Assembly (NCBI RefSeq): GCF_014651675.1
Contig: NZ_BMXI01000017.1
Coordinates: forward strand, 62,001 to 126,000
Source: Roseibacillus persicicus
GTDB lineage: Bacteria > Verrucomicrobiota > Verrucomicrobiia > Verrucomicrobiales > Akkermansiaceae
Direction of reading: 5' to 3'
DNA length: 64,000 bases
This document shows, in pieces, positions 1-64,000 of this stretch. The notes under the pieces were generated by a model. It was given only the letters and a program-made list of their open reading frames with translations, ran no database searches and had not been told where the DNA came from. How positions within the stretch are numbered: position 1 is the first letter of the stretch; each line of letters starts with the position of its first letter. A program made the position numbers and the translations under genes.

Positions 1-434
1 GAGCGGGTGGGTTGCTCCAGCTTCCGTAGCAATTCTTCGACTAACTTGCGCACCACTTCGCGCGCGGTCTCGCGGGTTTTCGCTGGAATGAGATGATTGA
101 GCGAGAGCAGGCTGGAGACGAGGTGAATATCGGGCTCGGCCTCGGCGAGAATCTCGGGTTCTAACAAGAGCTGCTGCAGGTTGAGCCGTTCGATGGCGTC
201 CTTCTGCATCACTTGCACCACGCTGGAGGGAAAGTATTTACGGATGTCACCCAACCACCGCGAGACATTCGGGTTGGAGGCTCCCAAGCCGCCCGCGCGT
301 CCACCGCTATCCTGATCATAGAGCGCTTCCAGAGCCTGGTCCATGCGCAGATCATCTTGGGAAAGCTTGGGCGAGAGGTCATTTGCTGGTTCGCCTAACA
401 GCAATCGCCAGCGTTTGAGTTCGGAGTCGTTCAT
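1..434 (-). CDS. yehP: VWA-domain protein N-terminus (YehP-like), partial
   Basis: The reverse strand reads an open frame from an ATG at 434 to the window edge, so only about 144 N-terminal residues are visible. It begins MNDSELKRWRLLLGEP and continues through a Gly-rich GGRAGGLGASNP segment and a helical stretch ending REVVRKLVEELLRKLE. I recognise this as the N-terminal helical region of YehP-type proteins, which carry a C-terminal von Willebrand A domain; that domain would lie beyond base 1 and is not seen. The start overlaps the stop of the DUF5682 gene by 4 nt (ATGA), so the two are probably translationally coupled. VWA proteins of this kind pair with MoxR AAA+ ATPases, and one is encoded in the same block at 6879-7955. 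The molecular function is unknown. Confidence 0.8.
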   Translation of the reverse strand, partial: MNDSELKRWRLLLGEPANDLSPKLSQDDLRMDQALEALYDQDSGGRAGGLGASNPNVSRWLGDIRKYFPSSVVQVMQKDAIERLNLQQLLLEPEILAEAEPDIHLVSSLLSLNHLIPAKTRETAREVVRKLVEELLRKLEQPTR

Positions 435-2698
435 CGTACTTGCTCGGAAGGAATTGGGGTGGAGGAAGAGGGAGCGGGGAGTTCTAACAGTTCGCAAACT
501 GTCTGGAGAGCGGGGGCCGCTTGCTCGGCGTTGACGTCCCACTTCTTCTGAGAAACTTGGGGACCGCTGGTGGTGAGGTCGCCGCTCTTGAGGGTTTGCG
601 CGATTTTCGAGCGTTCTGGAGAGGTGAAGCTCCCGAAGGTGCGGCGGAGGAGGGGGAGGCTTTCTTGAAAATTCTCATCATTCAAGGTGCTCAGCCAATC
701 ATGGATGAGCGCCAGCAGGGGACGGTCATGAACGAGCAGCGAACCCGAGCCCGCGAGAAAGCCTTGCAACCAGTTGGCGGCCGGAAGGGGATCGGTTCCT
801 CGGGAGAGCGCAAAGGAAAGGCGTCGCGCTGCTTCTTCGCTTTCGATCCGGTTGGCGTCCCTCAGCAATCGGGTTGCGACTCCCCGGACTTCCGCTTGGG
901 CGGATTCGAGCAAGGAGAGGCGATTGGCAGCCTGATAGAATCCCTCTAACAGTTCTTCCTTGTCGAGGGTCAGAAGAGCGGCGGAATAATTGCGTAGTAG
1001 GTCAGCGAACTCGCGCCCGGCCTCGTCATCCAGTCCGCTCGCGCTGGCAGCCAGCTCGATGTGCAGTCGGGTGGTGAGGTGTTTGAGAATGAGGGTGACC
1101 TTGGAGGTGTCGGTCTTGCGCACATCGCCGTAGCGGGCGATGCGCACCAGCGCAGGAATGGCGGTGAGCAACTCGCGCGTGTTGTGACTGGTGGCGGCTG
1201 CGGCATCCAGCTGGGTGAGCAGAATTTCGGTGGCCTGGGGCAGGACCGCGAGTAGAGAGTGATCGAGCTTGCTCGTGATGTCATCGAGACTCTGATCCGG
1301 CTCCGTCTTCACCAGTGCATTACCCGCCGCGACCTCAAGGGTGTTGCCGTAGGGAGAGGCATCGATGATGGCGAGAAGCAGCTCGGGTTTCCACTGAAGG
1401 ATCCAGAGTTCCTTGAAGGTGCCTTTCGACCGTGTGTCGCGCGGTTCGCCCCAGTTGATTTTCAGTGCGCGTAGACGATGGAGAAACGCGCTCTTCTTGC
1501 GGCCCGATTCTTCCCGCAAATCGAGAGTCTGCTCTTTCACCCCGGCGGTAGGCTTGAGCCGAAGTCGTTTTTGGGTGGCCTCGATGTCCTTTTGTAGAGG
1601 CAACTGCGAGAGCCCCTCGGGGAGTGTGCCTAGAGCTTTTCCGATTAAAAGCGGTTGGCTCAGGAGGGAGAGAGGGGCGGCGTCTCCTTGGCAAAAGACG
1701 GTTTGAATCGCCTCCATGCTTTCGTCCAGACCGGGGCGCGGACGCCCGCGCATTCCGGCCAGGGACTCGGAGAGGCGGGTGGCTTCGATGATGGATGCGG
1801 AGGAGCCTTCGAGGTCATTTTTGCGCAGAATGCGCGCTGCCTTGGTCAACCAAGTGGTGTGGGGATGCTTTGGTTTCGCCCACACGTGGTCATACCAGCC
1901 CGGGGCCCGCACTCCGGCGCCATAGCCGCTGTGGGTGGTCAGACGGTCCAAGGTCCACGGGGTCCAGGTCGCGGCGACTTTGACCTTGGGGAGACCCTTC
2001 AGCCGTGCGTTGTCTTCGGAGACCTTCGGTTTGTTCAGGAGGGCGGGAACGTGCCATGCTCCACAAATCACCGCGATGTTTTGGAAGCCGTCTTTTTCAG
2101 CCTGCCGCATGCAACGTCGCATCCACGCTTCCCTGCGCAGGGTGCGGTCCGATTCCGGTAGCGCCAGTTCTTCCCGCAGTGCCACTACTGCTTCGTTGAT
2201 GGCTTGGAAAAAGTCCTGCGAGGAATCGCGCTCCTCGACTTTGTCGTTCCACCATCGTTCGCCATCATCATAGCCATCGGCTTTGGCAATCCAGGTGAAG
2301 GGGTCTTGATATTCCGAGGTGGGGGGAGTTTCCTCTTCCTCTTCTTCCTCGGAGTGGTCATCTTTAGCTTCGTCCTCTTGTTCTTCCTCTGCCAAGGAGT
2401 GGGCGGCGGGGAGGTCAAAACAACGGATTGGGACCTCGTTTTTAAGAGCCCAAAGTATGGCCTGCCATTCGGGCGAAAAGCGGGCGAAGGGATAGAAGGC
2501 GGCGTTCTCCGGTCCATCGCTTTGATAAAGCAACATTGCGACCGGCGGCTTCATGCCCTCCTGAGCGGCGGAGGCTAAGAGGCTTTCGGTCTCGGCGGGT
2601 GACTCTAACAGAATTAAGTCCGGTGGATCTGCCTGCAGGGCCTTCTGCAAGCTCCGCGCACAGCCTGGCCCATGGTGTCTGATTCCGTAGAAGGTCAT
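431..2698 (-). CDS. yehM: DUF5682 family protein (YehM-like)
   Basis: This 755-residue protein has the family's diagnostic N-terminus: GIRHHGPGCARSLQ, then LILLESPAE, then PPVAMLLYQ and AAFYPFARFSPEWQA. A Glu/Asp-rich low-complexity stretch lies near residues 110-130, and a conserved GAWHVPAL segment lies near residue 215. The rest is predominantly helical. The length agrees with E. coli YehM (about 760 residues, from memory). No enzyme motif is evident and the biochemical role is unknown. Its ATG overlaps the stop of the VapC-like gene by 4 nt, and its own stop overlaps the ATG of the VWA gene by 4 nt, so it sits in a tightly coupled operon. The start is unambiguous because the RHHGPG motif follows within seven residues. 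Confidence 0.85.
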   Translation of the reverse strand: MTFYGIRHHGPGCARSLQKALQADPPDLILLESPAETESLLASAAQEGMKPPVAMLLYQSDGPENAAFYPFARFSPEWQAILWALKNEVPIRCFDLPAAHSLAEEEQEDEAKDDHSEEEEEEETPPTSEYQDPFTWIAKADGYDDGERWWNDKVEERDSSQDFFQAINEAVVALREELALPESDRTLRREAWMRRCMRQAEKDGFQNIAVICGAWHVPALLNKPKVSEDNARLKGLPKVKVAATWTPWTLDRLTTHSGYGAGVRAPGWYDHVWAKPKHPHTTWLTKAARILRKNDLEGSSASIIEATRLSESLAGMRGRPRPGLDESMEAIQTVFCQGDAAPLSLLSQPLLIGKALGTLPEGLSQLPLQKDIEATQKRLRLKPTAGVKEQTLDLREESGRKKSAFLHRLRALKINWGEPRDTRSKGTFKELWILQWKPELLLAIIDASPYGNTLEVAAGNALVKTEPDQSLDDITSKLDHSLLAVLPQATEILLTQLDAAAATSHNTRELLTAIPALVRIARYGDVRKTDTSKVTLILKHLTTRLHIELAASASGLDDEAGREFADLLRNYSAALLTLDKEELLEGFYQAANRLSLLESAQAEVRGVATRLLRDANRIESEEAARRLSFALSRGTDPLPAANWLQGFLAGSGSLLVHDRPLLALIHDWLSTLNDENFQESLPLLRRTFGSFTSPERSKIAQTLKSGDLTTSGPQVSQKKWDVNAEQAAPALQTVCELLELPAPSSSTPIPSEQVR

Positions 2699-3153
2699 GC
2701 TAATGAGGGAATAGGAACGACTTCGATCTCGGAGATTTTGGCAAAGTCCTTGGGGTTGGCGGTTAGGATTTTAGTGAAGCCATGACGTAAAGCCGTCGCC
2801 GCGATGTTGGCATCGTGAATGCGCTTTCCCTTGAGGTCATACTTGGCCACGAGGTCGTGCAATGTCTCTGCCACGGCGTCGTCCTCGGGCAAGAGCAAAC
2901 AAATGGAGAGGATGACATTTTGATTCTTGATGGCTTCGGCAACGGTAGCTCCTAAGCCGTTATTTTCGCGTGGTCTTGTGGAGACGACGAGAACTTCCCT
3001 GAGAATTTGATTGCTCACAAGGAGGCGGAAATGCCCTTCTTCTGCTTGCTCCATGAGATGGAGGCAGGCGTCGTGGTTGGCCCGTGTTCCTTGAAAGGCA
3101 CCTAGGAACAAATTCGCGTCTGCGATAGCGGTTTCACCTTCCGTCATCACCAT
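2695..3153 (-). CDS. VapC-like PIN-domain ribonuclease toxin
   Basis: This 152-residue PIN-domain protein probably cleaves RNA as the toxin of a type II toxin-antitoxin pair. The usual acidic quartet can be placed: Asp12 in AIADANLFLG, Glu53 in NQILREVLV, Asp114 in RIHDANIAATA, and the C-terminal TANPKDF, where Asn133 or Asp136 would be the fourth ligand. The N-terminal 20 nt overlap the end of the antitoxin gene, which is typical of VapBC/FitAB pairs. The start could be ATG 3153 or ATG 3147. Its TGA overlaps the ATG of the DUF5682 gene, so the pair is embedded in the operon rather than simply lying beside it. The exact RNA target cannot be read from sequence. Confidence 0.82.
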   Translation of the reverse strand: MVMTEGETAIADANLFLGAFQGTRANHDACLHLMEQAEEGHFRLLVSNQILREVLVVSTRPRENNGLGATVAEAIKNQNVILSICLLLPEDDAVAETLHDLVAKYDLKGKRIHDANIAATALRHGFTKILTANPKDFAKISEIEVVPIPSLA

Positions 3154-3394
3154 AGATTTCGTCGCGAGTTATCGGAGGCAAAGTCGCAGGACCATCGCGG
3201 TCGATGATATGAATTCTTTCTTTGAGAGGAACTCGCTTGCTAACTGGCTCGTCTGGACTGTCGAGGCGGCCCTCCAAAACAGCATCAATAACCCAATGGA
3301 GTTGTCGCTGCAGGGAGCGATGATTCTTCTCTGCGAGCTTTTTCAAGCCCGTTAGTTTCTCTTCAGGAATATCTCGAATGACAAACGATGGCAT
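3134..3394 (-). CDS. FitA-like ribbon-helix-helix antitoxin
   Basis: Starting at ATG 3394 the product is 86 residues and opens MPSFVIRDIPEEKLTGLKKL, followed by RSLQRQLHWVIDAVL. This is the N-terminal beta strand plus two helices of an Arc/MetJ-type DNA-binding dimer, as in FitA antitoxins. The C-terminal half is polar and presumably wraps the toxin. A longer in-frame start at 3433 would overlap the DUF4132 stop and add 13 residues lacking family similarity, so 3394 is preferred. It lies 35 bp downstream of the DUF4132 gene and overlaps the toxin gene by 20 nt. Antitoxins of this type usually repress their own operon. No separate promoter is obvious here, so expression may follow the larger operon. 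Confidence 0.8.
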   Translation of the reverse strand: MPSFVIRDIPEEKLTGLKKLAEKNHRSLQRQLHWVIDAVLEGRLDSPDEPVSKRVPLKERIHIIDRDGPATLPPITRDEIYGDDGR

Positions 3395-3429
3395 AATGGT
3401 ATCATAGTGGTTCTTTTTCAGAATGCAAC

Positions 3430-6400
3430 TCAAGAGGTAATGGCTTCGAGATCGGTGACGGTTTCGGAGTAGACGATGGGGGGCACTTTGCCGAAGGCGA
3501 GGACGCGCGGGTCGTCGGTGTTGTTGGGCTCGTTATACTCGTAGCTGCCGATGTGGACGGAATCGCCCTGCACGAACATTGCGGTGCCGAGGGTGATTTC
3601 CTCCATGGGGTCTTGCCCGACATACATCTCCTCGACATGGAGAAAGACGTCCACGCCAGCCCCCTGATAGGATTTGTAGTAATACCAAATGCCCCCGGCA
3701 TCGACCACCGAGCCGCGCTGCCATCCCCGCTTCTCGGCCCGGGAGCGAAAGGTGCCGCAGGAGAGGCTCTTCTTGTCAGCTGTTTTGAGTTCCTTGCGGT
3801 TCTTGTGATTGGAGTCGAGAAGGGCGACCGGGCGGTCAAGTTGGGCGAAGGGAGGTTTCACTTTCATGCGCTCGAGGTGTTGCTGCCAAGCGAGGAGGTC
3901 TTCGGCGGAAAGCTCCAGGGGGTGGACCATGCCGATGTGCACTTCGTCTTTTTCGAATTCGATGAGGTCGCCTCCGGCATTGGCCAGCAGTCCGTTGGGG
4001 TAACGGCGGAAGGTCCGCTGCAAACTACTAGCGCTATCGTAGGTCGCCCAGACGAGGTTGCTGGCGTAGGTCTGGAGCAAGGGGTGGTTCTCAAAGAGCT
4101 CCTGCCAGCGGGCGGTGTCCCATCGTCTTTGACGCACGAGACACCCTTCCAAACGAGCGGTTTGGCCCTTGATGGTTTCGCGGATTAGCTTGCGGAGAGT
4201 CTTGAGATCCTCCTTGGCGGTATCGGAGAGGGTGGAGGGCGGGGACTTCGTTTCTTTTTCGGTATCTGGATTGTAGAAGTTCAGCTTGAAGTCGGGCTGA
4301 AGCACCGCCTCGATCTGGGAATCCTCCAAAGGCCGCTGCCCTTCCTCGTCGAATCCCAAGGTTGGCACAATGAGGTCGGCGAGCTCGTCCAAGGAGACGC
4401 CACGGTTTTCCGCGGCAGCTTCTAGAGCGGCACGGCAAGCTTTGCCGATGTTCTTGAATTTCGAGCGGTAGCGGTTGGCTAAGGAATCGAGGATAGTCAG
4501 AGCCTCATCCCCGGGAACCAGGCTGATGGCCTGCGCCGCGTATTCGGCCAGCTTGTGCCGCGAATTGAGGGCCCAATCATTGATGGGGGCAATGAGCTCG
4601 GGAACAATTTTCTGTCCCCCTAACAGTCCCGCCAAGGTGAGAGCCCAACGGTCCTTGGCCGCTTGCTCGGAGGCAAACCATTGTTGGTAAAGGGCGAGGG
4701 CGAAAGGGCCGGATTTCTCGAGGTCAAGGTGGGAAAGAAGGGGCAGGATTTCGGGGGAAGGCTCGACGGGCTTGTGCTTGGCCTGCTTGGCGATGAGGAA
4801 GGTGAGCCCTACTTCGGGCAGGGCGCTGCCGTCCTGAGTGAGAAGCGGAGGTAAAGCTCCGAGATTGAGAAAGCTTGTTTTTGGAAGCTTGAGCTTGGCG
4901 GCGGACTTAAGGATTTCGGGGAGAGGGAGCTCAGGTTGGGCAGAGTCTTCTTCGACCCCGCACGCAGCCAAGGCTGAGAAGAGAGCGGTTTTCACCTTGT
5001 CTGAGGTTTCACTTTCGAGGGCATTTTGCAGGTCGGGGATGCACTCTTTTTCTGCTAGCGTCTCAAGCAAAGCTGCCGCCCCCAGACGTGCATCGGCCTT
5101 TTTTGCCTGCAGTAGCTTGATAGCCTTTTGAGAGGTGTCTGCTTGCTTGAGGCCAACGAGACTCTCGATAGCGAGCTGTTGTAGTGTTTTCAGATTAGAA
5201 GTCAGATTGCTCCAATAGTGAGACTCTAATGAAGGATTGGGGAGTCGTGCTGACTGCGCCCAGATCGAGTTGAGGAGTTCGTTTTTGGCTCGCTTCTCCA
5301 ATGATTGGCGACTCAGAGTGTCGGTTGCCGAATCAACTAGTTCCGCGAGATCGTCTCCAGGGACTTGCGCAGAAGAAAGACACATCTCAGCGAAAGCGTG
5401 TGAAAATATTGAAGGGGCCTGCCCATCGTTAGTAAAACTTGTAGGAAGGATTGAGTTTTTAGCGATAGCAAAGAGCACTTCTCGGCCTCCTTTGGTCCAT
5501 TGGTTAGCGATTGCCTGGAAAGCTTTCGTTACGATGTAGTTAGGAACCTCCCGGTAGTTTTGGAGGCTCTTCAAGAGGCCTCCAGTCAGTTCCACGCACT
5601 TTTGAGGATTCGTGTCGGCGAGGTAGATGATCTGGAACGGGGTGGGCAACTCCGTTTGCGAGGCTTTCGTAATCAATTTGACCGCGTCGTCATGAAATTG
5701 TCCGTGCCGCAAGTGATCGAGAGTGATCAGCATTTCGCTTCCGTCTCTTGGGTTGCTTTTCTTAGCTGTATTTTTGCAGAGTTCATCAAAGTCCGAATTG
5801 TGGTGGGTTATAAACTGCCAAGTGGTTGGAAGCGCTTGTCCGCAGCGATTCTGAAAAAAGTCCCTAATGATTTCTGGTTTGAGCTTCGCTAGGGCACCAA
5901 AGAGATAGGGATTTGCGGAGCGGAGAGTTCTGGCGAGTTCGTCATCATCAAGGTCAAAAACGAACCTTTTAAATGGACTTTCTCCTGCTTGCGATAGGTC
6001 GAATGAAAGAGAGAATGGTCTTACGTCAAATCGGTCCCTTGTATGGCTGTCGAATAAGTCAGGGCCATTCCAACCGAACTTCAGATTCCCGCAGGCCACA
6101 ATGAATTTCGCTAGCGAGAAGTTGTTGTCTCCCTGTTCAGCGAACGCTTGCAGAACTGAAGTTTGGAGGTCATTCATGCTTTCGCTTTTGGTGAGAGCTT
6201 TGATAAAGAGAGCGGCAAAAGTCTCTTCATTCGTCTGCTCCGGAGGCAATCGCTCATGCTGAACTGCCGGGCTTACAGGCTTCTCGATCTCACTGTCGCG
6301 AATGCAATTCAGGAGAAGCTGAACGAGGAGGGCTCTTTCTGAAGAATACCGTGTTAAATAGTCTGTTAAAGAATCGAAGAAGCTACCATCTGCGCATTTT

Positions 6401-6534
6401 GGGAATTCTTTCGCAGGGTCTAGTTCGCCTCTCTCCAGACAGTCGAGAAGGAAGACGCAAAGGTCTGTCGTGCGACTATATCCTCGGACAGGGCTTGTGA
6501 CGTAGCGTTGAAGACGGGCAGAGAGTTCGGTCAT
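3430..6534 (-). CDS. yehI: DUF4132 domain protein (YehI/MolR-like)
   Basis: This is a 1034-residue, largely helical protein with HEAT-like segments in the middle, such as the repeated AIKLLQAKKADARLGAAALL type around residues 470-520. The C-terminal part looks like DUF4132: FENHPLLQTYASNLVWATYD, then VHIGMVHPLELS, then PFAQLDRPVA and CGTFRSRAEKRGWQRG. The family includes E. coli YehI and MolR; no catalytic activity is established. The ATG at 6534 is followed by plausible helical sequence. The gene heads the downstream half of the yeh-like block (DUF4132, antitoxin, toxin, DUF5682, VWA). It is separated from moxR by about 340 bp holding one small divergent gene, so it may have its own promoter near 6540-6595. 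Confidence 0.85.
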   Translation of the reverse strand: MTELSARLQRYVTSPVRGYSRTTDLCVFLLDCLERGELDPAKEFPKCADGSFFDSLTDYLTRYSSERALLVQLLLNCIRDSEIEKPVSPAVQHERLPPEQTNEETFAALFIKALTKSESMNDLQTSVLQAFAEQGDNNFSLAKFIVACGNLKFGWNGPDLFDSHTRDRFDVRPFSLSFDLSQAGESPFKRFVFDLDDDELARTLRSANPYLFGALAKLKPEIIRDFFQNRCGQALPTTWQFITHHNSDFDELCKNTAKKSNPRDGSEMLITLDHLRHGQFHDDAVKLITKASQTELPTPFQIIYLADTNPQKCVELTGGLLKSLQNYREVPNYIVTKAFQAIANQWTKGGREVLFAIAKNSILPTSFTNDGQAPSIFSHAFAEMCLSSAQVPGDDLAELVDSATDTLSRQSLEKRAKNELLNSIWAQSARLPNPSLESHYWSNLTSNLKTLQQLAIESLVGLKQADTSQKAIKLLQAKKADARLGAAALLETLAEKECIPDLQNALESETSDKVKTALFSALAACGVEEDSAQPELPLPEILKSAAKLKLPKTSFLNLGALPPLLTQDGSALPEVGLTFLIAKQAKHKPVEPSPEILPLLSHLDLEKSGPFALALYQQWFASEQAAKDRWALTLAGLLGGQKIVPELIAPINDWALNSRHKLAEYAAQAISLVPGDEALTILDSLANRYRSKFKNIGKACRAALEAAAENRGVSLDELADLIVPTLGFDEEGQRPLEDSQIEAVLQPDFKLNFYNPDTEKETKSPPSTLSDTAKEDLKTLRKLIRETIKGQTARLEGCLVRQRRWDTARWQELFENHPLLQTYASNLVWATYDSASSLQRTFRRYPNGLLANAGGDLIEFEKDEVHIGMVHPLELSAEDLLAWQQHLERMKVKPPFAQLDRPVALLDSNHKNRKELKTADKKSLSCGTFRSRAEKRGWQRGSVVDAGGIWYYYKSYQGAGVDVFLHVEEMYVGQDPMEEITLGTAMFVQGDSVHIGSYEYNEPNNTDDPRVLAFGKVPPIVYSETVTDLEAITS

Positions 6535-6595
6535 GGAGTTTTGGGAGAGTTGAGGTCAATTGACGCAGAGGGAATTCTGGGATAAAAATAGGGCC

Positions 6596-6790
6596 ATGGC
6601 AGAGCAAATCGTAGGACCGGAAGTCTTTCTCCAACGCAAGAAGGAGAAGGAAGCTTCGCGTTCGGACGACTTGCGCCGGCTTGCCGAGGGGGAAGATCCG
6701 GAAGTGATCCAGTGGGAGAACTCGATCGTTCCAAAAGGCTTTTTCAAAGGAGCCAAAGTGTCCAACTTAGCCGAGACTGTCGGAGAGTGA
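6596..6790 (+). CDS. small conserved-looking protein of unknown function
   Basis: This small gene lies on the opposite strand to the yeh-like block, between DUF4132 and moxR. From ATG 6596 it encodes 64 residues: a charged helix (FLQRKKEKEASRSDDLRR) and then a hydrophobic tail (SIVPKGFFKGAKVSNLAETV). An in-frame TTG at 6560 would add 12 residues and has a GAGG four bases upstream, so the start is uncertain. Alternatively TTGACG at 6560-6565, with GATAAA about 15 bp further on, could be its promoter. I do not recognise the family. The amino-acid composition looks protein-like and no longer gene on either strand covers it. Confidence 0.5.
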   Translation: MAEQIVGPEVFLQRKKEKEASRSDDLRRLAEGEDPEVIQWENSIVPKGFFKGAKVSNLAETVGE

Positions 6791-6878
6791 GTGGGCAGGG
6801 AAAGGGATTTCATGATCTTCTTTCGATGACTTTGCTTCTCTCGAGGGGCGAGGGACCTTTGGTGCGATTTGTGAGTTC

Positions 6879-7955
6879 TTAGAGTTGCTCCCGGCAGGCG
6901 CGGTAGAGGTCTTTCCAGCCGTCGCGTTCCTTGACCACGGTTTCGAGGTATTCGCGGAAGACGCCGGGGTCGTTGGCGGGGTCCTTGACGATGGCGCCGA
7001 CCATGCTGCTGGCGAGGTCATGGGCGTTGAGGGAGCCATTGCCAAAGTGTCCTGCCAGCGAGAGCCCGTTGGTGACCACGGATATGACTTCGGCGGTGGA
7101 GAGGGTGCCGGAGGGGCTTTTGATTTTAGCTTTGCCATCGACGGTGGCTCCGCCCCGCAGCTCGCGGAAGATGGTGACCACGCGGCGAATCTCTTCGAGG
7201 GCGGGAACTTCGGCGGGAAGGGAGAGGGCTTGCTTCATGGAGGCGACTCGGCTTTGCACGATATCGACTTCGGTATCGAGGGTGCTGGGGAGTGGCAAAA
7301 CGACGGTGTTGAAGCGGCGCTGGAGGGCGGATGAGAGTTCGTTGACGCCCCGGTCACGCGAGTTGGCGGTCGCAATGACGTTGAAGCCAGACACCGCTTG
7401 GGTCTCGCTGGAAAGCTCAGGGATGGGCAGTGTTTTTTCCGAAAGGATGGTGATGAGGGTGTCCTGCACATCGGAGGGGATGCGGGTCAGTTCCTCGACG
7501 CGGCAGATTTTTCCATCCTTCATGGCATTGAACATCGGGGAGGGCACCAGCGCTTCCTCGGTGGGGCCTTTCGCGAGCAACATGGCATAGTTCCAGTTGT
7601 AGCGCATCGCTTCCTCGCCCGTTCCGGCGGTGCCTTGAATGAGAAGGGTGGAATCACCGGAGACAGCGGCGGTGAGGTGCTCGGAGACCCAGGACTTGGC
7701 GGTGCCGGGCACGCCTAACAGGAGAAGCGCGCGGTCGGTGGCGAGGGTCGCGACCGCGATTTCCATCAAACGGCGGTCGCCAATGTATTTCGGCGTGATG
7801 ACGGTCCCGTCGGCGAGGGTGGTGCCTAACAGATAATCGGTGACAGCCCAGGGAGACAGTTTCCACTGGTCGGGACGGGGCTTGTCGTCATGGGCGGCAA
7901 GGGCCTCCAGCTCGCTGGCAAAGAGGGTTTCGGCGTGTTCGCGGAGGTTGGACAT
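6879..7955 (-). CDS. yehL: MoxR-type AAA+ ATPase (YehL-like)
   Basis: This 358-residue AAA+ ATPase has a complete motif set. Walker A is GVPGTAKS (residues 81-88), Walker B is ICRVEELTR (about 150-158), sensor 1 is [10 protein letters not shown] with Asn198, and an arginine finger lies in LQRRF (211-215). MoxR ATPases act with VWA proteins as remodelling chaperones, and the YehP-like VWA partner is encoded at the end of this block. The start ATG at 7955 is directly preceded by a heptanucleotide repeat instead of a Shine-Dalgarno sequence. Initiation therefore probably depends on ribosomes arriving from the overlapping DUF5691 frame. The same frame stays open far upstream (to 8246) because the repeat has no stop in any frame. 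Confidence 0.9.
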
Positions 7956-9498
7956 GGGAATTGGGAATTGGGAATTGGGAATTGGGAATTGGGAATTGGG
8001 AATTGGGAAAATGCGGAAGATAGCTTTGGCGGAATTCGAGGGTGAGGGCGAAGTGTTCGACGATAGAGGGGAGTTCGGGGAGTTGGGAGATGGTGGTGAG
8101 AAGGGCTGGAATGTCCTCGGGCGCGATGGCGGAGGCCAGGCGGGAGGCGTGGGGACGGTCGAGGAGATAGCGGTCTTTGCTTTGCAGAAAGTGCAGGACG
8201 ACTTTGTGCAGAGCAGGGTGGGATTTTGCGGAAAAGGGCGGTGCAAGAGTTGCCAGCAAGCTGAGCATCTCGTTCAGGTCGAGCGTCAATTGAGTAAGAA
8301 TGTCCGCTTGGTCGGAGCTCTTCAAAGCTTGGAGAATGTTGCGAAGGGCGAGGTGGGGGCTTCGTTGGTTTTTGGGAAGGCTTGCTAGATTTTTGAGCCA
8401 AAGGGATATGATGGGGAGGGCGTGCTCGGGGGAAGGATTGCGGGACAAGTCTTCAATCCAGACCGCTAACAAGTTGTTGAACCAATCGGGGTCGGGCTTG
8501 AGCTGATAAAGTTCTTTGGCGGTGATTCCCAAGAGTTGGGGCCATTGCGTGACGGGAAAGAGGGAGAGGATTTGTTCGAGCCAGTGTGCCTTTTTCCCTT
8601 TTCCTGCAGGCGCTTTTTCAATCAGCCCGTAGTCGCTCCATTGTGAGACGAAGGTTTCGGGTGGGGTGAGAAGAAGTTTCTTTTTTTCGACCCGAACGGT
8701 GTCGAGAAAGAGTTGACTACTAAATTGATAGTAGTTCGATTCACGATTGAGCAAGAGCGCTCGGGTAGCCCAGCTGCGGGTGGACTGGCGGCGTTCCTTG
8801 AAAGCTTGGGTTTCCAGCCAGACGAGGTGGGCCGGGTGGGGGTATTGGTAAGCGAAGCTGGTCATGACTTCGCGATTGTCGGGGGTCTCGCTGCGCCAGG
8901 AATCGGAGACAATTTGACCAGCCTCCTCGGGGTTTTCTGCGAACAGTTTTTCGAGCCAAGCGAGACGATCCTGATTCTCTCCGGTGTCCCAGACGTCATC
9001 CGCGAAGGTCTTGGATGGGGCATTGATGCGGAAGGCCTTCCATGCTTCATCCTCTTGGGCAAACCATTGGCCTCGTTGTCCGGCGAGGGCAATGAGTTGG
9101 GGAATGGTGCTCTTTTTGCCTCTGCCATATTGGAAAAAAGCGGGGATGAGGCGTGGGGGGAGGAGGAGCTGGGATTGGGTGGCGAGCGCCAGCCATTCGG
9201 GCAGGAGTTCGGGATAGTCGCCAGCCAACATGCGACGCGCGGAGGTCAGGGTTTTCTCCGGGAGATAATTCCGGGTCTCCGGTGGACAGGAGTCGGCAAG
9301 GACTGCTCCGGCGAGGGGTTGCTGCCCGGAGCGCAGGAGGGTTCGTTCGAGCGCGGCAGCTTGCAGCAGGGCGGAAGCAGGATCGGGGGCCTTTGCCAAA
9401 GCCGCCCAAGGCTGGGCCAGCAACTCGTGGGGTGGATCGGGCCAGGGACCACTGCGGGCAGTGCCAAGAAGCGCGTGACTGGTGAGGGAAGAGGTCAT
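7888..9498 (-). CDS. DUF5691 family protein
   Basis: From ATG 9498 the frame encodes 536 residues starting [20 protein letters not shown]. The LGTAR motif, a run of Leu/Ala-rich helices, and the [14 protein letters not shown]...[13 protein letters not shown] region mark DUF5691, a family of unknown function. It is repeatedly found beside SWIM, MoxR, DUF5682 and VWA genes (from memory). An upstream in-frame extension to 9687 lies inside the SWIM gene and looks like shadow sequence. The last 50 or so residues run through the heptanucleotide repeat (FPIPNSQ units) and overlap the moxR gene by 68 nt. That tail is probably repeat-derived, the conserved body ending near residue 497. The gene begins 19 bp after the SWIM gene stop. 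Confidence 0.82.
7956..8009. repeat. heptanucleotide tandem repeat, 7 copies
   Basis: Seven perfect copies of GGGAATT (7956-8004) are followed by a partial GGGAA, reading AATTCCC on the coding minus strand. It lies inside the 3' end of the DUF5691 frame and abuts the moxR ATG. Because 7 is not a multiple of 3, each copy gained or lost shifts the frame of the upstream gene. All three frames are open through the repeat. Confidence 0.95.
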
Positions 9499-9517
9499 GG
9501 CGAAGGTCGTAGGCAGA

Positions 9518-10846
9518 CTAGGAAAGGGTGGTGCTGAGTGAGAACCAGCCCGCGCCGTCGGCGGCAGAGTGGACGAGGAGGTGATGGCCGTTCCACTCGC
9601 CTGCGAGGGCGATGGGTTGACCGGCGGAGATGACTCGGAGAAGGTCCATCTCCCGGTCCCGTGGTTTCCATGGCAAAGCATCGCCATTCTGATCGACGAG
9701 CACCGGCCGATTATCGAGGCGGCCGGGTTGGGCTAGCATCAAGAATGGAAAGCGGGTGCGCCAGGGATTGGTCGCGAGGGTGTCGGCGACCCGCCGGAGG
9801 AGTTGGGCAAAGGTATCAGGCGCCGGAGGCAAAGGAGTTTCTTTGGCTGCAGCGGTTTGCAAGCGGGGAAGGGCTCGTTCAGGAAGGGTGCCGGGGTAAG
9901 GAACCATCTCGGTCTCGACCATGGTGCCGAGAGGCCAGGTTTCCACTGGGCGGGAAGGTGCCATTCCGAAGTTGAGGGTGAGCAGCCAAGTCCTGGTATT
10001 GAGCCCGTAGAGCCACGTCGCGCTGGTGAGCAGGCGGTCGTTCTCGGTGACCTCGCGGGTAGCCACAAACCAATGGTCATGGATTCCGCTCGCCTTGAGC
10101 ACCTCCTCTTTGTCGAGGGGCTGTCCGACCAATTGAAGGATGTCGGCTTGGCGGGCAGGTGAGAGGCTGTCCTTTTTTCGGTAACTCTGCAGGAGGAGGT
10201 GGAGCGAGCCGAGTTCGTGTAGGAGGCGGCTTTCCCAATCGGCTCCCGAGTGGGGCAAGTCTCCCAACCGGCGCACCCAGCCGGCCAGTCCGGTGGCTTG
10301 GCAATCGACGAGGCGCTTGGCGAGGTCTTCCCAAGTGGCGGGAGTGTTGACGTGGTCTTGCGCTAGTCCATTGCGCATCAGGTCAGCAAGAAAGTGTTCT
10401 AACAAATCGATACCGTCTTCGACACGGGCTTGGCGCTTTTCGGCGCGTTTGGCTGCGGCGGCTTGGTCCTTGGGCTTGGCTGTTTTCTTTTTCGCTGCCC
10501 GTGCCTCTGCTTTTTCGGCCCGTTCCTGACGGCTCTCGAGCCACTCGGTGACCCAATCGGGAGCATCCCCCGTGATGATTTGGTCGCTTTGGTCGGCGGC
10601 GAGAAAAAGGAGGCCGAGGGCGTGCTTGCAGGGAAATTTTCGGCTGGGGCAGGAGCACTTGGTGGCGAATTCTCCGAGCACCACTTGGGTTTGATAGGGC
10701 TTTTTCCCCGAACCCTTTGCCAAACCCCACAGGGCAACCTCATTGGAACCCAACTCGCTCCACTTGCTCGGAGAGGCGAGCCCGCGACCCGCCTTGAAGG
10801 AGGCAGCATCGGGAGCGAGAGCGGTGACTTGATCAGTGGTTAGCAA
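9518..10846 (-). CDS. yehQ: SWIM zinc-finger protein (YehQ-like)
   Basis: The frame encodes about 442 residues from a TTG at 10846. It opens LLTTDQVTALAPDAASFKAG, which is the conserved N-terminus of this family, and continues to VALWGLAKGSGKKPYQT. The SWIM zinc motif follows as CSCPSRKFPCKHALG, that is CxCx6CxH, with the four ligands near residues 64-75. SWIM domains bind zinc and mediate nucleic-acid or protein contacts. No ATG precedes the conserved region; another TTG at 10915 would add 23 non-conserved residues, so the start is uncertain. It is the first gene of the yeh-like block and is followed after 19 bp by the DUF5691 gene. A middle region rich in Lys/Ala (around residues 130-160) looks like a helical linker. 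Confidence 0.85.
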   Translation of the reverse strand: MLTTDQVTALAPDAASFKAGRGLASPSKWSELGSNEVALWGLAKGSGKKPYQTQVVLGEFATKCSCPSRKFPCKHALGLLFLAADQSDQIITGDAPDWVTEWLESRQERAEKAEARAAKKKTAKPKDQAAAAKRAEKRQARVEDGIDLLEHFLADLMRNGLAQDHVNTPATWEDLAKRLVDCQATGLAGWVRRLGDLPHSGADWESRLLHELGSLHLLLQSYRKKDSLSPARQADILQLVGQPLDKEEVLKASGIHDHWFVATREVTENDRLLTSATWLYGLNTRTWLLTLNFGMAPSRPVETWPLGTMVETEMVPYPGTLPERALPRLQTAAAKETPLPPAPDTFAQLLRRVADTLATNPWRTRFPFLMLAQPGRLDNRPVLVDQNGDALPWKPRDREMDLLRVISAGQPIALAGEWNGHHLLVHSAADGAGWFSLSTTLS

Positions 10847-10942
10847 GATAGGTAAACAATTAGAGAAGCTATCTCTCCCTGACGAGCGCAAAGGAACGTT
10901 TAGTTTGTCCCCCAAGAGAAGTCTGGGAAAGGAAGGGTTCTC

Positions 10943-13099
10943 TTATTGTTTTCCTTCAATCACTTGGCCCAGTTTTTCCAATACTTCCTCAACGGGAATG
11001 GGTGGGTACATCAGACGCAGATGCAGGGTGGTCGAGTCTGCGCTGTGGATGGTTTCGGCGAGAATCAATCGCAGGGGTCCTTTTTCAAGGTCGGCAAATT
11101 GTTCGTCACGCGAGATCACCCAACCTTGTTCAATCAACGAAGCGAGCACGCGAGCTCGGGGAGCGCATTCCCCGAGAGAATAGTCGCGACGAGTCGCGAT
11201 CTCGTGGGCGTAGGGCTGGGGGCTGGAAGGGTGCCACTTGGCGACTGGCCCCCGGAACTTCTGCCGGGTCTTGCGACGCTGGCGGCTTGCGAGCTTTTCG
11301 GTGAGTTTCAGCAGCCAGCGGTTGAAGGGAGTATCGTATCCGTCAGCCAGTGCGCGCATGGGCATGTGGCGTAGGTTGAGCATCTGATAGGGGGCCTCGC
11401 CCATGGGGCCGTGGTAGATCACTGCGCCCTCATCGGGAGAAAGGGTGGCGCCCGAGTAGAGAAAGCCTTTCCAGCGGATGCCATCGCTGCCAAAGCGTTG
11501 GGGGTGTTTCTGGAAGAGAAGGGCCTCCGCTTCTCCATAGCCACGCTGCTGGCGGAAGAAGCCTTTGATATCAGGGCGCCGGTCGTGAAAGACGCAGGCG
11601 GCGGGGTGAAAGGCGAGGTCATAGCCGGCGTCTAACAAGCGCCAGCAGACATCGACGTCGTCTCCGGCCGCATGGTAGCGCTTGTCAAAGCCTCCCATCT
11701 CTAACAGAAGCTCCCGTCGGAGGGCAAAGTTGCAGCCGGGGAGGTGTTCGGCGGTGGTGTCGGTGAAAAGAATGTGGGAGGCGTTTCCCGCGCAGGCGGT
11801 CACGATGGCGTTCTGGCGAGAACTGGGAGCCGGGGGAAGATTGGGGCCTCCAGCGGCGGCGGCATTGGGGTTTCGGGCAAAGGCCTTTCGCAGATACTTC
11901 AACCAGAGCGGATGGGGGCGGGCGTCGTCGTCGATATAGACAATGAACTCGCCTCGGCCTTCGCGTGCCGCATGGTTGCGCGCCGCTGATAGACCAGACG
12001 GCTCTTGGGAGAGGACGCGGATGTCGAGCGAGGTCTGCTGCGCAAAGTGGTCGACTATCTTTCTAGTATCATCACTCGAACCGTCGTCTACCACGACGAG
12101 CTCGAAGTTCGGGTCCACGATGTTTTCGAAGTGGGGCAGATTGTCCTTCAGCCGATGTCCTCCGTTGCGGGTGCAGATCGCGATAGTGAAGAGCGAGGGT
12201 TCGGTGGGGGGGAGCTCCTTTTGCGAGAACTCCTCTCGAATCCTCGCCAAGGCCGGTTTCTCGCTCCCATCACGTCGCGTCAGACCGAAAGACCAGTCAG
12301 TGACCTCGCGGCCACCATTGAACCAAAGGTCGCTCCAAGAGTAGACGGTGAAGCCCGCAGTGGCCTCCTCTTCCGCGACGCGATGGGCCCAAGAGAGCAT
12401 CTCGGCCTGTTTGTCTTCGAGCTCTTGGGCGGAGAGACCGACTTCCTTTTCCCGCCAAGTGCTGAAGCCGAATTCGGTGAGGAGCAGGGGGCGGTCACCC
12501 GCGATGTTGTGCAGCCGCCGCACATAGCGCTCGAAGTCCTCTTGCTTTTCCAGATAGACATTGAAGGCGGTAAAGTCCGCGTTTCGAGGCTCGAGGTATT
12601 CCGTGGTGGGGAAGTTGGCGTAGGCCACGAGCAAAGCCGGGGCCAGGCTGTGACAGTGCTCGATGAGGTCCTCGATGACCTCCCGAACCTGCAAGGGACC
12701 CATGAAGCGGACGAGGTCGGGACGAATCTCGTTCGCGAGGAGCAAAGCGCCCAAGGCAGGGTGTGGTCCATGCCTCTGCAGGAAGACCGTCAACTCGCGC
12801 TTGGCATCGGCGATGGTCGCGGGGTTCTCGGTAAAGAGGGAGTCCCAGTGCCAGGGGACGGTGGCCATGACGAGGAGTCCGTGCTTTTCCGCCAGGTCCA
12901 GTTCTTCGAGCGTGGGGGTCAGGTAAATGCGAACGCAGTTAAATCCCGCCGCCGCGATGCGCGCGAACTCGCTGTCGACGTCCGGCTCTCTGTCCGGCGG
13001 GAAAGGTCCATAGGTCACGGCCCGCAGGAAGACCTGTTGGTCTCCGCGATGGAAGAATCGACCGTGAACTGTCAGTGACACGGCGGCAGCATCAGGCAT
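10943..13099 (-). CDS. glycoside hydrolase-like / GT2 glycosyltransferase fusion
   Basis: This is a 718-residue, apparently cytoplasmic, two-domain protein. Residues 1-290 resemble a clan-A glycoside hydrolase TIM barrel of the GH2/GH5 type. They include FLRAVTYGPFPPD, an acid/base candidate Glu124 in LLANEIRP and a nucleophile candidate Glu209 in LLLTEFGFS. Residues 300-560 are a family-2 glycosyltransferase: FTIAICTRNGG, VVVDDGSSDDT (about 336-345), a DXD-type motif at IDDDARP, CNFALRRE, and AGDDVDVCWRL in the acceptor/base region. No signal peptide is visible. The ATG at 13099 is preferred over a TTG at 13117. It ends about 100 bp before the SWIM gene on the same strand, so co-transcription with the yeh-like block is possible. 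The sugar substrate cannot be inferred. Confidence 0.85.
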   Translation of the reverse strand: MPDAAAVSLTVHGRFFHRGDQQVFLRAVTYGPFPPDREPDVDSEFARIAAAGFNCVRIYLTPTLEELDLAEKHGLLVMATVPWHWDSLFTENPATIADAKRELTVFLQRHGPHPALGALLLANEIRPDLVRFMGPLQVREVIEDLIEHCHSLAPALLVAYANFPTTEYLEPRNADFTAFNVYLEKQEDFERYVRRLHNIAGDRPLLLTEFGFSTWREKEVGLSAQELEDKQAEMLSWAHRVAEEEATAGFTVYSWSDLWFNGGREVTDWSFGLTRRDGSEKPALARIREEFSQKELPPTEPSLFTIAICTRNGGHRLKDNLPHFENIVDPNFELVVVDDGSSDDTRKIVDHFAQQTSLDIRVLSQEPSGLSAARNHAAREGRGEFIVYIDDDARPHPLWLKYLRKAFARNPNAAAAGGPNLPPAPSSRQNAIVTACAGNASHILFTDTTAEHLPGCNFALRRELLLEMGGFDKRYHAAGDDVDVCWRLLDAGYDLAFHPAACVFHDRRPDIKGFFRQQRGYGEAEALLFQKHPQRFGSDGIRWKGFLYSGATLSPDEGAVIYHGPMGEAPYQMLNLRHMPMRALADGYDTPFNRWLLKLTEKLASRQRRKTRQKFRGPVAKWHPSSPQPYAHEIATRRDYSLGECAPRARVLASLIEQGWVISRDEQFADLEKGPLRLILAETIHSADSTTLHLRLMYPPIPVEEVLEKLGQVIEGKQ

Positions 13100-13147
13100 T
13101 TGCCGGCAAAGGTCCAACCCCGAGCGTGTGAAACATTTGTTTCGGGT

Positions 13148-13441
13148 TCAGGCCTTCGGTTTCTTCGTGCGCTTGCGGGGATCCGCGAGGATTTCCAGAT
13201 AGAAAGACTCTTTGTTCTCCTTCTCGCTGGCATCAATCTTCGCGAAAATCTCGGATTCGTGGACGGGGGTCTTCGACTCCTCGTTTTCTCCGAATTGGCA
13301 GTTGAAGCCCCAGAAGTCGAAACCCTCGGGGAGCTTCTTGCCGCGTTCGCGTTTGAGATACTTGTTAATCTCGCCCTTGGCGGCCTCGACTTTGCGGGCG
13401 GGTTTGATCTTGGGGTGGGAGAGGGAAAAGGTCTTTTTCAT
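13148..13441 (-). CDS. DUF6172 family protein
   Basis: This is a small basic protein of 97 residues beginning MKKTFSLSHPKIKPARKVEA. It continues NKYLKRERGKKLPEGFDFW and WGFNCQFG, and ends in a lysine/arginine-rich tail DPRKRTKKPKA. The pattern matches DUF6172, a short conserved family of unknown function. An upstream extension of the frame to 13666 overlaps the sigma-factor promoter region and is not protein-like. The gene is divergent from the sigma-factor gene, with about 150 bp between the two starts. Its function is not known; the basic composition would allow nucleic-acid binding, but no motif proves it. Confidence 0.75.
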   Translation of the reverse strand: MKKTFSLSHPKIKPARKVEAAKGEINKYLKRERGKKLPEGFDFWGFNCQFGENEESKTPVHESEIFAKIDASEKENKESFYLEILADPRKRTKKPKA

Positions 13442-13591
13442 CGGAGTGGCTTTGGAGGCGAGTCTTGGGTCAGCGAGGCCTGTCGGGCAAGGGTTTCTTC
13501 CCGAAATCGGTTGGCTGGCTTGCGAATGGGGAAAGTTTTCTGAAATCAGTGTCACAGAATTGCAGACCGCAACGAACAGGGGGTGACGGTT

Positions 13592-14122
13592 ATGAGTAGT
13601 ATCGTGGCAATGAAGGAAGAACGAGGAACAGGTCAGCCCGCCTTTGGGCAAGTGGCGCGGGAGCATCAGGGGATGATGCTGGTTTATGCGCGGACGCTGT
13701 TAGGGGACGAGACACGCGCTCGGGAAGTGGTGCAGGAAGCCCTTGTTTCGGCTTGGAAAGGCATGGAGCGATTCGATGTCACGCGGGACGTCGGGGCTTG
13801 GCTGCGTGGAATTGTTAGGAACAAGTGGAAGGACGTCTGTCGCCGCGATGGGCGTAAGCTGGAATTCGGTGACGAAGACCTGGAGTATCTGGAGAGCCGG
13901 ATGGCAGTCTTCGTGGCGCGCCCGGCGGTCTTTGATGACTTGGCCGACTGCCGCGAGAAACTGCCGGAGGAGATGGGAGAGGTGGTTCAGCTGAGCTACG
14001 ACGATGGGATGAAAAGTGAGGCGGTGGCGGAGAAACTGGGAATAGCGGCTGCGACTGTTAGGAAGCGACTGGAGCGGGCGAGAGGGCTTTTGCGCGACTG
14101 CTTGGAGGGGATTCGGGGCTGA
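13592..14122 (+). CDS. ECF-type RNA polymerase sigma factor
   Basis: This 176-residue protein has sigma-70 region 2 and region 4 and lacks regions 1 and 3. Region 2 runs from AFGQVAREHQGMMLVYARTLLG through REVVQEALVSAWKGMERFD to GAWLRGIVRNKWKDVCRR. Region 4 is EMGEVVQLSYDDGMKSEAVAEKLGIAAATVRKRLERAR, a clear helix-turn-helix. ATG 13592 is chosen because AGGGGGTG lies a suitable distance upstream; a GTG at 13583 is the alternative. The gene directly downstream encodes a membrane-anchored protein with a short cytoplasmic N-terminus, in the position normally held by an anti-sigma factor, so the pair probably forms a signalling unit. The target promoters are unknown. Confidence 0.9.
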   Translation: MSSIVAMKEERGTGQPAFGQVAREHQGMMLVYARTLLGDETRAREVVQEALVSAWKGMERFDVTRDVGAWLRGIVRNKWKDVCRRDGRKLEFGDEDLEYLESRMAVFVARPAVFDDLADCREKLPEEMGEVVQLSYDDGMKSEAVAEKLGIAAATVRKRLERARGLLRDCLEGIRG

Positions 14123-14131
14123 AATAGAGGG

Positions 14132-14158
14132 ACCACGAAGGACACTAAGAACACGAAA
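14132..14158. repeat. 9-bp periodic interspersed word
   Basis: Between the sigma-factor and VWA genes lie three imperfect 9-bp units: ACCACGAAG, GACACTAAG and AACACGAAA. Words of this type recur in intergenic DNA of many Verrucomicrobia and Planctomycetes, as I recall. Only this copy was noticed in the window. Confidence 0.5.
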
Positions 14159-14177
14159 AATTTGAAAGGACGAGAGG

Positions 14178-16454
14178 ATGAAGAAAGAAGAGATTGACGA
14201 CCGCTTGATGGACGCGCTGTTGCGTGGGGATTGTGAAGAGGACTTGGCCGAGGCGGCGAGAAAGCAGTCTGCGCCCCAGTTGAGAACTTGGAATTGGAGG
14301 AGAAGCTTCATGGCGGTGGCTGCGATGTTGGTGGTGGGGGTGACGGTGGGATTTTTAACTAATCACGGTCAGCAGACCGAAAATCCGGGTGCCCTGACGA
14401 CAGCGGATGCGATGCCATCAGTCTCGAAGGAGGAGATGGTGCAATCCGCTGAGAGGGAACTGGCTCGTCTCGATGCCGAAATCGCCGAGCAAAGGGAGAT
14501 CGTGGAAGAAAAGAGGAAGGTCTTGGATACCATTGTTCGAATCACGGGCAGGCCCTATTTCGAGGGCACCGTTAACGAAGCGAAGAAAGACGGGGTGGTC
14601 TCGGAAGGACCCGTTGGAGGAGGCTATCGGAGCGGAGGTGACGTTCAGGAGGAATTGAAGAGCGCGTCGAGTCCGCCCGCGGGCACTTCCCAGGCTGCGG
14701 TGGATCGCAAGTCGGGAGTGACGGTGGCCGGGTCGGTGAATCGACCGGGACTGGTTGCGGGCTCGGGCGAATTGACTTTAGCCGAAGCCATCGATTTGGG
14801 GGGCGGGCCTAGCACCTTTGGGACTACCAAGAGAGTGACCATTTACCGGGAAGGAAAGAAGTATCAGCTTTCTCCTCTGACGAATTCGGCGCATGCACAG
14901 GAAAAGCTTTATCCGGGGGATGTGGTGGAGGTCGACCAGGTGAAGGCCTGGGAGGTGAGCGGAGATGGTTTCGCAGATGTGAAGCGAGGGGCTAAATTGC
15001 GTCCAGAGCTACAGGGTCGCTTCCGTCCCTCTGCCGTTGAACCCAAAAAGAATGCGAGCTCCGAAAAATACGGACAACTGGTCGACCAGCCGTGGAAAAG
15101 TCCGCTGCAGGAGGCGCTCTCGACCTTCTCGGTGGATGTCGATACCGCGAGCTACACCAACTTGCGTCGTCTGATCAAAGACGGATCACCTGTTCCGGTT
15201 GATGCGGTTCGTGTTGAGGAGCTGGTGAACTACTTCGACTACGATTATGCGCAGCCAGCGAAGGAGGAAGCCTTTGGCGTGGGATTGGCGATGGCGACTT
15301 GCCCTTGGGAGGAGCGGCACAACCTGGTGCGGGTCGCTTTGCAGGGTAAGGACGTGAACGCCGGTGAGCGGGGCGATGCCAACTTGGTCTTTCTCGTCGA
15401 TGTCTCGGGGTCCATGCAAGACTCGGACAAGCTGCCTTTGCTAGTTGAGTCTTTGGGATTGTTAGTGGAGGAACTGCAAGAGAACGACCGGGTTTCCTTG
15501 GTCGTCTATGCGGGGAGCGAAGGGGTGGTGCTGGAGCCCACCCGCATGGGACAGGGTGGTCGCGAGAAGGTCTTTCAGGCTTTGAAAAAACTCTCTGCTG
15601 GAGGTTCCACCAATGGCGGCGCGGGTATCAAGTTGGCCTATCGCTTGGCGAAAGAGAATTTTGTCAAAGGAGGAGTCAATCGCGTGATTCTGGCGACGGA
15701 TGGGGACTTCAATGTCGGCACTACGAACCGTGACGAGTTGGTGGAATTGGTGAAAACCCAGGCGAAAGACGGAGTCTTTCTGAGTGTTTGTGGGTTTGGT
15801 CGCGGGAACCTCAATGATGCCATGTTAGAGGCCATCACCAATGATGGCAATGGAGTCTACTACTATATCGATAGTCGAGCAGAGGGGCGTAGGGTCTTTT
15901 TGGAAAAGCTGATGGGGACCCTCGTTACCATTGCCAAAGACGTGAAGATTCAGGTCGAGTTTAATCCCGCCAAGGTCGCGCAGTATCGGTTGCTGGGTTA
16001 CGCCAATCGGGTTCTCAAGAAAGAGGATTTCAATAATGACAAGGTGGACGCGGGTGACATTGGGTCCGGCCATCAGGTCACTGCTTTCTACGAAATTGTG
16101 CCTACCGGCGTGACGGGCACGGTGCGGCCCGAGGTGGATGCCCTGAAGTATCAGAACGAAGCCCCGGCTATTCCGCAGAACGACTCGCCGGATTGGATGA
16201 CGGTGAAGCTGCGTCACAAGAAGCCCGATGGGCAAGTGAGCGAGTTGCAAGAGTTTACCTTGAGAGGCGAGGCCAAGCCTTGGCGTGAGATGGAGAGCGA
16301 CTATCGCTTTGCCGCCGGGGTGGTGGCGTGGGGAATGACTTTGCGGGATGCTTTGCCGGGCAAAGGCGAGCTGGTCGACTCCTTGGTTCGGGATTCTGTT
16401 GGTAAGGACGAAACTCGCAAGGAGTTGTTAGAACTCGTCAAGGCCGCGAAGTAG
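14178..16454 (+). CDS. membrane-anchored SLBB and VWA protein (YfbK-like)
   Basis: This 758-residue protein has several layers. Residues 1-42 are cytoplasmic and charged, in the position of an anti-sigma domain. Residues 43-60 form one membrane helix (FMAVAAMLVVGVTVGFL). Residues 83-120 are a coiled coil. Residues 180-255 look like an SLBB ligand-binding domain (VTVAGSVNRPGLVAG, then LYPGDVVEV). The C-terminal 450 residues are YfbK-type: ALSTFSVDVDTASYTNLRR, a VWA domain with a complete MIDAS (DVSGS near 407-411, a Thr loop and LATDGDFN), and a C-terminal DUF3520-like part. It lies 55 bp downstream of the ECF sigma gene and is probably co-transcribed and functionally paired with it. The exported part likely senses an envelope ligand; that is inference. 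Confidence 0.88.
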   Translation: MKKEEIDDRLMDALLRGDCEEDLAEAARKQSAPQLRTWNWRRSFMAVAAMLVVGVTVGFLTNHGQQTENPGALTTADAMPSVSKEEMVQSAERELARLDAEIAEQREIVEEKRKVLDTIVRITGRPYFEGTVNEAKKDGVVSEGPVGGGYRSGGDVQEELKSASSPPAGTSQAAVDRKSGVTVAGSVNRPGLVAGSGELTLAEAIDLGGGPSTFGTTKRVTIYREGKKYQLSPLTNSAHAQEKLYPGDVVEVDQVKAWEVSGDGFADVKRGAKLRPELQGRFRPSAVEPKKNASSEKYGQLVDQPWKSPLQEALSTFSVDVDTASYTNLRRLIKDGSPVPVDAVRVEELVNYFDYDYAQPAKEEAFGVGLAMATCPWEERHNLVRVALQGKDVNAGERGDANLVFLVDVSGSMQDSDKLPLLVESLGLLVEELQENDRVSLVVYAGSEGVVLEPTRMGQGGREKVFQALKKLSAGGSTNGGAGIKLAYRLAKENFVKGGVNRVILATDGDFNVGTTNRDELVELVKTQAKDGVFLSVCGFGRGNLNDAMLEAITNDGNGVYYYIDSRAEGRRVFLEKLMGTLVTIAKDVKIQVEFNPAKVAQYRLLGYANRVLKKEDFNNDKVDAGDIGSGHQVTAFYEIVPTGVTGTVRPEVDALKYQNEAPAIPQNDSPDWMTVKLRHKKPDGQVSELQEFTLRGEAKPWREMESDYRFAAGVVAWGMTLRDALPGKGELVDSLVRDSVGKDETRKELLELVKAAK

Positions 16455-16460
16455 TCAGGA

Positions 16461-16576
16461 ACGGAGCAAGGACATTCTTGTCCTTGAGCCGAGCCCCGGA
16501 GTGTCAGAGTCGAGGTCAGCGTAGTCAGTTTCGTTGTGGACGGTTCGGTCCAGGGACAGAAATGTCCCTGCTCCGT
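16461..16576. repeat. REPIN-like element with two facing hairpins
   Basis: Two 23-bp arms (16461-16483 and 16554-16576) are imperfect inverted copies starting ACGGAGCA, with about three mismatches. Each arm itself folds: CAAGGACA pairs with TGTCCTTG across TTCT (16467-16486), and CAGGGACA pairs with TGTCCCTG across a GAAA tetraloop (16551-16570). The whole 116-bp unit fills the gap between the convergent VWA and moeA genes. This architecture resembles REP doublets (REPINs). It may also act as a bidirectional transcription barrier, but no T-run follows either hairpin. Confidence 0.8.
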
Positions 16577-16642
16577 GCGAGGAGCCTTCGATGGCCTGAG
16601 GGTTTTTCCATGAGTTCTCTCGGCCCTCTTTCCAAAAAGAAC

Positions 16643-17836
16643 CTATCGGTTGTTAGGGTGATAAGCCGCAGTGGTGACCTCTACCTCGCCTGACGGCACT
16701 TCAATGAAGCCACTTGCCGAGAGAGCGCTGGCGAAGTCGCCGGAGTTCTGCGGCTGGTGGACGGTGAGAGTGCCGTTGCTTTCGAGAGTGGCGGGGAGAA
16801 AGAGGGTGAGCTTGGGATGGGGTGTGAGTGGCTTTGCAAGCGGAAGGGTGATGGGCTCAGGAATCGGGCTGCCTGCGAGAAGGTGCAGAGCGGGACGCAC
16901 GTAGCGCAAGAAAGTGGTGAGGGTGGAGTTGGGGTTGCCGGGGAGCGCGAAGAGGGGTGGGTTCTTGCTACTAGGTTTCCAGTAGGCCAGCGGTTTGCCG
17001 GGACGCTGGGCGATGCCGTGAAAGGTGGGAGGGCCGATGAGGGACTCCAGCGCGGGGCGCACGTAGTCTTTCTTTCCCTTGGAGATTCCTCCACTGATGA
17101 GGACGAGGTCGCTGGAGCTGAGGGCGGACTCAATGGCCTCCGTGGTGCGGGTCAGGTCATCGGGGAGATGGAGGTGGGTGGACGAGTGATTCACTCCCCA
17201 ATTGGCAAGGGCGGAGAGCAACACCGGACCATTGGACTGGCGCAGCTGATGGGGCAGCGGAGTCTCGGTCGGGGGCACGAGTTCGTCGCCGGTTGTCAGG
17301 ATGGTGACGTGCGGTTGGCAGGTGACGGTGAGCTCGACTGCTCCGACGGTAGCGGCCAGACCGAGGTGCGCGGGAGTGATTACGGTGCCGGCGGTGAGCA
17401 GCTCGGTGTCTGCTGCACAGTCGGAGGCCTGATGATGGATGAACTGGCCCGGGGTGGGAGCGGCGCTTTCCAACACGGTCACGAGACTCCCACTGATAGA
17501 AAGCTCTTCCACGGGAATGATGGTGTCGCAGTCGCTCGGCATCACCGCTCCGGTCATGATTTGCCAGCAATGTTCGGGCTGAAGGGGCGCGGGTGCGGGT
17601 TCTCCGGCGGGGTGAAGGCCTTGAATGGTGAGAGGTCCCAATGACAAGTCGCTGGACCGACAGGCGATTCCGTCCATCGTCACGCGGTCAAAGGGCGGAA
17701 AGTCTCGGTCAGCGGAAAGCGACTGCCGCAGAGTTCGGCCAAGCGCGGAGAGATAAGGCAGAGCTTCGCAGGGAAGCGCGGTGAGGTCTTGACGAATCAG
17801 TTCGTCCGCTTGGGCGGGAGTCAGGAGGGGGGCCAT
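16643..17836 (-). CDS. moeA: molybdopterin molybdenumtransferase MoeA
   Basis: This 397-residue enzyme inserts molybdate into adenylylated molybdopterin in the cytoplasm, the last step of molybdenum cofactor synthesis. MoeA hallmarks are present in order: FPPFDRVTMDGIA, MTGAVMPSDCDTIIPVEE, ILTTGDELVPP, VLISGGISKGKKDYV, GIAQRPGKPLAYW and FALPGNPNS. The length is normal for the family. The ATG at 17836 is followed at once by the conserved LTPAQADELI stretch. No other moa/mob genes are visible nearby. The gene is convergent with the VWA gene across the REPIN-like element. It is divergent, by about 50 bp, from two tiny genes at 17885-18171. Confidence 0.95.
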   Translation of the reverse strand: MAPLLTPAQADELIRQDLTALPCEALPYLSALGRTLRQSLSADRDFPPFDRVTMDGIACRSSDLSLGPLTIQGLHPAGEPAPAPLQPEHCWQIMTGAVMPSDCDTIIPVEELSISGSLVTVLESAAPTPGQFIHHQASDCAADTELLTAGTVITPAHLGLAATVGAVELTVTCQPHVTILTTGDELVPPTETPLPHQLRQSNGPVLLSALANWGVNHSSTHLHLPDDLTRTTEAIESALSSSDLVLISGGISKGKKDYVRPALESLIGPPTFHGIAQRPGKPLAYWKPSSKNPPLFALPGNPNSTLTTFLRYVRPALHLLAGSPIPEPITLPLAKPLTPHPKLTLFLPATLESNGTLTVHQPQNSGDFASALSASGFIEVPSGEVEVTTAAYHPNNR

Positions 17837-17884
17837 TTGATTGTTGGAGGTGGGCGAGGCTTTCGCTAGTTTATCGAGACGGTG

Positions 17885-18055
17885 ATGAAAGAGCCTAAAG
17901 AAAGGAAGGGCATGGTGCCAGACTCATGGTTCGCTTCGGTGGTTCTCTTTTTGGTGAGTGGCGGTCTGTCAGGGTGTATTCTCTATCGCTTCATCTTCGG
18001 GGAAGACTACAATGATCTTTCTTTTGAAAGGGGGGACGATGGGGATCGGGGGTGA
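17885..18055 (+). CDS. small single-pass membrane protein
   Basis: From ATG 17885 the frame encodes 56 residues. A short basic N-terminus (MKEPKERKGMVP) leads into one strongly hydrophobic helix (SWFASVVLFLVSGGLSGCIL) and then an acidic tail (FGEDYNDLSFERGDDGD). Its TGA overlaps the GTG of the next small gene by 4 nt, an arrangement hard to get by chance. I do not recognise the family. Being under 60 residues it would be missed by length-filtered gene calling. The ribosome-binding site is weak. Confidence 0.5.
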   Translation: MKEPKERKGMVPDSWFASVVLFLVSGGLSGCILYRFIFGEDYNDLSFERGDDGDRG

Positions 18056-18171
18056 GTTCGCCCAGCAGTTTGTTACTTATTGCCAGTTTAGCCCTTTTCT
18101 TCTTCTCTGCTTGGGACCTTTGGGAACGGTGGCGGATGTTTCGTCTTTTTCAGAAGAGGCGGAGAAAGTGA
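18052..18171 (+). CDS. 39-residue membrane peptide overlapping upstream small gene
   Basis: The GTG at 18052 overlaps the preceding TGA (GTGA). The frame encodes 39 residues: a hydrophobic helix (SLLLIASLALFFFSAWDL) followed by a very basic tail (RWRMFRLFQKRRRK). This follows the positive-inside rule with the tail in the cytoplasm. It could partner the acidic-tailed peptide encoded just upstream. It ends 4 bp before the convergent stop of the flavin reductase gene. The family is unknown, and coding status rests on composition and overlap only. Confidence 0.42.
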   Translation: MSSPSSLLLIASLALFFFSAWDLWERWRMFRLFQKRRRK

Positions 18172-18175
18172 GAGC

Positions 18176-18796
18176 CTAGTCCGGACGCTCGATCTCGAAC
18201 AGCTCGTTGGTGTGGCAATACCAGTCCGGTGAGGCCATGCGGCCGATGGGGGTCCAGTCCTTTTGGTCCAGTCGGTAGTTAGTCGGGTCGAGAAGGCCGT
18301 CTCTGGCAAAAACGTGTTGCACGATGCCGACGACAAGACGATTGCCGCCGACCTCAATGGTCTGGTGTTCGGTGCACTCCAAAGCGACAGGAGATTCCGC
18401 GATGCGAGGGGGGCGAACGGTGAGGGAGGGGGCGGTGGTGAGTCCTGCCGCAGACAGTTCATCCACGCCATCGGGAAGGGACGCCGAGGTGGCGACCATG
18501 GCATCAGCCAGTTCGAAGGGCACGAGGTGAATCACAAACTCGCGGGTTTCGCGGATATTGCGGGCGGTGTCCTTGGCGATGGCGGGCTTTCCATCGCGGG
18601 CCTTTTCCTTATTGCCGGGGGCAAAGGCGACCAAGGCGGGATCGGAGCCGAAGACGTTGAAGAAAGAAAATGGAGCGGCATTGACCCGTCCCAGACTATC
18701 GACGGTGGTCACCCAAGCGATGGGGCGAGGGGTGATGAGGGAGGCGAGAATTTTGTAGCGATCGGAGGGCTTGAGAGCGGGGAGGTCGATTTCCAT
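18176..18796 (-). CDS. flavin reductase-like FMN-binding protein
   Basis: This 206-residue protein has the FMN-binding split-barrel pattern of the flavin reductase-like family. It opens with YKILASLITPRPIAWVTT, then GRVNAAPFSFFNVFGSDPALVAF, then a DTARNIRETREFVIHLV segment. Members reduce flavin with NAD(P)H or simply bind FMN; the donor and partner cannot be told from sequence. The start at ATG 18796 is supported by conserved sequence close behind it. The gene is convergent with the two tiny membrane-protein genes. It is divergent from the TonB receptor gene, with a Pho-box-like site in the shared 128-bp upstream region. Whether that site also affects this gene is unclear. Confidence 0.85.
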   Translation of the reverse strand: MEIDLPALKPSDRYKILASLITPRPIAWVTTVDSLGRVNAAPFSFFNVFGSDPALVAFAPGNKEKARDGKPAIAKDTARNIRETREFVIHLVPFELADAMVATSASLPDGVDELSAAGLTTAPSLTVRPPRIAESPVALECTEHQTIEVGGNRLVVGIVQHVFARDGLLDPTNYRLDQKDWTPIGRMASPDWYCHTNELFEIERPD

Positions 18797-18856
18797 AGCG
18801 CTTCTTTATCGAATCGGGACGGGAAAATCACCTGCGAAGACCGCATCGGGGACTTT

Positions 18857-18875
18857 TGTGACAAAAACGTAACAG
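18857..18875. promoter_or_regulatory. Pho-box-like element upstream of TonB receptor
   Basis: The sequence TGTGACAAAAACGTAACAG reads CTGTTACG-TTTT-TGTCACA on the opposite strand, giving TGTTAC and TGTCAC half-sites 11 bp apart. It lies 50-68 bp before the receptor ATG. The same pattern recurs before the DUF3450 and pstS/porin units. PhoB binding is an inference. Confidence 0.55.
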
Positions 18876-18924
18876 CCGGAAGCGCGTCTTTTGGCAAAAG
18901 GTCGGCTTCTATCTCGGCCATTTT

Positions 18925-21900
18925 ATGCAGCAATCCTCTGACGACGGGAAGACCCCTGTTATCTCCAGTATTCGGTTCTCCGATTCGGGGAAGGGGATGA
19001 TGCTGCTTCTGGGACTGGCTTCGTCGTTCTTTGTTCCCTATTCCATTGGGGAAGAGACGGTGGAGGCTGCGGAGGTTTCCCGCGAAGAACGTCAGGCCGC
19101 TTTTCAAGAGGAAGTCGCGGAGCTGGTAGGTGGGGAACCGGAAGAGGTGTCGGAAGAGGTCCCCGTTGAAGAAGTCTCCCTGGAAAATCTCGAAGAAGAG
19201 CATGACGAGTCCGCTGAAGAGCTTGTCGAGGAGGGCTCGGAAGCAGATGAGCCAGCGGAACTGAACGAGGAAGAGGCGGTCGCTGAGTCAGAATTAAACG
19301 ACGACGAGACAGACGCTGAAGCTGAAACTGAAGCCGAAACTGAAGCGATTGCGGAAGAAGGGGAGCAAGTAGGGGTTGACGAAGCTCTCGTGCTGGAAGA
19401 GGAAGGAGAAGAGGTTCCTCTTCCCGAGCAGAACGACCAGCCCTCTGAAAAGGACGCTGCCACGCTGCTACCTGAACTGGAAGGAACGGGAATTATCAAA
19501 GGCGAGGTCTTTGGTCCCTCGGGAGAAGGATTGCCCGGAGTGGTGGTCAGCATCCCTAGCATCGACCGCTCGACCCGCGCTGACCAAGAAGGATTTTTTG
19601 GGTTCGCCGACTTGCCTGCCGCTGAGTTGGTGGTGCAGTTCAATAAGCTGGGCTACAAAGTCTCCAGCCGCACGCTCGTCTTGAAAGAAGGCGAGTCAGT
19701 CTCCATTAGCCAAGCGCTCGAAGAGCAACCAGTCGAGTTCGATAATGGCGAGTATGAGATGGATGAGGTCGAAGTGGTGGGGGAGTATGTGGAGGAGGAA
19801 AAATTCGAGCTTAAGATCGATACCCTGTCCACCGACACCAAGTTGACGGCGGGAATCACGGAGGCCGAGTTCACCAAGTCGGCGGTGAGCGATGCCGGGG
19901 ACGCGGTGGCGAAGGTTTCGGGGGCGAATATTGTTGATGGCAAGTTCGCGGTGGTGCGGGGTTTGGCCGACCGATACGTCACAACCACGTTCAACGGTGG
20001 GGCCGTGGCGTCTGCCGTTCCGGACCGAAAGGCGATCCAGTTGGACCTCTTTCCGACCTCGGTCATTCGCGGCATCGATGTGGGCAAGACCTACGACACT
20101 CGTCAAATTGGTGACTTTGGGGGAGCGGCCATTGACATTAAGACCAAGCTGTTTCCCGAGGAGCGCATTCTTAAGTTCAAGACCAAGGCCACCTACTTGT
20201 CCGAACTGCCCGATGAGGTGCAGGTGATGGGTGATCAGGATTTGGGCTTCTTTGGTTCAATCGAGAACACCATCAATCCCGACCAGCTGCTAACGATTGA
20301 CGAGTCGTCGGGAGGACTGCGTTTGCCGCAAGGGGTGCTCACTCTTCCCGTCAATGGAACGGCTGCCGAGCAGGCTGCAGCCCAGAACCGAATCGATGAA
20401 GCGCTCTTTTCCTGGAATGCGCTGCACAAGACCAGAGACCTCAATTCGGTGGGGGATGATGCCCAGCACCCCCTGTCCCATAGTCTGACCTTTGGAGATA
20501 CTTTCGAGCTCTCACCCGGGATTCGAATGGGTCTTGTGCTGGCCGGGGCCCAATCGAGTGGGGACTCATACAACGAGACCGTTCGCACTGATAGCTTTGC
20601 TTCCTCCAGTTGGTATGAGCAGCAATATTCGCGCAATCGAGAGTGGAGCGCCTATGGGAGCGTTGGGTTGGAGTTGGGCGAATATCACACGCTACAGGCG
20701 ACATACTTTCGCAAGCATGTGGCGGAGCAGAACGTGACCTTGGGGAGTGACCTGGTCGATCCGGATGGCAAAGGGTTTGGCAACACTGACAACTATGGGC
20801 AGATTCAGAATTTGTTGGGAGCGGCTGGAGACTTGCTTGGTGGGTTTGTGGAGATCACCCCAGTGGAGCGCGATATGGAAATCGTCCAGTTGGGGGGCTC
20901 TCATCAGCTTGGAGAACGGGCGCCCAAGTTGAGTTGGTCTTATACTGATGCGAGTGCCTCGGAGAGCCGTCCGGATACTTCCTTGATGAACTACTCGTCG
21001 ATCGTTTTCGATTCTCCCGAGCTGATTCAGTTCGCGGAAGATCGCACGAACAGGGTGATCGACCTGTTCACCAATGGACTGAATCTATCGGAAAGGCCGT
21101 CTTCGATTGATGAGCTGCGTGCGGTGGTTGACTCTATGGGGCTTTCCCAGGCGGTGGTGGACAATCAGCTGCGGCAAGCCGGGGTTCCAACCTTGGATAC
21201 CTCCCGCGAGCAAATCGATACCCTTGTGCTCTTACCGTATCGGGGTGGTAGTTCCGCTGGCACAGGGAATACAATTGTTAGAAATATCCAGACGGTGGAA
21301 GAGGTCTCGGAGGATGCTTCGCTGGATTTGGAGTTTCCGTTCTACTTTGAGGATGACTCCGAGGAGCGAGGTTTCAAATTCGGAATCGGTGGTCGTCACA
21401 ATGATCGGCAGCGAAAGAATCGAGGGCTGATCTACAACCTGAATATCGAGCGTCAGAATGACGCCAATACTTCGCCGGAGGGGATTCCCGCGGATGAGTT
21501 GCTGGCTAATGTGCCGGGCACCAATCTTACTTTGGGGGAGGCTCTTCTGCTCAACCCTTCCCTGATATCCGATTACTTCACGGGGGTGACCTCCACTGGG
21601 GCCTTCTACGGAGATGGTTCGGTTGGGGCAGGAAACCTGTTGGGCCAGATCCTGAACAATGTCGACGCTACCCACGAGATTTCAGGTCTCTATTTGACCG
21701 GTGATTTCTTTTTTGACAATTGGTTTGTTAGAGGTGGTCTGCGTTATGAAAGTGAGAAGCGGGAAGCGTCCTATGTGGATCCTCGTCCTTTGGTGCTTCC
21801 GGCTGAGATTGATCCTCCGCCCACTCTGGAAGAGACTGTTTTCCTGCCGGCGGTGACTTTTGGAACCAAATTGTTCGACGAGCGGCTTTCTCTGATTGCC

Positions 21901-22653
21901 GCTTGGTCGCGGACTGTTTCGCGTCCCACTTTCTACGAGTGGGTGCCAACTCGCTCTCTGGAATTGACTTCGGGATTGGTGCGCAACGGCAACCCATTGC
22001 TTGAAAACTCCTCCATTACCAACTTCGACCTCGGGGCCGATCTGCAGTTGAACGATAGCAGTCTCTTGCGGGTGGGAGTTTTTCGAAAAAACATTCAGGA
22101 CCCAATTATCGAGACCCGGGGGGAGGTCTCTGGAGAAGCGGCAATCAACTACAACAATGGTCAAGAGGGGATTCTGCAGGGCTTGGAACTGGAACTCGAT
22201 ATTGATGATATTGGTCCCTTTTCTTTGACGACTAATGTCACCTACATCGATGCGGAACTATCCTATCTCGATTCCGTTGGAGCCAACGTGTTGAGCGAGC
22301 GATTCCCTTATCAGCCGCGGATTATCATGAACTTCAACCTTGGCTACGAGTCTGAGGAGAAGGACTTCGGGGTTAACCTCGTATACAACTTCACCGGTGA
22401 GTATCTCACCACGGTGCGGACGGATGTCACCGATGCAAACCTCAAGCAAAATGCCTTGCACACCTTTGACTTGGTTGTGCGGAAAGATTTTGACTTTTTC
22501 GGAGATTCCACCTTTTCACTGGTGGGTGGAGTGAAGAATCTTTTCGCTACCCGTAAGGAATTGACCTTCGATGGAGGAGGAAGCGATGGAACGGTTTTTG
22601 GCAGGGAAAACCGGGACCGTGCCTACTTCTTCGAAGGCAGCGTGAGTTTTTAG
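18925..22653 (+). CDS. TonB-dependent outer-membrane receptor with acidic N-terminus
   Basis: This 1242-residue receptor has several parts. A hydrophobic signal segment (MMLLLGLASSFFVPYSIG) lies near residues 25-43. It is followed by about 130 residues dominated by Glu and Asp, including EAETEAETEAIAEEGEQ. A carboxypeptidase-regulatory-like beta domain follows (IIKGEVFGPSGEGLPGVVVS). Next is a TonB-box-like YEMDEVEVVGEYVEEEKF, a plug domain (SDAGDAVAKVSGANIVDGKF, VVRGLADRYVTTTFNG), and a long C-terminal beta barrel ending AYFFEGSVSF with a terminal Phe. Start codons at 18997 and 19000, just after GGGGAAGGGG, would place the signal peptide at the extreme N-terminus and are credible alternatives to ATG 18925. 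The receptor imports a ligand using TonB energy. The neighbouring pst genes suggest a phosphorus compound, which is inference. Confidence 0.92.
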   Translation: MQQSSDDGKTPVISSIRFSDSGKGMMLLLGLASSFFVPYSIGEETVEAAEVSREERQAAFQEEVAELVGGEPEEVSEEVPVEEVSLENLEEEHDESAEELVEEGSEADEPAELNEEEAVAESELNDDETDAEAETEAETEAIAEEGEQVGVDEALVLEEEGEEVPLPEQNDQPSEKDAATLLPELEGTGIIKGEVFGPSGEGLPGVVVSIPSIDRSTRADQEGFFGFADLPAAELVVQFNKLGYKVSSRTLVLKEGESVSISQALEEQPVEFDNGEYEMDEVEVVGEYVEEEKFELKIDTLSTDTKLTAGITEAEFTKSAVSDAGDAVAKVSGANIVDGKFAVVRGLADRYVTTTFNGGAVASAVPDRKAIQLDLFPTSVIRGIDVGKTYDTRQIGDFGGAAIDIKTKLFPEERILKFKTKATYLSELPDEVQVMGDQDLGFFGSIENTINPDQLLTIDESSGGLRLPQGVLTLPVNGTAAEQAAAQNRIDEALFSWNALHKTRDLNSVGDDAQHPLSHSLTFGDTFELSPGIRMGLVLAGAQSSGDSYNETVRTDSFASSSWYEQQYSRNREWSAYGSVGLELGEYHTLQATYFRKHVAEQNVTLGSDLVDPDGKGFGNTDNYGQIQNLLGAAGDLLGGFVEITPVERDMEIVQLGGSHQLGERAPKLSWSYTDASASESRPDTSLMNYSSIVFDSPELIQFAEDRTNRVIDLFTNGLNLSERPSSIDELRAVVDSMGLSQAVVDNQLRQAGVPTLDTSREQIDTLVLLPYRGGSSAGTGNTIVRNIQTVEEVSEDASLDLEFPFYFEDDSEERGFKFGIGGRHNDRQRKNRGLIYNLNIERQNDANTSPEGIPADELLANVPGTNLTLGEALLLNPSLISDYFTGVTSTGAFYGDGSVGAGNLLGQILNNVDATHEISGLYLTGDFFFDNWFVRGGLRYESEKREASYVDPRPLVLPAEIDPPPTLEETVFLPAVTFGTKLFDERLSLIAAWSRTVSRPTFYEWVPTRSLELTSGLVRNGNPLLENSSITNFDLGADLQLNDSSLLRVGVFRKNIQDPIIETRGEVSGEAAINYNNGQEGILQGLELELDIDDIGPFSLTTNVTYIDAELSYLDSVGANVLSERFPYQPRIIMNFNLGYESEEKDFGVNLVYNFTGEYLTTVRTDVTDANLKQNALHTFDLVVRKDFDFFGDSTFSLVGGVKNLFATRKELTFDGGGSDGTVFGRENRDRAYFFEGSVSF

Positions 22654-22786
22654 TGCACGGACTTGTTTGCGGGCGAAGAGTGTCGATTTTGTCACTTTAG
22701 CCGCATTGTTTCACTTGGACGAATAGGGAAGTTTCCCGGCGGTCACGAACTCGGACTACTTCCGAATTTTCACCTACGTCTAACTC

Positions 22787-25700
22787 ATGAAACCACTACA
22801 TACTCGAGGTTTGTTTCTCGGGGCCTGCCTCGGCACGGCTCTGACTGCAAACGCTGCAGATATTGACGTCATTGCGACTCAAACTGCAGTTAACGCAACA
22901 TACGGCTTGGAAACTCTCGCCGGAAACACCACATGGACAGCGGATAACGTCTATATTCTGACGGATCGCCTCTATGTTCCCAATGGTTTGACGCTGACCA
23001 TTGAGCCTGGAACCAAGATTTACAGCACCTTCGACGACAAGGGAACCACCAGCGGTGACTCTGCGACCGAAGATGATTCGGTAGGAGCGCTCATCGTGGC
23101 GCGTGGCGGTCAACTGATCGCGAATGGAACAGCTGCTCAACCGATTGTCTTTGATGCGCTTCAGACTTTGGAGGCCGAGCGGGGAGTCGACCTTTCCTAC
23201 GACTCTGATTCGATTGTGGGACCGGCCCCGACCGCAACCACCTCCGGCCTGTGGGGTGGAGTGATTATTCTTGGTAACGCCTACGTGGCTCGCACCGATG
23301 AGAACGGCGAAAACATCGGAGACGACATCATCGAAGGCTTCACTCCTGCGGGAGCAACAGATACCGACGATGACGGTTCCGATATCCTGGAATACGGTTA
23401 CGATGCGCAATTCGCTCGCGATGATGCGGACGACAGCGGAGTTCTTCGTTATGTTTCCATTCGTCACGGTGGCTACTCCTTCGGTCCTGACAACGAAATC
23501 AACGGTCTGACCCTGGGTGGCGTTGGAAATGGCACCACCATCGAATACGTTGAAGTCGTTGCCAACAACGATGATGGCGTCGAGTTCTTCGGAGGCACCG
23601 TGAACACCAACAACATCGTGGTGGCCTTTGCCAATGATGACTCCTTCGATATCGACCAGGGTCACAGCGGAACTCACCAGTTCTGGTTCGCGATTCAGAA
23701 CCCCAACGCCGGAGACAACCTCGGTGAATGGGACGGAATCGACGGAGTGGTTAAGAACGTGAACGGCTCGGGCACAGTCCCTGCCAATGACGTTTTGGCT
23801 TCTGCTCCACAGATTTTCAACGCCACTTTTGTCGGACCTGGCGCGGACGCCTTCACAAACAGCAATGTGGGCAAAGACAACGCCCTGTATTTGGACGATA
23901 GCTTCAACGGAGCGCTCTACAACAGCATCCTCCATGATTCGGTGAACTTCGTGAGCTCCTTCGCGAGTGACGGAGCGAATGCCGCGGTCTTCTCCCACAA
24001 CATCGTGGGTGAATTGGGACGCTACAGCAGCGCGAGCAGCGACTTGCTCGAAGCGGCGCCAAGCGACTACTACCTCGACTTCCTTGGCAACGTCTTGGAT
24101 AACAACACCGAGGCTGAAACAGTCGTTCCCTTCGCGGATTACACGCGTGATGGCAGTAGCTATCTCCAGACCATCGATCCCCGTCCTGCGATGGACTGTG
24201 TCGAGGCATACTCGGTTGCTCCTGGCGCACCTCAAACTGCGAATTATCGCGGAGCGTTTGGTTCCGAGAACTGGGCCTTGGGTTGGACTTGGATGGATGC
24301 GCAGGGCTACTTCACTGAGGAAAGCACGGGCGGAAACGCGGGCATCGTCGATGTTATCAGCACTCAGACTGCTTTGAACTCCACCTACGGTTTGGATACC
24401 CTTGCCGAAGATACCACTTGGAGTAAGGAAAACGTCTATGTTTTGACTGACCGTCTTTATGTTCCCAATGGTCTCACTTTGACCATTGAGCCCGGCACCA
24501 AGATTTACAGCACCTTCGATGACAAAGGAACCACCAGTGGTGACTCTGCGACCGAAGACGATTCGGTGGGCGCGCTTATCGTCGCCCGTGGCGGTCAGCT
24601 AATCGCAAACGGAACGGCTGCCGAGCCCATCATCTTTGATGCTCTCCAGTCTTTGGAGGCGGAGTGTGGGATGGACCTTCCTTATGATTCTGACTCAATC
24701 GTTGGGCCAGCTCCAACTGCAACCACATCCGGCCTGTGGGGTGGGGTGATTGTTCTCGGTAATGCCTACGTGGCACGCACCGATGAGAACGGCGAAAACA
24801 TCGGAGACGACATCATCGAAGGCTTCACTCCTGCGGGAGCAACAGATACCGACGACGATGGTTCCGATATTCTGGAATACGGTTACGATGCACAATTCGC
24901 TCGCGATGATGCGGACGACAGCGGAATCCTTCGTTATGTTTCCATTCGCCACGGCGGATACTCCTTCGGTCCTGACAACGAAATCAACGGTCTGACCTTG
25001 GGTGGCGTTGGAAATGGCACCACCATCGAATACGTTGAAGTCGTTGCCAACAATGATGACGGCGTCGAGTTCTTCGGAGGCACCGTGAACACCAACAACA
25101 TCGTGGTGGCCTTCGCCAATGATGACTCCTTTGACATTGACCAGGGTCACAGCGGAACCCACCAATTCTGGTTCGCGATTCAGAACCCCAATGCCGGAGA
25201 CAACCTCGGCGAATGGGATGGAATCGACGGAGTGGTTAAAAACGTGAACGGCTCGGGCACAGTCCCTGCCAATGACGTCTTGGCTTCTGCTCCGCAGATT
25301 TACAATGCCACTTTGGTTGGTCCCGGTGCGGACGCTTTCACGAACAGTAACGTTGGCAAAGACAACGCCCTGTATCTGGACGATAGCTTCAACGGAGCGC
25401 TCTACAACAGCATCCTTCATGATTCGGTGAACTTCGTGAGCTCCTTCGCGAGTGATGGAGCGAATGCCGCGGTCTTCTCCCACAACATCGTGGGTGAATT
25501 GGGACGCTACAGCAGCGCGAGCAGCGACTTGCTGGAAGCAGCACCAAGCGACTACTACCTCGACTTCCTTGGCAACGTCTTGGATAACAACACCGAGGCT
25601 GAAACAGTCGTTCCATTCGCGGATTACACTCGTGATAGCAGCAGCTACCTCCAGACCATCGACCCCCGTCCTGCGATGGACTGTGTCGAGGCTTACTCGG

Positions 25701-27517
25701 TTGCTCCTGGCGCACCTCAAACTGCGAATTATCGCGGAGCGTTTGGTTCCGAGAACTGGGCCTTGGGTTGGACTTGGATGGATACGCAGGGTTACTTCAC
25801 TGAGCAAAGCACCGGAGGAAACGCGGGCATCGTCGATGTCATCGGAACTCAGACTGCCTTCAATGCGACTTACGGCCTCGATACCTTGGCTGGAGACACC
25901 ACTTGGGGTAAGGAGAATGTCTTCGTTCTCACCGACCGCCTCTATGTTCCCAATGGTCTCACTTTGACCATTGAGCCCGGAACGAAGATCTACAGCACCT
26001 TCGACGATAAGGGCACCACCAGTGGTGATTCGGCGACCGAAGATGACTCGGTGGGAGCCATCATTGTCGCCCGTGGCGGTAAGATTTATGCGAACGGCAC
26101 CGCGTCCGAGCCCATTATCTTCGATGCCCTCCAAACCTTGGAAGCGGAGAAGGAAATGGACCTAGCCTATGACGCTGATTCCCTCGTGGGACCTGCTCCT
26201 ACTGCAACCACTTCCGGCCTGTGGGGGGGAGTGATTGTTCTTGGTAATGCCTACGTGGCTCGTACCGATGAGAACGGCGAAAATATCGGAGACGACATCA
26301 TCGAAGGTTTCACTCCTGCGGGAGCAACCGATACCGACGACGATGGTTCCGATATCCTGGAATACGGTTACGATGCACAATTCGCTCGCGATGATGCGGA
26401 CGACAGCGGAGTTCTTCGCTATGTTTCCATTCGTCACGGTGGCTACTCCTTCGGTCCTGACAACGAAATCAACGGTCTGACCTTGGGTGGCGTTGGAAAT
26501 GGCACCACCATCGAATACGTTGAAGTCGTTGCCAACAATGATGACGGCGTCGAGTTCTTCGGAGGAACTGTGAACACCAACAACATCGTGGTGGCCTTCG
26601 CCAATGATGACTCCTTCGACATCGACCAGGGTCACAGCGGAACCCACCAATTCTGGTTCGCGATTCAGAACCCCAACGCCGGAGACAACCTCGGCGAATG
26701 GGACGGAATCGACGGAGTGGTTAAAAACGTGAACGGCTCGGGCACAGTCCCTGCCAATGACGTGTTGGCTTCTGCTCCGCAGATTTACAACGCCACTTTG
26801 GTTGGCCCCGGTGCGGATGCCTTCACAAACAGCAATGTTGGTAAAGACAACGCCCTTTATCTGGACGACAGCTTCAATGGTGCACTCTACAACAGTATCC
26901 TCCATGATTCGGTGAACTTCGTAAGCTCCTTCGCGAGTGATGGAGCGAATGCCGCGGTCTTCTCCCACAACACTGTGGGTGAATTGGGGCGCTACAGCAG
27001 CGCGAGCAGCGACTTGCTGGAAGCGGCGCCAAGCGACTACTACTTGGACTTCCTTGGTAATGTCTTGGATAACAACACCGAGGCTGAAACTGACCCGCAG
27101 TTTGGGTTCTATGTTCGCGACGGTGGTAGCTACCTCGTTGCCATCGACCCACGTTCCTCCTCCGTGGAACCAGTTATCGCAGGAGCTCCTGTGGTGACCG
27201 ACTACCGGGGAGCGTTTGGTTCCGAAAACTGGGCTTTGGGTTGGACTTGGATGGATGCCAACAACTACTTCACCTTGCAGACTGTCGACAATGACCTGGA
27301 GATTGTGAGCAGCGAAGTGGTTGGCGGTGACTTCATCATCAACTTCAAAGGCGCGGCCAATACCACTTACGCGGTGACTAGCGACACCGACCTTCAGGGC
27401 TTCGAAACTTCTGAGGGAACAGTCGAAACTGACGCGTCCGGAAACGGAACTGCGACTGTGTCCGCCGGTGAGGTGAAGAAGTTCGTGCGAATCGAGGAGA
27501 TGGTTTCCGGTTCTTAA
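22787..27517 (+). CDS. secreted protein of three near-identical 495-residue repeats
   Basis: This 1576-residue exported protein begins with a signal peptide (residues 1-24, GLFLGACLGTALTANA). Three tandem units follow. Each opens with a variant of DVI-TQTA-N-TYGLDTLA and TDRLYVPNGLTLTIEPGTKI, then an Asp-rich stretch (ATDTDDDGSDILEYGYDAQF), YVSIRHGGYSFGPDNEINGL, and FGSENWALGWTWMD. The pattern of short beta strands and small-residue turns suggests a right-handed beta-helix-like fold with calcium-binding acidic loops. A unique C-terminal module of about 85 residues follows (EIVSSEVVGGDFIINFKG). Proteins of this type are commonly encoded beside TonB receptors (from memory), and here the receptor gene ends 134 bp upstream. 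The substrate is unknown; surface binding of the receptor's ligand is a guess. A strong terminator follows the gene. Confidence 0.88.
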   Translation: MKPLHTRGLFLGACLGTALTANAADIDVIATQTAVNATYGLETLAGNTTWTADNVYILTDRLYVPNGLTLTIEPGTKIYSTFDDKGTTSGDSATEDDSVGALIVARGGQLIANGTAAQPIVFDALQTLEAERGVDLSYDSDSIVGPAPTATTSGLWGGVIILGNAYVARTDENGENIGDDIIEGFTPAGATDTDDDGSDILEYGYDAQFARDDADDSGVLRYVSIRHGGYSFGPDNEINGLTLGGVGNGTTIEYVEVVANNDDGVEFFGGTVNTNNIVVAFANDDSFDIDQGHSGTHQFWFAIQNPNAGDNLGEWDGIDGVVKNVNGSGTVPANDVLASAPQIFNATFVGPGADAFTNSNVGKDNALYLDDSFNGALYNSILHDSVNFVSSFASDGANAAVFSHNIVGELGRYSSASSDLLEAAPSDYYLDFLGNVLDNNTEAETVVPFADYTRDGSSYLQTIDPRPAMDCVEAYSVAPGAPQTANYRGAFGSENWALGWTWMDAQGYFTEESTGGNAGIVDVISTQTALNSTYGLDTLAEDTTWSKENVYVLTDRLYVPNGLTLTIEPGTKIYSTFDDKGTTSGDSATEDDSVGALIVARGGQLIANGTAAEPIIFDALQSLEAECGMDLPYDSDSIVGPAPTATTSGLWGGVIVLGNAYVARTDENGENIGDDIIEGFTPAGATDTDDDGSDILEYGYDAQFARDDADDSGILRYVSIRHGGYSFGPDNEINGLTLGGVGNGTTIEYVEVVANNDDGVEFFGGTVNTNNIVVAFANDDSFDIDQGHSGTHQFWFAIQNPNAGDNLGEWDGIDGVVKNVNGSGTVPANDVLASAPQIYNATLVGPGADAFTNSNVGKDNALYLDDSFNGALYNSILHDSVNFVSSFASDGANAAVFSHNIVGELGRYSSASSDLLEAAPSDYYLDFLGNVLDNNTEAETVVPFADYTRDSSSYLQTIDPRPAMDCVEAYSVAPGAPQTANYRGAFGSENWALGWTWMDTQGYFTEQSTGGNAGIVDVIGTQTAFNATYGLDTLAGDTTWGKENVFVLTDRLYVPNGLTLTIEPGTKIYSTFDDKGTTSGDSATEDDSVGAIIVARGGKIYANGTASEPIIFDALQTLEAEKEMDLAYDADSLVGPAPTATTSGLWGGVIVLGNAYVARTDENGENIGDDIIEGFTPAGATDTDDDGSDILEYGYDAQFARDDADDSGVLRYVSIRHGGYSFGPDNEINGLTLGGVGNGTTIEYVEVVANNDDGVEFFGGTVNTNNIVVAFANDDSFDIDQGHSGTHQFWFAIQNPNAGDNLGEWDGIDGVVKNVNGSGTVPANDVLASAPQIYNATLVGPGADAFTNSNVGKDNALYLDDSFNGALYNSILHDSVNFVSSFASDGANAAVFSHNTVGELGRYSSASSDLLEAAPSDYYLDFLGNVLDNNTEAETDPQFGFYVRDGGSYLVAIDPRSSSVEPVIAGAPVVTDYRGAFGSENWALGWTWMDANNYFTLQTVDNDLEIVSSEVVGGDFIINFKGAANTTYAVTSDTDLQGFETSEGTVETDASGNGTATVSAGEVKKFVRIEEMVSGS
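22862..27280 (+). repeat. three tandem coding repeats with 1485-bp period
   Basis: Equivalent codons of the three units are exactly 1485 bp apart (GAC/GAT of the DVI motif at 22865, 24350 and 25835). The units are about 22862-24346, 24347-25831 and 25832-27280. Long stretches are identical at the DNA level, including synonymous positions. The third unit diverges in its last 60 or so codons. This suggests recent triplication or ongoing gene conversion. Confidence 0.95.
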
Positions 27518-27558
27518 GTCGAAAATATAATTCTTATCTGTTCCGCAGGTAATCCAAC

Positions 27559-27598
27559 AGAGCCACTCCCTTTGGTCGGGGGGTGGCTCTTTTCTTTT
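27559..27598 (+). terminator. rho-independent terminator after triple-repeat gene
   Basis: The stem AGAGCCAC (27559-27566) pairs with GTGGCTCT (27583-27590), extended inward by CCC/GGG and followed by TTTCTTTT. It lies 40 bp after the stop codon and just before the Pho-box-like site of the next operon. Confidence 0.88.
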
Positions 27599-27604
27599 CC
27601 GGAG

Positions 27605-27632
27605 TGTGACGTTGTGTGACCAAATCGTCACA
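27605..27632. promoter_or_regulatory. Pho-box-like cluster upstream of the DUF3450-TonB operon
   Basis: TGTGACG at 27605 is followed by TGTGACCAAATCGTCACA at 27615-27632, giving three half-sites in helical register (10-11 bp steps). It lies 47-74 bp before the DUF3450 ATG. The element resembles those before the TonB receptor and pstS. Confidence 0.55.
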
Positions 27633-27678
27633 TGCGAGAGTTTGTCCCTGACGGGGGGGCTCACTATCTCCTCGTCTG

Positions 27679-28491
27679 ATGTTTTCTGTCACACGTTCTG
27701 GTGCCGCGCTGGCCTCTTTGCTGCTTTCCATCGCTCCTCTTGCCGAGGCGCAATCGGTTGCGGAGCAGCATGTTGAGTTGCGCGCGACTATCGAGCAATG
27801 GATGCAGGCGGTGGACAAGTCGCAGGAGCTCGAGAATCGATGGGCACTGGAAAAGTCGGTTCTGGAAGATTCCATTGTGGGTTTAAAGGGGATGTTAGAG
27901 CAGTCCGACGCCGACATCGCGACCGTGAAGGCGCGCTTGGCGACCGCTGACGAAGCCTCCAAGGAGAAGTTGGAGCAGCAGGAGAAGTTCAACGAGGCGC
28001 GGGAGGTTTTACGCAAGGGGCTCGCTCCAGTGGAGTCCGAGGTGGCCAAGGTAGTTCCTCTTTTTCCCGACTTTTACGTGGGCGGGGAGGATGGCTCAAG
28101 CAAGCTGAAGGCGGCGATTGAGTCTTTGGAAAAGCATCGTCAGGCCGAGCCGGATGAAAAGGAGAAGCTGAGCCTGAACGGTCGGATTCAGCCGCTGGTG
28201 CAAATTCTCACGGAGGCCGAGCGTTTTCACGGCAAGCTCTGGGCTGTCACTCACCCCTTGAAGGTTGGCGAGGTCGACAAGCAGATGAATGTTCTCTACT
28301 TCGGTCTCTCGGTCGCCTACGCGGTGGATGAGGGAGGCACGGTTGCTCTGGAGGGCAAGAGTTCGGAGGCCGGATGGTCCTTTACTCCCATGTCCGGTGA
28401 GGAGGTCGCGAAGGATGTGCTCACTCTTTACAAGGCCGCTGATGGATCCGGTGAATCCCAGATGGTGAGCCTGCCGCTTTCGATTGATTAA
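27679..28491 (+). CDS. DUF3450 family periplasmic coiled-coil protein
   Basis: This 270-residue exported protein has a signal peptide (LASLLLSIAPLAEAQ) and then a long coiled coil over residues 28-115. A smaller globular end follows, with FYVGGEDGSSK, the LSLNGRIQPLVQILTEAERFH helix and VLYFGLSVAYAVDEGG. That layout is DUF3450, a family nearly always encoded first in operons with ExbB/ExbD/TonB genes, as here. It is thought to assist the TonB motor in the periplasm, though its mechanism is unknown. The ATG at 27679 follows the terminator and Pho-box-like cluster, so this is the first gene of the operon that runs to about 35583. Confidence 0.88.
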   Translation: MFSVTRSGAALASLLLSIAPLAEAQSVAEQHVELRATIEQWMQAVDKSQELENRWALEKSVLEDSIVGLKGMLEQSDADIATVKARLATADEASKEKLEQQEKFNEAREVLRKGLAPVESEVAKVVPLFPDFYVGGEDGSSKLKAAIESLEKHRQAEPDEKEKLSLNGRIQPLVQILTEAERFHGKLWAVTHPLKVGEVDKQMNVLYFGLSVAYAVDEGGTVALEGKSSEAGWSFTPMSGEEVAKDVLTLYKAADGSGESQMVSLPLSID

Positions 28492-28535
28492 CTTTCTAAT
28501 TAGGTTCTTCGACTTGTTGTTGGGCCAACTTTAAA

Positions 28536-29990
28536 ATGAAACGACTTTCTATATTTTTCGCTCTTCTTGCCGGAGTCCCGGCAGGGGTATCCGCAGAGAT
28601 TTCTTCGGGAGAGGCTCTGGTAAAGGCTCAGAATAACCTCAAGTCTGCCCAGCAGGAGTTTCTTCAAATGCAGCAAGCCATTGCTCAAGAGGAGAGCCCG
28701 TTGGTGGTGCAGGTGCAGACCCTGGAGGAAGAGCTTCGCTTGCGGGAGAAGAAGTTGAAGGAGGCGGAGGCTCAAGAGCAGTTGGTAGCGGGCAAAGAGA
28801 AAAAGCTCGATAACGAGTTGGCCAATCGCCGGGGCGAGTTTGACTACACCACCAACGTGCTGGACGGTTACGCCAAGGGCTTTCTCAATCGAGTGCAGCC
28901 TGCCGAGGTCCAGCTCTATCAGGACCGAGTGGAAAAGCTGCGCGACGATGCCGCGAATGAACAGGATCTGGCCAAAGAGATGGAAGCCCGTTTGGCAGCG
29001 TTGACTTTAGGTGCACAGCGTTTGCAAGCGATTGCGGGCGGGCAGCGGTTCGAGGGCCGTGGGCTGGTGGGTTCAGATTTTGTGAACGGCGATTTTGCGG
29101 TGATGGGGCCGGTGGGATACTTTGCTGCCAAGGGCAAAGACCAAGCCGGCTTGACTGGACTGGCGAGCAACGGGTTTCCCCAGATTTCGCTTTTCGAAGG
29201 ACCCGAGGCCGAAAGCATGAAGGCGCTGGTTACAACTGGCTCTGCCACGCTGCCAATTGACTCGACCAGCGGAAAGGCGCTGAAGGCCAAGAACGAGACG
29301 CCTACCTTGGGCGACCGTATCAAGGACGGGGGAGTGGTGGGTTACGCGATTCTGGGCCTGGGTGCGGTGGCTCTCTTGATTGCGCTGTTCAAGTTTATTG
29401 AGATCACCAACTTCACCATTCCGAGCCGCAAGAAGGTGAATGAGATTGTGGACTCCTTGCTCGACCGCGATCAGGAAAAGGCGCTCTCTCAGGCGAAAGG
29501 CATCAAGGGGCTGTCGGGAACGATGGTGGCTGCTGGAGTGGAAAACTTTTATGGAAAGCGTCGGGTGCTGGAGGATGCTTTGTTAGAGAAGCTGAGCGCG
29601 ATTCAGCCTCGCTTGGAGCGCTTCTTGCCCTTCCTCGCTCTGGTTGCGGCCGCCGCGCCGATGATGGGTCTGTTAGGAACGGTTCTGGGAATTATGAAGA
29701 CCTTCGACGCCATGGCGATTTATGGCACGGGCAACGCCCAGAACTTCTCGAAAGGGATTGGCGCCGCGCTGGTGACCACGGCCCAAGGTCTGGTCGTGGC
29801 GATTCCCATTATCATTGTTCACGGGATGCTGAAGAGCTTGGCGCGGGCGCGCTTTGACACTGCGCAGGGAGTGGCTTTGGCCGTGCTCAATGGCACGACG
29901 GAACTGGCGGAGGGAACCACGCCGAAGCCCTCCGGTGGCGATGATTCTGATGATGGGGAAGAGTTCGAGGAGAAGGAGCTAGCCGCTTAA
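28536..29990 (+). CDS. long ExbB/TolQ-family protein with periplasmic coiled coil
   Basis: This 484-residue protein begins with a signal peptide (FFALLAGVPAGVSA). About 240 residues of periplasmic, coiled-coil-rich sequence follow. Then comes a MotA/TolQ/ExbB proton-channel domain: the first membrane helix near VVGYAILGLGAVALLIALFK, and the conserved channel helices FLPFLALVAAAAPMMGLLGT and FSKGIGAALVTTAQGLVVAI. Such long ExbB proteins resemble TtpC of Vibrio TonB2 systems, which link DUF3450-type partners to the motor. The gene lies 44 bp after DUF3450 and 6 bp before the second exbB. Together they would energise the TonB-dependent receptor. Confidence 0.88.
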   Translation: MKRLSIFFALLAGVPAGVSAEISSGEALVKAQNNLKSAQQEFLQMQQAIAQEESPLVVQVQTLEEELRLREKKLKEAEAQEQLVAGKEKKLDNELANRRGEFDYTTNVLDGYAKGFLNRVQPAEVQLYQDRVEKLRDDAANEQDLAKEMEARLAALTLGAQRLQAIAGGQRFEGRGLVGSDFVNGDFAVMGPVGYFAAKGKDQAGLTGLASNGFPQISLFEGPEAESMKALVTTGSATLPIDSTSGKALKAKNETPTLGDRIKDGGVVGYAILGLGAVALLIALFKFIEITNFTIPSRKKVNEIVDSLLDRDQEKALSQAKGIKGLSGTMVAAGVENFYGKRRVLEDALLEKLSAIQPRLERFLPFLALVAAAAPMMGLLGTVLGIMKTFDAMAIYGTGNAQNFSKGIGAALVTTAQGLVVAIPIIIVHGMLKSLARARFDTAQGVALAVLNGTTELAEGTTPKPSGGDDSDDGEEFEEKELAA

Positions 29991-29996
29991 ACGAGT

Positions 29997-30596
29997 ATGG
30001 GTGAGAATTTCCAAGAGGTCGTTGATATCTTTCGTGAAGGAGGACTGGTGATGGTCGCGCTCGCGAGTGTGGCCCTGATCCTCTACATCACATCCGTGGC
30101 TGCGGTGATCTACGTGGCGAAGGGAAATCTGACCACCCGGCGTCGCGAAGAGTGGGAACGCTGGATTGAGCATCCTGAAGAGGCCGAGGGCCGTCTGGGG
30201 GAGATCATTCGCTATGCGGTTCATGGTCCCCGCCTTTCCGTGAAGCGGGTGCAGCGTCGCTTTGACGAGGTTTTTGACGTGCTGATTCGCTCCATTGACC
30301 AACGTCTCATCATCATCACCACCCTGATTGCCGCTGCTCCCATGACGGGGTTGCTGGGAACGGTCTTGGGAATGCTTTCCATGTTTGATGGTTTGGGTGC
30401 AGGGGGTGGTAAGCAGAGCATGGAGATGATTTCGGCGGGGATGAAGGAAGCGCTCTTCACCACTCTGACCGGATTGGTAATTGCTCTCCCAGGGATGTTT
30501 TTCGCGCTCGTTGTGAGAGAACGCCGCAATCAGTTGGCGACGGTCTTGAGCCAGCTGCAAGCCGCTATTGTAACCACCAAGTTCAAGTCAATCTAA
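29997..30596 (+). CDS. exbB: ExbB/TolQ-family proton channel
   Basis: This 199-residue protein is of normal ExbB size. It has three membrane segments: MVALASVALILYITSVAAVI, LIAAAPMTGLLGTVLGMLSMF, and LFTTLTGLVIALPGMFFALV. The middle and last carry the conserved Pro/Gly/Thr pattern of the proton channel. It forms the inner-membrane motor with ExbD and TonB, using proton-motive force to power outer-membrane uptake. Its TAA overlaps the ATG of the first exbD gene (TAATG), indicating coupled translation. Two ExbB-type proteins in one operon match the DUF3450-associated layout. Confidence 0.92.
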   Translation: MGENFQEVVDIFREGGLVMVALASVALILYITSVAAVIYVAKGNLTTRRREEWERWIEHPEEAEGRLGEIIRYAVHGPRLSVKRVQRRFDEVFDVLIRSIDQRLIIITTLIAAAPMTGLLGTVLGMLSMFDGLGAGGGKQSMEMISAGMKEALFTTLTGLVIALPGMFFALVVRERRNQLATVLSQLQAAIVTTKFKSI

Positions 30597-31018
30597 TGCT
30601 CAGCGACGGACCATCACTGGCAGGAGGGGATGAGGAGGCCAAGCCGGACCTCTCACCCATGATCGACTGCGTCTTTATTCTGCTGATCTTTTTTATCGTG
30701 ACCACAGTGTTCGTAAAGGAGCCCAAGGTCTCGGTGACCGATCCGGCGGCGCTGAGTGGGGAGCAGTTGGAGAAGAACAGCATCATCTTCGCGGTGACCT
30801 CCGACAATAAGGTTTTCTATGATGGCAAGAGCATTGGCCTCGCCGGGGTGCAGCAGGTGGTGACGCCTTTGCTGTTGGAAAAGTCCGACCCTGACGAAGC
30901 GCATGTCATCATCAAAGGAGATAGCACCGCCCACGCCGGGCTGGTGGATGATGTGGGCAAAGAGTGCCTGGAAGCCGGGGTGGCCAAACACCGAATCACA
31001 ACTTCGACCGAGAGCTAA
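30596..31018 (+). CDS. exbD: ExbD/TolR-family protein, first copy
   Basis: This 140-residue protein has one N-terminal membrane helix carrying the essential proton-binding Asp in LSPMIDCVFILLIFFIVTT, followed by a periplasmic domain. It shares the SPMIDCVFILLIFFIVT helix almost exactly with the next gene product. It works with ExbB to drive TonB. Both start and stop overlap neighbouring genes by TAATG, so the exbB-exbD-exbD genes are translationally coupled. The two ExbD copies probably form a heteromeric pair, as single ExbD proteins act as dimers in the channel; that is inference. Confidence 0.92.
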   Translation: MLSDGPSLAGGDEEAKPDLSPMIDCVFILLIFFIVTTVFVKEPKVSVTDPAALSGEQLEKNSIIFAVTSDNKVFYDGKSIGLAGVQQVVTPLLLEKSDPDEAHVIIKGDSTAHAGLVDDVGKECLEAGVAKHRITTSTES

Positions 31019-31431
31019 TGTTTGGACGCGGCAGATTGGGCAGGGGAGATGATGAGGGCGATCCGGAACCGGATCTGTCGCCCATGATCGACTGCGTCTT
31101 CATTCTTTTGATTTTCTTTATCGTGACCGCCGTGTTCGTGGAAGAAGACGGGGTGCCTTTGCCCTTGCCCGAGGATTCCTCGGCGGTGTCTTCGGTGCAG
31201 GAGAACAATACGGTGGTCTTTACCCTCGGGCAGGACAACGCCCTTGCTCATGATGGCAAGCGCATCGCGATGGATACGGTGGGAACGATTGTTCGCAACG
31301 CCGTTTCGCAAGATGAGGAAACCCCTGTGATCATTCAGGCTCATCCGCTGGCCCAGCATGGGGTGCGCACCCGGGTCTATGACGAGGTCCGGCAGGCGGG
31401 GGGAGAGATCGTAACCTTTACGCAGGGATAG
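31018..31431 (+). CDS. exbD: ExbD/TolR-family protein, second copy
   Basis: From ATG 31018, which overlaps the TAA of the previous gene, this encodes 137 residues. The short N-terminus MFGRGRLGRGDDEGDPEPD precedes the membrane helix with the catalytic Asp (SPMIDCVFILLIFF). The periplasmic half (NTVVFTLGQDNALAHDGKRI, PVIIQAHPLAQHGVR) diverges from the first copy. A longer frame from 30964 overlaps the first exbD and is not needed. It is a component of the proton-driven TonB motor. Confidence 0.9.
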   Translation: MFGRGRLGRGDDEGDPEPDLSPMIDCVFILLIFFIVTAVFVEEDGVPLPLPEDSSAVSSVQENNTVVFTLGQDNALAHDGKRIAMDTVGTIVRNAVSQDEETPVIIQAHPLAQHGVRTRVYDEVRQAGGEIVTFTQG

Positions 31432-31436
31432 CAACA

Positions 31437-32108
31437 ATGAGCCGCCTTGCATCACGACACGTCTATCGACCACCCCGGGGCAATCGCCCGCTCAATATCG
31501 CGGCGGCTGTGGTGGGTGGCTTGGTGTTCACATTTCTGGTCTTTTACGTGATTCCGCTGATGCAAAAGTTGGAGGGCGAGAAGCAGACCAAGACCACCGC
31601 CTTGGAAGTGGCTCAGATTGAAGAGGCGCCCGACGAATTCGAAGTGGAAGAGGAGCCTCCGCCACCAGAAGACGAGCCCGAGCCCGAGCCGGAATTGACT
31701 CTGGACACCGAACCACTCGATATCGCGGACATTCCTTTCGACATCGGCGCGGGAGTGGGCGGCAAAATGATGTTGGACCTCAAGCCCAACTTTGAGGTTG
31801 CCAATGACCCCAATGCGCTTGGTGGAAACGACCTCGACACGCCCCCGCGTCCCACCAGCAAGCCACCGCCACGCTATCCCAAGGACCTGTTGAAGAAGAA
31901 ACAGGGTGGCAAGGTGATCGTGCTGGTCACTGTTGACGAGCGGGGATCGGTTACCAACGCGAGCGTGAAAGAAAGCTCTGGGTTCCAGTCCATGGACCAA
32001 GCGGCCCTTACTGCCGCCAAGCGTTGGAAATTCAAGCCCGGCATCAAGGGCGGGCGCAAGGCGGTCATGACTGCCAAGATTCCATTTACATTTCGGGTGA
32101 AGACATAA
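31437..32108 (+). CDS. tonB: TonB energy transducer
   Basis: This 223-residue protein has one membrane helix near residues 21-43 (IAAAVVGGLVFTFLVFYVIP). A Glu/Pro-rich periplasmic spacer follows (EEEPPPPEDEPEPEPE). The C-terminal TonB domain runs from PPPRYPKDLLKKKQGGKVIV through VTNASVKESSGFQSMDQAAL to RWKFKPGIKGGRKA. The domain contacts the TonB box of outer-membrane receptors and passes on energy from ExbBD. The gene lies 5 bp after exbD, and its TAA overlaps the ATG of the TPR gene. The receptor at 18925-22653 is the obvious client. Confidence 0.92.
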   Translation: MSRLASRHVYRPPRGNRPLNIAAAVVGGLVFTFLVFYVIPLMQKLEGEKQTKTTALEVAQIEEAPDEFEVEEEPPPPEDEPEPEPELTLDTEPLDIADIPFDIGAGVGGKMMLDLKPNFEVANDPNALGGNDLDTPPRPTSKPPPRYPKDLLKKKQGGKVIVLVTVDERGSVTNASVKESSGFQSMDQAALTAAKRWKFKPGIKGGRKAVMTAKIPFTFRVKT

Positions 32109-33637
32109 TGAGAACACTACTTCTAGGAGCAATTTTACTGAGCAACCTCGCGGCAGACCCGTTGAAGGTCCCCAAGGAACAATTTCGAAGCCCCGAGTTT
32201 ATCAAAGGCTTTGTCGGCGCTTATGGCTTCTTGTCTCCGGTGGAGCCCAAGGTGGATCGCGAGGAGAGCGAGCTGCTAGCGGACTTGGCGGACTTGTTTT
32301 CCGATGCCCGTTTTCGGGAGGCTGAGGCGGAGATTGTGAACTTTATCAAGCTGCGTAAGAATCCCATCGAGGAAGGCGTTGAACCCAAAGAAGTGAGCCC
32401 GGCTCTTATTTTTCAACTGGCCCAGCTTTACTACATGAACGACCGCACCTCGGATGCGGAGCGCGCCTATAAGCTGGCGATTAAAGGGCATCCCGATTTT
32501 CGGAGAGCGCACAAGTATCTGGCTTTGCTTTACGCGAGTCAGGATCGGGTTTCCGATGCTTTGCCGCATTTGAAGAAGGCGATTCAACTCGGGGAGGCGG
32601 ACCAGCTGGTCTATGGTCTGTTGGGTTATGCCTATACCCAGGAGAACAAGCCGCTGGCAGCCGAAGCCGCTTATCGCCAGGCTTACCTGTTGAATCCCGA
32701 TGAATCCCAGTGGCGCTCGGGATTGACGCTCTCGCTCTATCAACAGGAGAAGTGGCCGGAAGCGGCCGCGATGCTGGGTGACCTTCTCTCGGTCACGCCG
32801 GAGGCAACTGATTTTTGGAAAATGCAGGCCAATTGCTTCCTGAATATGGAGCAGCCCTTGCGTGCCGCCGAGAACTTCGAGGTCCTGCGACTGAAGGGAT
32901 TGGCGGATGAGGCGACACTCAATACCCTGGGCGATATTTATGCTGATCAGAAGAAGCCGGTGCTCGCTCTGGGGGCCTATCTTGCGGCGCTGAACGAGGG
33001 AGAATCCTTGAATGTTGAGCGCAGTCTGACCACCGCTCGTATTCTTGCCGACTATGGAGCTCCCCGCGAGTCTGCCAAGTATATCGCGTATTTGCGGGAG
33101 AAGAAGGGCGGCAATCTGAGCCGGTCGCAGCAGATCGAATTCTATCTCATTGAGATCAAGATAGCCAAGGAATCCAACGATATTCTCAAGGTTGGGGAGT
33201 TGGTGAAAAAGGTTCTCACTCTGGAGCCCATGAACGGGGTGGCCTTGGTGGAGAACGGAATCTATCACGAGCAGTTGTCGGATGCGGTGGATGACGAGGA
33301 AGAAGCCGCACGCTTGCGTGGAATGGCGCGCGCGCAGTTCACGCTGGCGATGAAGAGTGAAGATGAGCAGGTGCAATATCTTGCGAATCGCAGCTTTGGT
33401 CAGATGCTGGTTCGTCAGCGGGAGTTCATTGAAGCGATGCCCTTCATTGAAAAGGCACTGGCGCTGAAGCCCACCGATGGTCTTTCGCGCTTCTCCAAGC
33501 AGGTCAGCATTTTTGCAGATAGACAAAGGGAGACTCTGGCTCGGGAAGAAGCTGAACGGGCGGCTCTATTGGAAGAACAGGAGAAAAAGCGGGAAGCAGA
33601 TGCCGCCAAGGAGAAAGACGAGAAAGATGAAAAATAG
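32108..33637 (+). CDS. exported TPR-repeat protein of TonB cluster
   Basis: The ATG at 32108 overlaps the tonB stop (TAATG). The 509-residue product begins with a short signal-like segment (MRTLLLGAILLSNLAADP). It then contains a series of tetratricopeptide repeats from about residue 85, e.g. LIFQLAQLYYMNDRTSDAERAYKLAIKG and PHLKKAIQLGEADQLVYGLLGYAY. It ends in a Glu/Lys-rich tail. TPR proteins regularly close DUF3450-ExbB-ExbD-TonB operons and are assumed to scaffold the complex in the periplasm. Its coding end overlaps the following porin gene by 11 nt. Confidence 0.88.
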   Translation: MRTLLLGAILLSNLAADPLKVPKEQFRSPEFIKGFVGAYGFLSPVEPKVDREESELLADLADLFSDARFREAEAEIVNFIKLRKNPIEEGVEPKEVSPALIFQLAQLYYMNDRTSDAERAYKLAIKGHPDFRRAHKYLALLYASQDRVSDALPHLKKAIQLGEADQLVYGLLGYAYTQENKPLAAEAAYRQAYLLNPDESQWRSGLTLSLYQQEKWPEAAAMLGDLLSVTPEATDFWKMQANCFLNMEQPLRAAENFEVLRLKGLADEATLNTLGDIYADQKKPVLALGAYLAALNEGESLNVERSLTTARILADYGAPRESAKYIAYLREKKGGNLSRSQQIEFYLIEIKIAKESNDILKVGELVKKVLTLEPMNGVALVENGIYHEQLSDAVDDEEEAARLRGMARAQFTLAMKSEDEQVQYLANRSFGQMLVRQREFIEAMPFIEKALALKPTDGLSRFSKQVSIFADRQRETLAREEAERAALLEEQEKKREADAAKEKDEKDEK

Positions 33638-34943
33638 TTTGAAGGGGAGCCCTTGGTTGGCGGTTGGATTCATTGGGTTGTTCGTCTCGCAAGGGCGGGG
33701 CAACGAGGCCTTGGACCTCTTGGAAGGCAAGATCACCGAGGACGAAGTCACGGTGACCGAGCTTTTACAGAAAGAGGATGCCGGCGAGGAGGGTGCGGAC
33801 GCTGAGGAGGAGCAGAAGAAGACTTTGGTGGATGACCGGGACTACTCATCCCGCTGGAAGAACCGGCTCGCTCCTTTGGGAATGGTCTACGAGAACGAGA
33901 CCAATCCAGTGGTGCAGCGGGTGGCCATCGACGGCTTGGCAGAATGGGGGCTGGCCAATGGGGACATCGATCCCAAGGCAGGTTCTTCCCAGAAGATTGA
34001 CGACAATCAGCTGAAGCGAGTGCGGCTGGGCGGTATGATGCGTGCCTTTTACAACACGGACTTGGAAGGTCGCGTGGTGGGGGATGGCGATGGCTATCAG
34101 GGCATCGATACCTTGAAGGCCACCGTGCAAGTGAACGAAGCGCTGAAGGTCGAGGCCGGAAAGTTTCGCCCTCCCTTCAGTCAGGAATACCGGCAGGATC
34201 CCAATGTGCGCATTGCGCCGGGTCTTTCGCCCATCGTGGCACAGGTTGCGCCCGCTAATACTGTTGGGGTGCGCGTGAGTGCCGAGAATGGTCCCTGGGA
34301 GATGGGGTTGGGTTGGTTCAGTGGCAAGCAGGATCAGAACATCCCCGAGTTGGGAGGGGGCTTTGTTCTCGCGAACTTGAGTTACACTTTCGACGGGGAA
34401 AAGGTGGTGGATAGCAGCGATGAAGATGCGGTGACCCCTCCGGGGCATCAACGCTGGCACTTGGACTACCTTTACAATACTTCCGAGGATGTGAACGGCA
34501 GCGTGCCCAATGGTTACAAGCATTTGCTGTCCACCGGGATTGAGGTGAGCAGCGGGAACTTTGACTTCGGGGGAGACTTCATTGTGGCCAACGGAGACGT
34601 CGACACCGCATGGGGGATGACTCTAACAGGCCGCTACTGGATCTTGGAAGACGCGTTGCGATTCGTTGGGCGCTATAACTATGCCGACACCGATGATGCC
34701 GGAGGGCTCTCGGTTGGTTACGGGGTGCCCGGGGCTTTGGGGGATAGCACGCAACCCTTGCTGGGATACTCGACCGTTCTCTCGGGGGATGAGTATCACT
34801 CCTTTTACGCCGGACTCGATTGGCACTTTGTGGAGGACTACTTGATGCTTTCCACCGGACTGGAGCTGAAGTTGCTCAAGGACGAAACCAACGGCGACAC
34901 CTCCAGTCTGCTTTGGCATACGGGTGGTCGGGTCGCATTCTAA
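33627..34943 (+). CDS. OprO/OprP-type phosphate-selective porin
   Basis: From ATG 33627 the product has 438 residues, with a signal peptide (AVGFIGLFVSQGRG) and an acidic linker (EDAGEEGADAEEEQKK). A porin barrel follows with QLKRVRLGGMMRAFYN, LKVEAGKFRPPFSQEYRQ and a C-terminal barrel strand ending HTGGRVAF. The KVEAGKF-PFS-E pattern and terminal Phe place it in the Porin_O_P family, outer-membrane channels for phosphate or polyphosphate. The start overlaps the TPR gene by 11 nt, tying it to the TonB operon. The acidic linker echoes that of the TonB receptor. Ion selectivity cannot be proven from sequence. Confidence 0.82.
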   Translation: MKNSLKGSPWLAVGFIGLFVSQGRGNEALDLLEGKITEDEVTVTELLQKEDAGEEGADAEEEQKKTLVDDRDYSSRWKNRLAPLGMVYENETNPVVQRVAIDGLAEWGLANGDIDPKAGSSQKIDDNQLKRVRLGGMMRAFYNTDLEGRVVGDGDGYQGIDTLKATVQVNEALKVEAGKFRPPFSQEYRQDPNVRIAPGLSPIVAQVAPANTVGVRVSAENGPWEMGLGWFSGKQDQNIPELGGGFVLANLSYTFDGEKVVDSSDEDAVTPPGHQRWHLDYLYNTSEDVNGSVPNGYKHLLSTGIEVSSGNFDFGGDFIVANGDVDTAWGMTLTGRYWILEDALRFVGRYNYADTDDAGGLSVGYGVPGALGDSTQPLLGYSTVLSGDEYHSFYAGLDWHFVEDYLMLSTGLELKLLKDETNGDTSSLLWHTGGRVAF

Positions 34944-34977
34944 GAATCAAAAAATCTAACAAACACATTCAATTACG

Positions 34978-35583
34978 ATGAAACTAGTAGCAATCACTCT
35001 CGCCTTGGGCCTCGCTGGTCTGAGTTCTGCCTTTGGTCTCGGTATCGATGTCGAGGGCTTGGGCCACAACCTCAATGGTTGGCAAAAGAATCGGACCGCC
35101 ACCTACACCATTGATAGCCAGACCTACCGTACCCACGTGCCCACTGTGACCCAGAATCTGGACGGAGGAATCTTCGTCTCCATGCGGGTGGAGCACATCT
35201 CGGCCGTTCGCGCGGACGCGATTGGGTATATCGAGCTCACCTTTACTCCCAGCGGTTACGTCGGCGCTTCGCAAATCCGGCTGACCATGAACGGCAAAAA
35301 ATACGACACCGGTCAGGTCCTGCGGGAAGAGGAGAAAGTGGTCACCGAGGCCGAGGTCGGTTCTATGGACTGGCGGACCACGCACATGAAGATGGTGCTG
35401 AACCTTTTCAGTAAGCTCGATGCCGAATTCGCCAAGGCCGAAGGGAAAGAGGAGAAAAGCAAGGGCGATCTCTGGGGACGCTTCAAGGGCTCCAAGTTGA
35501 GCGAGTCCGATGTCTCTGCCGCTCTCCGGCACAATCTCAATCTCCTTCTTGCCAACGTGGGGGAGAGCTACGGCACGAAGTAA
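34978..35583 (+). CDS. exported protein of unknown function
   Basis: This 201-residue protein has a clear signal peptide (ITLALGLAGLSSAFG). A mainly beta domain follows (TATYTIDSQTYRTHVPTVTQ, GYIELTFTPSGYVGASQIRL), ending in helices (MKMVLNLFSKLDAEFAKAEG). I do not recognise the family. It starts 34 bp after the porin gene and is the last gene before a strong terminator, so it belongs to the DUF3450-TonB-porin operon. A periplasmic role in the uptake system is inferred from that position alone. Confidence 0.7.
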   Translation: MKLVAITLALGLAGLSSAFGLGIDVEGLGHNLNGWQKNRTATYTIDSQTYRTHVPTVTQNLDGGIFVSMRVEHISAVRADAIGYIELTFTPSGYVGASQIRLTMNGKKYDTGQVLREEEKVVTEAEVGSMDWRTTHMKMVLNLFSKLDAEFAKAEGKEEKSKGDLWGRFKGSKLSESDVSAALRHNLNLLLANVGESYGTK

Positions 35584-35604
35584 GTTTTCATGTTCATAAG
35601 GCTT

Positions 35605-35635
35605 AAAAAAGCCGCCAGGTGACTGGCGGCTTTTT
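35605..35635. terminator. bidirectional rho-independent terminator
   Basis: GCCGCCA (35611-35617) pairs with TGGCGGC (35624-35630), flanked by six A on the left and five T on the right. It therefore works for the plus-strand TonB/porin operon and for the minus-strand porin gene ending at 35663. Confidence 0.92.
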
Positions 35636-35662
35636 CCTGTTTTAGGGGGGATTGAGACAGGC

Positions 35663-36919
35663 CTAGAAATAGGTGCGGAAGCCGAGGAAGGTCGTCCAGC
35701 CCTCGTAGACATGGTCGCCATTGGACTCGATGTCATCATACTCGATGCCCGCCATCACTTTCGTGCTGGGGCAGAAGTAGTAGTTGAGTCCGGCGTAGAA
35801 GGAGTGGTGGGCATCGCCACGTGCTCCATCCAGATCCGCGTCACCCACGCTTTCGGCGCGGCGTGCGTAGCGACTGTTCAGGCGGATGCCTTCGTCTTCT
35901 GATGAACCTTGATACTGGTAACGGGCCACTGCTTCGAGCTTGTCCTCGATGAGGAACATGCTGGGCAGAAAGACCACGCCCCAGACGTTGCCATCGCGGT
36001 CGGCAGCTTGGTCGCCATTGTCGGCATAGATCCCCTCGAGGATGAACTGCCAAGGTCCGCGACCATAGGTGAGGGACAGGGAAGTGGACCATTCCATGCC
36101 ACCGCCAAGAACTTCGTCACCGGCTTCGATATCCTGATAGAAACCTGCGAAGTAGAGCTTCGAGATGTCCGCTCCGGTCACGCTGCTGATGTCGTACCAA
36201 GCGTTGGCCCAATACATGATTCCATCGTCCCAGCCTGCGAGGTAGTCGTCTTGGGTGGTGGAAAAAACTCCAAGCTCGGTGCGGAAGTTGCCGGACTTGA
36301 TGTCGACCCAACCACCGGTGGCGTTGTCGAATTCGGTAGCGGAAGGCCAGACCTTGTTAGAGATTGCCGAACGCTCCACGGTCTTGATGCTATTGGAAGA
36401 GATGTCCCACTCTGCGGAGGTGTGGGTTTCGCGCTTGCCGTAACCAAACTTGAGGCCATCAACTGCTTCGATGCCGAAGGCGTCCTTGGCATCGAAGGTG
36501 AGAGTGAGGTCCCACATGTGCTTGAACTCGAAGTTGCGGTCACCGCCTACGGGTTCCTGGTCATTGAAGATTTCGGCCTGACCCTTCAGTTCGAAGTAAT
36601 TGAGCAAGCCCATCTTGGCGCCAACTCGGAAGCGACGGATTTCGTCGGTGTCGTAGTTGAAGTTATCTCCATTGGCGTCGACCCCGTCGGTGTAACCATA
36701 CTGGTAGTGAACACGGCCGAAGACCGAGAAGCTCTGGATGATGGGGTTGGTGTCGTCGGAATAGAGTTTGCCGATATTCTTATAGGCATCGCAAAAGCTG
36801 CCGGAAGAGGTTTCGACGGGAGCAGGGCTGACCACGGGGGCTTCTTCGTAGGTGGCGTCACCAGCCCACAAAAAAGCCGTCGACGCTAGGAGTATTCCTC
36901 CGGTCAGACGGCTGGTCAT
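35663..36919 (-). CDS. OprO/OprP-type porin
   Basis: From ATG 36919 the product has 418 residues with a good signal peptide (TGGILLASTAFLWAGD). The N-terminus carries SFCDAYKNIGKLYSDDTNPI, a pattern repeated in the next porin. Barrel strands follow, including DEIRRFRVGAKMGLLNYFEL and VDGLKFGYGKRETHTSAEWD, and it ends WTTFLGFRTYF with terminal Phe. An upstream ATG at 36985 would give an unusually long basic leader, so 36919 is preferred. Its C-terminal half is very similar to the porin at 37128-38375 (GIRLNSRYARR, AGLNYYFCPSTKVMAGIEYD), so the two are probably paralogues from a duplication. The family forms anion or phosphate channels. Confidence 0.83.
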   Translation of the reverse strand: MTSRLTGGILLASTAFLWAGDATYEEAPVVSPAPVETSSGSFCDAYKNIGKLYSDDTNPIIQSFSVFGRVHYQYGYTDGVDANGDNFNYDTDEIRRFRVGAKMGLLNYFELKGQAEIFNDQEPVGGDRNFEFKHMWDLTLTFDAKDAFGIEAVDGLKFGYGKRETHTSAEWDISSNSIKTVERSAISNKVWPSATEFDNATGGWVDIKSGNFRTELGVFSTTQDDYLAGWDDGIMYWANAWYDISSVTGADISKLYFAGFYQDIEAGDEVLGGGMEWSTSLSLTYGRGPWQFILEGIYADNGDQAADRDGNVWGVVFLPSMFLIEDKLEAVARYQYQGSSEDEGIRLNSRYARRAESVGDADLDGARGDAHHSFYAGLNYYFCPSTKVMAGIEYDDIESNGDHVYEGWTTFLGFRTYF

Positions 36920-37062
36920 CGGCTTGACTCTGGATGTGGACCCACATCCCAAAATTGTTTCTCGTTGTCGGCATTGTCGTTTCATATGCGGCCGAGTAAC
37001 TAACAGCCTTCATTCAGTCTCTAAAGAAAAAAGAAGCCGCAAATAAGCGGTTTTGTTTCTAC

Positions 37063-37090
37063 AAAAAAAGCCCCCGGAATTTCCGGAGGC
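37063..37090 (-). terminator. terminator after minus-strand porin gene
   Basis: On the minus strand GCCTCCGGAA pairs with TTCCGGGGGC (one C/A mismatch) and is followed by a run of seven T. It lies about 40 bp after the stop of the porin gene ending at 37128 and separates the two porin genes. Confidence 0.88.
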
Positions 37091-37127
37091 TCTTGGTGAA
37101 GGTGAAGCGAATTCGGTGGCGTCGAAC

Positions 37128-38375
37128 CTAGAAATAGGTGCGGAAGGCCAACCACCAAGTTAGAGCGTCAACGTCGCCAGTTGGGGTACTGAGTTCATCG
37201 TACTCGACACCGGCCATCAGCTTCGCATTGTGGTCGCAGAGATAGTAGTTCAGGCCGAGATAGATGCTATGATGGGAGTCGCCGCGGCCGCCGTTGATAT
37301 CGGCTCCGGTATCGTCGGTGCGACGAAGATAGCGGCTGTTGAGTCTAATGCCTTCGGAGGCATCGGATCCCTGGTATTGGTAACGGGCAACCGCCTGCAG
37401 ACGGTCTTCGACCAACCAATAATGGGGGATGACTACGACACCCCAGAACTCATCCTGACGATCCGGATTCGTTTGTCCCATTCCAGCGGTTCCATTGTCA
37501 CCGTAGATGAGGTCTGTGACCAAGCCGAAGCGACCGGACTCATAAACCGCACTCAGGGAGGTGGCCCACTTGTATTGCCAGGTGGAAGCCGAGCCGACAT
37601 CGCCATCGTTGTAGACAAAGTCAGCGAGCACCTGCAGCTCATCGGACACCTGATAGCCGATGCTGGCCTGATAGGCGACAGACTCACCCCATCCGGCTAC
37701 AAACTCATCTTCGACCTCGGTGGAGTAGGCACCCAACAGAGCGCTCCACTGTCCTTTTTCCGCCTTCAGTTTCACTCCGGTGGGGCGGTCGGAACCATAG
37801 ACCTTGTTAGAAATGGCTGAACGCTCCACAGTTAGAATTTTTTTGGAGGATTCCACCGCCTCGTGTGAGATTGCGAATTTGTGCCGGCCGTAGCTCACGT
37901 GGAGCTTGTCGAGTTGGTCGACACCGAAAGCTTTCTTGATATCAAAGCCGATGAGTGCCTCGTCGAAGCTCTGGTAATCCCAGTCCAGCTCTCCACTGCT
38001 AGGTCGTCCGTCGGAGACGATGTTGATGTTCGCCTTGAAGTCAAAATACTGCAGAAACTTTCCCTTGGCTCCGATTCGCACACGGCGGAACTCGTCGTAG
38101 GAGTCTTCGAAGTCATCTCCGTTGACATCACTGCCATCTACCCAAGCTCCTTGATACTGGAAGCGGCCAAAAACGGTCAATTCCTGGATGAGGGGATTCT
38201 CCGGGTTTTTATAGAGCTTTCCGATACTGGAGAAAGCGTCACAGAAGCTTGGAGCGGATTCGCTGGCATCCGCCACGAGGGGCTCGGAATAGGGAGCGAA
38301 TTCTCCGGCCGTCACAAACGGATTGAGGCCGAATGTTACAATCGCGGCCGCCAAAGATGGGATGGGTTTTTGCAT
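37128..38375 (-). CDS. OprO/OprP-type porin divergent from pstS
   Basis: This 415-residue protein has a signal peptide (AAAIVTFGLNPFVTAG) and a conserved N-terminal SFCDAFSSIGKLYKNPENPL segment. Barrel strands include EFRRVRIGAKGKFLQYFDFK and LDKLHVSYGRHKFAISHEAV, and it ends WWLAFRTYF. It is a close paralogue of the porin at 35663-36919. It is transcribed away from pstS out of a shared 231-bp region that contains two Pho-box-like elements. This arrangement resembles oprP/oprO next to pst genes in proteobacteria and supports a role in phosphate entry across the outer membrane. A terminator follows. Confidence 0.87.
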   Translation of the reverse strand: MQKPIPSLAAAIVTFGLNPFVTAGEFAPYSEPLVADASESAPSFCDAFSSIGKLYKNPENPLIQELTVFGRFQYQGAWVDGSDVNGDDFEDSYDEFRRVRIGAKGKFLQYFDFKANINIVSDGRPSSGELDWDYQSFDEALIGFDIKKAFGVDQLDKLHVSYGRHKFAISHEAVESSKKILTVERSAISNKVYGSDRPTGVKLKAEKGQWSALLGAYSTEVEDEFVAGWGESVAYQASIGYQVSDELQVLADFVYNDGDVGSASTWQYKWATSLSAVYESGRFGLVTDLIYGDNGTAGMGQTNPDRQDEFWGVVVIPHYWLVEDRLQAVARYQYQGSDASEGIRLNSRYLRRTDDTGADINGGRGDSHHSIYLGLNYYLCDHNAKLMAGVEYDELSTPTGDVDALTWWLAFRTYF

Positions 38376-38426
38376 GAGTATGGCTATTTGTTGGTAGTAA
38401 GGTTCAGAAAATGAACCTTTTCTGAA

Positions 38427-38444
38427 TGTGACGGAATTGTCACC
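38427..38444. promoter_or_regulatory. Pho-box-like element, porin/pstS divergent region (site 1)
   Basis: TGTGACGGAATTGTCACC contains TGTGAC and TGTCAC half-sites with an 11-bp step and is also palindromic (GTGAC-N6-GTCAC). It lies about 50-70 bp upstream of the minus-strand porin start, so it probably serves that gene. Confidence 0.58.
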
Positions 38445-38489
38445 GGAAGGGCTTATTACAGACGATTTCGATTTTCCTCAACCAAACTG

Positions 38490-38507
38490 TGTTACAAATT
38501 TGTCACT
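38490..38507. promoter_or_regulatory. Pho-box-like element, porin/pstS divergent region (site 2)
   Basis: TGTTACAAATTTGTCACT contains TGTTAC and TGTCAC half-sites exactly 11 bp apart, the spacing of a PhoB box. It lies 100-117 bp upstream of the pstS ATG, leaving room for a -10 region and leader. Confidence 0.62.
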
Positions 38508-38606
38508 TTAAAGGGGGGGACATGGGCACGTTGCTGGTCATTGTAGCGCCGCATTCGAGCCGGCTGTTCCACAAGGGGCAGTGGTTTGGATAACAGAAGT
38601 AACACT

Positions 38607-39416
38607 ATGAAACTGAATACCGTAATCGGAACTATCGCCGCAGGCTTGCTCTTTAGCGGAGTGGCAATGGGACAAGCGAAAATCGTCATCAAAGGCTCGG
38701 ACACTCTGGGCGCCAAGATGGTTCCCCAGCTGACTGCTGTTTACAAAGCAATGGGCAACGCGACTGACTTCGAGATTGCAGCAGAAGGCTCCTCTACGGC
38801 TTTCACCTCTCTTCTTGAGGGAACGGCTGACATTGGGATGAGCTCCCGCGACGCCAAGGAAGGGGAAAAGGACTCTTTCACCGCCAAGGGCAAGGAATTG
38901 GTCGAGCATGTGGCCGGTATCGACATGATTGCGGTCGTGGTGAACGAGGGCAACTCTGTGAAGGACCTGACTACCAAGCAAATCGAGGGGATTTTCACTG
39001 GTGAAATCACCGACTGGAGCGAATTGGGCGGTAAAAAAGGCGCCATTTCGGTCTACACTCGCAATACTTCTTCCGGCACCTACAAGAGCTTCCAGGAGCT
39101 TGCGATGAACAAGCGGGACTACGGTTCATCTACCCAGAAGATGGCAGGCAACGAAGCCATCGCTTCCGAGGTTGGTAAGAACATCAACGGAATCGGCTAT
39201 GTCGGACTCGCCTACGCCAAGAACGACGGACTTCTTCCCGTGACTGTAGAAGGCAAAGGGTTGGATTCTCCTGCAGAGTATCCTCTTTCCCGCAAGCTCT
39301 ACTACTACACGGTCGGGCAGCCTGAGGGGGAGATTGGTAAATTCCTCACATGGGCAAAGACTGACGAGACTGCTCAGAAGGTGATTGAGAAGGTGGGCTT
39401 TGTTTCCGCCAAGTAA
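38607..39416 (+). CDS. pstS: phosphate-binding protein PstS
   Basis: This 269-residue periplasmic phosphate-binding protein has a signal peptide (IAAGLLFSGVAMGQ). The mature part shows the PstS pattern: IVIKGSDTLGAKMVPQL, EGSSTAFTSLLEGTADIGMSSRD, VVVNEGNSVKDLTTKQIEGI and a TRNTSSGTYKSFQEL phosphate loop. ATG 38607 is chosen because the signal peptide begins there; the frame upstream has no conserved sequence. It hands phosphate to PstCAB, encoded next. The gene is followed by two hairpins, and a Pho-box-like element lies upstream, consistent with high phosphate-starvation expression. Confidence 0.95.
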   Translation: MKLNTVIGTIAAGLLFSGVAMGQAKIVIKGSDTLGAKMVPQLTAVYKAMGNATDFEIAAEGSSTAFTSLLEGTADIGMSSRDAKEGEKDSFTAKGKELVEHVAGIDMIAVVVNEGNSVKDLTTKQIEGIFTGEITDWSELGGKKGAISVYTRNTSSGTYKSFQELAMNKRDYGSSTQKMAGNEAIASEVGKNINGIGYVGLAYAKNDGLLPVTVEGKGLDSPAEYPLSRKLYYYTVGQPEGEIGKFLTWAKTDETAQKVIEKVGFVSAK

Positions 39417-39434
39417 CGAAATTGTTTCCGGATA

Positions 39435-39466
39435 GGCATCGGCGATTGTGCGCCGATGCCTTATTT
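39435..39466 (+). terminator. hairpin after pstS (first)
   Basis: A perfect 10-bp stem GGCATCGGCG/CGCCGATGCC (39435-39444 with 39451-39460) is followed by TTATTT. The weak T-run would allow partial read-through into pstC, giving more pstS than permease mRNA. Confidence 0.8.
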
Positions 39467-39476
39467 CGAATCTCAG

Positions 39477-39502
39477 AAGGAGGTGTTCCAGCCTCCTTTT
39501 TT
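39477..39502 (+). terminator. hairpin after pstS (second)
   Basis: AAGGAGG (39477-39483) pairs with CCTCCTT (39492-39498), with T continuing to 39502. It stands in tandem with the first hairpin between pstS and pstC. Confidence 0.75.
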
Positions 39503-39607
39503 CCTATCGATACGGCAGTTTTTTGAACGCAGTTCAGAGGCCGCCGGGCACTGTTTGACAGTCCGTTCTTTACAACCCGCTTTCCTGCAGACTACCTCAA
39601 GACTCCG

Positions 39608-41575
39608 ATGTCAAAAACCACCGTGAATGGTGAGGCCAAGGCCTTCCGCAAAAAGGGGGGATTCAATATCCTGGGCAAGGGCCTGCAGGATTTGATTCGC
39701 TATTTTTTCGGCGGCAATGCCATGGTTGCCATTGTCGTTCTCGTCCTGATTTCGGCCTTCTTGGCCAAAGAGGCCTTTTTCTTTTTTCCCCGCCACTTGG
39801 AGGAGCTTCGCGCCTATCGGGAGACTGGGCAGGAGTATGTGGGCTACATGGATGCCGAACTGAAGGCGCATCGTAAAATCACCTCTCAGGTCACCCAGGC
39901 TTATAATTTACAGATTAGGGAAGCTGCGGGCGATGAGCTCGCGCTCTTGGAAGTGGCCCAGGAACTCAAGGGTATCATTCGTTCCGCTGCGGAGGATGAA
40001 GGTCGCGCATTGAAGGCTGCGGAAGAGAAAGCCGGAGTCTTGGAATTCGTGGGAGGAGAAGCCCTCGAGGTTGCGCTCGCTGATGTCGCAGCGAAGAGGT
40101 CGGCTTATAATGAGGCTCTTCAAAAGGCAGGGGAGGGCGTCTTTCTCGACAATTTGGAGCGCAGTGAGGTGAAGCCTTCTGCGGAAGATTTTGCCAAAGT
40201 GAAGCGCAGTGTGGTGCGCACTCTTTCAGGCGAGGAGTCGCCTTGGTTGACTGAGCTGGAAGCGAGTATTTCGGCCAAGCAAGCTGCAGCCGCCGCCAAG
40301 TATGGTGAATTTGGTGAAGCGGTGGAGAGCCTGGTAGCAGCGCAGAGTCCATTGGAGAATCTTTGGAGCGAGTTGCGCACGATTACTGCTGAGAACCGGA
40401 GTGCGGTCGAGAAGGCCCAAACCGCTCCTCGCCGAAAGAAGGCGTTGGAAGATGGAGCACGTCTCACCGATGACCCGACCAAAAAGGCTGAGATGTTGGC
40501 GCGAGCGGCGGCCGTGGATCTATCTGCTCCCAACCCAGAGGCCATGACCGAGGCGGTCTATGCCAAGCGTGACGAGCATCAGGCGATCCGCAAGCAGTTG
40601 TTTGCGGAGACGGAGAGCCTTTTGAAAAGCATCCCGCAAAAGGTTGCCTCCAAGCAGTCGAACGAGATTCTGGATGACCTGCCCAAGGTGGCGGAAAAGT
40701 TTGAGAAGCAATTTGCTCATCTCGGGAAGCAAGCGGCTGCTTGGTCGCATCAGGACAAGATTGGCATGTGGCACTCCGTCACGACCTTTTTCCTCGGGAC
40801 CGAGTGGGTGACTAATTCGAGCTGGAACGATGTCTACGGCCTCATGCCATTGTTTTCGGGTTCTTGCATGATTGCCCTCATTGCCATTTTCATCGCGGTT
40901 CCGTTCTCAGTGGCGTCTGCGATTTACGTCAACCAAATCGCCGGACCTCGCGAGCAGAATCTGATTAAGCCGACCATCGAGTTCATTCAGGCGATTCCCT
41001 CCATTGTGTTGGGCTTCTTCGGTATAGTGGTGCTAGGGGACTTTTTGCGAGACGTCAGCCAGTGGGAGGTTCTCTCGTGGATTCCCGGTTTTCCCATGCA
41101 GGAGCGTCTCAACGCGCTCAACGCCGGGTTGCTCCTGGCCTTCATGTCCATCCCAACCATTTTCACCTTGGCGGAAGACGCACTGAACAATGTCCCCAAA
41201 GCCTATCGCGACGCCTCGCTGGCCTTGGGGAGCACCCGCTTGCAGACCATTCTCAAGGTGATTGTGCCCACTGCCTTGTCTGGCATTGTCGCGGCCGTTC
41301 TTCTCGGATTTGGCCGCATTATCGGAGAGACAATGGTCGTCCTGCTGGTGGCTGGTAACAAGATCGCGATGCCCGAATTCTCGGAAGGGCTCGGCATTCT
41401 CACCCAACCCACCCACACCATGACAGGAATCATCGCGCAGGAGACCGGTGAGGTGGAGCAGGGGTCCTTGCATTGGCGGGCGCTCTTTATGGTTGGGATG
41501 GTGCTTTTCACCATCTCTCTCGTTCTCAACTCGATCGCTCAGCAGGTCCTCAAACGCTACGGAAACAAGTCATGA
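39608..41575 (+). CDS. pstC: phosphate ABC permease PstC with large inserted domain
   Basis: This 655-residue protein is about twice the normal PstC length. A first membrane helix (residues 39-60) is followed by roughly 340 residues of charged, Ala/Glu/Lys-rich helical sequence that looks like periplasmic coiled coil. The permease proper then begins near residue 400: [20 protein letters not shown], the [20 protein letters not shown] helix, the cytoplasmic EAA loop [20 protein letters not shown], and [17 protein letters not shown]. It forms the transmembrane channel with PstA. The extra domain is not part of classical PstC. The gene overlaps pstA by 4 nt (ATGA) and starts about 100 bp after the pstS hairpins. 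Confidence 0.92.
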
Positions 41576-43215
41576 CGGAAGAACCCGATACCGCCCGGAA
41601 CCCGGACGCCTCCAATCCCTTTTTGGCGCACAAAAGTTCTCTCCGAAAGGTTGAGTTCTTTCAGCGGCTTGTTCTGTGGTCTTCAACCTGGTTTGTCCTC
41701 CTCATCGCGGGCATCATCTTTGGCACCATCGCGGTGCGGGGAGTGCCCGTCCTGATGAAATATGGTTCCAGCTTCCTGACCGAAAGTCCGGAAACTCTCT
41801 TCGTCTTGAAGGTAGGGGCGGGGAAGACACTGCAAGTCCCCACGGAAGACTTTTCCCGGCTTGAGCGTTCCAATCCCCAAACTAATTTCAAGGACGTCCA
41901 AGAACTGGGAGTGGAGCGGGCACGCACTTCGTTCGTGGTTCCCGAGGGGAATTATCGTTTGAAGGTAGGCTTGGTTCGCGACTTGGAAGTTGTCACGGGA
42001 GCGAAATTCAAATTCTTGGAAAAGCACGAGAATGGCGAAGTCACCATTGAGGTCAAAAAGAAGCAGGCCGGCGTAATGGACACTCCTGAGTTCACCTCGT
42101 TCCAAGCGGAAGCTCCCGGGGTCACTCTGCAGAACCCCAAGCCCGTTACGGTTATCGATTCCCGCATGAGCTTTGCGTTAGGGGAAAAGGCCGCCTTGGA
42201 GATGCCATCTTCGACTGCTTTTACCATCAAGAAGCTCAACCCCGAAGCGCTCAAGGATGTTCATGAGGAGACTCACTCCTATTCCGCAGGCGGGGTATTG
42301 GGACCTTTGGTAGGGACCGCTTTGTTAGTCATTATTTGCATGGTAGTGGCTTTGTTCGTGGGGGTCGCGGCCAGTGTCTATCTCTGCGAGTATGCCAAGC
42401 AGGGCTCCTTCCTTAATATTGTGCGTCTTGCCATTCTCAACCTGGCGGGGGTGCCTTCCATTGTGTTTGGTCTCTTCGGCCTGATGCTCTTTGTATTTCT
42501 CGCGCCCAAGGTCACCAATGTGGTGGCTGTAAGGGATGCGATTCGAGTCCCTCTCTGGCCCTCCTTTTCCGAGCCCTCCGTGCGTCAACAAATCGAACGT
42601 GATATTCTCGTCGTCAAAGGGGAGCCGGTGAAGGAAGCGATTCGTCTTGCCAACTCGAGCCGCTCGAAGGCGGTCTGGAACGGTCGTTGGTATCTCAGCT
42701 TCGAGGGTTGGGGGACCTGCATGTTGGCGGGTGGTTTCACTCTCGCGGTCATGGTACTGCCGGTTATCATCACCGCATGCGAAGAATCGCTGCGAGCCGT
42801 TCCGAAAGGGTACCGGGAGGCTTCCCTTGCGCTGGGGGCCACGAAGTGGGAATCCATTCGCACCGCAGTCCTGCCCTACGCCATGCCGGGGATCCTGACG
42901 GCCTCGGTGTTGGGGATTACGCGGGTCGCGGGTGAAACCGCGCCCATCATGTTCACCGCAGCTCTCGCAGAGCGTTCCCTCCTGCCTTGGGAGGGCATCA
43001 ACCGCTCGGGGTTGGGCTGGCTCTTTGATTTTCTTTCGCAATCGGTGCAAGCCCTGCCTTATCACATCTACACCGTCGCGGCGCGTATTCCGCAGTCGGA
43101 ATACACGCGCCCGATGCAGGATGGCGCGGTGTTGGTCTTTATGTTGTTTGTGATGTCCTTCGCCGGCCTTTCAGTATGGTTGCGGGTCCGGATGCGTAAA
43201 AAATTGAAATGGTAA
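41572..43215 (+). CDS. pstA: phosphate ABC permease PstA with extra periplasmic domain
   Basis: From ATG 41572, inside the pstC stop, the product has 547 residues against about 280-300 for usual PstA. After a first membrane helix (about 39-57) comes a 180-residue mostly beta insertion containing [17 protein letters not shown] and [14 protein letters not shown]. The permease core starts near residue 243 ([20 protein letters not shown]), with [20 protein letters not shown] and the EAA loop [21 protein letters not shown] second, shorter insertion lies at about 309-376. It pairs with PstC to move phosphate inward. The start is fixed by the ATGA overlap; longer in-frame sequence upstream lies inside pstC. 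Confidence 0.92.
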
Positions 43216-44051
43216 TCGAGATGAATCAAGAAACCGCCACTTTGGGAAAAGAAACTCCGGACGAGCCGGTGATCGGTCGGATCAAGGGGAAGACCATGAT
43301 CGAATGCAATGACGTCAGCTTCAGCTACGACAACGGCAAAACCAACACCCTGGACCACATCTCCCTCGATATCCCCGAAAAACAGGTGACCGCCTTTATC
43401 GGACCGTCTGGCTGCGGTAAGTCAACCTTCCTGCGTTGCTTCAATCGCATGAACGACCTCATCGATAGCGCCAGAATTACCAGTGGGTCGATCAATATTA
43501 TGGGGCAGGATATTCATGCTCCCGAGGTCGACGTGATTGAATTGCGCAAGCAGGTGGGGATGGTCTTTCAGAAGTATAATCCCTTTCCCAAATCCATTTA
43601 CGAAAACGTCTCCTATGGACCTCGCATCCAAGGCGTGCGGGATAAAAAGGAGCTGGATGCCATCGTTGAGAGAAGCCTGAAAGGGGCGGCGCTGTGGGAC
43701 GAGGTGAAGGACAGGCTGAACTCCAGCGCGTTTGGTCTCTCTGGTGGACAGCAGCAACGTCTTTGTATTGCGCGAGCGATCGCGGTGCAACCTCACGTGA
43801 TCCTGATGGATGAACCCTGTTCTGCTCTGGACCCAATCGCCACGGCCAAAGTGGAAGAGCTCATCATGGAATTACGGGAGAAATATACCATCGTGATCGT
43901 GACCCATAGTATGCAACAGGCATCCCGAATCTCGGACAACACGGCCTTCTTCTATCTCGGTAAGCTCATTGAATACGATACCACGAAGACTCTCTTCAGC
44001 ACTCCGAGCCAGAAGCAGACCGAGGACTACATCAGTGGTCGCTTCGGATAA
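43209..44051 (+). CDS. pstB: phosphate ABC transporter ATPase PstB
   Basis: This 280-residue ATPase is typical of PstB. Walker A is GPSGCGKST (residues 65-73), followed by [12 protein letters not shown], a phosphate-family signature. The Q-loop is in [19 protein letters not shown], the ABC signature is LSGGQQQRL, Walker B is [13 protein letters not shown], and the switch His is in [17 protein letters not shown]. It powers phosphate transport through PstC/PstA on the cytoplasmic face. The ATG overlaps the pstA stop; a second ATG at 43221 is an alternative start within the poorly conserved N-terminus. phoU follows 84 bp downstream. Confidence 0.97.
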
Positions 44052-44135
44052 ATGGTTTCGCGGTTGGCAAGCCATGTTATAGTGAAAGCCTCGCCTGTGT
44101 ATTAACCCCCTTAGATAAATTCTTTTTTTAAGCCC

Positions 44136-44771
44136 ATGCCCGGAAAACATATTTTAGCTAGCTTCGACGAAGCCCTCACCGGCTTAAAGGAAGACGTCCT
44201 GGAACTCGGAGTTCTCTGCCGATCCAATTTGAGTATTTCCATCAATGCCTTGTTGAAGCGGGAATTGGATCAGGTGGCGCAGGTTCTCTCTGTGCAGGAT
44301 GATATGATTTCGCTGGCGACTCGCATCGACGAGGATGCCATGAATCTCATCGTCCGTTTCCAGCCGGTGGCCTCGGACTTGCGCTTTGTCCTTCACTCCA
44401 TGAAGGTGGCGGCCAATCTGGACAGAATCGCGAGCCATGTGGTGAAAATTGCGAAACGAACTCCCAAGATCCTGGCCATTGCCGAGGTGGTGGAGGTCAA
44501 TTTGCTGGAACCTCTCTATTTGCGGGCTGACCAAGCTCTGGGCCAATCCATCGTGGCTTATAGCGACAACAATCCCGAAGCGGTGTCCGAGCTGAGTGAG
44601 GAGGATAACGAGATCGACAAGCTCTACAAAAAGGCGCGCAAGACCTACACTTCAGCGATTGAGGATAGCCCGGAGCACTACAAGGAGCTCATTCATCTCA
44701 TGTTTGTAGCGCGGTCTCTCGAGCGAATCGGCGACCACGCGGTCCATATCGCGGAGATTCTGGTCGACTAG
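44136..44771 (+). CDS. phoU: phosphate signalling regulator PhoU
   Basis: This 211-residue all-helical protein has the two PhoU repeats with their metal-binding E/D-x3-D patterns. One lies at FRFVLHSMKVAANLDRIASHVVKIA-like sequence near residue 90. The other is HLMFVARSLERIGDHAVHIAEI at the C-terminus. PhoU couples PstSCAB activity to the PhoR/PhoB sensor system and usually represses the Pho regulon when phosphate is plentiful. No phoR or phoB gene is in the window. The stop codon shares CTAG with the stop of the convergent SGNH hydrolase gene. Confidence 0.95.
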   Translation: MPGKHILASFDEALTGLKEDVLELGVLCRSNLSISINALLKRELDQVAQVLSVQDDMISLATRIDEDAMNLIVRFQPVASDLRFVLHSMKVAANLDRIASHVVKIAKRTPKILAIAEVVEVNLLEPLYLRADQALGQSIVAYSDNNPEAVSELSEEDNEIDKLYKKARKTYTSAIEDSPEHYKELIHLMFVARSLERIGDHAVHIAEILVD

Positions 44772-45667
44772 CGACGTCGCACGAGGAGGAACAGGCCGCT
44801 GCTGGCAATGAGGAGAACGGAGCTCGGCTCTGGAACCGCGGTCAAGGCCAGGACCTCATCTGCGATGGCCTGATGCGCGGATTCGGTGGGGTGAAATTCA
44901 TCCCAGAAAAAGTATTCATCCGGGTCCGCTCCCGGGACAGACTCCGCGGGATCCGTGAGGTTGGTGAGTCCGTAGCCGCTCGGATTGTTGAAGCGATCCA
45001 GGAACGGGGTGTTGATATCCAGCAGTTGGACGTTGGGGTCATTCAAGTTGCTGAGCGCGGTAGCCAAGCCGGTGTTCCAAATGTCCGTCAAACTCGAGAC
45101 GGCGTTGAGCGCGGCCGCATTGCCTGCAAAGTTATTGATAATGAGGGGGGTGAGGCTCACGTCAGGAGCATTGGCCACCAGAATCCGTTCCGCACCCAGA
45201 CCCTGCAAGGTATTCACGGCTTGGACCAGATTGTTCACTCCTCCGAGGATGGAGGGGAGCGCGCTGGCGGGGGCCTCGGTTGAGATCCGGGCGATGTCAT
45301 TCCCGCCGAAGAAGAGAACGTAGAGCGCGTCCGGGTCGGCGGCGGCCCCTGCGAGATTCACCTCGAATTGGGAAAGCTGGTTGGGAAGACCGGTGAGAGG
45401 AATCAGTCCGCGATCAGTCTGCGCTCCACCGACGGCGTAGTTGGTGCCGCCTTCCAAGGAGGGAATCATCGGCACGCCCAGGCGCTCGTTCCAGACTGGC
45501 CCATTGGAGTAGCGGGCCGGTTGCTCAGGGATGATGGGCACGGCTTCGGAGATGAAGCGCGCATTGCCAACATCGGAGAGGCTGTCGCCGAAGACGTAAA
45601 CTGCCGACAGGGCACCGAACGAGAGGGAGGAGCTAGCCAGAAGAATGAAAAGCGAACGAGCAATCAT
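44768..45667 (-). CDS. secreted SGNH/GDSL hydrolase with PEP-CTERM anchor
   Basis: This 299-residue exported esterase/lipase-like protein has a signal peptide (LFILLASSSLSFGALS). The SGNH blocks are complete: the nucleophile Ser in VYVFGDSLSDVGN (block I), Gly in AVGGAQT (block II), Asn in VLFFGGNDIA (block III), and the Asp/His pair in FWDEFHPTESAH (block V). The C-terminus is a PEP-CTERM sorting signal: VPEPSSVLLIASSG, a hydrophobic helix and a terminal RRR. That tag implies processing by an exosortase encoded elsewhere and a surface or matrix location. The ester substrate is unknown. It is convergent with phoU, the stops overlapping by three bases. Confidence 0.9.
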   Translation of the reverse strand: MIARSLFILLASSSLSFGALSAVYVFGDSLSDVGNARFISEAVPIIPEQPARYSNGPVWNERLGVPMIPSLEGGTNYAVGGAQTDRGLIPLTGLPNQLSQFEVNLAGAAADPDALYVLFFGGNDIARISTEAPASALPSILGGVNNLVQAVNTLQGLGAERILVANAPDVSLTPLIINNFAGNAAALNAVSSLTDIWNTGLATALSNLNDPNVQLLDINTPFLDRFNNPSGYGLTNLTDPAESVPGADPDEYFFWDEFHPTESAHQAIADEVLALTAVPEPSSVLLIASSGLFLLVRRR

Positions 45668-45840
45668 GGTAAGCTATCCTGTCTGCCTGAATCTCTGCTG
45701 TCAAATCGAAGCGGAATTTGTCCCAAAGAATAGTCTCCGGCCCATTACAGTAAGGAAAACCGACTTCCCGCGAGGGAGAACTTGAATATTCCGTCCCAGT
45801 CGTACACAGTCCCGCCCCCGCGTGAAGCGGTTCGAAGAAG

Positions 45841-47244
45841 ATGGCGAAAACCTTGTATCAAAAAGTTTGGGATGCTCACACCGTGGGCAAGTTGGGTGAC
45901 GGACGGACTCAGTTGTTCATTGGCACCCACCTCATTCACGAGGTGACCTCTCCGCAAGCCTTTGGAATGCTCCGTGACCTCAATCTGAAGGTGAAATATC
46001 CTCAGCGGACCTTCGCAACCATCGATCACATCGTCCCGACCGAGAATCAGGACCAGCCCGCCGACCCGTTGGCCGCTGACATGATCAACGCCATTCGCTC
46101 CAACTGCGATGATTTTGGCGTGACTTACTTCGACCTCAAGTCCGGCAAACAGGGCATCGTGCACGTGGTGGGACCCGAACAGGGAATCACCCAACCGGGA
46201 ACGACCATTGCCTGCGGAGACTCTCACACTGCAACTCATGGTGCCTTCGGCGCGATTGCTTTTGGAATCGGAACCACTCAGGTGCGTGACGTGCTCGCGA
46301 CCCAGACTTTGGCCATGGAATCCCTCAAGGTGCGGCGCATTGAGGTCAATGGGGAGTTGCCTCCGGGGGTTTACGCCAAGGACGTCACTCTTCACATCAT
46401 CAAGCTTCTCGGAGCCAAGGGTGGGATTGGGTATGCCTACGAATACGCTGGTTCGACTTTCGACAACTTCACGATGGAGGAGCGCATGACGGTCTGCAAC
46501 ATGGCGATCGAAGGGGGAGCTCGCTGTGGCTATGTGAATCCGGATGAAAAAACCTTCGAGTTCCTCAAAGGCAAGCCCTACGCACCGAGTGAGGACCAAT
46601 GGGACGAGGCTGTGGCCCGCTGGAAGTCCTTCGCTTCCGACCCCGATGCCGAGTATGACGACCTCGTTGTAATCGATGCTGCCGACATCGCGCCAACGGT
46701 GACATGGGGGATTTCGCCCGACCACGCTCTTTTCGTGTCTGAGAATGTTCCGGATCGCAATGGCGAGACTGCGGAAGCGCTCGATTACATGAAGCTCGAG
46801 CCAGGTTCTCCCATCAAAGGCACCAAGATTGATGTCGCCTTCATGGGTTCCTGCACCAACGGGCGCCTTTCTGATTTTCGCGAGGCGGCCAAGTATCTTA
46901 AGGGCCGCAAGGTCGCTGCCGGGGTCAAGGCGATCGCAGTCCCTGGTTCGCAGATCACGGCAGTTCTCTGTAAGCAGGAAGGAATCGATAAGATCTTCGA
47001 AGAGGCTGGATTCGAGTGGCGGGAAGCCGGGTGCTCGATGTGCCTTGCAATGAACCCCGACAAGTTGGTCGGGGACCAGCTCTGCGCTTCTTCCAGCAAC
47101 CGAAACTTTAAAGGCCGTCAGGGCTCGCCGGTAGGTCGGACGATTTTGATGTCGCCAGTGATGGTGGCGGCAGCGGCAATCGAAGGACATGTCGCCGACG
47201 CGCGCGAGACCTTCAGCTTTCAAGAGCAGGCTGCAGTCGCTTAA
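45841..47244 (+). CDS. leuC: 3-isopropylmalate dehydratase large subunit LeuC
   Basis: This 467-residue aconitase-family enzyme isomerises isopropylmalate in leucine synthesis. It opens [13 protein letters not shown] and shows [33 protein letters not shown], and the iron-sulfur ligands Cys in GSCTNGR and the pair in [20 protein letters not shown] near the C-terminus is characteristic of LeuC. It needs the small subunit LeuD, which is not encoded in the window, so the two genes are separated unless leuD lies outside. The upstream 170 bp show no recognisable leader peptide or T-box. Confidence 0.97.
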
Positions 47245-47269
47245 GCGTCGTCAGACGGAGTTCCCGCTG

Positions 47270-47295
47270 AGGCTGCCTCCCCCCGGTGGCAGCCT
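47270..47295. terminator. stem-loop between convergent leuC and selenoprotein genes
   Basis: AGGCTGCC (47270-47277) pairs with GGCAGCCT (47288-47295) across a C/G-rich loop. There is no T-run on either side, so termination strength is uncertain. Its place between two convergent stops fits a shared terminator. Confidence 0.5.
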
Positions 47296-47304
47296 GGGTA
47301 AGGG

Positions 47305-47790
47305 TTATTCTTTGAGGCGGAATTTCATGAGGTTGAGTGAATCCTCGACCTCCAGTCGTCCGATGGCGCCTGTGCTGTAGACTGCGATATCAACTGTCTG
47401 GTCCGGCCTCAAAATAAAGCCGGTGGCGTGAAGGTAGCGGTCGTCGTCGTCATCGGCGAAAAAGGCTCCGGTGAGTTCGGCGAATGCCGCCGGATCGATC
47501 CCGTAGGCCACGGGATAGCTCAACCCGAGTTTGGCGATGGTCTCTTCCGCTTCTTCCTTCGTTTCCGAGGAAGCAGCGATGACGTCGATGCCCCGTTTGG
47601 AAAACTCCGCTAGGTGTTCCTGATAGTCAGCCAACTGCTGACGACAGAATGGTCACCAGTTTCCGCGATAGAGCAAAAAGAGTGTCCAGTTGCCGGTGGG
47701 AACGGCCAAGGTGCTTCCATCGGTCAGGGTGAGAGCGAGCTCGGGGAAGGGAGCTCCGGTATCTAGCTTCTGAGTTTGGGTCTGGGGCAT
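47305..47790 (-). CDS. selenocysteine-containing peroxiredoxin-like protein (in-frame TGA)
   Basis: Reading from ATG 47790, the frame is open for 45 codons (MPQTQTQKLDTGAPFPEL..., ending FLLYRGNW), meets TGA at 47655-47653, and continues without break as PFCRQQLADYQEHLAEFSKR to a stop at 47305. In AhpC/TSA (redoxin) relatives this site is RGNWCPFCRQQL, with Cys where TGA stands. The TGA is therefore best read as selenocysteine in a U-x-x-C active site, giving 161 residues. A stem-loop with bacterial SECIS features follows (see the separate entry). Both halves are protein-like and needed for the thioredoxin fold, which argues against a pseudogene. The enzyme would reduce peroxides or disulfides in the cytoplasm. 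Standard gene calling would start after the TGA, near 47634, and miss the active site. Confidence 0.85.
47617..47655 (-). promoter_or_regulatory. bacterial SECIS-like hairpin directly after the TGA
   Basis: On the minus strand, 10 nt after the TGA, GTCAGC (47642-47637) pairs perfectly with GCTGAC (47631-47626) around the loop AGTTG. The loop has G in its second position and starts 16 nt after the TGA, within the range accepted for bSECIS elements. An outer CTG/CAG stem extends it across a small internal loop. Confidence 0.72.
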
Positions 47791-48086
47791 TGTTTTGTAG
47801 GGTTGGTTAATTGTTTGAGTTTTGACCTCTCGATTCCCGAGAGGACCAGGGGATGTCAGTGGGGTTCTTGGCTCCTCATCTGACGTAGTACCCCTCGCGT
47901 GGGAGAGCGAACTGTCAAATAACGAGTCTTTCGAGTCCCGCGGGATTTGTTTTGAGGGGGGCGAATCGAGCTTGGTTTTCGGCTGGGCCTCTTCATTTAC
48001 AAGGTGAAGAAGCCAAGGGATGAGGGCAAAATTTCCAAGCTTGTCGATTGAATCGGTCTGAAATCTGCGTAGATTGGTCTATTAAT

Positions 48087-49079
48087 ATGAAGTATTTAGG
48101 GTCCCTGGCCATGCTTGGCACACTGTTCGGGTTCGGAAGTCTCTCCGTATCTGGGGCGGACCGCCATTATTTCAATGACTTGGACGCTCCTGAGTCGGTG
48201 GAGGATCTGGTCAATATCGAGACTGCCCTCAAATCGGTCCTTCCATCCACTCGCGCCGCTACGGTTTGCCTGGAATTAGGTGAGGAAAAGGGTTCTGGAA
48301 GTGGGGTGATCGTCAGTCCCGATGGATTGATTCTTACCGCAGCGCACGTGAGCGGAGGAGTGAACCGCACCATCGAGGCGGTGATGGAGGACGGCACGCG
48401 TTATCCGGTGCGGACTTTGGGCCTGATTTCAAATACCGACGCCGCGATGGCCCAAATCGAGGGGGAGGGGCCCTTTCCCTACGTGGAAGTGGATCGCGAG
48501 AATGAAACGATGTTAGGCGATTGGGTGATGGCACTGGGACATTCCGGCGGCTTCGACCTTGAGCGCGGGGTCGTTGTTCGACTCGGTCGGGTGGTGCGGA
48601 TGGCGCAAAGAACTTGGCAGACTGACGGCACCTTGATCGGAGGTGACTCGGGCGGTCCTCTCTTCGACTTGCAGGGGCGCCTGATCGGGATTCACAGCCG
48701 GGTTGGCAAGGTGAAGCTCGAGAACCTGCACGTGCCAATGAGTGATTTCGTCGAAAACTGGGATCGAATGCTGAATGAAGAGTTCGTCGGAGACGGTCCG
48801 TTTGCGACGCGTTTGCCGGGATATCTGGGAGTTCAGTTGGAGAAAGACGAGGAGTCAGGCGAAGTGTCCATCGCAGAAGTGATGGCAGACGAAGCGGCCG
48901 AGAAGGCTGGTTTGCAAAAAGGCGATATCTTGTTGAAGGTTGGCGAGGAGGGCTTCGAGGATGTCGAAGGTCTTCAAGGTCTTTTGAAGGAAAAATCAGA
49001 AGGGGATGTCATTTCGCTGACCTATCGCCGGGATGATGAGGAGCAAACTGTGGAATTGAAATTAGGTGGACGTGAGTAA
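48087..49079 (+). CDS. HtrA/DegP-like serine protease with one PDZ domain
   Basis: This 330-residue exported protein has a signal peptide (AMLGTLFGFGSLSVSG). The trypsin-like domain has a full catalytic triad: His in LILTAAHVSGG, Asp in SNTDAAMAQI and Ser in IGGDSGGPLFD. One C-terminal PDZ domain follows (GYLGVQLEKDEESG, AEKAGLQKGDILLKVG). It is a periplasmic quality-control protease or chaperone of the DegP/DegS class. ATG 48087 is used since the signal peptide starts there; upstream in-frame sequence from 48048 looks non-coding. Its stop overlaps the start of the next gene, which encodes a related but degenerate protein, so the two probably act together. Confidence 0.92.
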   Translation: MKYLGSLAMLGTLFGFGSLSVSGADRHYFNDLDAPESVEDLVNIETALKSVLPSTRAATVCLELGEEKGSGSGVIVSPDGLILTAAHVSGGVNRTIEAVMEDGTRYPVRTLGLISNTDAAMAQIEGEGPFPYVEVDRENETMLGDWVMALGHSGGFDLERGVVVRLGRVVRMAQRTWQTDGTLIGGDSGGPLFDLQGRLIGIHSRVGKVKLENLHVPMSDFVENWDRMLNEEFVGDGPFATRLPGYLGVQLEKDEESGEVSIAEVMADEAAEKAGLQKGDILLKVGEEGFEDVEGLQGLLKEKSEGDVISLTYRRDDEEQTVELKLGGRE

Positions 49080-50148
49080 ATTGATACTTTGTGGCATGGG
49101 GGCGATGCTGTTCGCCCCAATCGTGGCTGGGCAGAGCTTGGAGAGTGAGTTCCGTAAGGAAGGCACCCGCGTGCGGGCAGCTTACGATGAATTGACGGAG
49201 ATTTTCCAAGCCAGCAGTGCGGTGGTCTACGATGATTGGAAGAAGGACGGCTACGGCGTGGTGGTGAGCTCCGATGGGCAAGTGCTGGTGAAAGCAAGCG
49301 AGCTGCCCGCGCTGGAGACCCTTTCACTTCGGATTGGGAGGAAAAAATACAGCGAGGTGGAGGTCTTGGCCACGAGTGCGGATTGGGACGTGAGTCTACT
49401 GAAGGTTGATGCCGAGGGGCTGACCGCGATTGAATTCTCGGAAAGCGAGCCCGGACACGGCTCGATTGTCTTGTCCAATGGGGCGACTTCGAATCTCAAG
49501 CGGCGTGCTCAGATGGGGGTCATTGCGGCGAACGCCCGTGAAGTGGGTGAAGGCCAGTTGGCGGTTCTGGGGATTCAGATGGATGGCTCTGTAGAGGGGG
49601 AAGTGAAAGTGGGTGGAATCAGTCCACAAAGCGGAGCAAAGGATGCTGGAATGGAGAAAGGCGATCAGATTCTCTCCATCGAAGGGGAAGCGGTCGCGAA
49701 AAACGAGGAAGTGGCGGAGTTGCTCAGAGGGCGCAAGCCAGGGGAGATGATCAAGATTTTAGTTCGGCGAGAAGCCAAGCAGGAAAAGCCTCTGGAGGTG
49801 GAAGACCCTTTCGCCCACTTGGCGGAGTTCGAGCCGAGCTTCGAAGAATTGGAATTCGAAGTGGAGCTACGCGAACGCCAGATTGTTTTTCCCGAGCAAT
49901 TCACCCGCAACGATATGATGAGCGGCAAGTTCTCCGAGCGTCGCACGAATTTTCCCCGCATTCTGCAGCACGATACCTCATTGGCGGATCGCACTACGGG
50001 AGGTCCTCTCCTGACCTTGGATGGCAAGTGCGTCGGAATGAATATCGCTTATGTGAGCCGCGAGTGTTCTTACGCGATTCCCGCAAAGGAGCTGCAGGAA
50101 TTGCTCGGGCAGCTCCGCGCGGAGGCAGGCATGGTGCCGGCGGAGTGA
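49072..50148 (+). CDS. catalytically degenerate HtrA-like protein with internal PDZ
   Basis: From GTG 49072, preceded by AGGTGGA and overlapping the protease stop, this encodes 358 residues with a signal peptide (LCGMGAMLFAPIVAGQ). It retains the beta-barrel outline of HtrA (YGVVVSSDGQVLVKASEL, LATSADWDVSLLKVDA), but the His position reads ASEL instead of AAHV. The Ser motif is DRTTGGPLL instead of GDSGGP, so Thr replaces the nucleophile. A PDZ domain (KVGGISPQSGAKDAGMEKGD) sits between the two halves rather than at the C-terminus. It is therefore probably a pseudoprotease that regulates or scaffolds the active protease encoded upstream. That role is inference; the residue losses are seen directly. 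Confidence 0.8.
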   Translation: MSKLILCGMGAMLFAPIVAGQSLESEFRKEGTRVRAAYDELTEIFQASSAVVYDDWKKDGYGVVVSSDGQVLVKASELPALETLSLRIGRKKYSEVEVLATSADWDVSLLKVDAEGLTAIEFSESEPGHGSIVLSNGATSNLKRRAQMGVIAANAREVGEGQLAVLGIQMDGSVEGEVKVGGISPQSGAKDAGMEKGDQILSIEGEAVAKNEEVAELLRGRKPGEMIKILVRREAKQEKPLEVEDPFAHLAEFEPSFEELEFEVELRERQIVFPEQFTRNDMMSGKFSERRTNFPRILQHDTSLADRTTGGPLLTLDGKCVGMNIAYVSRECSYAIPAKELQELLGQLRAEAGMVPAE

Positions 50149-50190
50149 GATTGGAAGCCTTCAAGAGGGAATAACCCGCTAGCCAATGAT

Positions 50191-50757
50191 ATGATCTTGA
50201 TGACGGGTTTCCTTCCCTTTCGGGGAAGGAGCGAGAACGGTTCCCAGCTGATTGCGGAGAGCTTTCGGGAGGAAAGGATTGATGGGGAGGCCGTCGAGGT
50301 CGAGATTTTGCCTGTTTTGTGGCATGGTCACCAGGAGCGGCTGCAGTCGGCGGTGAAACGTTGCCGTCCGGATTTGATTCTGAGCCTGGGCGAAGGCTCC
50401 GCAGACTGGTCCCGCTTCGAGCGTCTGGCTGTCAATGAGGCGGCTGGCCCCGACGAAGAGGGAAGGCCGCCGCTATCGCTCAAACTGGATCCGGAAGGTC
50501 CGGAGGAGCGCAGGAGCTCGTTTCCATTCCATCCGTCCGATTTTCCGCAATCCAGGTGGCCAATCCGGGAGTCGGAGGACGCGGGACTCTATCTTTGCAA
50601 CGCAACGTTTTTCCACAGTCTGGGAACCGGCATTCCCAGTGTCTTTCTCCACCTTCCCATCTTGGGGGAGAATGAAAAGGGAGAGTATTTGGAGGAATTG
50701 CGGCAATTGGTGGCGACAGTGGTGAGGCAAAGCCGGGTCGGGGAGCAACTGGCCTGA
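50191..50757 (+). CDS. pcp: pyroglutamyl peptidase I-like cysteine peptidase
   Basis: This 188-residue C15-family peptidase removes N-terminal pyroglutamate from peptides. It opens MILMTGFLPFRGRSENGS, matching the family's TGF-PF start. The catalytic Glu lies in FERLAVNEA, Cys in AGLYLCNATFFHSL and His in VFLHLPILGE, all in the expected order and spacing. It is slightly shorter than typical enzymes (about 200-215) and has lost part of the middle region. The substrate specificity is thus likely but not certain. It starts 42 bp after the pseudoprotease gene on the same strand. Confidence 0.85.
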   Translation: MILMTGFLPFRGRSENGSQLIAESFREERIDGEAVEVEILPVLWHGHQERLQSAVKRCRPDLILSLGEGSADWSRFERLAVNEAAGPDEEGRPPLSLKLDPEGPEERRSSFPFHPSDFPQSRWPIRESEDAGLYLCNATFFHSLGTGIPSVFLHLPILGENEKGEYLEELRQLVATVVRQSRVGEQLA

Positions 50758-50817
50758 GGACGGTGTTGACCAGCATCCGCACTTGCCCGCAGGGGGGAGA
50801 TTGGCGATGGTCGCGCC

Positions 50818-51075
50818 ATGCGTGATCACACTTGGCGGGAAAAAGATGAGGAAGGGCTGACCTTTTACAAGGCGACCCATCATGGCGGCCGCTGGACCAT
50901 GGCGAGTCAGCGCAAGGGCGACGATGAGTGGACTCGCTACGACCCGATTCCGGAGGAGCTCTTGGAAAAGCTGCGCGACGTCGTCTTTAACAAATACCAG
51001 CGCGGCCGCTGTGGCTGGAAGTTGGTGGCCGGGGTGGACAAGCTCTTGGGACGGGATTCCGTGGAGCCCAAGTAG
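50818..51075 (+). CDS. small conserved-looking protein of unknown function
   Basis: The product has 85 residues: an N-terminal polar beta region (GLTFYKATHHGGRWTMASQR), an acidic patch (GDDEWTRYDPIPEE), and a helix followed by RGRCGWKLVAGVDKLLG. AGGGGGGAG upstream serves as a possible ribosome-binding site, though somewhat distant. It sits 60 bp after pcp and 11 bp before bioA on the same strand, and no longer gene competes. I do not recognise a family. The composition and position support a real cytoplasmic protein. Confidence 0.68.
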   Translation: MRDHTWREKDEEGLTFYKATHHGGRWTMASQRKGDDEWTRYDPIPEELLEKLRDVVFNKYQRGRCGWKLVAGVDKLLGRDSVEPK

Positions 51076-51086
51076 GAACGCGTTCG

Positions 51087-52322
51087 ATGAACAGTGAGAC
51101 TCGCCAGTGGCTGGAGGCCGATTGGGACTTCGGCTGGCACCCCTTTACCGACCAATCACAGTGGGAGCAGTCCGAGGTTCCGGTCATAGTGAGAGGAAAA
51201 GGGGTCTATCTCTACGATTCTGAGGGAAAGCGGTATTTCGACGGCAATTCCAGTATTTGGACCAATATTCATGGCCACAGTCATCCTGCTCTAGTCGCTG
51301 CAATTCAGAAGCAGTCCGAGGAACTTTGCCACAGTTCATATCTGGGGCTGGCCAATGCTCCGGCCAGTGAGCTGGGGAGACGGTTGTGTGGCGCAGCAGG
51401 GATGGACCGGTGTTTCTTCTCGGATAATGGCAGCACGGCAATTGAGGCGGCCCTGCGAATGGAGCTGCAGTGGCGTTATCAGCGGGGAGAGACAGGTAGA
51501 CGTGGCTTTGTCGCTTTCGAGAACGGGTATCATGGCGACACTCTGGGTGCAGCGAGTCTGGGCGGGGTCGGCCGCTTCTTTGCTAGCATCGCCGGGATGG
51601 GACCGGATTTGACCCTAGCCCGCGATTTGGTTGAGCTGGAGGCGCTCGATCCGGAGCGAATTGCGGCCGTGGTGATTGAGCCGCTGATTCAGGGAGTGAA
51701 CGAGATGCGGCCTTGGCCTCCGGGGATGCTGCGCAAACTCAGGGAGTGGTGCGGCCGAACGGGTGTTCATCTCATTCTTGATGAGGTCATGACTGGCTTC
51801 GGCCGCACGGGAGAGCTTTTCGCCTGTCAGAGGGAAGAAGTCCGGCCGGACTACCTGTGCCTTGCGAAAGGACTGACCGGAGGATGCCTGCCCTTGGCTG
51901 CCACTCTCACCACGGCTGAAATCTATGAGGATTTCAAGGGGCCGGGGCGGACTTTCTATTATGGGCACAGTTACACGGCCAATCCACTGGGCTGCGCGGT
52001 GGCGCTGGCGAGTCTGGACCTGTGTGAACACCAGAGCTTCTTGGAGCGCATTCGCAAGGGGGCGGAAGTGATGGGGGAGACGCTGGCCCAGCTCGACGAG
52101 CTATCCCTGGTGAAGGAAACCCGACGCTGTGGAATGGTGGCGGGGGTGGAATTGGTGGGAGACCGTCAGGGCGCGAAGGGGAAAGAAGCATGCCTGCGAT
52201 TGCGAGGCTTGGGGCTACTGACCCGACCAATTCTCGACACCGTGGTTTGGATGCCTCCGCTGGCAAGTTCGGAAGAGGAGCTGCGGGAGATGGGGGAACT
52301 CTTTGTGCAGGCTCTCCAGTAA
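51087..52322 (+). CDS. bioA: adenosylmethionine-8-amino-7-oxononanoate aminotransferase BioA
   Basis: This 411-residue class III PLP aminotransferase fits BioA, which makes 7,8-diaminopelargonate for biotin using S-adenosylmethionine as amino donor. Family landmarks are WHPFTDQSQW near the N-terminus, YFDGNSSIWTNIHGHSHPAL, SDNGSTAIEAALRM, FENGYHGDTLGAASLGG, LILDEVMTGFGRTG, and the PLP lysine in LCLAKGLTGGCLPLA followed by FYYGHSYTANPLGCAVAL. The W-HPFT and GNSSIW motifs favour BioA over other class III enzymes. No bioB, bioD or bioF gene is nearby. pdxH, which makes its PLP cofactor, follows on the same strand. Confidence 0.92.
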   Translation: MNSETRQWLEADWDFGWHPFTDQSQWEQSEVPVIVRGKGVYLYDSEGKRYFDGNSSIWTNIHGHSHPALVAAIQKQSEELCHSSYLGLANAPASELGRRLCGAAGMDRCFFSDNGSTAIEAALRMELQWRYQRGETGRRGFVAFENGYHGDTLGAASLGGVGRFFASIAGMGPDLTLARDLVELEALDPERIAAVVIEPLIQGVNEMRPWPPGMLRKLREWCGRTGVHLILDEVMTGFGRTGELFACQREEVRPDYLCLAKGLTGGCLPLAATLTTAEIYEDFKGPGRTFYYGHSYTANPLGCAVALASLDLCEHQSFLERIRKGAEVMGETLAQLDELSLVKETRRCGMVAGVELVGDRQGAKGKEACLRLRGLGLLTRPILDTVVWMPPLASSEEELREMGELFVQALQ

Positions 52323-52369
52323 GCGCAGGAAAAACTTGCGAACCGCGGGGAAGAGTCTTTTTTGAGGGC

Positions 52370-53029
52370 ATGAATCGCGAGGAAACCGATATCGCAGCTC
52401 TTCGGCAGAATTATACCAGGGGCGGGATTGACCGCGAGGACCTCCTCCCTGATCCCATCGCCCAGTTCCGGATTTGGATGGAAGAGTCGGTTGCGGCAGG
52501 TCTGCTCGAGCCCAATGCCATGTCCCTCGCAACGGTTTCCGCCGATGGGCTTCCTTCCATCAGAACGGTATTGCTGAAGGGACTGGATGAGCGGGGCTTT
52601 CGTTTCTTCACCAATTATCGTTCCCAAAAGGGCCGCGATCTGGCTGAAACTGGGAACGCGGCAGTCTCCTTTCTTTGGAAAGAGCTAGAGCGGCAGGTCA
52701 ATATCCAGGGCCGAGTTCGCAAGATTTCCCGCGAGGAGAGCGAACTCTACTTCCGCAGCCGTCCCTACGCATCACAAATTGGAGCTTGGGTCTCCGAGGT
52801 TCAATCAGGTGAAATCCCGAGCCGTTGTTACCTTGAGGAAAGGGAAGATCTGCTCCGGACCCAGTTCCCCGAAGATTCCGTGGTGCCACTGCCTGAATTC
52901 TGGGGAGGTTATCTCCTGGAGCCTGTCTCGCTGGAGTTCTGGCAAGGGAGAGAATCACGGCTTCACGACCGTCTGCGTTATCAAAAAGCCTCTGACGGAC
53001 TCTGGAAGGTCGCGCGATTGAGCTCCTAG
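52370..53029 (+). CDS. pdxH: pyridoxamine 5'-phosphate oxidase PdxH
   Basis: From ATG 52370 the product has 219 residues. It oxidises pyridoxine/pyridoxamine 5'-phosphate to PLP with FMN. The family pattern is clear: LRQNYTRGGIDREDLLPDPI, NAMSLATVSADGLPSIRTVL, FFTNYRSQKGRDLAETGNAA, QVNIQGRVRKIS, and the C-terminal signature WGGYLLEPVSLEFWQGRESR followed by RLHDRLRY. An in-frame extension to 52190 lies inside bioA and is ignored. Proximity to bioA, a PLP enzyme, is a sensible but loose association. It ends before a 600-bp stretch without genes. Confidence 0.96.
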   Translation: MNREETDIAALRQNYTRGGIDREDLLPDPIAQFRIWMEESVAAGLLEPNAMSLATVSADGLPSIRTVLLKGLDERGFRFFTNYRSQKGRDLAETGNAAVSFLWKELERQVNIQGRVRKISREESELYFRSRPYASQIGAWVSEVQSGEIPSRCYLEEREDLLRTQFPEDSVVPLPEFWGGYLLEPVSLEFWQGRESRLHDRLRYQKASDGLWKVARLSS

Positions 53030-53637
53030 CGATAGGGCGGGGCAAGGCTGTGACCAAAGATCCATTTTATAAAAACCACCGAGATTGGCGCTCTCGGCAG
53101 AGGAAAACAGCGTAGTTATCAGGTTTGAACGCCTCCACCGGGCCATTTGTCCCTATTTGCTGATGCGGGCGTGGCGGCAAATCGATAAGTGAGATCTCCT
53201 GTCCTCGCTGATTCAGAAGGAGCTACCCGTCCTTTTCGAAGTGGCAGGACCATTGCCTCGAGGTGTCATGATGCCTTGATTTTCAATGGAAAAACGGCAC
53301 TGAGCGCGCTCTAATTCTTTTTTCAGACCCCGAAGAACAAATCTACCAAGCCTTGGTTCGCAGTTTTGTTGGTTATTAGTCTTATGAAAATAAGGGTTTA
53401 TAGCTGGGTTTTTAGAAACAATTAGGTCCTCAAATAGCACGGAAAACCTGATTTGCTGCATGTTCTTAAATTTAACTTAATTATTAAGTTTGATTAAATT
53501 TTAAAATCTTTGAGTATTTTAGCCTTAATATTCAAGGGGTTACGAATTCTTGCGAAGTTGTTTTTTAATTTTTATAAAATGAGGTTGAGGAAAAGTGCGG
53601 GTGTTTTTACAAAGTCGGCGTTCCTACCCCACCTAAT
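53030..53637. other. 608-bp intergenic stretch, AT-rich in its second half
   Basis: No convincing gene is seen. The first part has normal composition; from about 53380 the sequence becomes AT-rich with poly-T/A runs (53455-53580), ending in a promoter-like pair before the gene at 53638. An 82-residue frame on the minus strand (53461-53213) lacks family features. The composition shift could mark a regulatory region or an insertion boundary. Confidence 0.6.
53550..53578 (+). promoter_or_regulatory. sigma-70-like promoter for secreted-protein genes
   Basis: TTGCGA (53550-53555) and TATAAA (53573-53578) are separated by 17 bp within AT-rich DNA, about 60 bp before the ATG at 53638. The spacing is ideal, and no other hexamer pair nearby is as good. 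Confidence 0.6.
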
Positions 53638-54408
53638 ATGAAAACACTAATTAACACCGTTTGCGCGTCGCTTCTCCTGTTCGGAGCAATGGCACAGGGA
53701 AGCAGTCAGCCTACCGGCTTTCTTGATGCTTCTTCTCTCCTTGTGAGGGCTTCCAGTAAAGTCGGTCTCACTTGGGAAGTAAATTACCCCCAGCCCGAGA
53801 TCATCGACGAAATCATCGAAATCGATCCCGAGGACGATACTGTAACCACTCGCGTTGAAACCAATGTGACCGTTCGCCTTCTCGGCGCGGGTTACGCCAA
53901 CTCCTACGGTCAGTATGGTTGGCAGGAGAGCTGGTCGAAGTTCTCGGACGAAGCGATTGCGACTCCGTTCTTCGTCGGCACCGGCGACACGATCAACCCA
54001 CAGAAGATTCTGAAGAATCGTAACGTTGATGAAGACATCGAGCTCAACTTCGGTTTCCGCGGTTGTGTCTACGCTATCGCAAGCACTCCTTGGTATAAGC
54101 GCACTTGGAATGACTGGCGCATGATGGGAACTGGTCACGGTGGAATTCTGATTCTTAAGAACGGAGACCCTGCACCCCAGTTCACTCCCGAGCAGCCCAA
54201 CCAGACTTCGGCGAAGACTTTCTTGAAGCCTTACCTCACCTCCAATGGCGAGAATATCAGCATCGGAACTCGCGACGTAATCATCTTGGTTGACCTGAAC
54301 AAAGATTCGGCTGCAGCTGGCGCTGACTACCAGGACCTCGTGATTCTCATGACCTTCAAGGAGACTGAGGAGCTTGATGATGAGGACGACGATGACGACG
54401 ACGATTAA
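53638..54408 (+). CDS. secreted protein with poly-Asp tail
   Basis: This 256-residue exported protein has a signal peptide (VCASLLLFGAMAQGSS). A beta-rich body follows (VGLTWEVNYPQPEIIDEIIE, LLGAGYANSYGQYGWQESWS), then RDVIILVDLNKDS and GADYQDLVILMTF, and it ends in a run of Asp. The DYQDLV piece faintly resembles DUF4114-type calcium-binding domains, but the match is weak and I would not assign it. The acidic tail could bind calcium or another cation at the surface. It is the first of three secreted-protein genes in a row and probably shares their promoter. Confidence 0.75.
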   Translation: MKTLINTVCASLLLFGAMAQGSSQPTGFLDASSLLVRASSKVGLTWEVNYPQPEIIDEIIEIDPEDDTVTTRVETNVTVRLLGAGYANSYGQYGWQESWSKFSDEAIATPFFVGTGDTINPQKILKNRNVDEDIELNFGFRGCVYAIASTPWYKRTWNDWRMMGTGHGGILILKNGDPAPQFTPEQPNQTSAKTFLKPYLTSNGENISIGTRDVIILVDLNKDSAAAGADYQDLVILMTFKETEELDDEDDDDDDD

Positions 54409-54455
54409 TTTCTGGTTAATCTAATTGTGTCATGATATTATAGTCTTCCGAAACA

Positions 54456-54992
54456 ATGAATACTGTCACGCTCATTCCCCAAGGCAAGTTTCTTGCCTTT
54501 AGCTTCCTCGCCTCGGCATCCCTCATGTCCGCGGAGATTACCAAAGCGGCCACTGGTGCCGAAATCGAGGCTCAGCGTCGCCAGCTTCAATCTGTCTACG
54601 AAGACTCGGGCGCAGCCCAAGTTGAAGGAGAAGTTAAGATTGACGTCAAGAAGCCCAGCCTGCTTGCAAGTTCTGAATTCCTGGTGGGGCCGCATGGGTT
54701 CACACTGGTTCCGAAAGGAGCGGTGATTGCAACCGGGCGTGCTGTCGCAGTCGAAAGTGTCGCGCCAAAGGGAGCCAAGCTTCTGAATTGGAGTGATTTC
54801 CTTCAGCGGCATCGGGGTGGTTTGCGACTGCTTCCCGTCACGGACAACCAGTGGACGGGCAAAGAGTCGCTCGACCCCTTGTTGACGAGGATCGAAGCCG
54901 CCGAAAAGAGTGGATACACCACCTTGACCTCCCTCAATGGCGAGCCGGTCAGTCTCCCGAAAATTCAAAAACTTTTAGAATCAAAAGAATGA
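54456..54992 (+). CDS. exported protein of unknown function
   Basis: This 178-residue protein has a signal peptide (FLAFSFLASASLMSAE). A short coiled-coil-like helix follows (GAEIEAQRRQLQSVYEDSG), then a mixed domain with LVGPHGFTLVPKGAVIATG, LNWSDFLQRHRGGLRLLPV and a C-terminal helix SLPKIQKLLESKE. I do not recognise the family. It lies 48 bp after the poly-Asp protein gene, and its TGA overlaps the ATG of the next gene by 4 nt, so the three genes form one unit. Confidence 0.7.
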   Translation: MNTVTLIPQGKFLAFSFLASASLMSAEITKAATGAEIEAQRRQLQSVYEDSGAAQVEGEVKIDVKKPSLLASSEFLVGPHGFTLVPKGAVIATGRAVAVESVAPKGAKLLNWSDFLQRHRGGLRLLPVTDNQWTGKESLDPLLTRIEAAEKSGYTTLTSLNGEPVSLPKIQKLLESKE

Positions 54993-56068
54993 AATCATTT
55001 TTCAGTTTCAGCCCGGCACCCTTGTTGTGCGGGCTGCTCTTCTCCGCTACCAATTTGGCGTCCGCTGATTTGTGGATGACCTCCCTGGTGCAGAAGCAGC
55101 TGGATGGTAGCGGTACTTTTCAAACCTACGTCGACGCCAAGGGTGAAGGCGTTTCGGTTGCCGCGGTGCCCGAAGGCGGGTCTGAATTCTTCCTCTGGGC
55201 CATCAAATACGCTGATTCCGGGATGGAAGAGACTTTGGTTGATTCCGAAGTAGTCGGCGCCTATATGCCGGAAGGAACGCTCAAAATCCGAACCGATGAC
55301 CCTTACAACGGGCCTATTCCACGGACTCGGATCGATCAGGGTTTCAAGGTTAGATACACAGTCGATGGCTTGGTGAGTGGCAATGATGCTCCCGAAGCGG
55401 CTCGGCAAGTGCTTCTTGACCATGACGTGGCGGCCTACGAGCCCATTACGAATGAAGGACTGCTCAGCATGATTGGTTCAATCGTTCAGGGCCTTTTCGA
55501 GAATCTTCTTCCCGCAGTGGACTTTGATCAGCGAATGATCACTAAGAACGGCAAAAAGAACCTGAAGTTCAATGTCGCGAACATTCCTGGAAATGATGTC
55601 TATTCGGATGCAGGGGTGGAGACCTTCCGTCTCTACGCTTTGCCTGATGGACAAGTAGCCCAAATGTTGCTCGACGAAGCGCAGATTCAAGTCTGGCCAA
55701 TGTCCAAAGGGACGATCACTGGTTTGACCGACCAAGGAAGCTACAGCAGCATTCCCGAGGTTCGAGTTGCTCTGACCAATCTCTATCCGGACAGCACCAC
55801 CTGGGTGCAGGTTTACAAAGGCGAATCCAAGCCGGGTAAAGTGGGAACCGACGTCACCGAGGCTCACCTGGTTGTCGACGATGTCATTCCCCGGGCGGTA
55901 GGCGAGCTTGTTTTCCGTGATTTGCAACAATACTTCACTGACGAAGGGCCTTGGACTCTGGAGGTTCTATCAGAGACTCCTTTTGGAACCGAGATTCTTG
56001 ATTCGGTGGAGATTAATATCGCCAGTGGTCTCAAGCTCCGCGGCTCCTTCAACAGCCTGTCCGAGTAG
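54989..56068 (+). CDS. large exported protein of unknown function
   Basis: From ATG 54989 the product has 359 residues with a signal peptide (PLLCGLLFSATNLASAD). Two beta-rich sections follow. The first includes SLVQKQLDGSGTFQTYVDAK and EFFLWAIKYADSGMEETLVD. The second has VRVALTNLYPDSTTWVQVYK and RAVGELVFRDLQQYFTDEGP. No known domain is recognised. A longer in-frame start at 54851 falls inside the previous gene and is rejected. The ATGA overlap couples it to that gene. The trio at 53638-56068 may encode a surface complex, which is inference from co-localisation and export signals. Confidence 0.72.
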   Translation: MKSFFSFSPAPLLCGLLFSATNLASADLWMTSLVQKQLDGSGTFQTYVDAKGEGVSVAAVPEGGSEFFLWAIKYADSGMEETLVDSEVVGAYMPEGTLKIRTDDPYNGPIPRTRIDQGFKVRYTVDGLVSGNDAPEAARQVLLDHDVAAYEPITNEGLLSMIGSIVQGLFENLLPAVDFDQRMITKNGKKNLKFNVANIPGNDVYSDAGVETFRLYALPDGQVAQMLLDEAQIQVWPMSKGTITGLTDQGSYSSIPEVRVALTNLYPDSTTWVQVYKGESKPGKVGTDVTEAHLVVDDVIPRAVGELVFRDLQQYFTDEGPWTLEVLSETPFGTEILDSVEINIASGLKLRGSFNSLSE

Positions 56069-56082
56069 AATTAATTTTTAAG

Positions 56083-57054
56083 TCAAAGCGAGGAATCGTC
56101 GCGCAGGTCAACCGACAGAGCGCGAACGGTTTCGGGAAAAGCTTCTCGAAAGTCGATGGTGGGTTGCCAACCAAACCACATCATCGACTTTTCTGTGTCC
56201 AGTGCGTAGCGCTCGTCGTGCCCGGGTCTGTCGCCCACATGCTCGATGAGGGTGTGGGGCTTGCGGAGAGCATCCAGAATCGAACGCGCCATCCCGAGGT
56301 TGGTGCGTTCGCGGTGGCCTGCGAAGTGATAGATCTGGCCGCTTTTGCCGCGCCGCCACGCCGCGATGAGACCCATGCAATGGTCATCGACGTGGATCCA
56401 ATCCCGGATCTGAAGACCGTTGCCATAGATGGGCAGCTTCTCGTCTCGCAGAGCTCTTTGGATCAGAAGGGGGACGAGCTTTTCGGGGTGCTGGCGAGGT
56501 CCGTAGTTGTTCGTGCAGCGGGTAATGACGACCTCGGTGCCGTGGGTGCGGTGGGCTGCCAGACAAAGTAAGTCGGCCGATGCCTTGGAGGCCGCGTAGG
56601 GTGAGCTGGGATGGAGAGGGTGATCTTCCTTTGCCTTTTCTGGTGATGGGATGGGGCCGTAGACCTCGTCAGTGGAGCAGTGTAGCAGCGGGGTGCCATG
56701 CTCGCGGGCAGCGTCCAGTAGAACGGAAGTGCCCAGGACATTGGTCTGGACAAAATCGCCGGCCCTCTCAATCGAGCGATCCACATGGGACTCCGCTGCC
56801 AAATGCAGAATTCCGGTAAAGGAGTGCTCCGCAAAGAGCCGCTTGACCAGCTCCGCATCGCAGACGTCGCCTTGCACGAAGTGACAACGTGGATCTTGCT
56901 CCGGTAGCATCAGGTTGTCGCGGCGCCCAGCGTAGGTCAGCTTGTCGAGGATGACGAGATTCTCGAGTTCGCTTTCTTTCAAGAGGTGGCGGGCCAGGCT
57001 GGAGCCGACGAAGCCAGCTCCGCCGGTGAGTAGGATGGACTTGAGGTTTCGCAT
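56083..57054 (-). CDS. rfbB: dTDP-glucose 4,6-dehydratase-like SDR enzyme
   Basis: This 323-residue extended short-chain dehydrogenase has the NAD-binding motif SILLTGGAGFVGSSLARHL. It also has LHLAAESHVDRSIE, the active-site CSTDEVYGPIP with Thr-Asp-Glu, and the catalytic YAASKASAD (YxxxK), followed by RCTNNYGPRQHPEKLVPLLI and GLQIRDWIHVDDHC. These match dTDP-D-glucose 4,6-dehydratase, which makes the 4-keto-6-deoxy sugar used for rhamnose and other surface sugars. It is somewhat shorter than typical RfbB (about 350), and no rfbA, rfbC or rfbD is nearby, so a related nucleotide-sugar substrate is possible. ATG 57054 starts right at the conserved domain. Confidence 0.88.
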   Translation of the reverse strand: MRNLKSILLTGGAGFVGSSLARHLLKESELENLVILDKLTYAGRRDNLMLPEQDPRCHFVQGDVCDAELVKRLFAEHSFTGILHLAAESHVDRSIERAGDFVQTNVLGTSVLLDAAREHGTPLLHCSTDEVYGPIPSPEKAKEDHPLHPSSPYAASKASADLLCLAAHRTHGTEVVITRCTNNYGPRQHPEKLVPLLIQRALRDEKLPIYGNGLQIRDWIHVDDHCMGLIAAWRRGKSGQIYHFAGHRERTNLGMARSILDALRKPHTLIEHVGDRPGHDERYALDTEKSMMWFGWQPTIDFREAFPETVRALSVDLRDDSSL

Positions 57055-57248
57055 GAAGCTGGGGAGAGGGTAGAGCATCCGCCGGAGGGAGATAGTTTCC
57101 TTTTTCGAAAAATGCGGCATAGAGCGCCTTTCCCGTATTCCTGCGAAGCCTGTTTCTCCGGTGCATGGGCTGCTTTCTCTTTGAGAGGATGAAGGCGCTT
57201 CGAAGAGAGAACTTGTGATCCTGGCCGGGGATTCCTAGTTTGGTGGAA

Positions 57249-57704
57249 ATGAAAATATTGTTCTCTCTCGGGATGCTTTCCCTCGCGTTTCTTTTGACCT
57301 CCTGTGGAACGAAAACGGTTCCGGTTGCACGGCTGGGGGCCTCCGAGCAGAGCCTTCTCACGGCTATCAACCAGTATCGCAAAGAATTGGGAAAAAGCGC
57401 GCTCGAGCCCTCCGCAGACCTCACCGACCTGGCTCACAAGGATGCCTTGCGACGGGTCACTACCGGGGGAGGCTATGTGGACCACCGACAGGAAACTGGC
57501 TATGAGCGGATGCTGACTTTGGCAGGTAAGGTGCAGGGCGGGGAGGACTATGGGAGCCGCTTGTTAGAGCATTGGAAAAAGAATCCGGTGCAGCGGGCCT
57601 GGCTCGAGGGCAACTACGCGGGGGTAGGGGTTGGCACGGCCGCAGCTACTTCGGGTGCGGAAACCGGGGTGGTTCTGTTGGGTGGCTTTTCGGGTGGGAT
57701 TTAG
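57249..57704 (+). CDS. CAP-domain lipoprotein
   Basis: From ATG 57249 the product has 151 residues. A lipoprotein signal ends in the lipobox FLLTSCG, so the mature protein would be lipidated at Cys18. The remainder shows a CAP (SCP/PR-1) domain outline: SLLTAINQYRKELGKSALEPS, LAHKDALRR, YVDHRQ and LLEHWKKNPVQRAWLEG, though the classic second His/Glu pair is only partly clear. CAP proteins bind lipids or other ligands outside the cytoplasm; catalysis is rare. It is divergent from the rfbB-like gene. Confidence 0.8.
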   Translation: MKILFSLGMLSLAFLLTSCGTKTVPVARLGASEQSLLTAINQYRKELGKSALEPSADLTDLAHKDALRRVTTGGGYVDHRQETGYERMLTLAGKVQGGEDYGSRLLEHWKKNPVQRAWLEGNYAGVGVGTAAATSGAETGVVLLGGFSGGI

Positions 57705-57866
57705 AAAAGAATGCGCAACTTCTCGCCTGGATTTTCCCCATTTGTCTTGCAAGATTTCGGTCTCCCGTTCAGAAGAGCGGCGCTCCATACGGACGCGTTC
57801 TGACAAGCAGGCGACTCCCCGGATGGAGTGAACCTTTAGCGACCCTTTTTGGGCAACTGGCAGAAC

Positions 57867-59036
57867 ATGGATAGTCTTTCAAAACGAGTACAGGCGGTCA
57901 CCCCTTCGGTGACTTTGGCGGTCACCAATCAGGCGAAAGCTTTGATTGCCCAAGGAGAAGAAGTATACGGCCTCGCAGGTGGCGAGCCGGAGATGGACAC
58001 TCCCAATCACATCAAGGCCGCGGCAATCACCGCCCTACAGGACGGGAAGACCAAATACACTCCTGCTGCTGGTATCCCCGAGCTCCGCGAGGCAATTGCC
58101 AAGAAGCTCCTGACCGAGAATCAGATCGAAGTCGAAACCAAGGGCGTCTGCGTCACTAGCGGCGGCAAGCAAGCGTGCTTCAATGCCATTCTCGCAGTGG
58201 TCGAAGAGGGGGACGAGGTCATCATCCCTTCTCCCTACTGGGTAAGCTACCCCGAGATGGTCCGTCTGGCTGGCGGAGTGCCCGTGATGATCGAGACTTC
58301 TGCTGCCAACGGCTGGAAAATCACCGCCGAACAATTCGAGGAGGCCATGACCCCGGCCACCAAGATGATTATCCTCAATTCTCCCGGCAATCCGACCGGA
58401 ACGATTTACACCGAAGACGAGCTCAAGGCGATTGGCGAAATTGCTTCCTATGAGGACATTATCATCATGTCCGACGAGATTTATGAGAAGCTCGTTTATG
58501 GCGACAAGAAGCATGTGAGCATCGCTTCCATCAGCGAAGAGTTGTCGCAGTTGTCCGTCGTTGTGGGTGGATTCTCCAAAGCCTATTCCATGACTGGATG
58601 GCGCCTCGGTTACACCGCGACCGCCAATGCTGCTATCGCGCAGGCTCTTTCCAAGATCCAAGGGCATACCACCTCCAATGCGACCACCTTCGCTCAATAC
58701 GGAGCTTTGGCCGCTTTGGAAGGTCCTCAGGACTTCATCGAAGACATGCGCCAAGAATATGATGTTCGCCGTCAATTTGTAGCCGGTCGTCTCAAGAGCA
58801 TTTCCAACATCTCGTTCGTCGAGCCCGAGGGCGCTTTCTACTACTTCGTCGATTGCACCGACATGGGTCTCAAGTCCCAGAATCTCTGCGACAAGCTGCT
58901 CAACCGCTACAAGGTCGCGATGGTTCCTGGCATTGCCTTTGGCCACGATGCCTCCGTTCGCTTGAGCTACTGCACCACCCTCGATGTGTTGGCAGAAGGC
59001 TTGAGCCGTTTCGAAGAGTTCTGCGATAGCCACTAA
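57867..59036 (+). CDS. class I aspartate-type aminotransferase
   Basis: This 389-residue fold-type I PLP enzyme is of the aspartate aminotransferase Ib type. It opens MDSLSKRVQAVTPSVTLAVT. Landmarks are GGEPEMDTPNHIKAAA, KYTPAAGIPELREAIA, YWVSYPEMVRLAGG, ILNSPGNPTGTIY, the aspartate pairing with the cofactor in IIIMSDEIYEKLVY, and the PLP lysine in GGFSKAYSMTGWRLGY. It swaps amino groups between aspartate or another amino acid and 2-oxoglutarate. The LAGGEPEMDTP start and the YT-AAG segment favour AspC-like activity, but prephenate or related specificity is possible. cysQ follows 12 bp downstream, suggesting a shared transcript. The 160-bp leader shows no riboswitch I can name. Confidence 0.9.
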   Translation: MDSLSKRVQAVTPSVTLAVTNQAKALIAQGEEVYGLAGGEPEMDTPNHIKAAAITALQDGKTKYTPAAGIPELREAIAKKLLTENQIEVETKGVCVTSGGKQACFNAILAVVEEGDEVIIPSPYWVSYPEMVRLAGGVPVMIETSAANGWKITAEQFEEAMTPATKMIILNSPGNPTGTIYTEDELKAIGEIASYEDIIIMSDEIYEKLVYGDKKHVSIASISEELSQLSVVVGGFSKAYSMTGWRLGYTATANAAIAQALSKIQGHTTSNATTFAQYGALAALEGPQDFIEDMRQEYDVRRQFVAGRLKSISNISFVEPEGAFYYFVDCTDMGLKSQNLCDKLLNRYKVAMVPGIAFGHDASVRLSYCTTLDVLAEGLSRFEEFCDSH

Positions 59037-59048
59037 AAATTTGTTTTT

Positions 59049-59831
59049 ATGATTTCCACTGCCCACGGCATTTCTTTGCCCGAGCTCCTCGCCGCCACCC
59101 GGCAAGCGGGGGAGGTGATTCTTGAGGTCTACGCGCGTGACTTTGAGGTCGAATACAAAGGTGACGACTCGCCCCTGACCGAGGCCGATCAGAAGGGCAA
59201 TGCCGTTCTGATGGAGTTCTTGCGGGGAAGCTATCCTGAGATTCCCATCATTTCTGAGGAGAACAAAACCATCGACTACAGCGAGCGCAAGGACTGGGAG
59301 CGGTTCTGGCTCGTTGACCCCCTCGACGGAACCAAAGAGTTCATCAAGAAAAATGGTGAGTTCACGGTTAATGTCGCGCTCATTGAAAATGGGGTGCCAG
59401 TCCTAGGGGTTGTCTATCGCCCCACGACCGAGACTTTCCATCTCGGCGCAGTTGGGGAAGGCGCTTGGCGGATTGAAGGGGATTCCTGGACTCTGTTAGA
59501 ATCCCAAGCCCACTATCAGACCTTGGATAAGGTCACCGTGGTGGCGAGTCGTTCCCACCTCACTCCCGAGGTTGAGCAATTCGTCGAGGACCTGAAAAGC
59601 GCTGGCAAAGAGGTCGAATTCCTCTCGGCCGGTAGCTCGCTCAAGCTTTGCCTGGTGGCAGAAGGAAAGGCGGATGTCTATCCTCGCTTCGGTCCGACCA
59701 TGGAGTGGGATACTGGGGCTGCCCATGCGGTCGCCCTGGCGGCGGGCCGTCAGGTCAATAGCCGTGAGACCGGGAAGGCTTTGGCTTATAACAAAGAGAA
59801 TTTGCTGAATCCTTATTTCATCGTGGAATAA
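59049..59831 (+). CDS. cysQ: 3'(2'),5'-bisphosphate nucleotidase CysQ
   Basis: This 260-residue inositol-monophosphatase-family enzyme hydrolyses 3'-phosphoadenosine 5'-phosphate, clearing a by-product of sulfate assimilation. The metal-binding motifs are DDSPLTEADQKGNAVL, PIISEENKTIDYS, the WLVDPLDGTKEFIKKNGEFT block (D-P-x-D-G-T), and GPTMEWDTGAAHAV near the C-terminus. KEFIKKNGEFTVNVALIE is characteristic of CysQ. It lies 12 bp after the aminotransferase gene and 20 bp before the glycerate kinase gene, so all three are likely one operon. Confidence 0.95.
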   Translation: MISTAHGISLPELLAATRQAGEVILEVYARDFEVEYKGDDSPLTEADQKGNAVLMEFLRGSYPEIPIISEENKTIDYSERKDWERFWLVDPLDGTKEFIKKNGEFTVNVALIENGVPVLGVVYRPTTETFHLGAVGEGAWRIEGDSWTLLESQAHYQTLDKVTVVASRSHLTPEVEQFVEDLKSAGKEVEFLSAGSSLKLCLVAEGKADVYPRFGPTMEWDTGAAHAVALAAGRQVNSRETGKALAYNKENLLNPYFIVE

Positions 59832-59850
59832 TATCTGCAATAGGTGGCGC

Positions 59851-60927
59851 ATGAATATTCTCATCGCCTGCGATAAATTTAAAGGGTCACTTTCCGCAAG
59901 GGAGGTGGCCCTTGCTATTGAAAAGGGACTTGGCGAAGGCCATCAAATTGAGCTCTGTCCCATTGCGGATGGGGGTGAAGGATTTGTGGACGCGATGTTG
60001 GCTGCCTTGGGCGGAGAGGTGAGGACTTGTCTTGTGTTGGACGCCTTGGGGCGTGAGGTCGAGGCGAGCTACGGGATTTCTAGTAGCACCGCAATTATCG
60101 AGATGGCGGATGCCTCGGGACTCTGGCGCATTGCGGAAGCTGAACGGGACGTTTTGCGAGCGTCAACCTACGGCACCGGACAGTTAATTGATGATGCCAT
60201 TGCCCAGGGAGCGACGAAGATTTTACTGGGGGTCGGGGGGAGCGCGACGAATGACGGGGGAGTTGGAATGGCTGCGGCCTTGGGCTGGCTTTTTCGGGAC
60301 GAAGCAGACGATGTCTTGGAAGCCAATCCCGTCGACCTGGCGGATTTGGCAACCGTGGATGGCTCCCAGGTGTCAACCTTGCCTCCCATCGAGGTGGCCT
60401 GTGATGTTGAAAACCCGCTTTTGGGCGAACGGGGGGCAACTGCTGTCTATGGTCCGCAAAAAGGAGCGGGCCCAGCCGAGCGTGAATATCTGGAAGCCTA
60501 TCTCGAGCACCTGATGGCAGTGTGTGGGGGAGAAAAGGCCGCGGAGGTCCCGGGGGCGGGTGCTGCGGGAGGCTTGGCCTGGGGGCTGATGACTTTCGCC
60601 AATGCAACCTTGCGACCGGGATTTGATATTGTCGCGGATGCGGTTTCTCTGCAGGAGCGAGTTTCTCAAGCCGATGTCGTGATTACCGGTGAGGGTTCTC
60701 TCGATGCCCAGAGCCTGGAGGGCAAAGGGCCAGTCGGCGTGGCCCGTTTGGCGAAGGAGATGGGCAAGCACACGGTTGCCGTCGCAGGTCATATCTCCGA
60801 TGAGGTCAAAGAGAGCGATTTGTTCGATCAGACTTTTGCCCTTACTGATACCGGTTTGCCTCTGGAGCGTCTGATCGCGGAGGCGTCGAGCTTGATTGAG
60901 GACGAAGCTGGGAAGATCCGGCTCTAG
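59851..60927 (+). CDS. glycerate kinase (GarK/GlxK family)
   Basis: This 358-residue type I glycerate kinase phosphorylates glycerate with ATP. The family signature is evident: ILIACDKFKGSLSAREVALA, CPIADGGEGFVDAM, IIEMADASGLWR, LLGVGGSATNDGGVGMAAAL, GPQKGAGPAEREYLE and VITGEGSLDAQSLEGKGPVG. Length and order are typical. It closes the aminotransferase-cysQ-glycerate kinase run and is followed by a hairpin shared with the convergent EF-hand gene. The product (2- or 3-phosphoglycerate) cannot be fixed from sequence alone. Confidence 0.95.
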   Translation: MNILIACDKFKGSLSAREVALAIEKGLGEGHQIELCPIADGGEGFVDAMLAALGGEVRTCLVLDALGREVEASYGISSSTAIIEMADASGLWRIAEAERDVLRASTYGTGQLIDDAIAQGATKILLGVGGSATNDGGVGMAAALGWLFRDEADDVLEANPVDLADLATVDGSQVSTLPPIEVACDVENPLLGERGATAVYGPQKGAGPAEREYLEAYLEHLMAVCGGEKAAEVPGAGAAGGLAWGLMTFANATLRPGFDIVADAVSLQERVSQADVVITGEGSLDAQSLEGKGPVGVARLAKEMGKHTVAVAGHISDEVKESDLFDQTFALTDTGLPLERLIAEASSLIEDEAGKIRL

Positions 60928-60940
60928 GGTTTGCACCAAA

Positions 60941-60962
60941 AAGAGCCCCCGAAGAGGCTCTT
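60941..60962. terminator. bidirectional terminator hairpin
   Basis: AAGAGCC (60941-60947) pairs with GGCTCTT (60956-60962). On the minus strand it is followed by a T-run, so it best serves the EF-hand gene; it lies 13 bp after the glycerate kinase stop. Confidence 0.8.
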
Positions 60963-60996
60963 ACTTGTTCAAGTTGAAAGGGAAGAGTCGGAGACC

Positions 60997-61458
60997 TTAC
61001 TCGCCAGCTGGCTTGGGGCCGCGCTTGCCGCGTGGACCTTCTCCTTTGCCTTCGCCGCCCTTACCGCCCGGGCGACGGCCTTCACCACCGCGGGGCATCT
61101 CTTTCTTAATGGCCTCTTTCTCCTCTTCGCTCAAGACGCCGTCACCGTCTTTGTCGAAGCGGGCGATCAGGGCTGCCTTACGCTCTTCCGGGCTCAATTT
61201 GCCATCTTTGTCGGTATCGAACTTTTCAAGCATCTCGGCACGGCGCTTTTCCATTTCGGCACGGCGGGCCTCACGAGCGGCTTTGCGCTCTTCTTCGTCG
61301 AGTTTTCCGTCACCATCTTTGTCGAACTTGGCGATGACTTCAGCAGGGAGTTCGCGGGGGGCGCGGGCTGGTCTCTCCTTTTTTGCTCCTTCAGTAGGCT
61401 CCGCTTGGAGGGCGAGGGGAGCGAGGATGCCAGCAACGATTAGTAATGTCTTTTTCAT
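60997..61458 (-). CDS. exported EF-hand calcium-binding protein
   Basis: This 153-residue protein has a signal peptide (LLIVAGILAPLALQAE). Three EF-hand loops follow, at FDKDGDGKLDEEE, FDTDKDGKLSPEE and FDKDGDGVLSEEE, each with the D-x-D-x-D-G-x-[IL]-x-x-E spacing. They are separated by Arg/Glu/Ala-rich helices. The C-terminal 35 residues are Gly/Lys/Arg-rich and probably disordered. It likely binds calcium in the periplasm or outside the cell; the biological role is unknown. It is divergent from cdsA and convergent with the glycerate kinase gene. Confidence 0.88.
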   Translation of the reverse strand: MKKTLLIVAGILAPLALQAEPTEGAKKERPARAPRELPAEVIAKFDKDGDGKLDEEERKAAREARRAEMEKRRAEMLEKFDTDKDGKLSPEERKAALIARFDKDGDGVLSEEEKEAIKKEMPRGGEGRRPGGKGGEGKGEGPRGKRGPKPAGE

Positions 61459-61634
61459 AGATTTATTTGGTTTGTGAAGTTTTCACTTCGAACGAATTGC
61501 GTTCGAGTAATCAAACCTGTCGATGCGGAGAAAGTTGCGCGGTGGCACTTTTTTTTCCAAAACTTCGCGCGGTATCGATTGCGGCACGCTTTGGCGTTGC
61601 GGCCTCGCGTTCGGTAGGGTGGACTGGTGGCAAG

Positions 61635-62528
61635 GTGGCTGACGAACAAAAGAAAGAGACAAAGTCCCGCGTCTTTGGCGCCCGGCTTTTGAGCACCCTG
61701 GTCGTTTGGGCTGTGGTTATCGGTGTTTTTGTGAGCGCGAACGCGATTGCGGTAGGGGTGGCCATTGCCGTATTGGCTGTGCTGGGTCTTCTGGAATGGC
61801 GCAAGCTTTGGAAAGGGCAAGCAGACGACTGGTGTCTCTGGGCCATGATCATAGTGGGAGCGGGCTATTTGGGCTGGTGGGTCTACTCCCTGAGCAGCAA
61901 TGAGCATGTCGCCGAGGATGCCGAGTGGGTCGCCATTCTGTTGGTGGTGATGGGGAGCTTCGGGGTGCGATTTCGCCGTCCTATCGAGGGGAGCGAGGCC
62001 ATTGTTTCGGTTTCGGTCGCGGTGCTGGGTCTGATTTTTCTCGGCTTGATGTTTGGTGGAGGGTTGATGCGGCTGGCCAATGCGGGACCGACTCCACGCG
62101 AGGGGCAATGGTTCATGCTGATGGTGATTGCCGCCACCAAGTTTACCGATATGGGCGCTTATGCGGTGGGTAGCTTGGTTGGGAAAAATAAGATGATTGC
62201 CCACATCAGCCCCGGCAAGACTTGGGAGGGCTTCCTCGGGGCACTCTTGGTCGCACAAGTCGGAATTTGGCTGGTTCGGTGGGCCGCGACCCTTGGGGGC
62301 GCGGATCAGCTGGCCTGGTTGCCACAGGGCTGGATTCTCGCTCTTCTCGGTTTAGTGGTGGCCCTGGGCGCTGTCGCGGGGGACCTTGCTGAGTCTCTCC
62401 TCAAGCGGAGCCTTGCCGCCAAGGATTCCGGTCACGTTTTACCGGGAATTGGTGGGGTGTTGGACCTGATTGATAGTATTTGTTTCACTGGTCCTTTGGC
62501 CTGGATCTTCCTGAAACTCGTTTCCTAA
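61635..62528 (+). CDS. cdsA: phosphatidate cytidylyltransferase CdsA
   Basis: From GTG 61635 the product has 297 residues with several membrane helices. It makes CDP-diacylglycerol, the precursor of all phospholipids, in the inner membrane. The C-terminal family signature is present as GDLAESLLKRSLAAKDSGHVLPGIGGVLDLIDS-like sequence. The usual HGG-x-x-D-R-x-D part reads GIGGVLDLID here, so His and Arg are replaced while both Asp are kept. WEGFLGALL and SPGKTWEG also match. Upstream in-frame sequence from 61467 has no similarity, so the GTG start is preferred. The TAA overlaps the dxr ATG (TAATG), and cdsA-dxr is a common bacterial gene pair. Confidence 0.92.
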   Translation: MADEQKKETKSRVFGARLLSTLVVWAVVIGVFVSANAIAVGVAIAVLAVLGLLEWRKLWKGQADDWCLWAMIIVGAGYLGWWVYSLSSNEHVAEDAEWVAILLVVMGSFGVRFRRPIEGSEAIVSVSVAVLGLIFLGLMFGGGLMRLANAGPTPREGQWFMLMVIAATKFTDMGAYAVGSLVGKNKMIAHISPGKTWEGFLGALLVAQVGIWLVRWAATLGGADQLAWLPQGWILALLGLVVALGAVAGDLAESLLKRSLAAKDSGHVLPGIGGVLDLIDSICFTGPLAWIFLKLVS

Positions 62529-63691
62529 TGAAAGAGTTTACCGGTAAACGCGTCGTGATCCTGGGCTCCACGGGCTCTATTGGAGAGAGTGCGCTCAAGG
62601 TTGCGCGGGAGTTGGGACCGGACCAGATGCAGGTCGTGGGCTTGGCTGCGGGGACACGCCATGAAGAGCTTGCGGCGCAAGCGAAGGAGTTCGGAGTGAG
62701 CGACGTCTGCATCTATGACGAGAGTCGTCGTTCGGCTTTGGAAGAACTCTTGCCCGGAGGCAATGTTTCGGCCGGGGCGGAAGGGCTCATGGAGTTGGCG
62801 ACGCTCGCCAATGCCGATATGATTCTGGTTTCGATAGTGGGCACCGCGGGTCTACTCCCGACACTGGCCGCGATTGAAGCTGGCAAAGACCTTGCCATCG
62901 CCAGCAAAGAAATTCTAGTCATGGCGGGAGAGATCGTGATGACTGCGGCTCGCGAAAAGGGGGTGAATGTTCTTCCGGTCGATAGCGAGCACAACGCTAT
63001 TTTTCAATGCCTCGAAGGCCAGCGGGGAGATTCAATCAGTCGGCTGATCTTGACCGCTTCGGGAGGACCATTCCGGACTTGGGAGAAGGAAAAGCTTGCG
63101 CACGTGACCCTCGCGCAAGCCCTGAAGCATCCGACCTGGTCGATGGGGCAGAAGATAACGATCGATTCCGCGACTATGTTTAACAAAGGTCTGGAGATGA
63201 TCGAGGCCCGCTGGCTTTTCGGAGTCGGAATGGAGAAGGTGGATGTCATCGTGCACCCGCAGAGCATCGTTCACTCCATGGTGGAATACCTCGATGGCAG
63301 CGTGCTCGCCCAGCTCAGCACCACGGACATGTGCTTCCCGATTCAGTATGCGGTCACTTGGCCCGCGCGCTGTCCAACCGGGCTGAAGCCCCTTGACTTT
63401 GCCGAGCTGGCCAAGCTGGAATTCGAGGCCGCAAGGGAAGACGCTTTTCCTGCGGTGAGACTCGCTCGCGAAGCAGGCCTGGCAGGAGGTTGTTTGCCGG
63501 CGGTTCTCAATGCTGCCAATGAAGTGGCGGTGGATGCCTTTGTCCGAGGGCAGCTAGGCTTCACCCGTATTGCTGAGGTGGTGGAATCGACCATGGAAAG
63601 GCTGGCCTCCCATCAGGGGCAAACTTTGGAAGAGATTCTTGCCGCCGATACGCGTGCTCGGGAGCTGGCGCAAGAAGCACTCGCAGTCTGA
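62528..63691 (+). CDS. dxr: 1-deoxy-D-xylulose 5-phosphate reductoisomerase
   Basis: This 387-residue enzyme catalyses the NADPH-dependent step to methylerythritol phosphate in isoprenoid synthesis. The NADPH-binding motif is VVILGSTGSIGESALKVA. IASKEILVMAGEIV and PVDSEHNAIFQCL provide the metal and substrate ligands, and TASGGPFRTW and ATMFNKGLEMIEARWLF follow in order. The length is normal. Translation is coupled to cdsA by the TAATG overlap. In many bacteria the next gene is rseP, but here a different small membrane-protein gene follows 9 bp after the stop. Confidence 0.96.
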   Translation: MKEFTGKRVVILGSTGSIGESALKVARELGPDQMQVVGLAAGTRHEELAAQAKEFGVSDVCIYDESRRSALEELLPGGNVSAGAEGLMELATLANADMILVSIVGTAGLLPTLAAIEAGKDLAIASKEILVMAGEIVMTAAREKGVNVLPVDSEHNAIFQCLEGQRGDSISRLILTASGGPFRTWEKEKLAHVTLAQALKHPTWSMGQKITIDSATMFNKGLEMIEARWLFGVGMEKVDVIVHPQSIVHSMVEYLDGSVLAQLSTTDMCFPIQYAVTWPARCPTGLKPLDFAELAKLEFEAAREDAFPAVRLAREAGLAGGCLPAVLNAANEVAVDAFVRGQLGFTRIAEVVESTMERLASHQGQTLEEILAADTRARELAQEALAV

Positions 63692-63700
63692 TTTTCTACA

Positions 63701-64000
63701 ATGGACAGCTCCAATCCTTATCAAGCTCCCCAAGCTGAAATCGCACCTCAGGTCGAGCAGGGAGAGGCTCTGTTCTATGTCGTTTCCTCGCGGAAGTTCT
63801 GGATTCTGTTTGTGGCGACCTCGGGTTTCTATGGGCTCTATTGGTTCTATAAGCAATGGGCCACCTACAAGGCCAAAACGGGAGAGGGGATGTGGCCGGT
63901 GATGCGAGCTTGGTTCAACATTTTCTTCACCCACAACCTGTTCGGGCAATTCGAATCCGGGGCCCGTGCCGCCGGGGCAAAGGATGTGGCCTCCTTAACA
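63701..64000 (+). CDS. membrane protein of unknown function, partial
   Basis: The frame opens at ATG 63701 and runs off the window after 100 residues. A Pro/Gln-rich start (MDSSNPYQAPQAEIAP) is followed by FYVVSSRKFWILFVATSGFY, a hydrophobic segment rich in aromatics, then GLYWFYKQWATYKAKTGEGM and WPVMRAWFNIFFTHNLF. This pattern occurs in a conserved but uncharacterised family of multi-pass membrane proteins, which I recall without a firm name. It lies 9 bp after dxr on the same strand. Confidence 0.7.
   Translation, partial: MDSSNPYQAPQAEIAPQVEQGEALFYVVSSRKFWILFVATSGFYGLYWFYKQWATYKAKTGEGMWPVMRAWFNIFFTHNLFGQFESGARAAGAKDVASLT

Follow-up and report, generated by a model that had tools for sequence, protein, structure and literature searches.

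A probable selenoprotein of the Prx-like UxxC class, with an in-frame UGA and a bacterial SECIS hairpin, in Roseibacillus persicicus

Prx-like UxxC selenoproteins

Prx-like selenoproteins carrying a PF00578 domain and a UxxC motif were described as "Prx-like protein" in the Sargasso Sea survey (PMC1088965), as the UxxC selenoprotein "Prx-like 1" in the GOS survey (PMC2398784) and, in Table 1 of a 2026 review, as Prx-like thiol:disulfide oxidoreductase selenoproteins with PF00578 and UxxC (PMC13188914). The original prediction for the locus considered here, which called Prx-like UxxC proteins a recurrent kind of bacterial selenoprotein, agrees with these surveys, where the class has appeared since 2005. 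Within the window (the whole stretch of DNA that was analysed, 64,000 nucleotides), the locus encodes a predicted protein that has both the PF00578 match and the UxxC motif; like the published members, it shows UxxC rather than TxxU, a bacterial SECIS element (bSECIS) directly downstream, and homologues with Cys. On domain and motif, the window gene belongs to the known Prx-like UxxC class, its clade lying either within Prx-like 1 or next to it.

Curated profiles describe the protein less well. The best NCBIfam match is the SelL-related redox protein NF040769, with which it shares a weak profile similarity (35.5 bits), far under the curated cut-off of 120 bits, and zero NCBIfam models score over their own cut-off for the window protein; standard annotation may therefore well split such genes.

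The reading frame and its TGA

The features of the coding sequence are as follows.

47305..47790, (-) strand: putative selenoprotein gene, complete, 161 residues including Sec46, from ATG (47790-47788) to TAA (47307-47305), with a PF00578 match and orthologues that read through likewise.
47653..47655, (-) strand: UGA codon predicted to be read as selenocysteine (Sec46); TGA in the relatives that cover the site and Cys in distant homologues.
47644..47646, (-) strand: codon of Cys49 (TGT), the Cys that closes the UxxC motif and does not vary within the family.

The (-) strand frame from 47790 to 47305 had been predicted to be broken by a TGA alone and, in its 161 codons, the sole internal stop is indeed the TGA at 47655-47653, codon 46, in the protein context YRGNW-U-PFCRQQLADY. 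The read-through protein matches PF00578 (AhpC-TSA) with an E value of 3.2e-15. It had also been foreseen that ordinary annotation would yield an N-truncated fragment without the active site, and the mechanical list of open reading frames, the output of a plain ORF finder, holds at this locus just an N-truncated ORF of 109 aa that starts at a TTG at 47634. Taken with the comparative evidence below, the apparent stop is almost certainly a selenocysteine codon in an intact gene, with a probability of about 0.95 for the decoding of UGA46 as Sec; there is practically no room left for a pseudogene, a sequencing error or general recoding.

A scan for promoters and terminators was empty on the (-) strand of the gene. 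Divergent from it, at 48048-50148 (+), lies a tandem gene pair that by eye has the look of trypsin/PDZ-type proteases, and a 492-aa open frame at 45745-47223 (-), antisense to a LeuC-like gene at 45841-47244, is probably a spurious shadow ORF.

Fold and possible chemistry of the active site

Both PF00578 and PF08534 match all 31 members of the family, and the AlphaFold model of the window protein has a peroxiredoxin fold (pLDDT 94, pTM 0.90). In this model the whole chain resembles Bcp4 (PDB 3hjp), the best structural match, with a Z of 21.6 and an rmsd of 2.0 over 153 residues, and Mycobacterium tuberculosis AhpE (PDB 4x0x), with a Z of about 20. Unlike them, however, the protein has UxxC without the Arg in place of their TxxC(P)...R set, and the identity is 12-15%. 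Thus, of the features of a canonical peroxiredoxin, the predicted fold is present, whereas the TxxC(P) motif and the Arg are absent.

The original prediction placed the TGA at the active-site Cys of a peroxiredoxin-like enzyme. This holds in so far as homologues do have Cys there, but the position is not the classical peroxidatic one: a profile alignment to the peroxiredoxin 6q5v matches Sec46 to the Thr of TxxC and Cys49 to the peroxidatic Cys, which points to a Prx-like UxxC redox protein with Sec46 as a thioredoxin-type N-terminal redox residue. The same alignment would also suit a true selenoprotein with Prx-type peroxidase activity, in which Cys49 is the peroxidatic residue and is partnered by Sec46, and the strong match of the modelled fold to peroxiredoxins favours such an enzyme. 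Nevertheless, Sec takes the place of the Prx Thr, the HMM alignment to 6q5v puts a residue other than Arg at the position of the catalytic Arg, and ResA-type thiol:disulfide oxidoreductases (CxxC) score equally well by sequence, which makes a Cys49 peroxidase an unlikely, if still sizeable, alternative.

With Sec46 as the attacking residue, the product would be a small redox protein of the Prx fold with the active site U46-P-F-C49. UGA46 is almost certainly translated as Sec, with SelB and tRNA-Sec brought in by the hairpin that follows it; the Sec46 selenolate might then attack a disulfide or peroxide substrate, Cys49 would form a Se-S bond in resolving the intermediate, and the enzyme could be recycled by a reductant of the thioredoxin type. 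The protein may serve as a thiol:disulfide oxidoreductase or else reduce hydroperoxides, and a thioredoxin-dependent activity of either kind, with Sec46 attacking, is the reasoned and somewhat favoured assignment.

The probable SECIS hairpin

47626..47642, (-) strand: putative bSECIS apical hairpin, stem GTCAGC/GCTGAC and loop AGTTG, with top synonymous conservation and both-sided pair changes.

The perfect 6-bp stem pairs GTCAGC (47642-47637) with GCTGAC (47631-47626) around the loop AGTTG (47636-47632). The stem starts 10 nt past the TGA, the loop lies 16 nt from it, and a G occupies loop position 2, so that the hairpin appears in every detail of stem, loop, G position and spacing as it was originally proposed under the bacterial SECIS rules. 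The published bSECIS model has an apical loop of 3-9 nt, an upper stem of 4-16 bp, a G as the first or second base of the loop and a distance of 16-37 nt from the UGA (PMC13188914), and the 6 bp, the AGTTG loop and the 16 nt found here all lie within it. A lower helix is predicted between UUCUG (47649-47645) and CAGGA (about 47622-47618), and RNAfold recovers the apical hairpin within a longer hairpin, the overall folding energy of the single sequence being unremarkable (z = -1.6 vs shuffles). In Rfam, the hairpin had no match.

Counting both strands, the window has 2,052 TGAs, of which 408, about a fifth, pass a loose SECIS rule; the hairpin alone would therefore be weak evidence, and it is the comparative evidence that counts. 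A perfect 6-bp stem with a 5-nt loop, the exact spacing and a G at loop position 1 or 2 occurs at two of these 2,052 TGAs, and among the 121 TGAs preceded by 30 or more open codons and followed by 60 or more, the codon-46 TGA is the only one with the strict hairpin.

Selenocysteine machinery

The organism had been inferred to decode UGA as selenocysteine, and its genome (5.28 Mb, 97% complete) contains the complete set of SelA (459 bits vs a cut-off of 268), SelB (over its cut-off), SelD (374 bits vs a cut-off of 125) and tRNA-Sec with a UCA anticodon. The SelD gene (G000:C13:136723-137652; locus L015, about 1480-2532) itself has one in-frame TGA near the N terminus, in SSCAGUASK, at the position that in SelD proteins is occupied by Cys or Sec, and is a second probable selenoprotein gene. 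The presence of SelA, SelB, tRNA-Sec and a SelD with its own TGA makes it very probable, even with the Prx-like gene set aside, that UGA is decoded as Sec in this organism.

Distribution of the gene and its TGA

In a sample of 387 genomes of the order, orthologues were found in six genomes as seven copies (E below 1e-40), each with exactly one TGA and always at the same codon. In all six holders there is a tRNA-Sec and a SelA that scores over its cut-off, and SelB is seen in five; SelB was not found in the holder G146, whose assembly is 92% complete. Many SelB-bearing genomes lack the Prx-like gene, which is therefore dispensable.

A scan of the genomes of 84,980 species with an alignment query that had X at the Sec codon gave 33 relatives, a set that overlaps with the order copies, and TGA stands at the site in all 31 that cover it. 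These relatives span about nine phyla, their record titles naming Verrucomicrobiota, Gemmatimonadetes, Desulfobacterota-type lineages, Nitrospiraceae, Nitrospinae, Methylomirabilis, Acidimicrobiales, Tectomicrobia and others. An earlier scan of species' genomes with a Cys-substituted query of the single protein had no match; one of its patterns demanded a Cys codon at the TGA site and the others fitted this one protein. Scattered additional stops, which would speak for decay, were looked for in the relatives, and the family-profile matches retain the TGA with none beyond it except in a Syntrophaceae fen_1168 copy (L055, about 2754-3190). This copy has the Sec TGA and two more in-frame stops, both called TAG (DF*SRI, where the stop is TAG, and RG*VHATGF); a pseudogene, a sequencing error and amber decoding are candidate readings.

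Across the related loci, the gene neighbourhood holds no conserved partner. Two copies, L023 (G011:C36) and L019 (G223:C394), are little diverged although their genomes belong to two different families, either by horizontal transfer or by a binning error in one assembly; G011 holds a second, more distant copy, and a G011 copy lies ~16 kb from the tRNA-Sec gene of that genome.

Homologues with cysteine

A search of plasmids found Cys homologues in Deinococcus, mycobacteria and rhizobia, with up to 45% identity: 45% for Deinococcus aetherius WP_264777680.1 and 39% for WP_033718792.1 from a Mycobacterium kansasii plasmid, both over nearly the full length, and 33-35% in rhizobia. At the Sec site they read WCP[FY]C. 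The first two, annotated as "peroxiredoxin family protein", share with the window protein the motifs YRG-x-W-[UC]-P-[FY]-C and SSGA[IV]GR but differ in having Cys for Sec and no SECIS hairpin; indeed, 1-3 of the 6 stem pairs form in the Cys homologues. Alignment of homologues at this codon, proposed from the start as a check, thus gives TGA in the near relatives and Cys in the more distant ones, and the Sec genes and plasmid homologues, as far as their sequences tell, form a classical Cys/Sec pair. In a tree of poor resolution, which is compatible with either Sec or Cys as the ancestral state, the Cys homologues are interspersed with the Sec sequences. A Sec-only family, suggested by the TGA in 31 of 31 relatives, was dropped in view of the Cys homologues on plasmids; that count is no proof of it, because the scan patterns were derived from Sec members.

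Selection on the hairpin and on the protein

Among the seven order copies, pairs of codons for the same residue are identical in 104 of 120 cases (87%) for the hairpin codons vs 735 of 1,618 (45%) outside the SECIS region, and the codons for RQQLAD are, of all runs of six codons in the gene, the ones with the highest synonymous conservation. The stem pairs form in 91% of cells vs at most 47% in slid controls, with the basal pair unpaired in 8 of 31 relatives. Both-sided changes at three stem pairs occupy 8 cells of the 31 sequences vs 2.7 expected, a value reached in 0 of 500 shuffles, although the relatedness of the sequences inflates this control. The changes are a basal G-C to A-U, an A-U to G-C in Gemmatimonadetes L048 and a G-C to A-U in five Actinomycetota (L065, L068, L070, L072 and L074), where the change of Ala54 to Val (GCT to GTT) is accompanied by a silent Gln codon change (CAG to CAA), by which the stem pair is regained. 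This combination suggests an influence of the RNA helix on the protein beside the active site.

The protein itself is under purifying selection, with dN/dS of about 0.1-0.2 (NG86): the nearest relative differs from the window gene by dN 0.26 and dS 1.23, and the close pair L023/L019 has dN 0.028 and dS 0.29. The invariant residues are P15, R41, W44, U45, C48, L52, D54, G107 and R144 in A5 numbering, which begins at protein residue 2.

A decaying pseudogene or an assembly error would make the TGA a nonsense mutation of a TGC or TGT Cys codon, and the TGA is in fact one base from the TGC of the Cys homologues. However, independent genomes of about nine phyla have the same TGA, with other stops in L055 only, dN/dS is low, the hairpin has its synonymous conservation and pair changes, and the Sec machinery is present in all six holders examined; the common TGA and the purifying selection on either side of it effectively refute decay or error. 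A restart downstream at TTG 47634, with a 109-residue C-terminal fragment as the real product, would match the mechanical ORF list, and in about half of the related loci the ORF retained is a similarly truncated one; nevertheless, the protein stretch encoded by the 45 upstream codons is conserved between phyla (P15, R41 and W44 among the invariant residues) and the fragment would have neither the initial strands nor the active site of a confidently modelled Prx fold, which leaves a restart highly improbable. General readthrough or reassignment of UGA (e.g., as Trp), with no insertion of Sec, would by itself fit a UGA in a conserved frame, but is hardly credible given that the alternative residue is Cys and never Trp, that the Sec machinery is complete in this genome, whose SelD contains a TGA, that SelA and SelB read without internal TGA, and that a conserved hairpin follows the codon.

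Significance

With the selenocysteine reading of UGA46, a little-studied lineage of Verrucomicrobiota almost certainly has a true selenoenzyme here. More tentatively, and with somewhat less than even confidence, the family may be a mainly Sec-dependent Prx-like clade, thinly spread across about nine phyla, without a curated NCBIfam model and systematically split in annotation, in which an mRNA hairpin constrains the protein by its active site. The alignment of the relatives is a ready base for a curated model, which would rescue dozens of split genes. Moreover, an enzyme that exists both as a Sec form with the hairpin and as a Cys form without it is a good test bed for the retention of selenium in bacteria.
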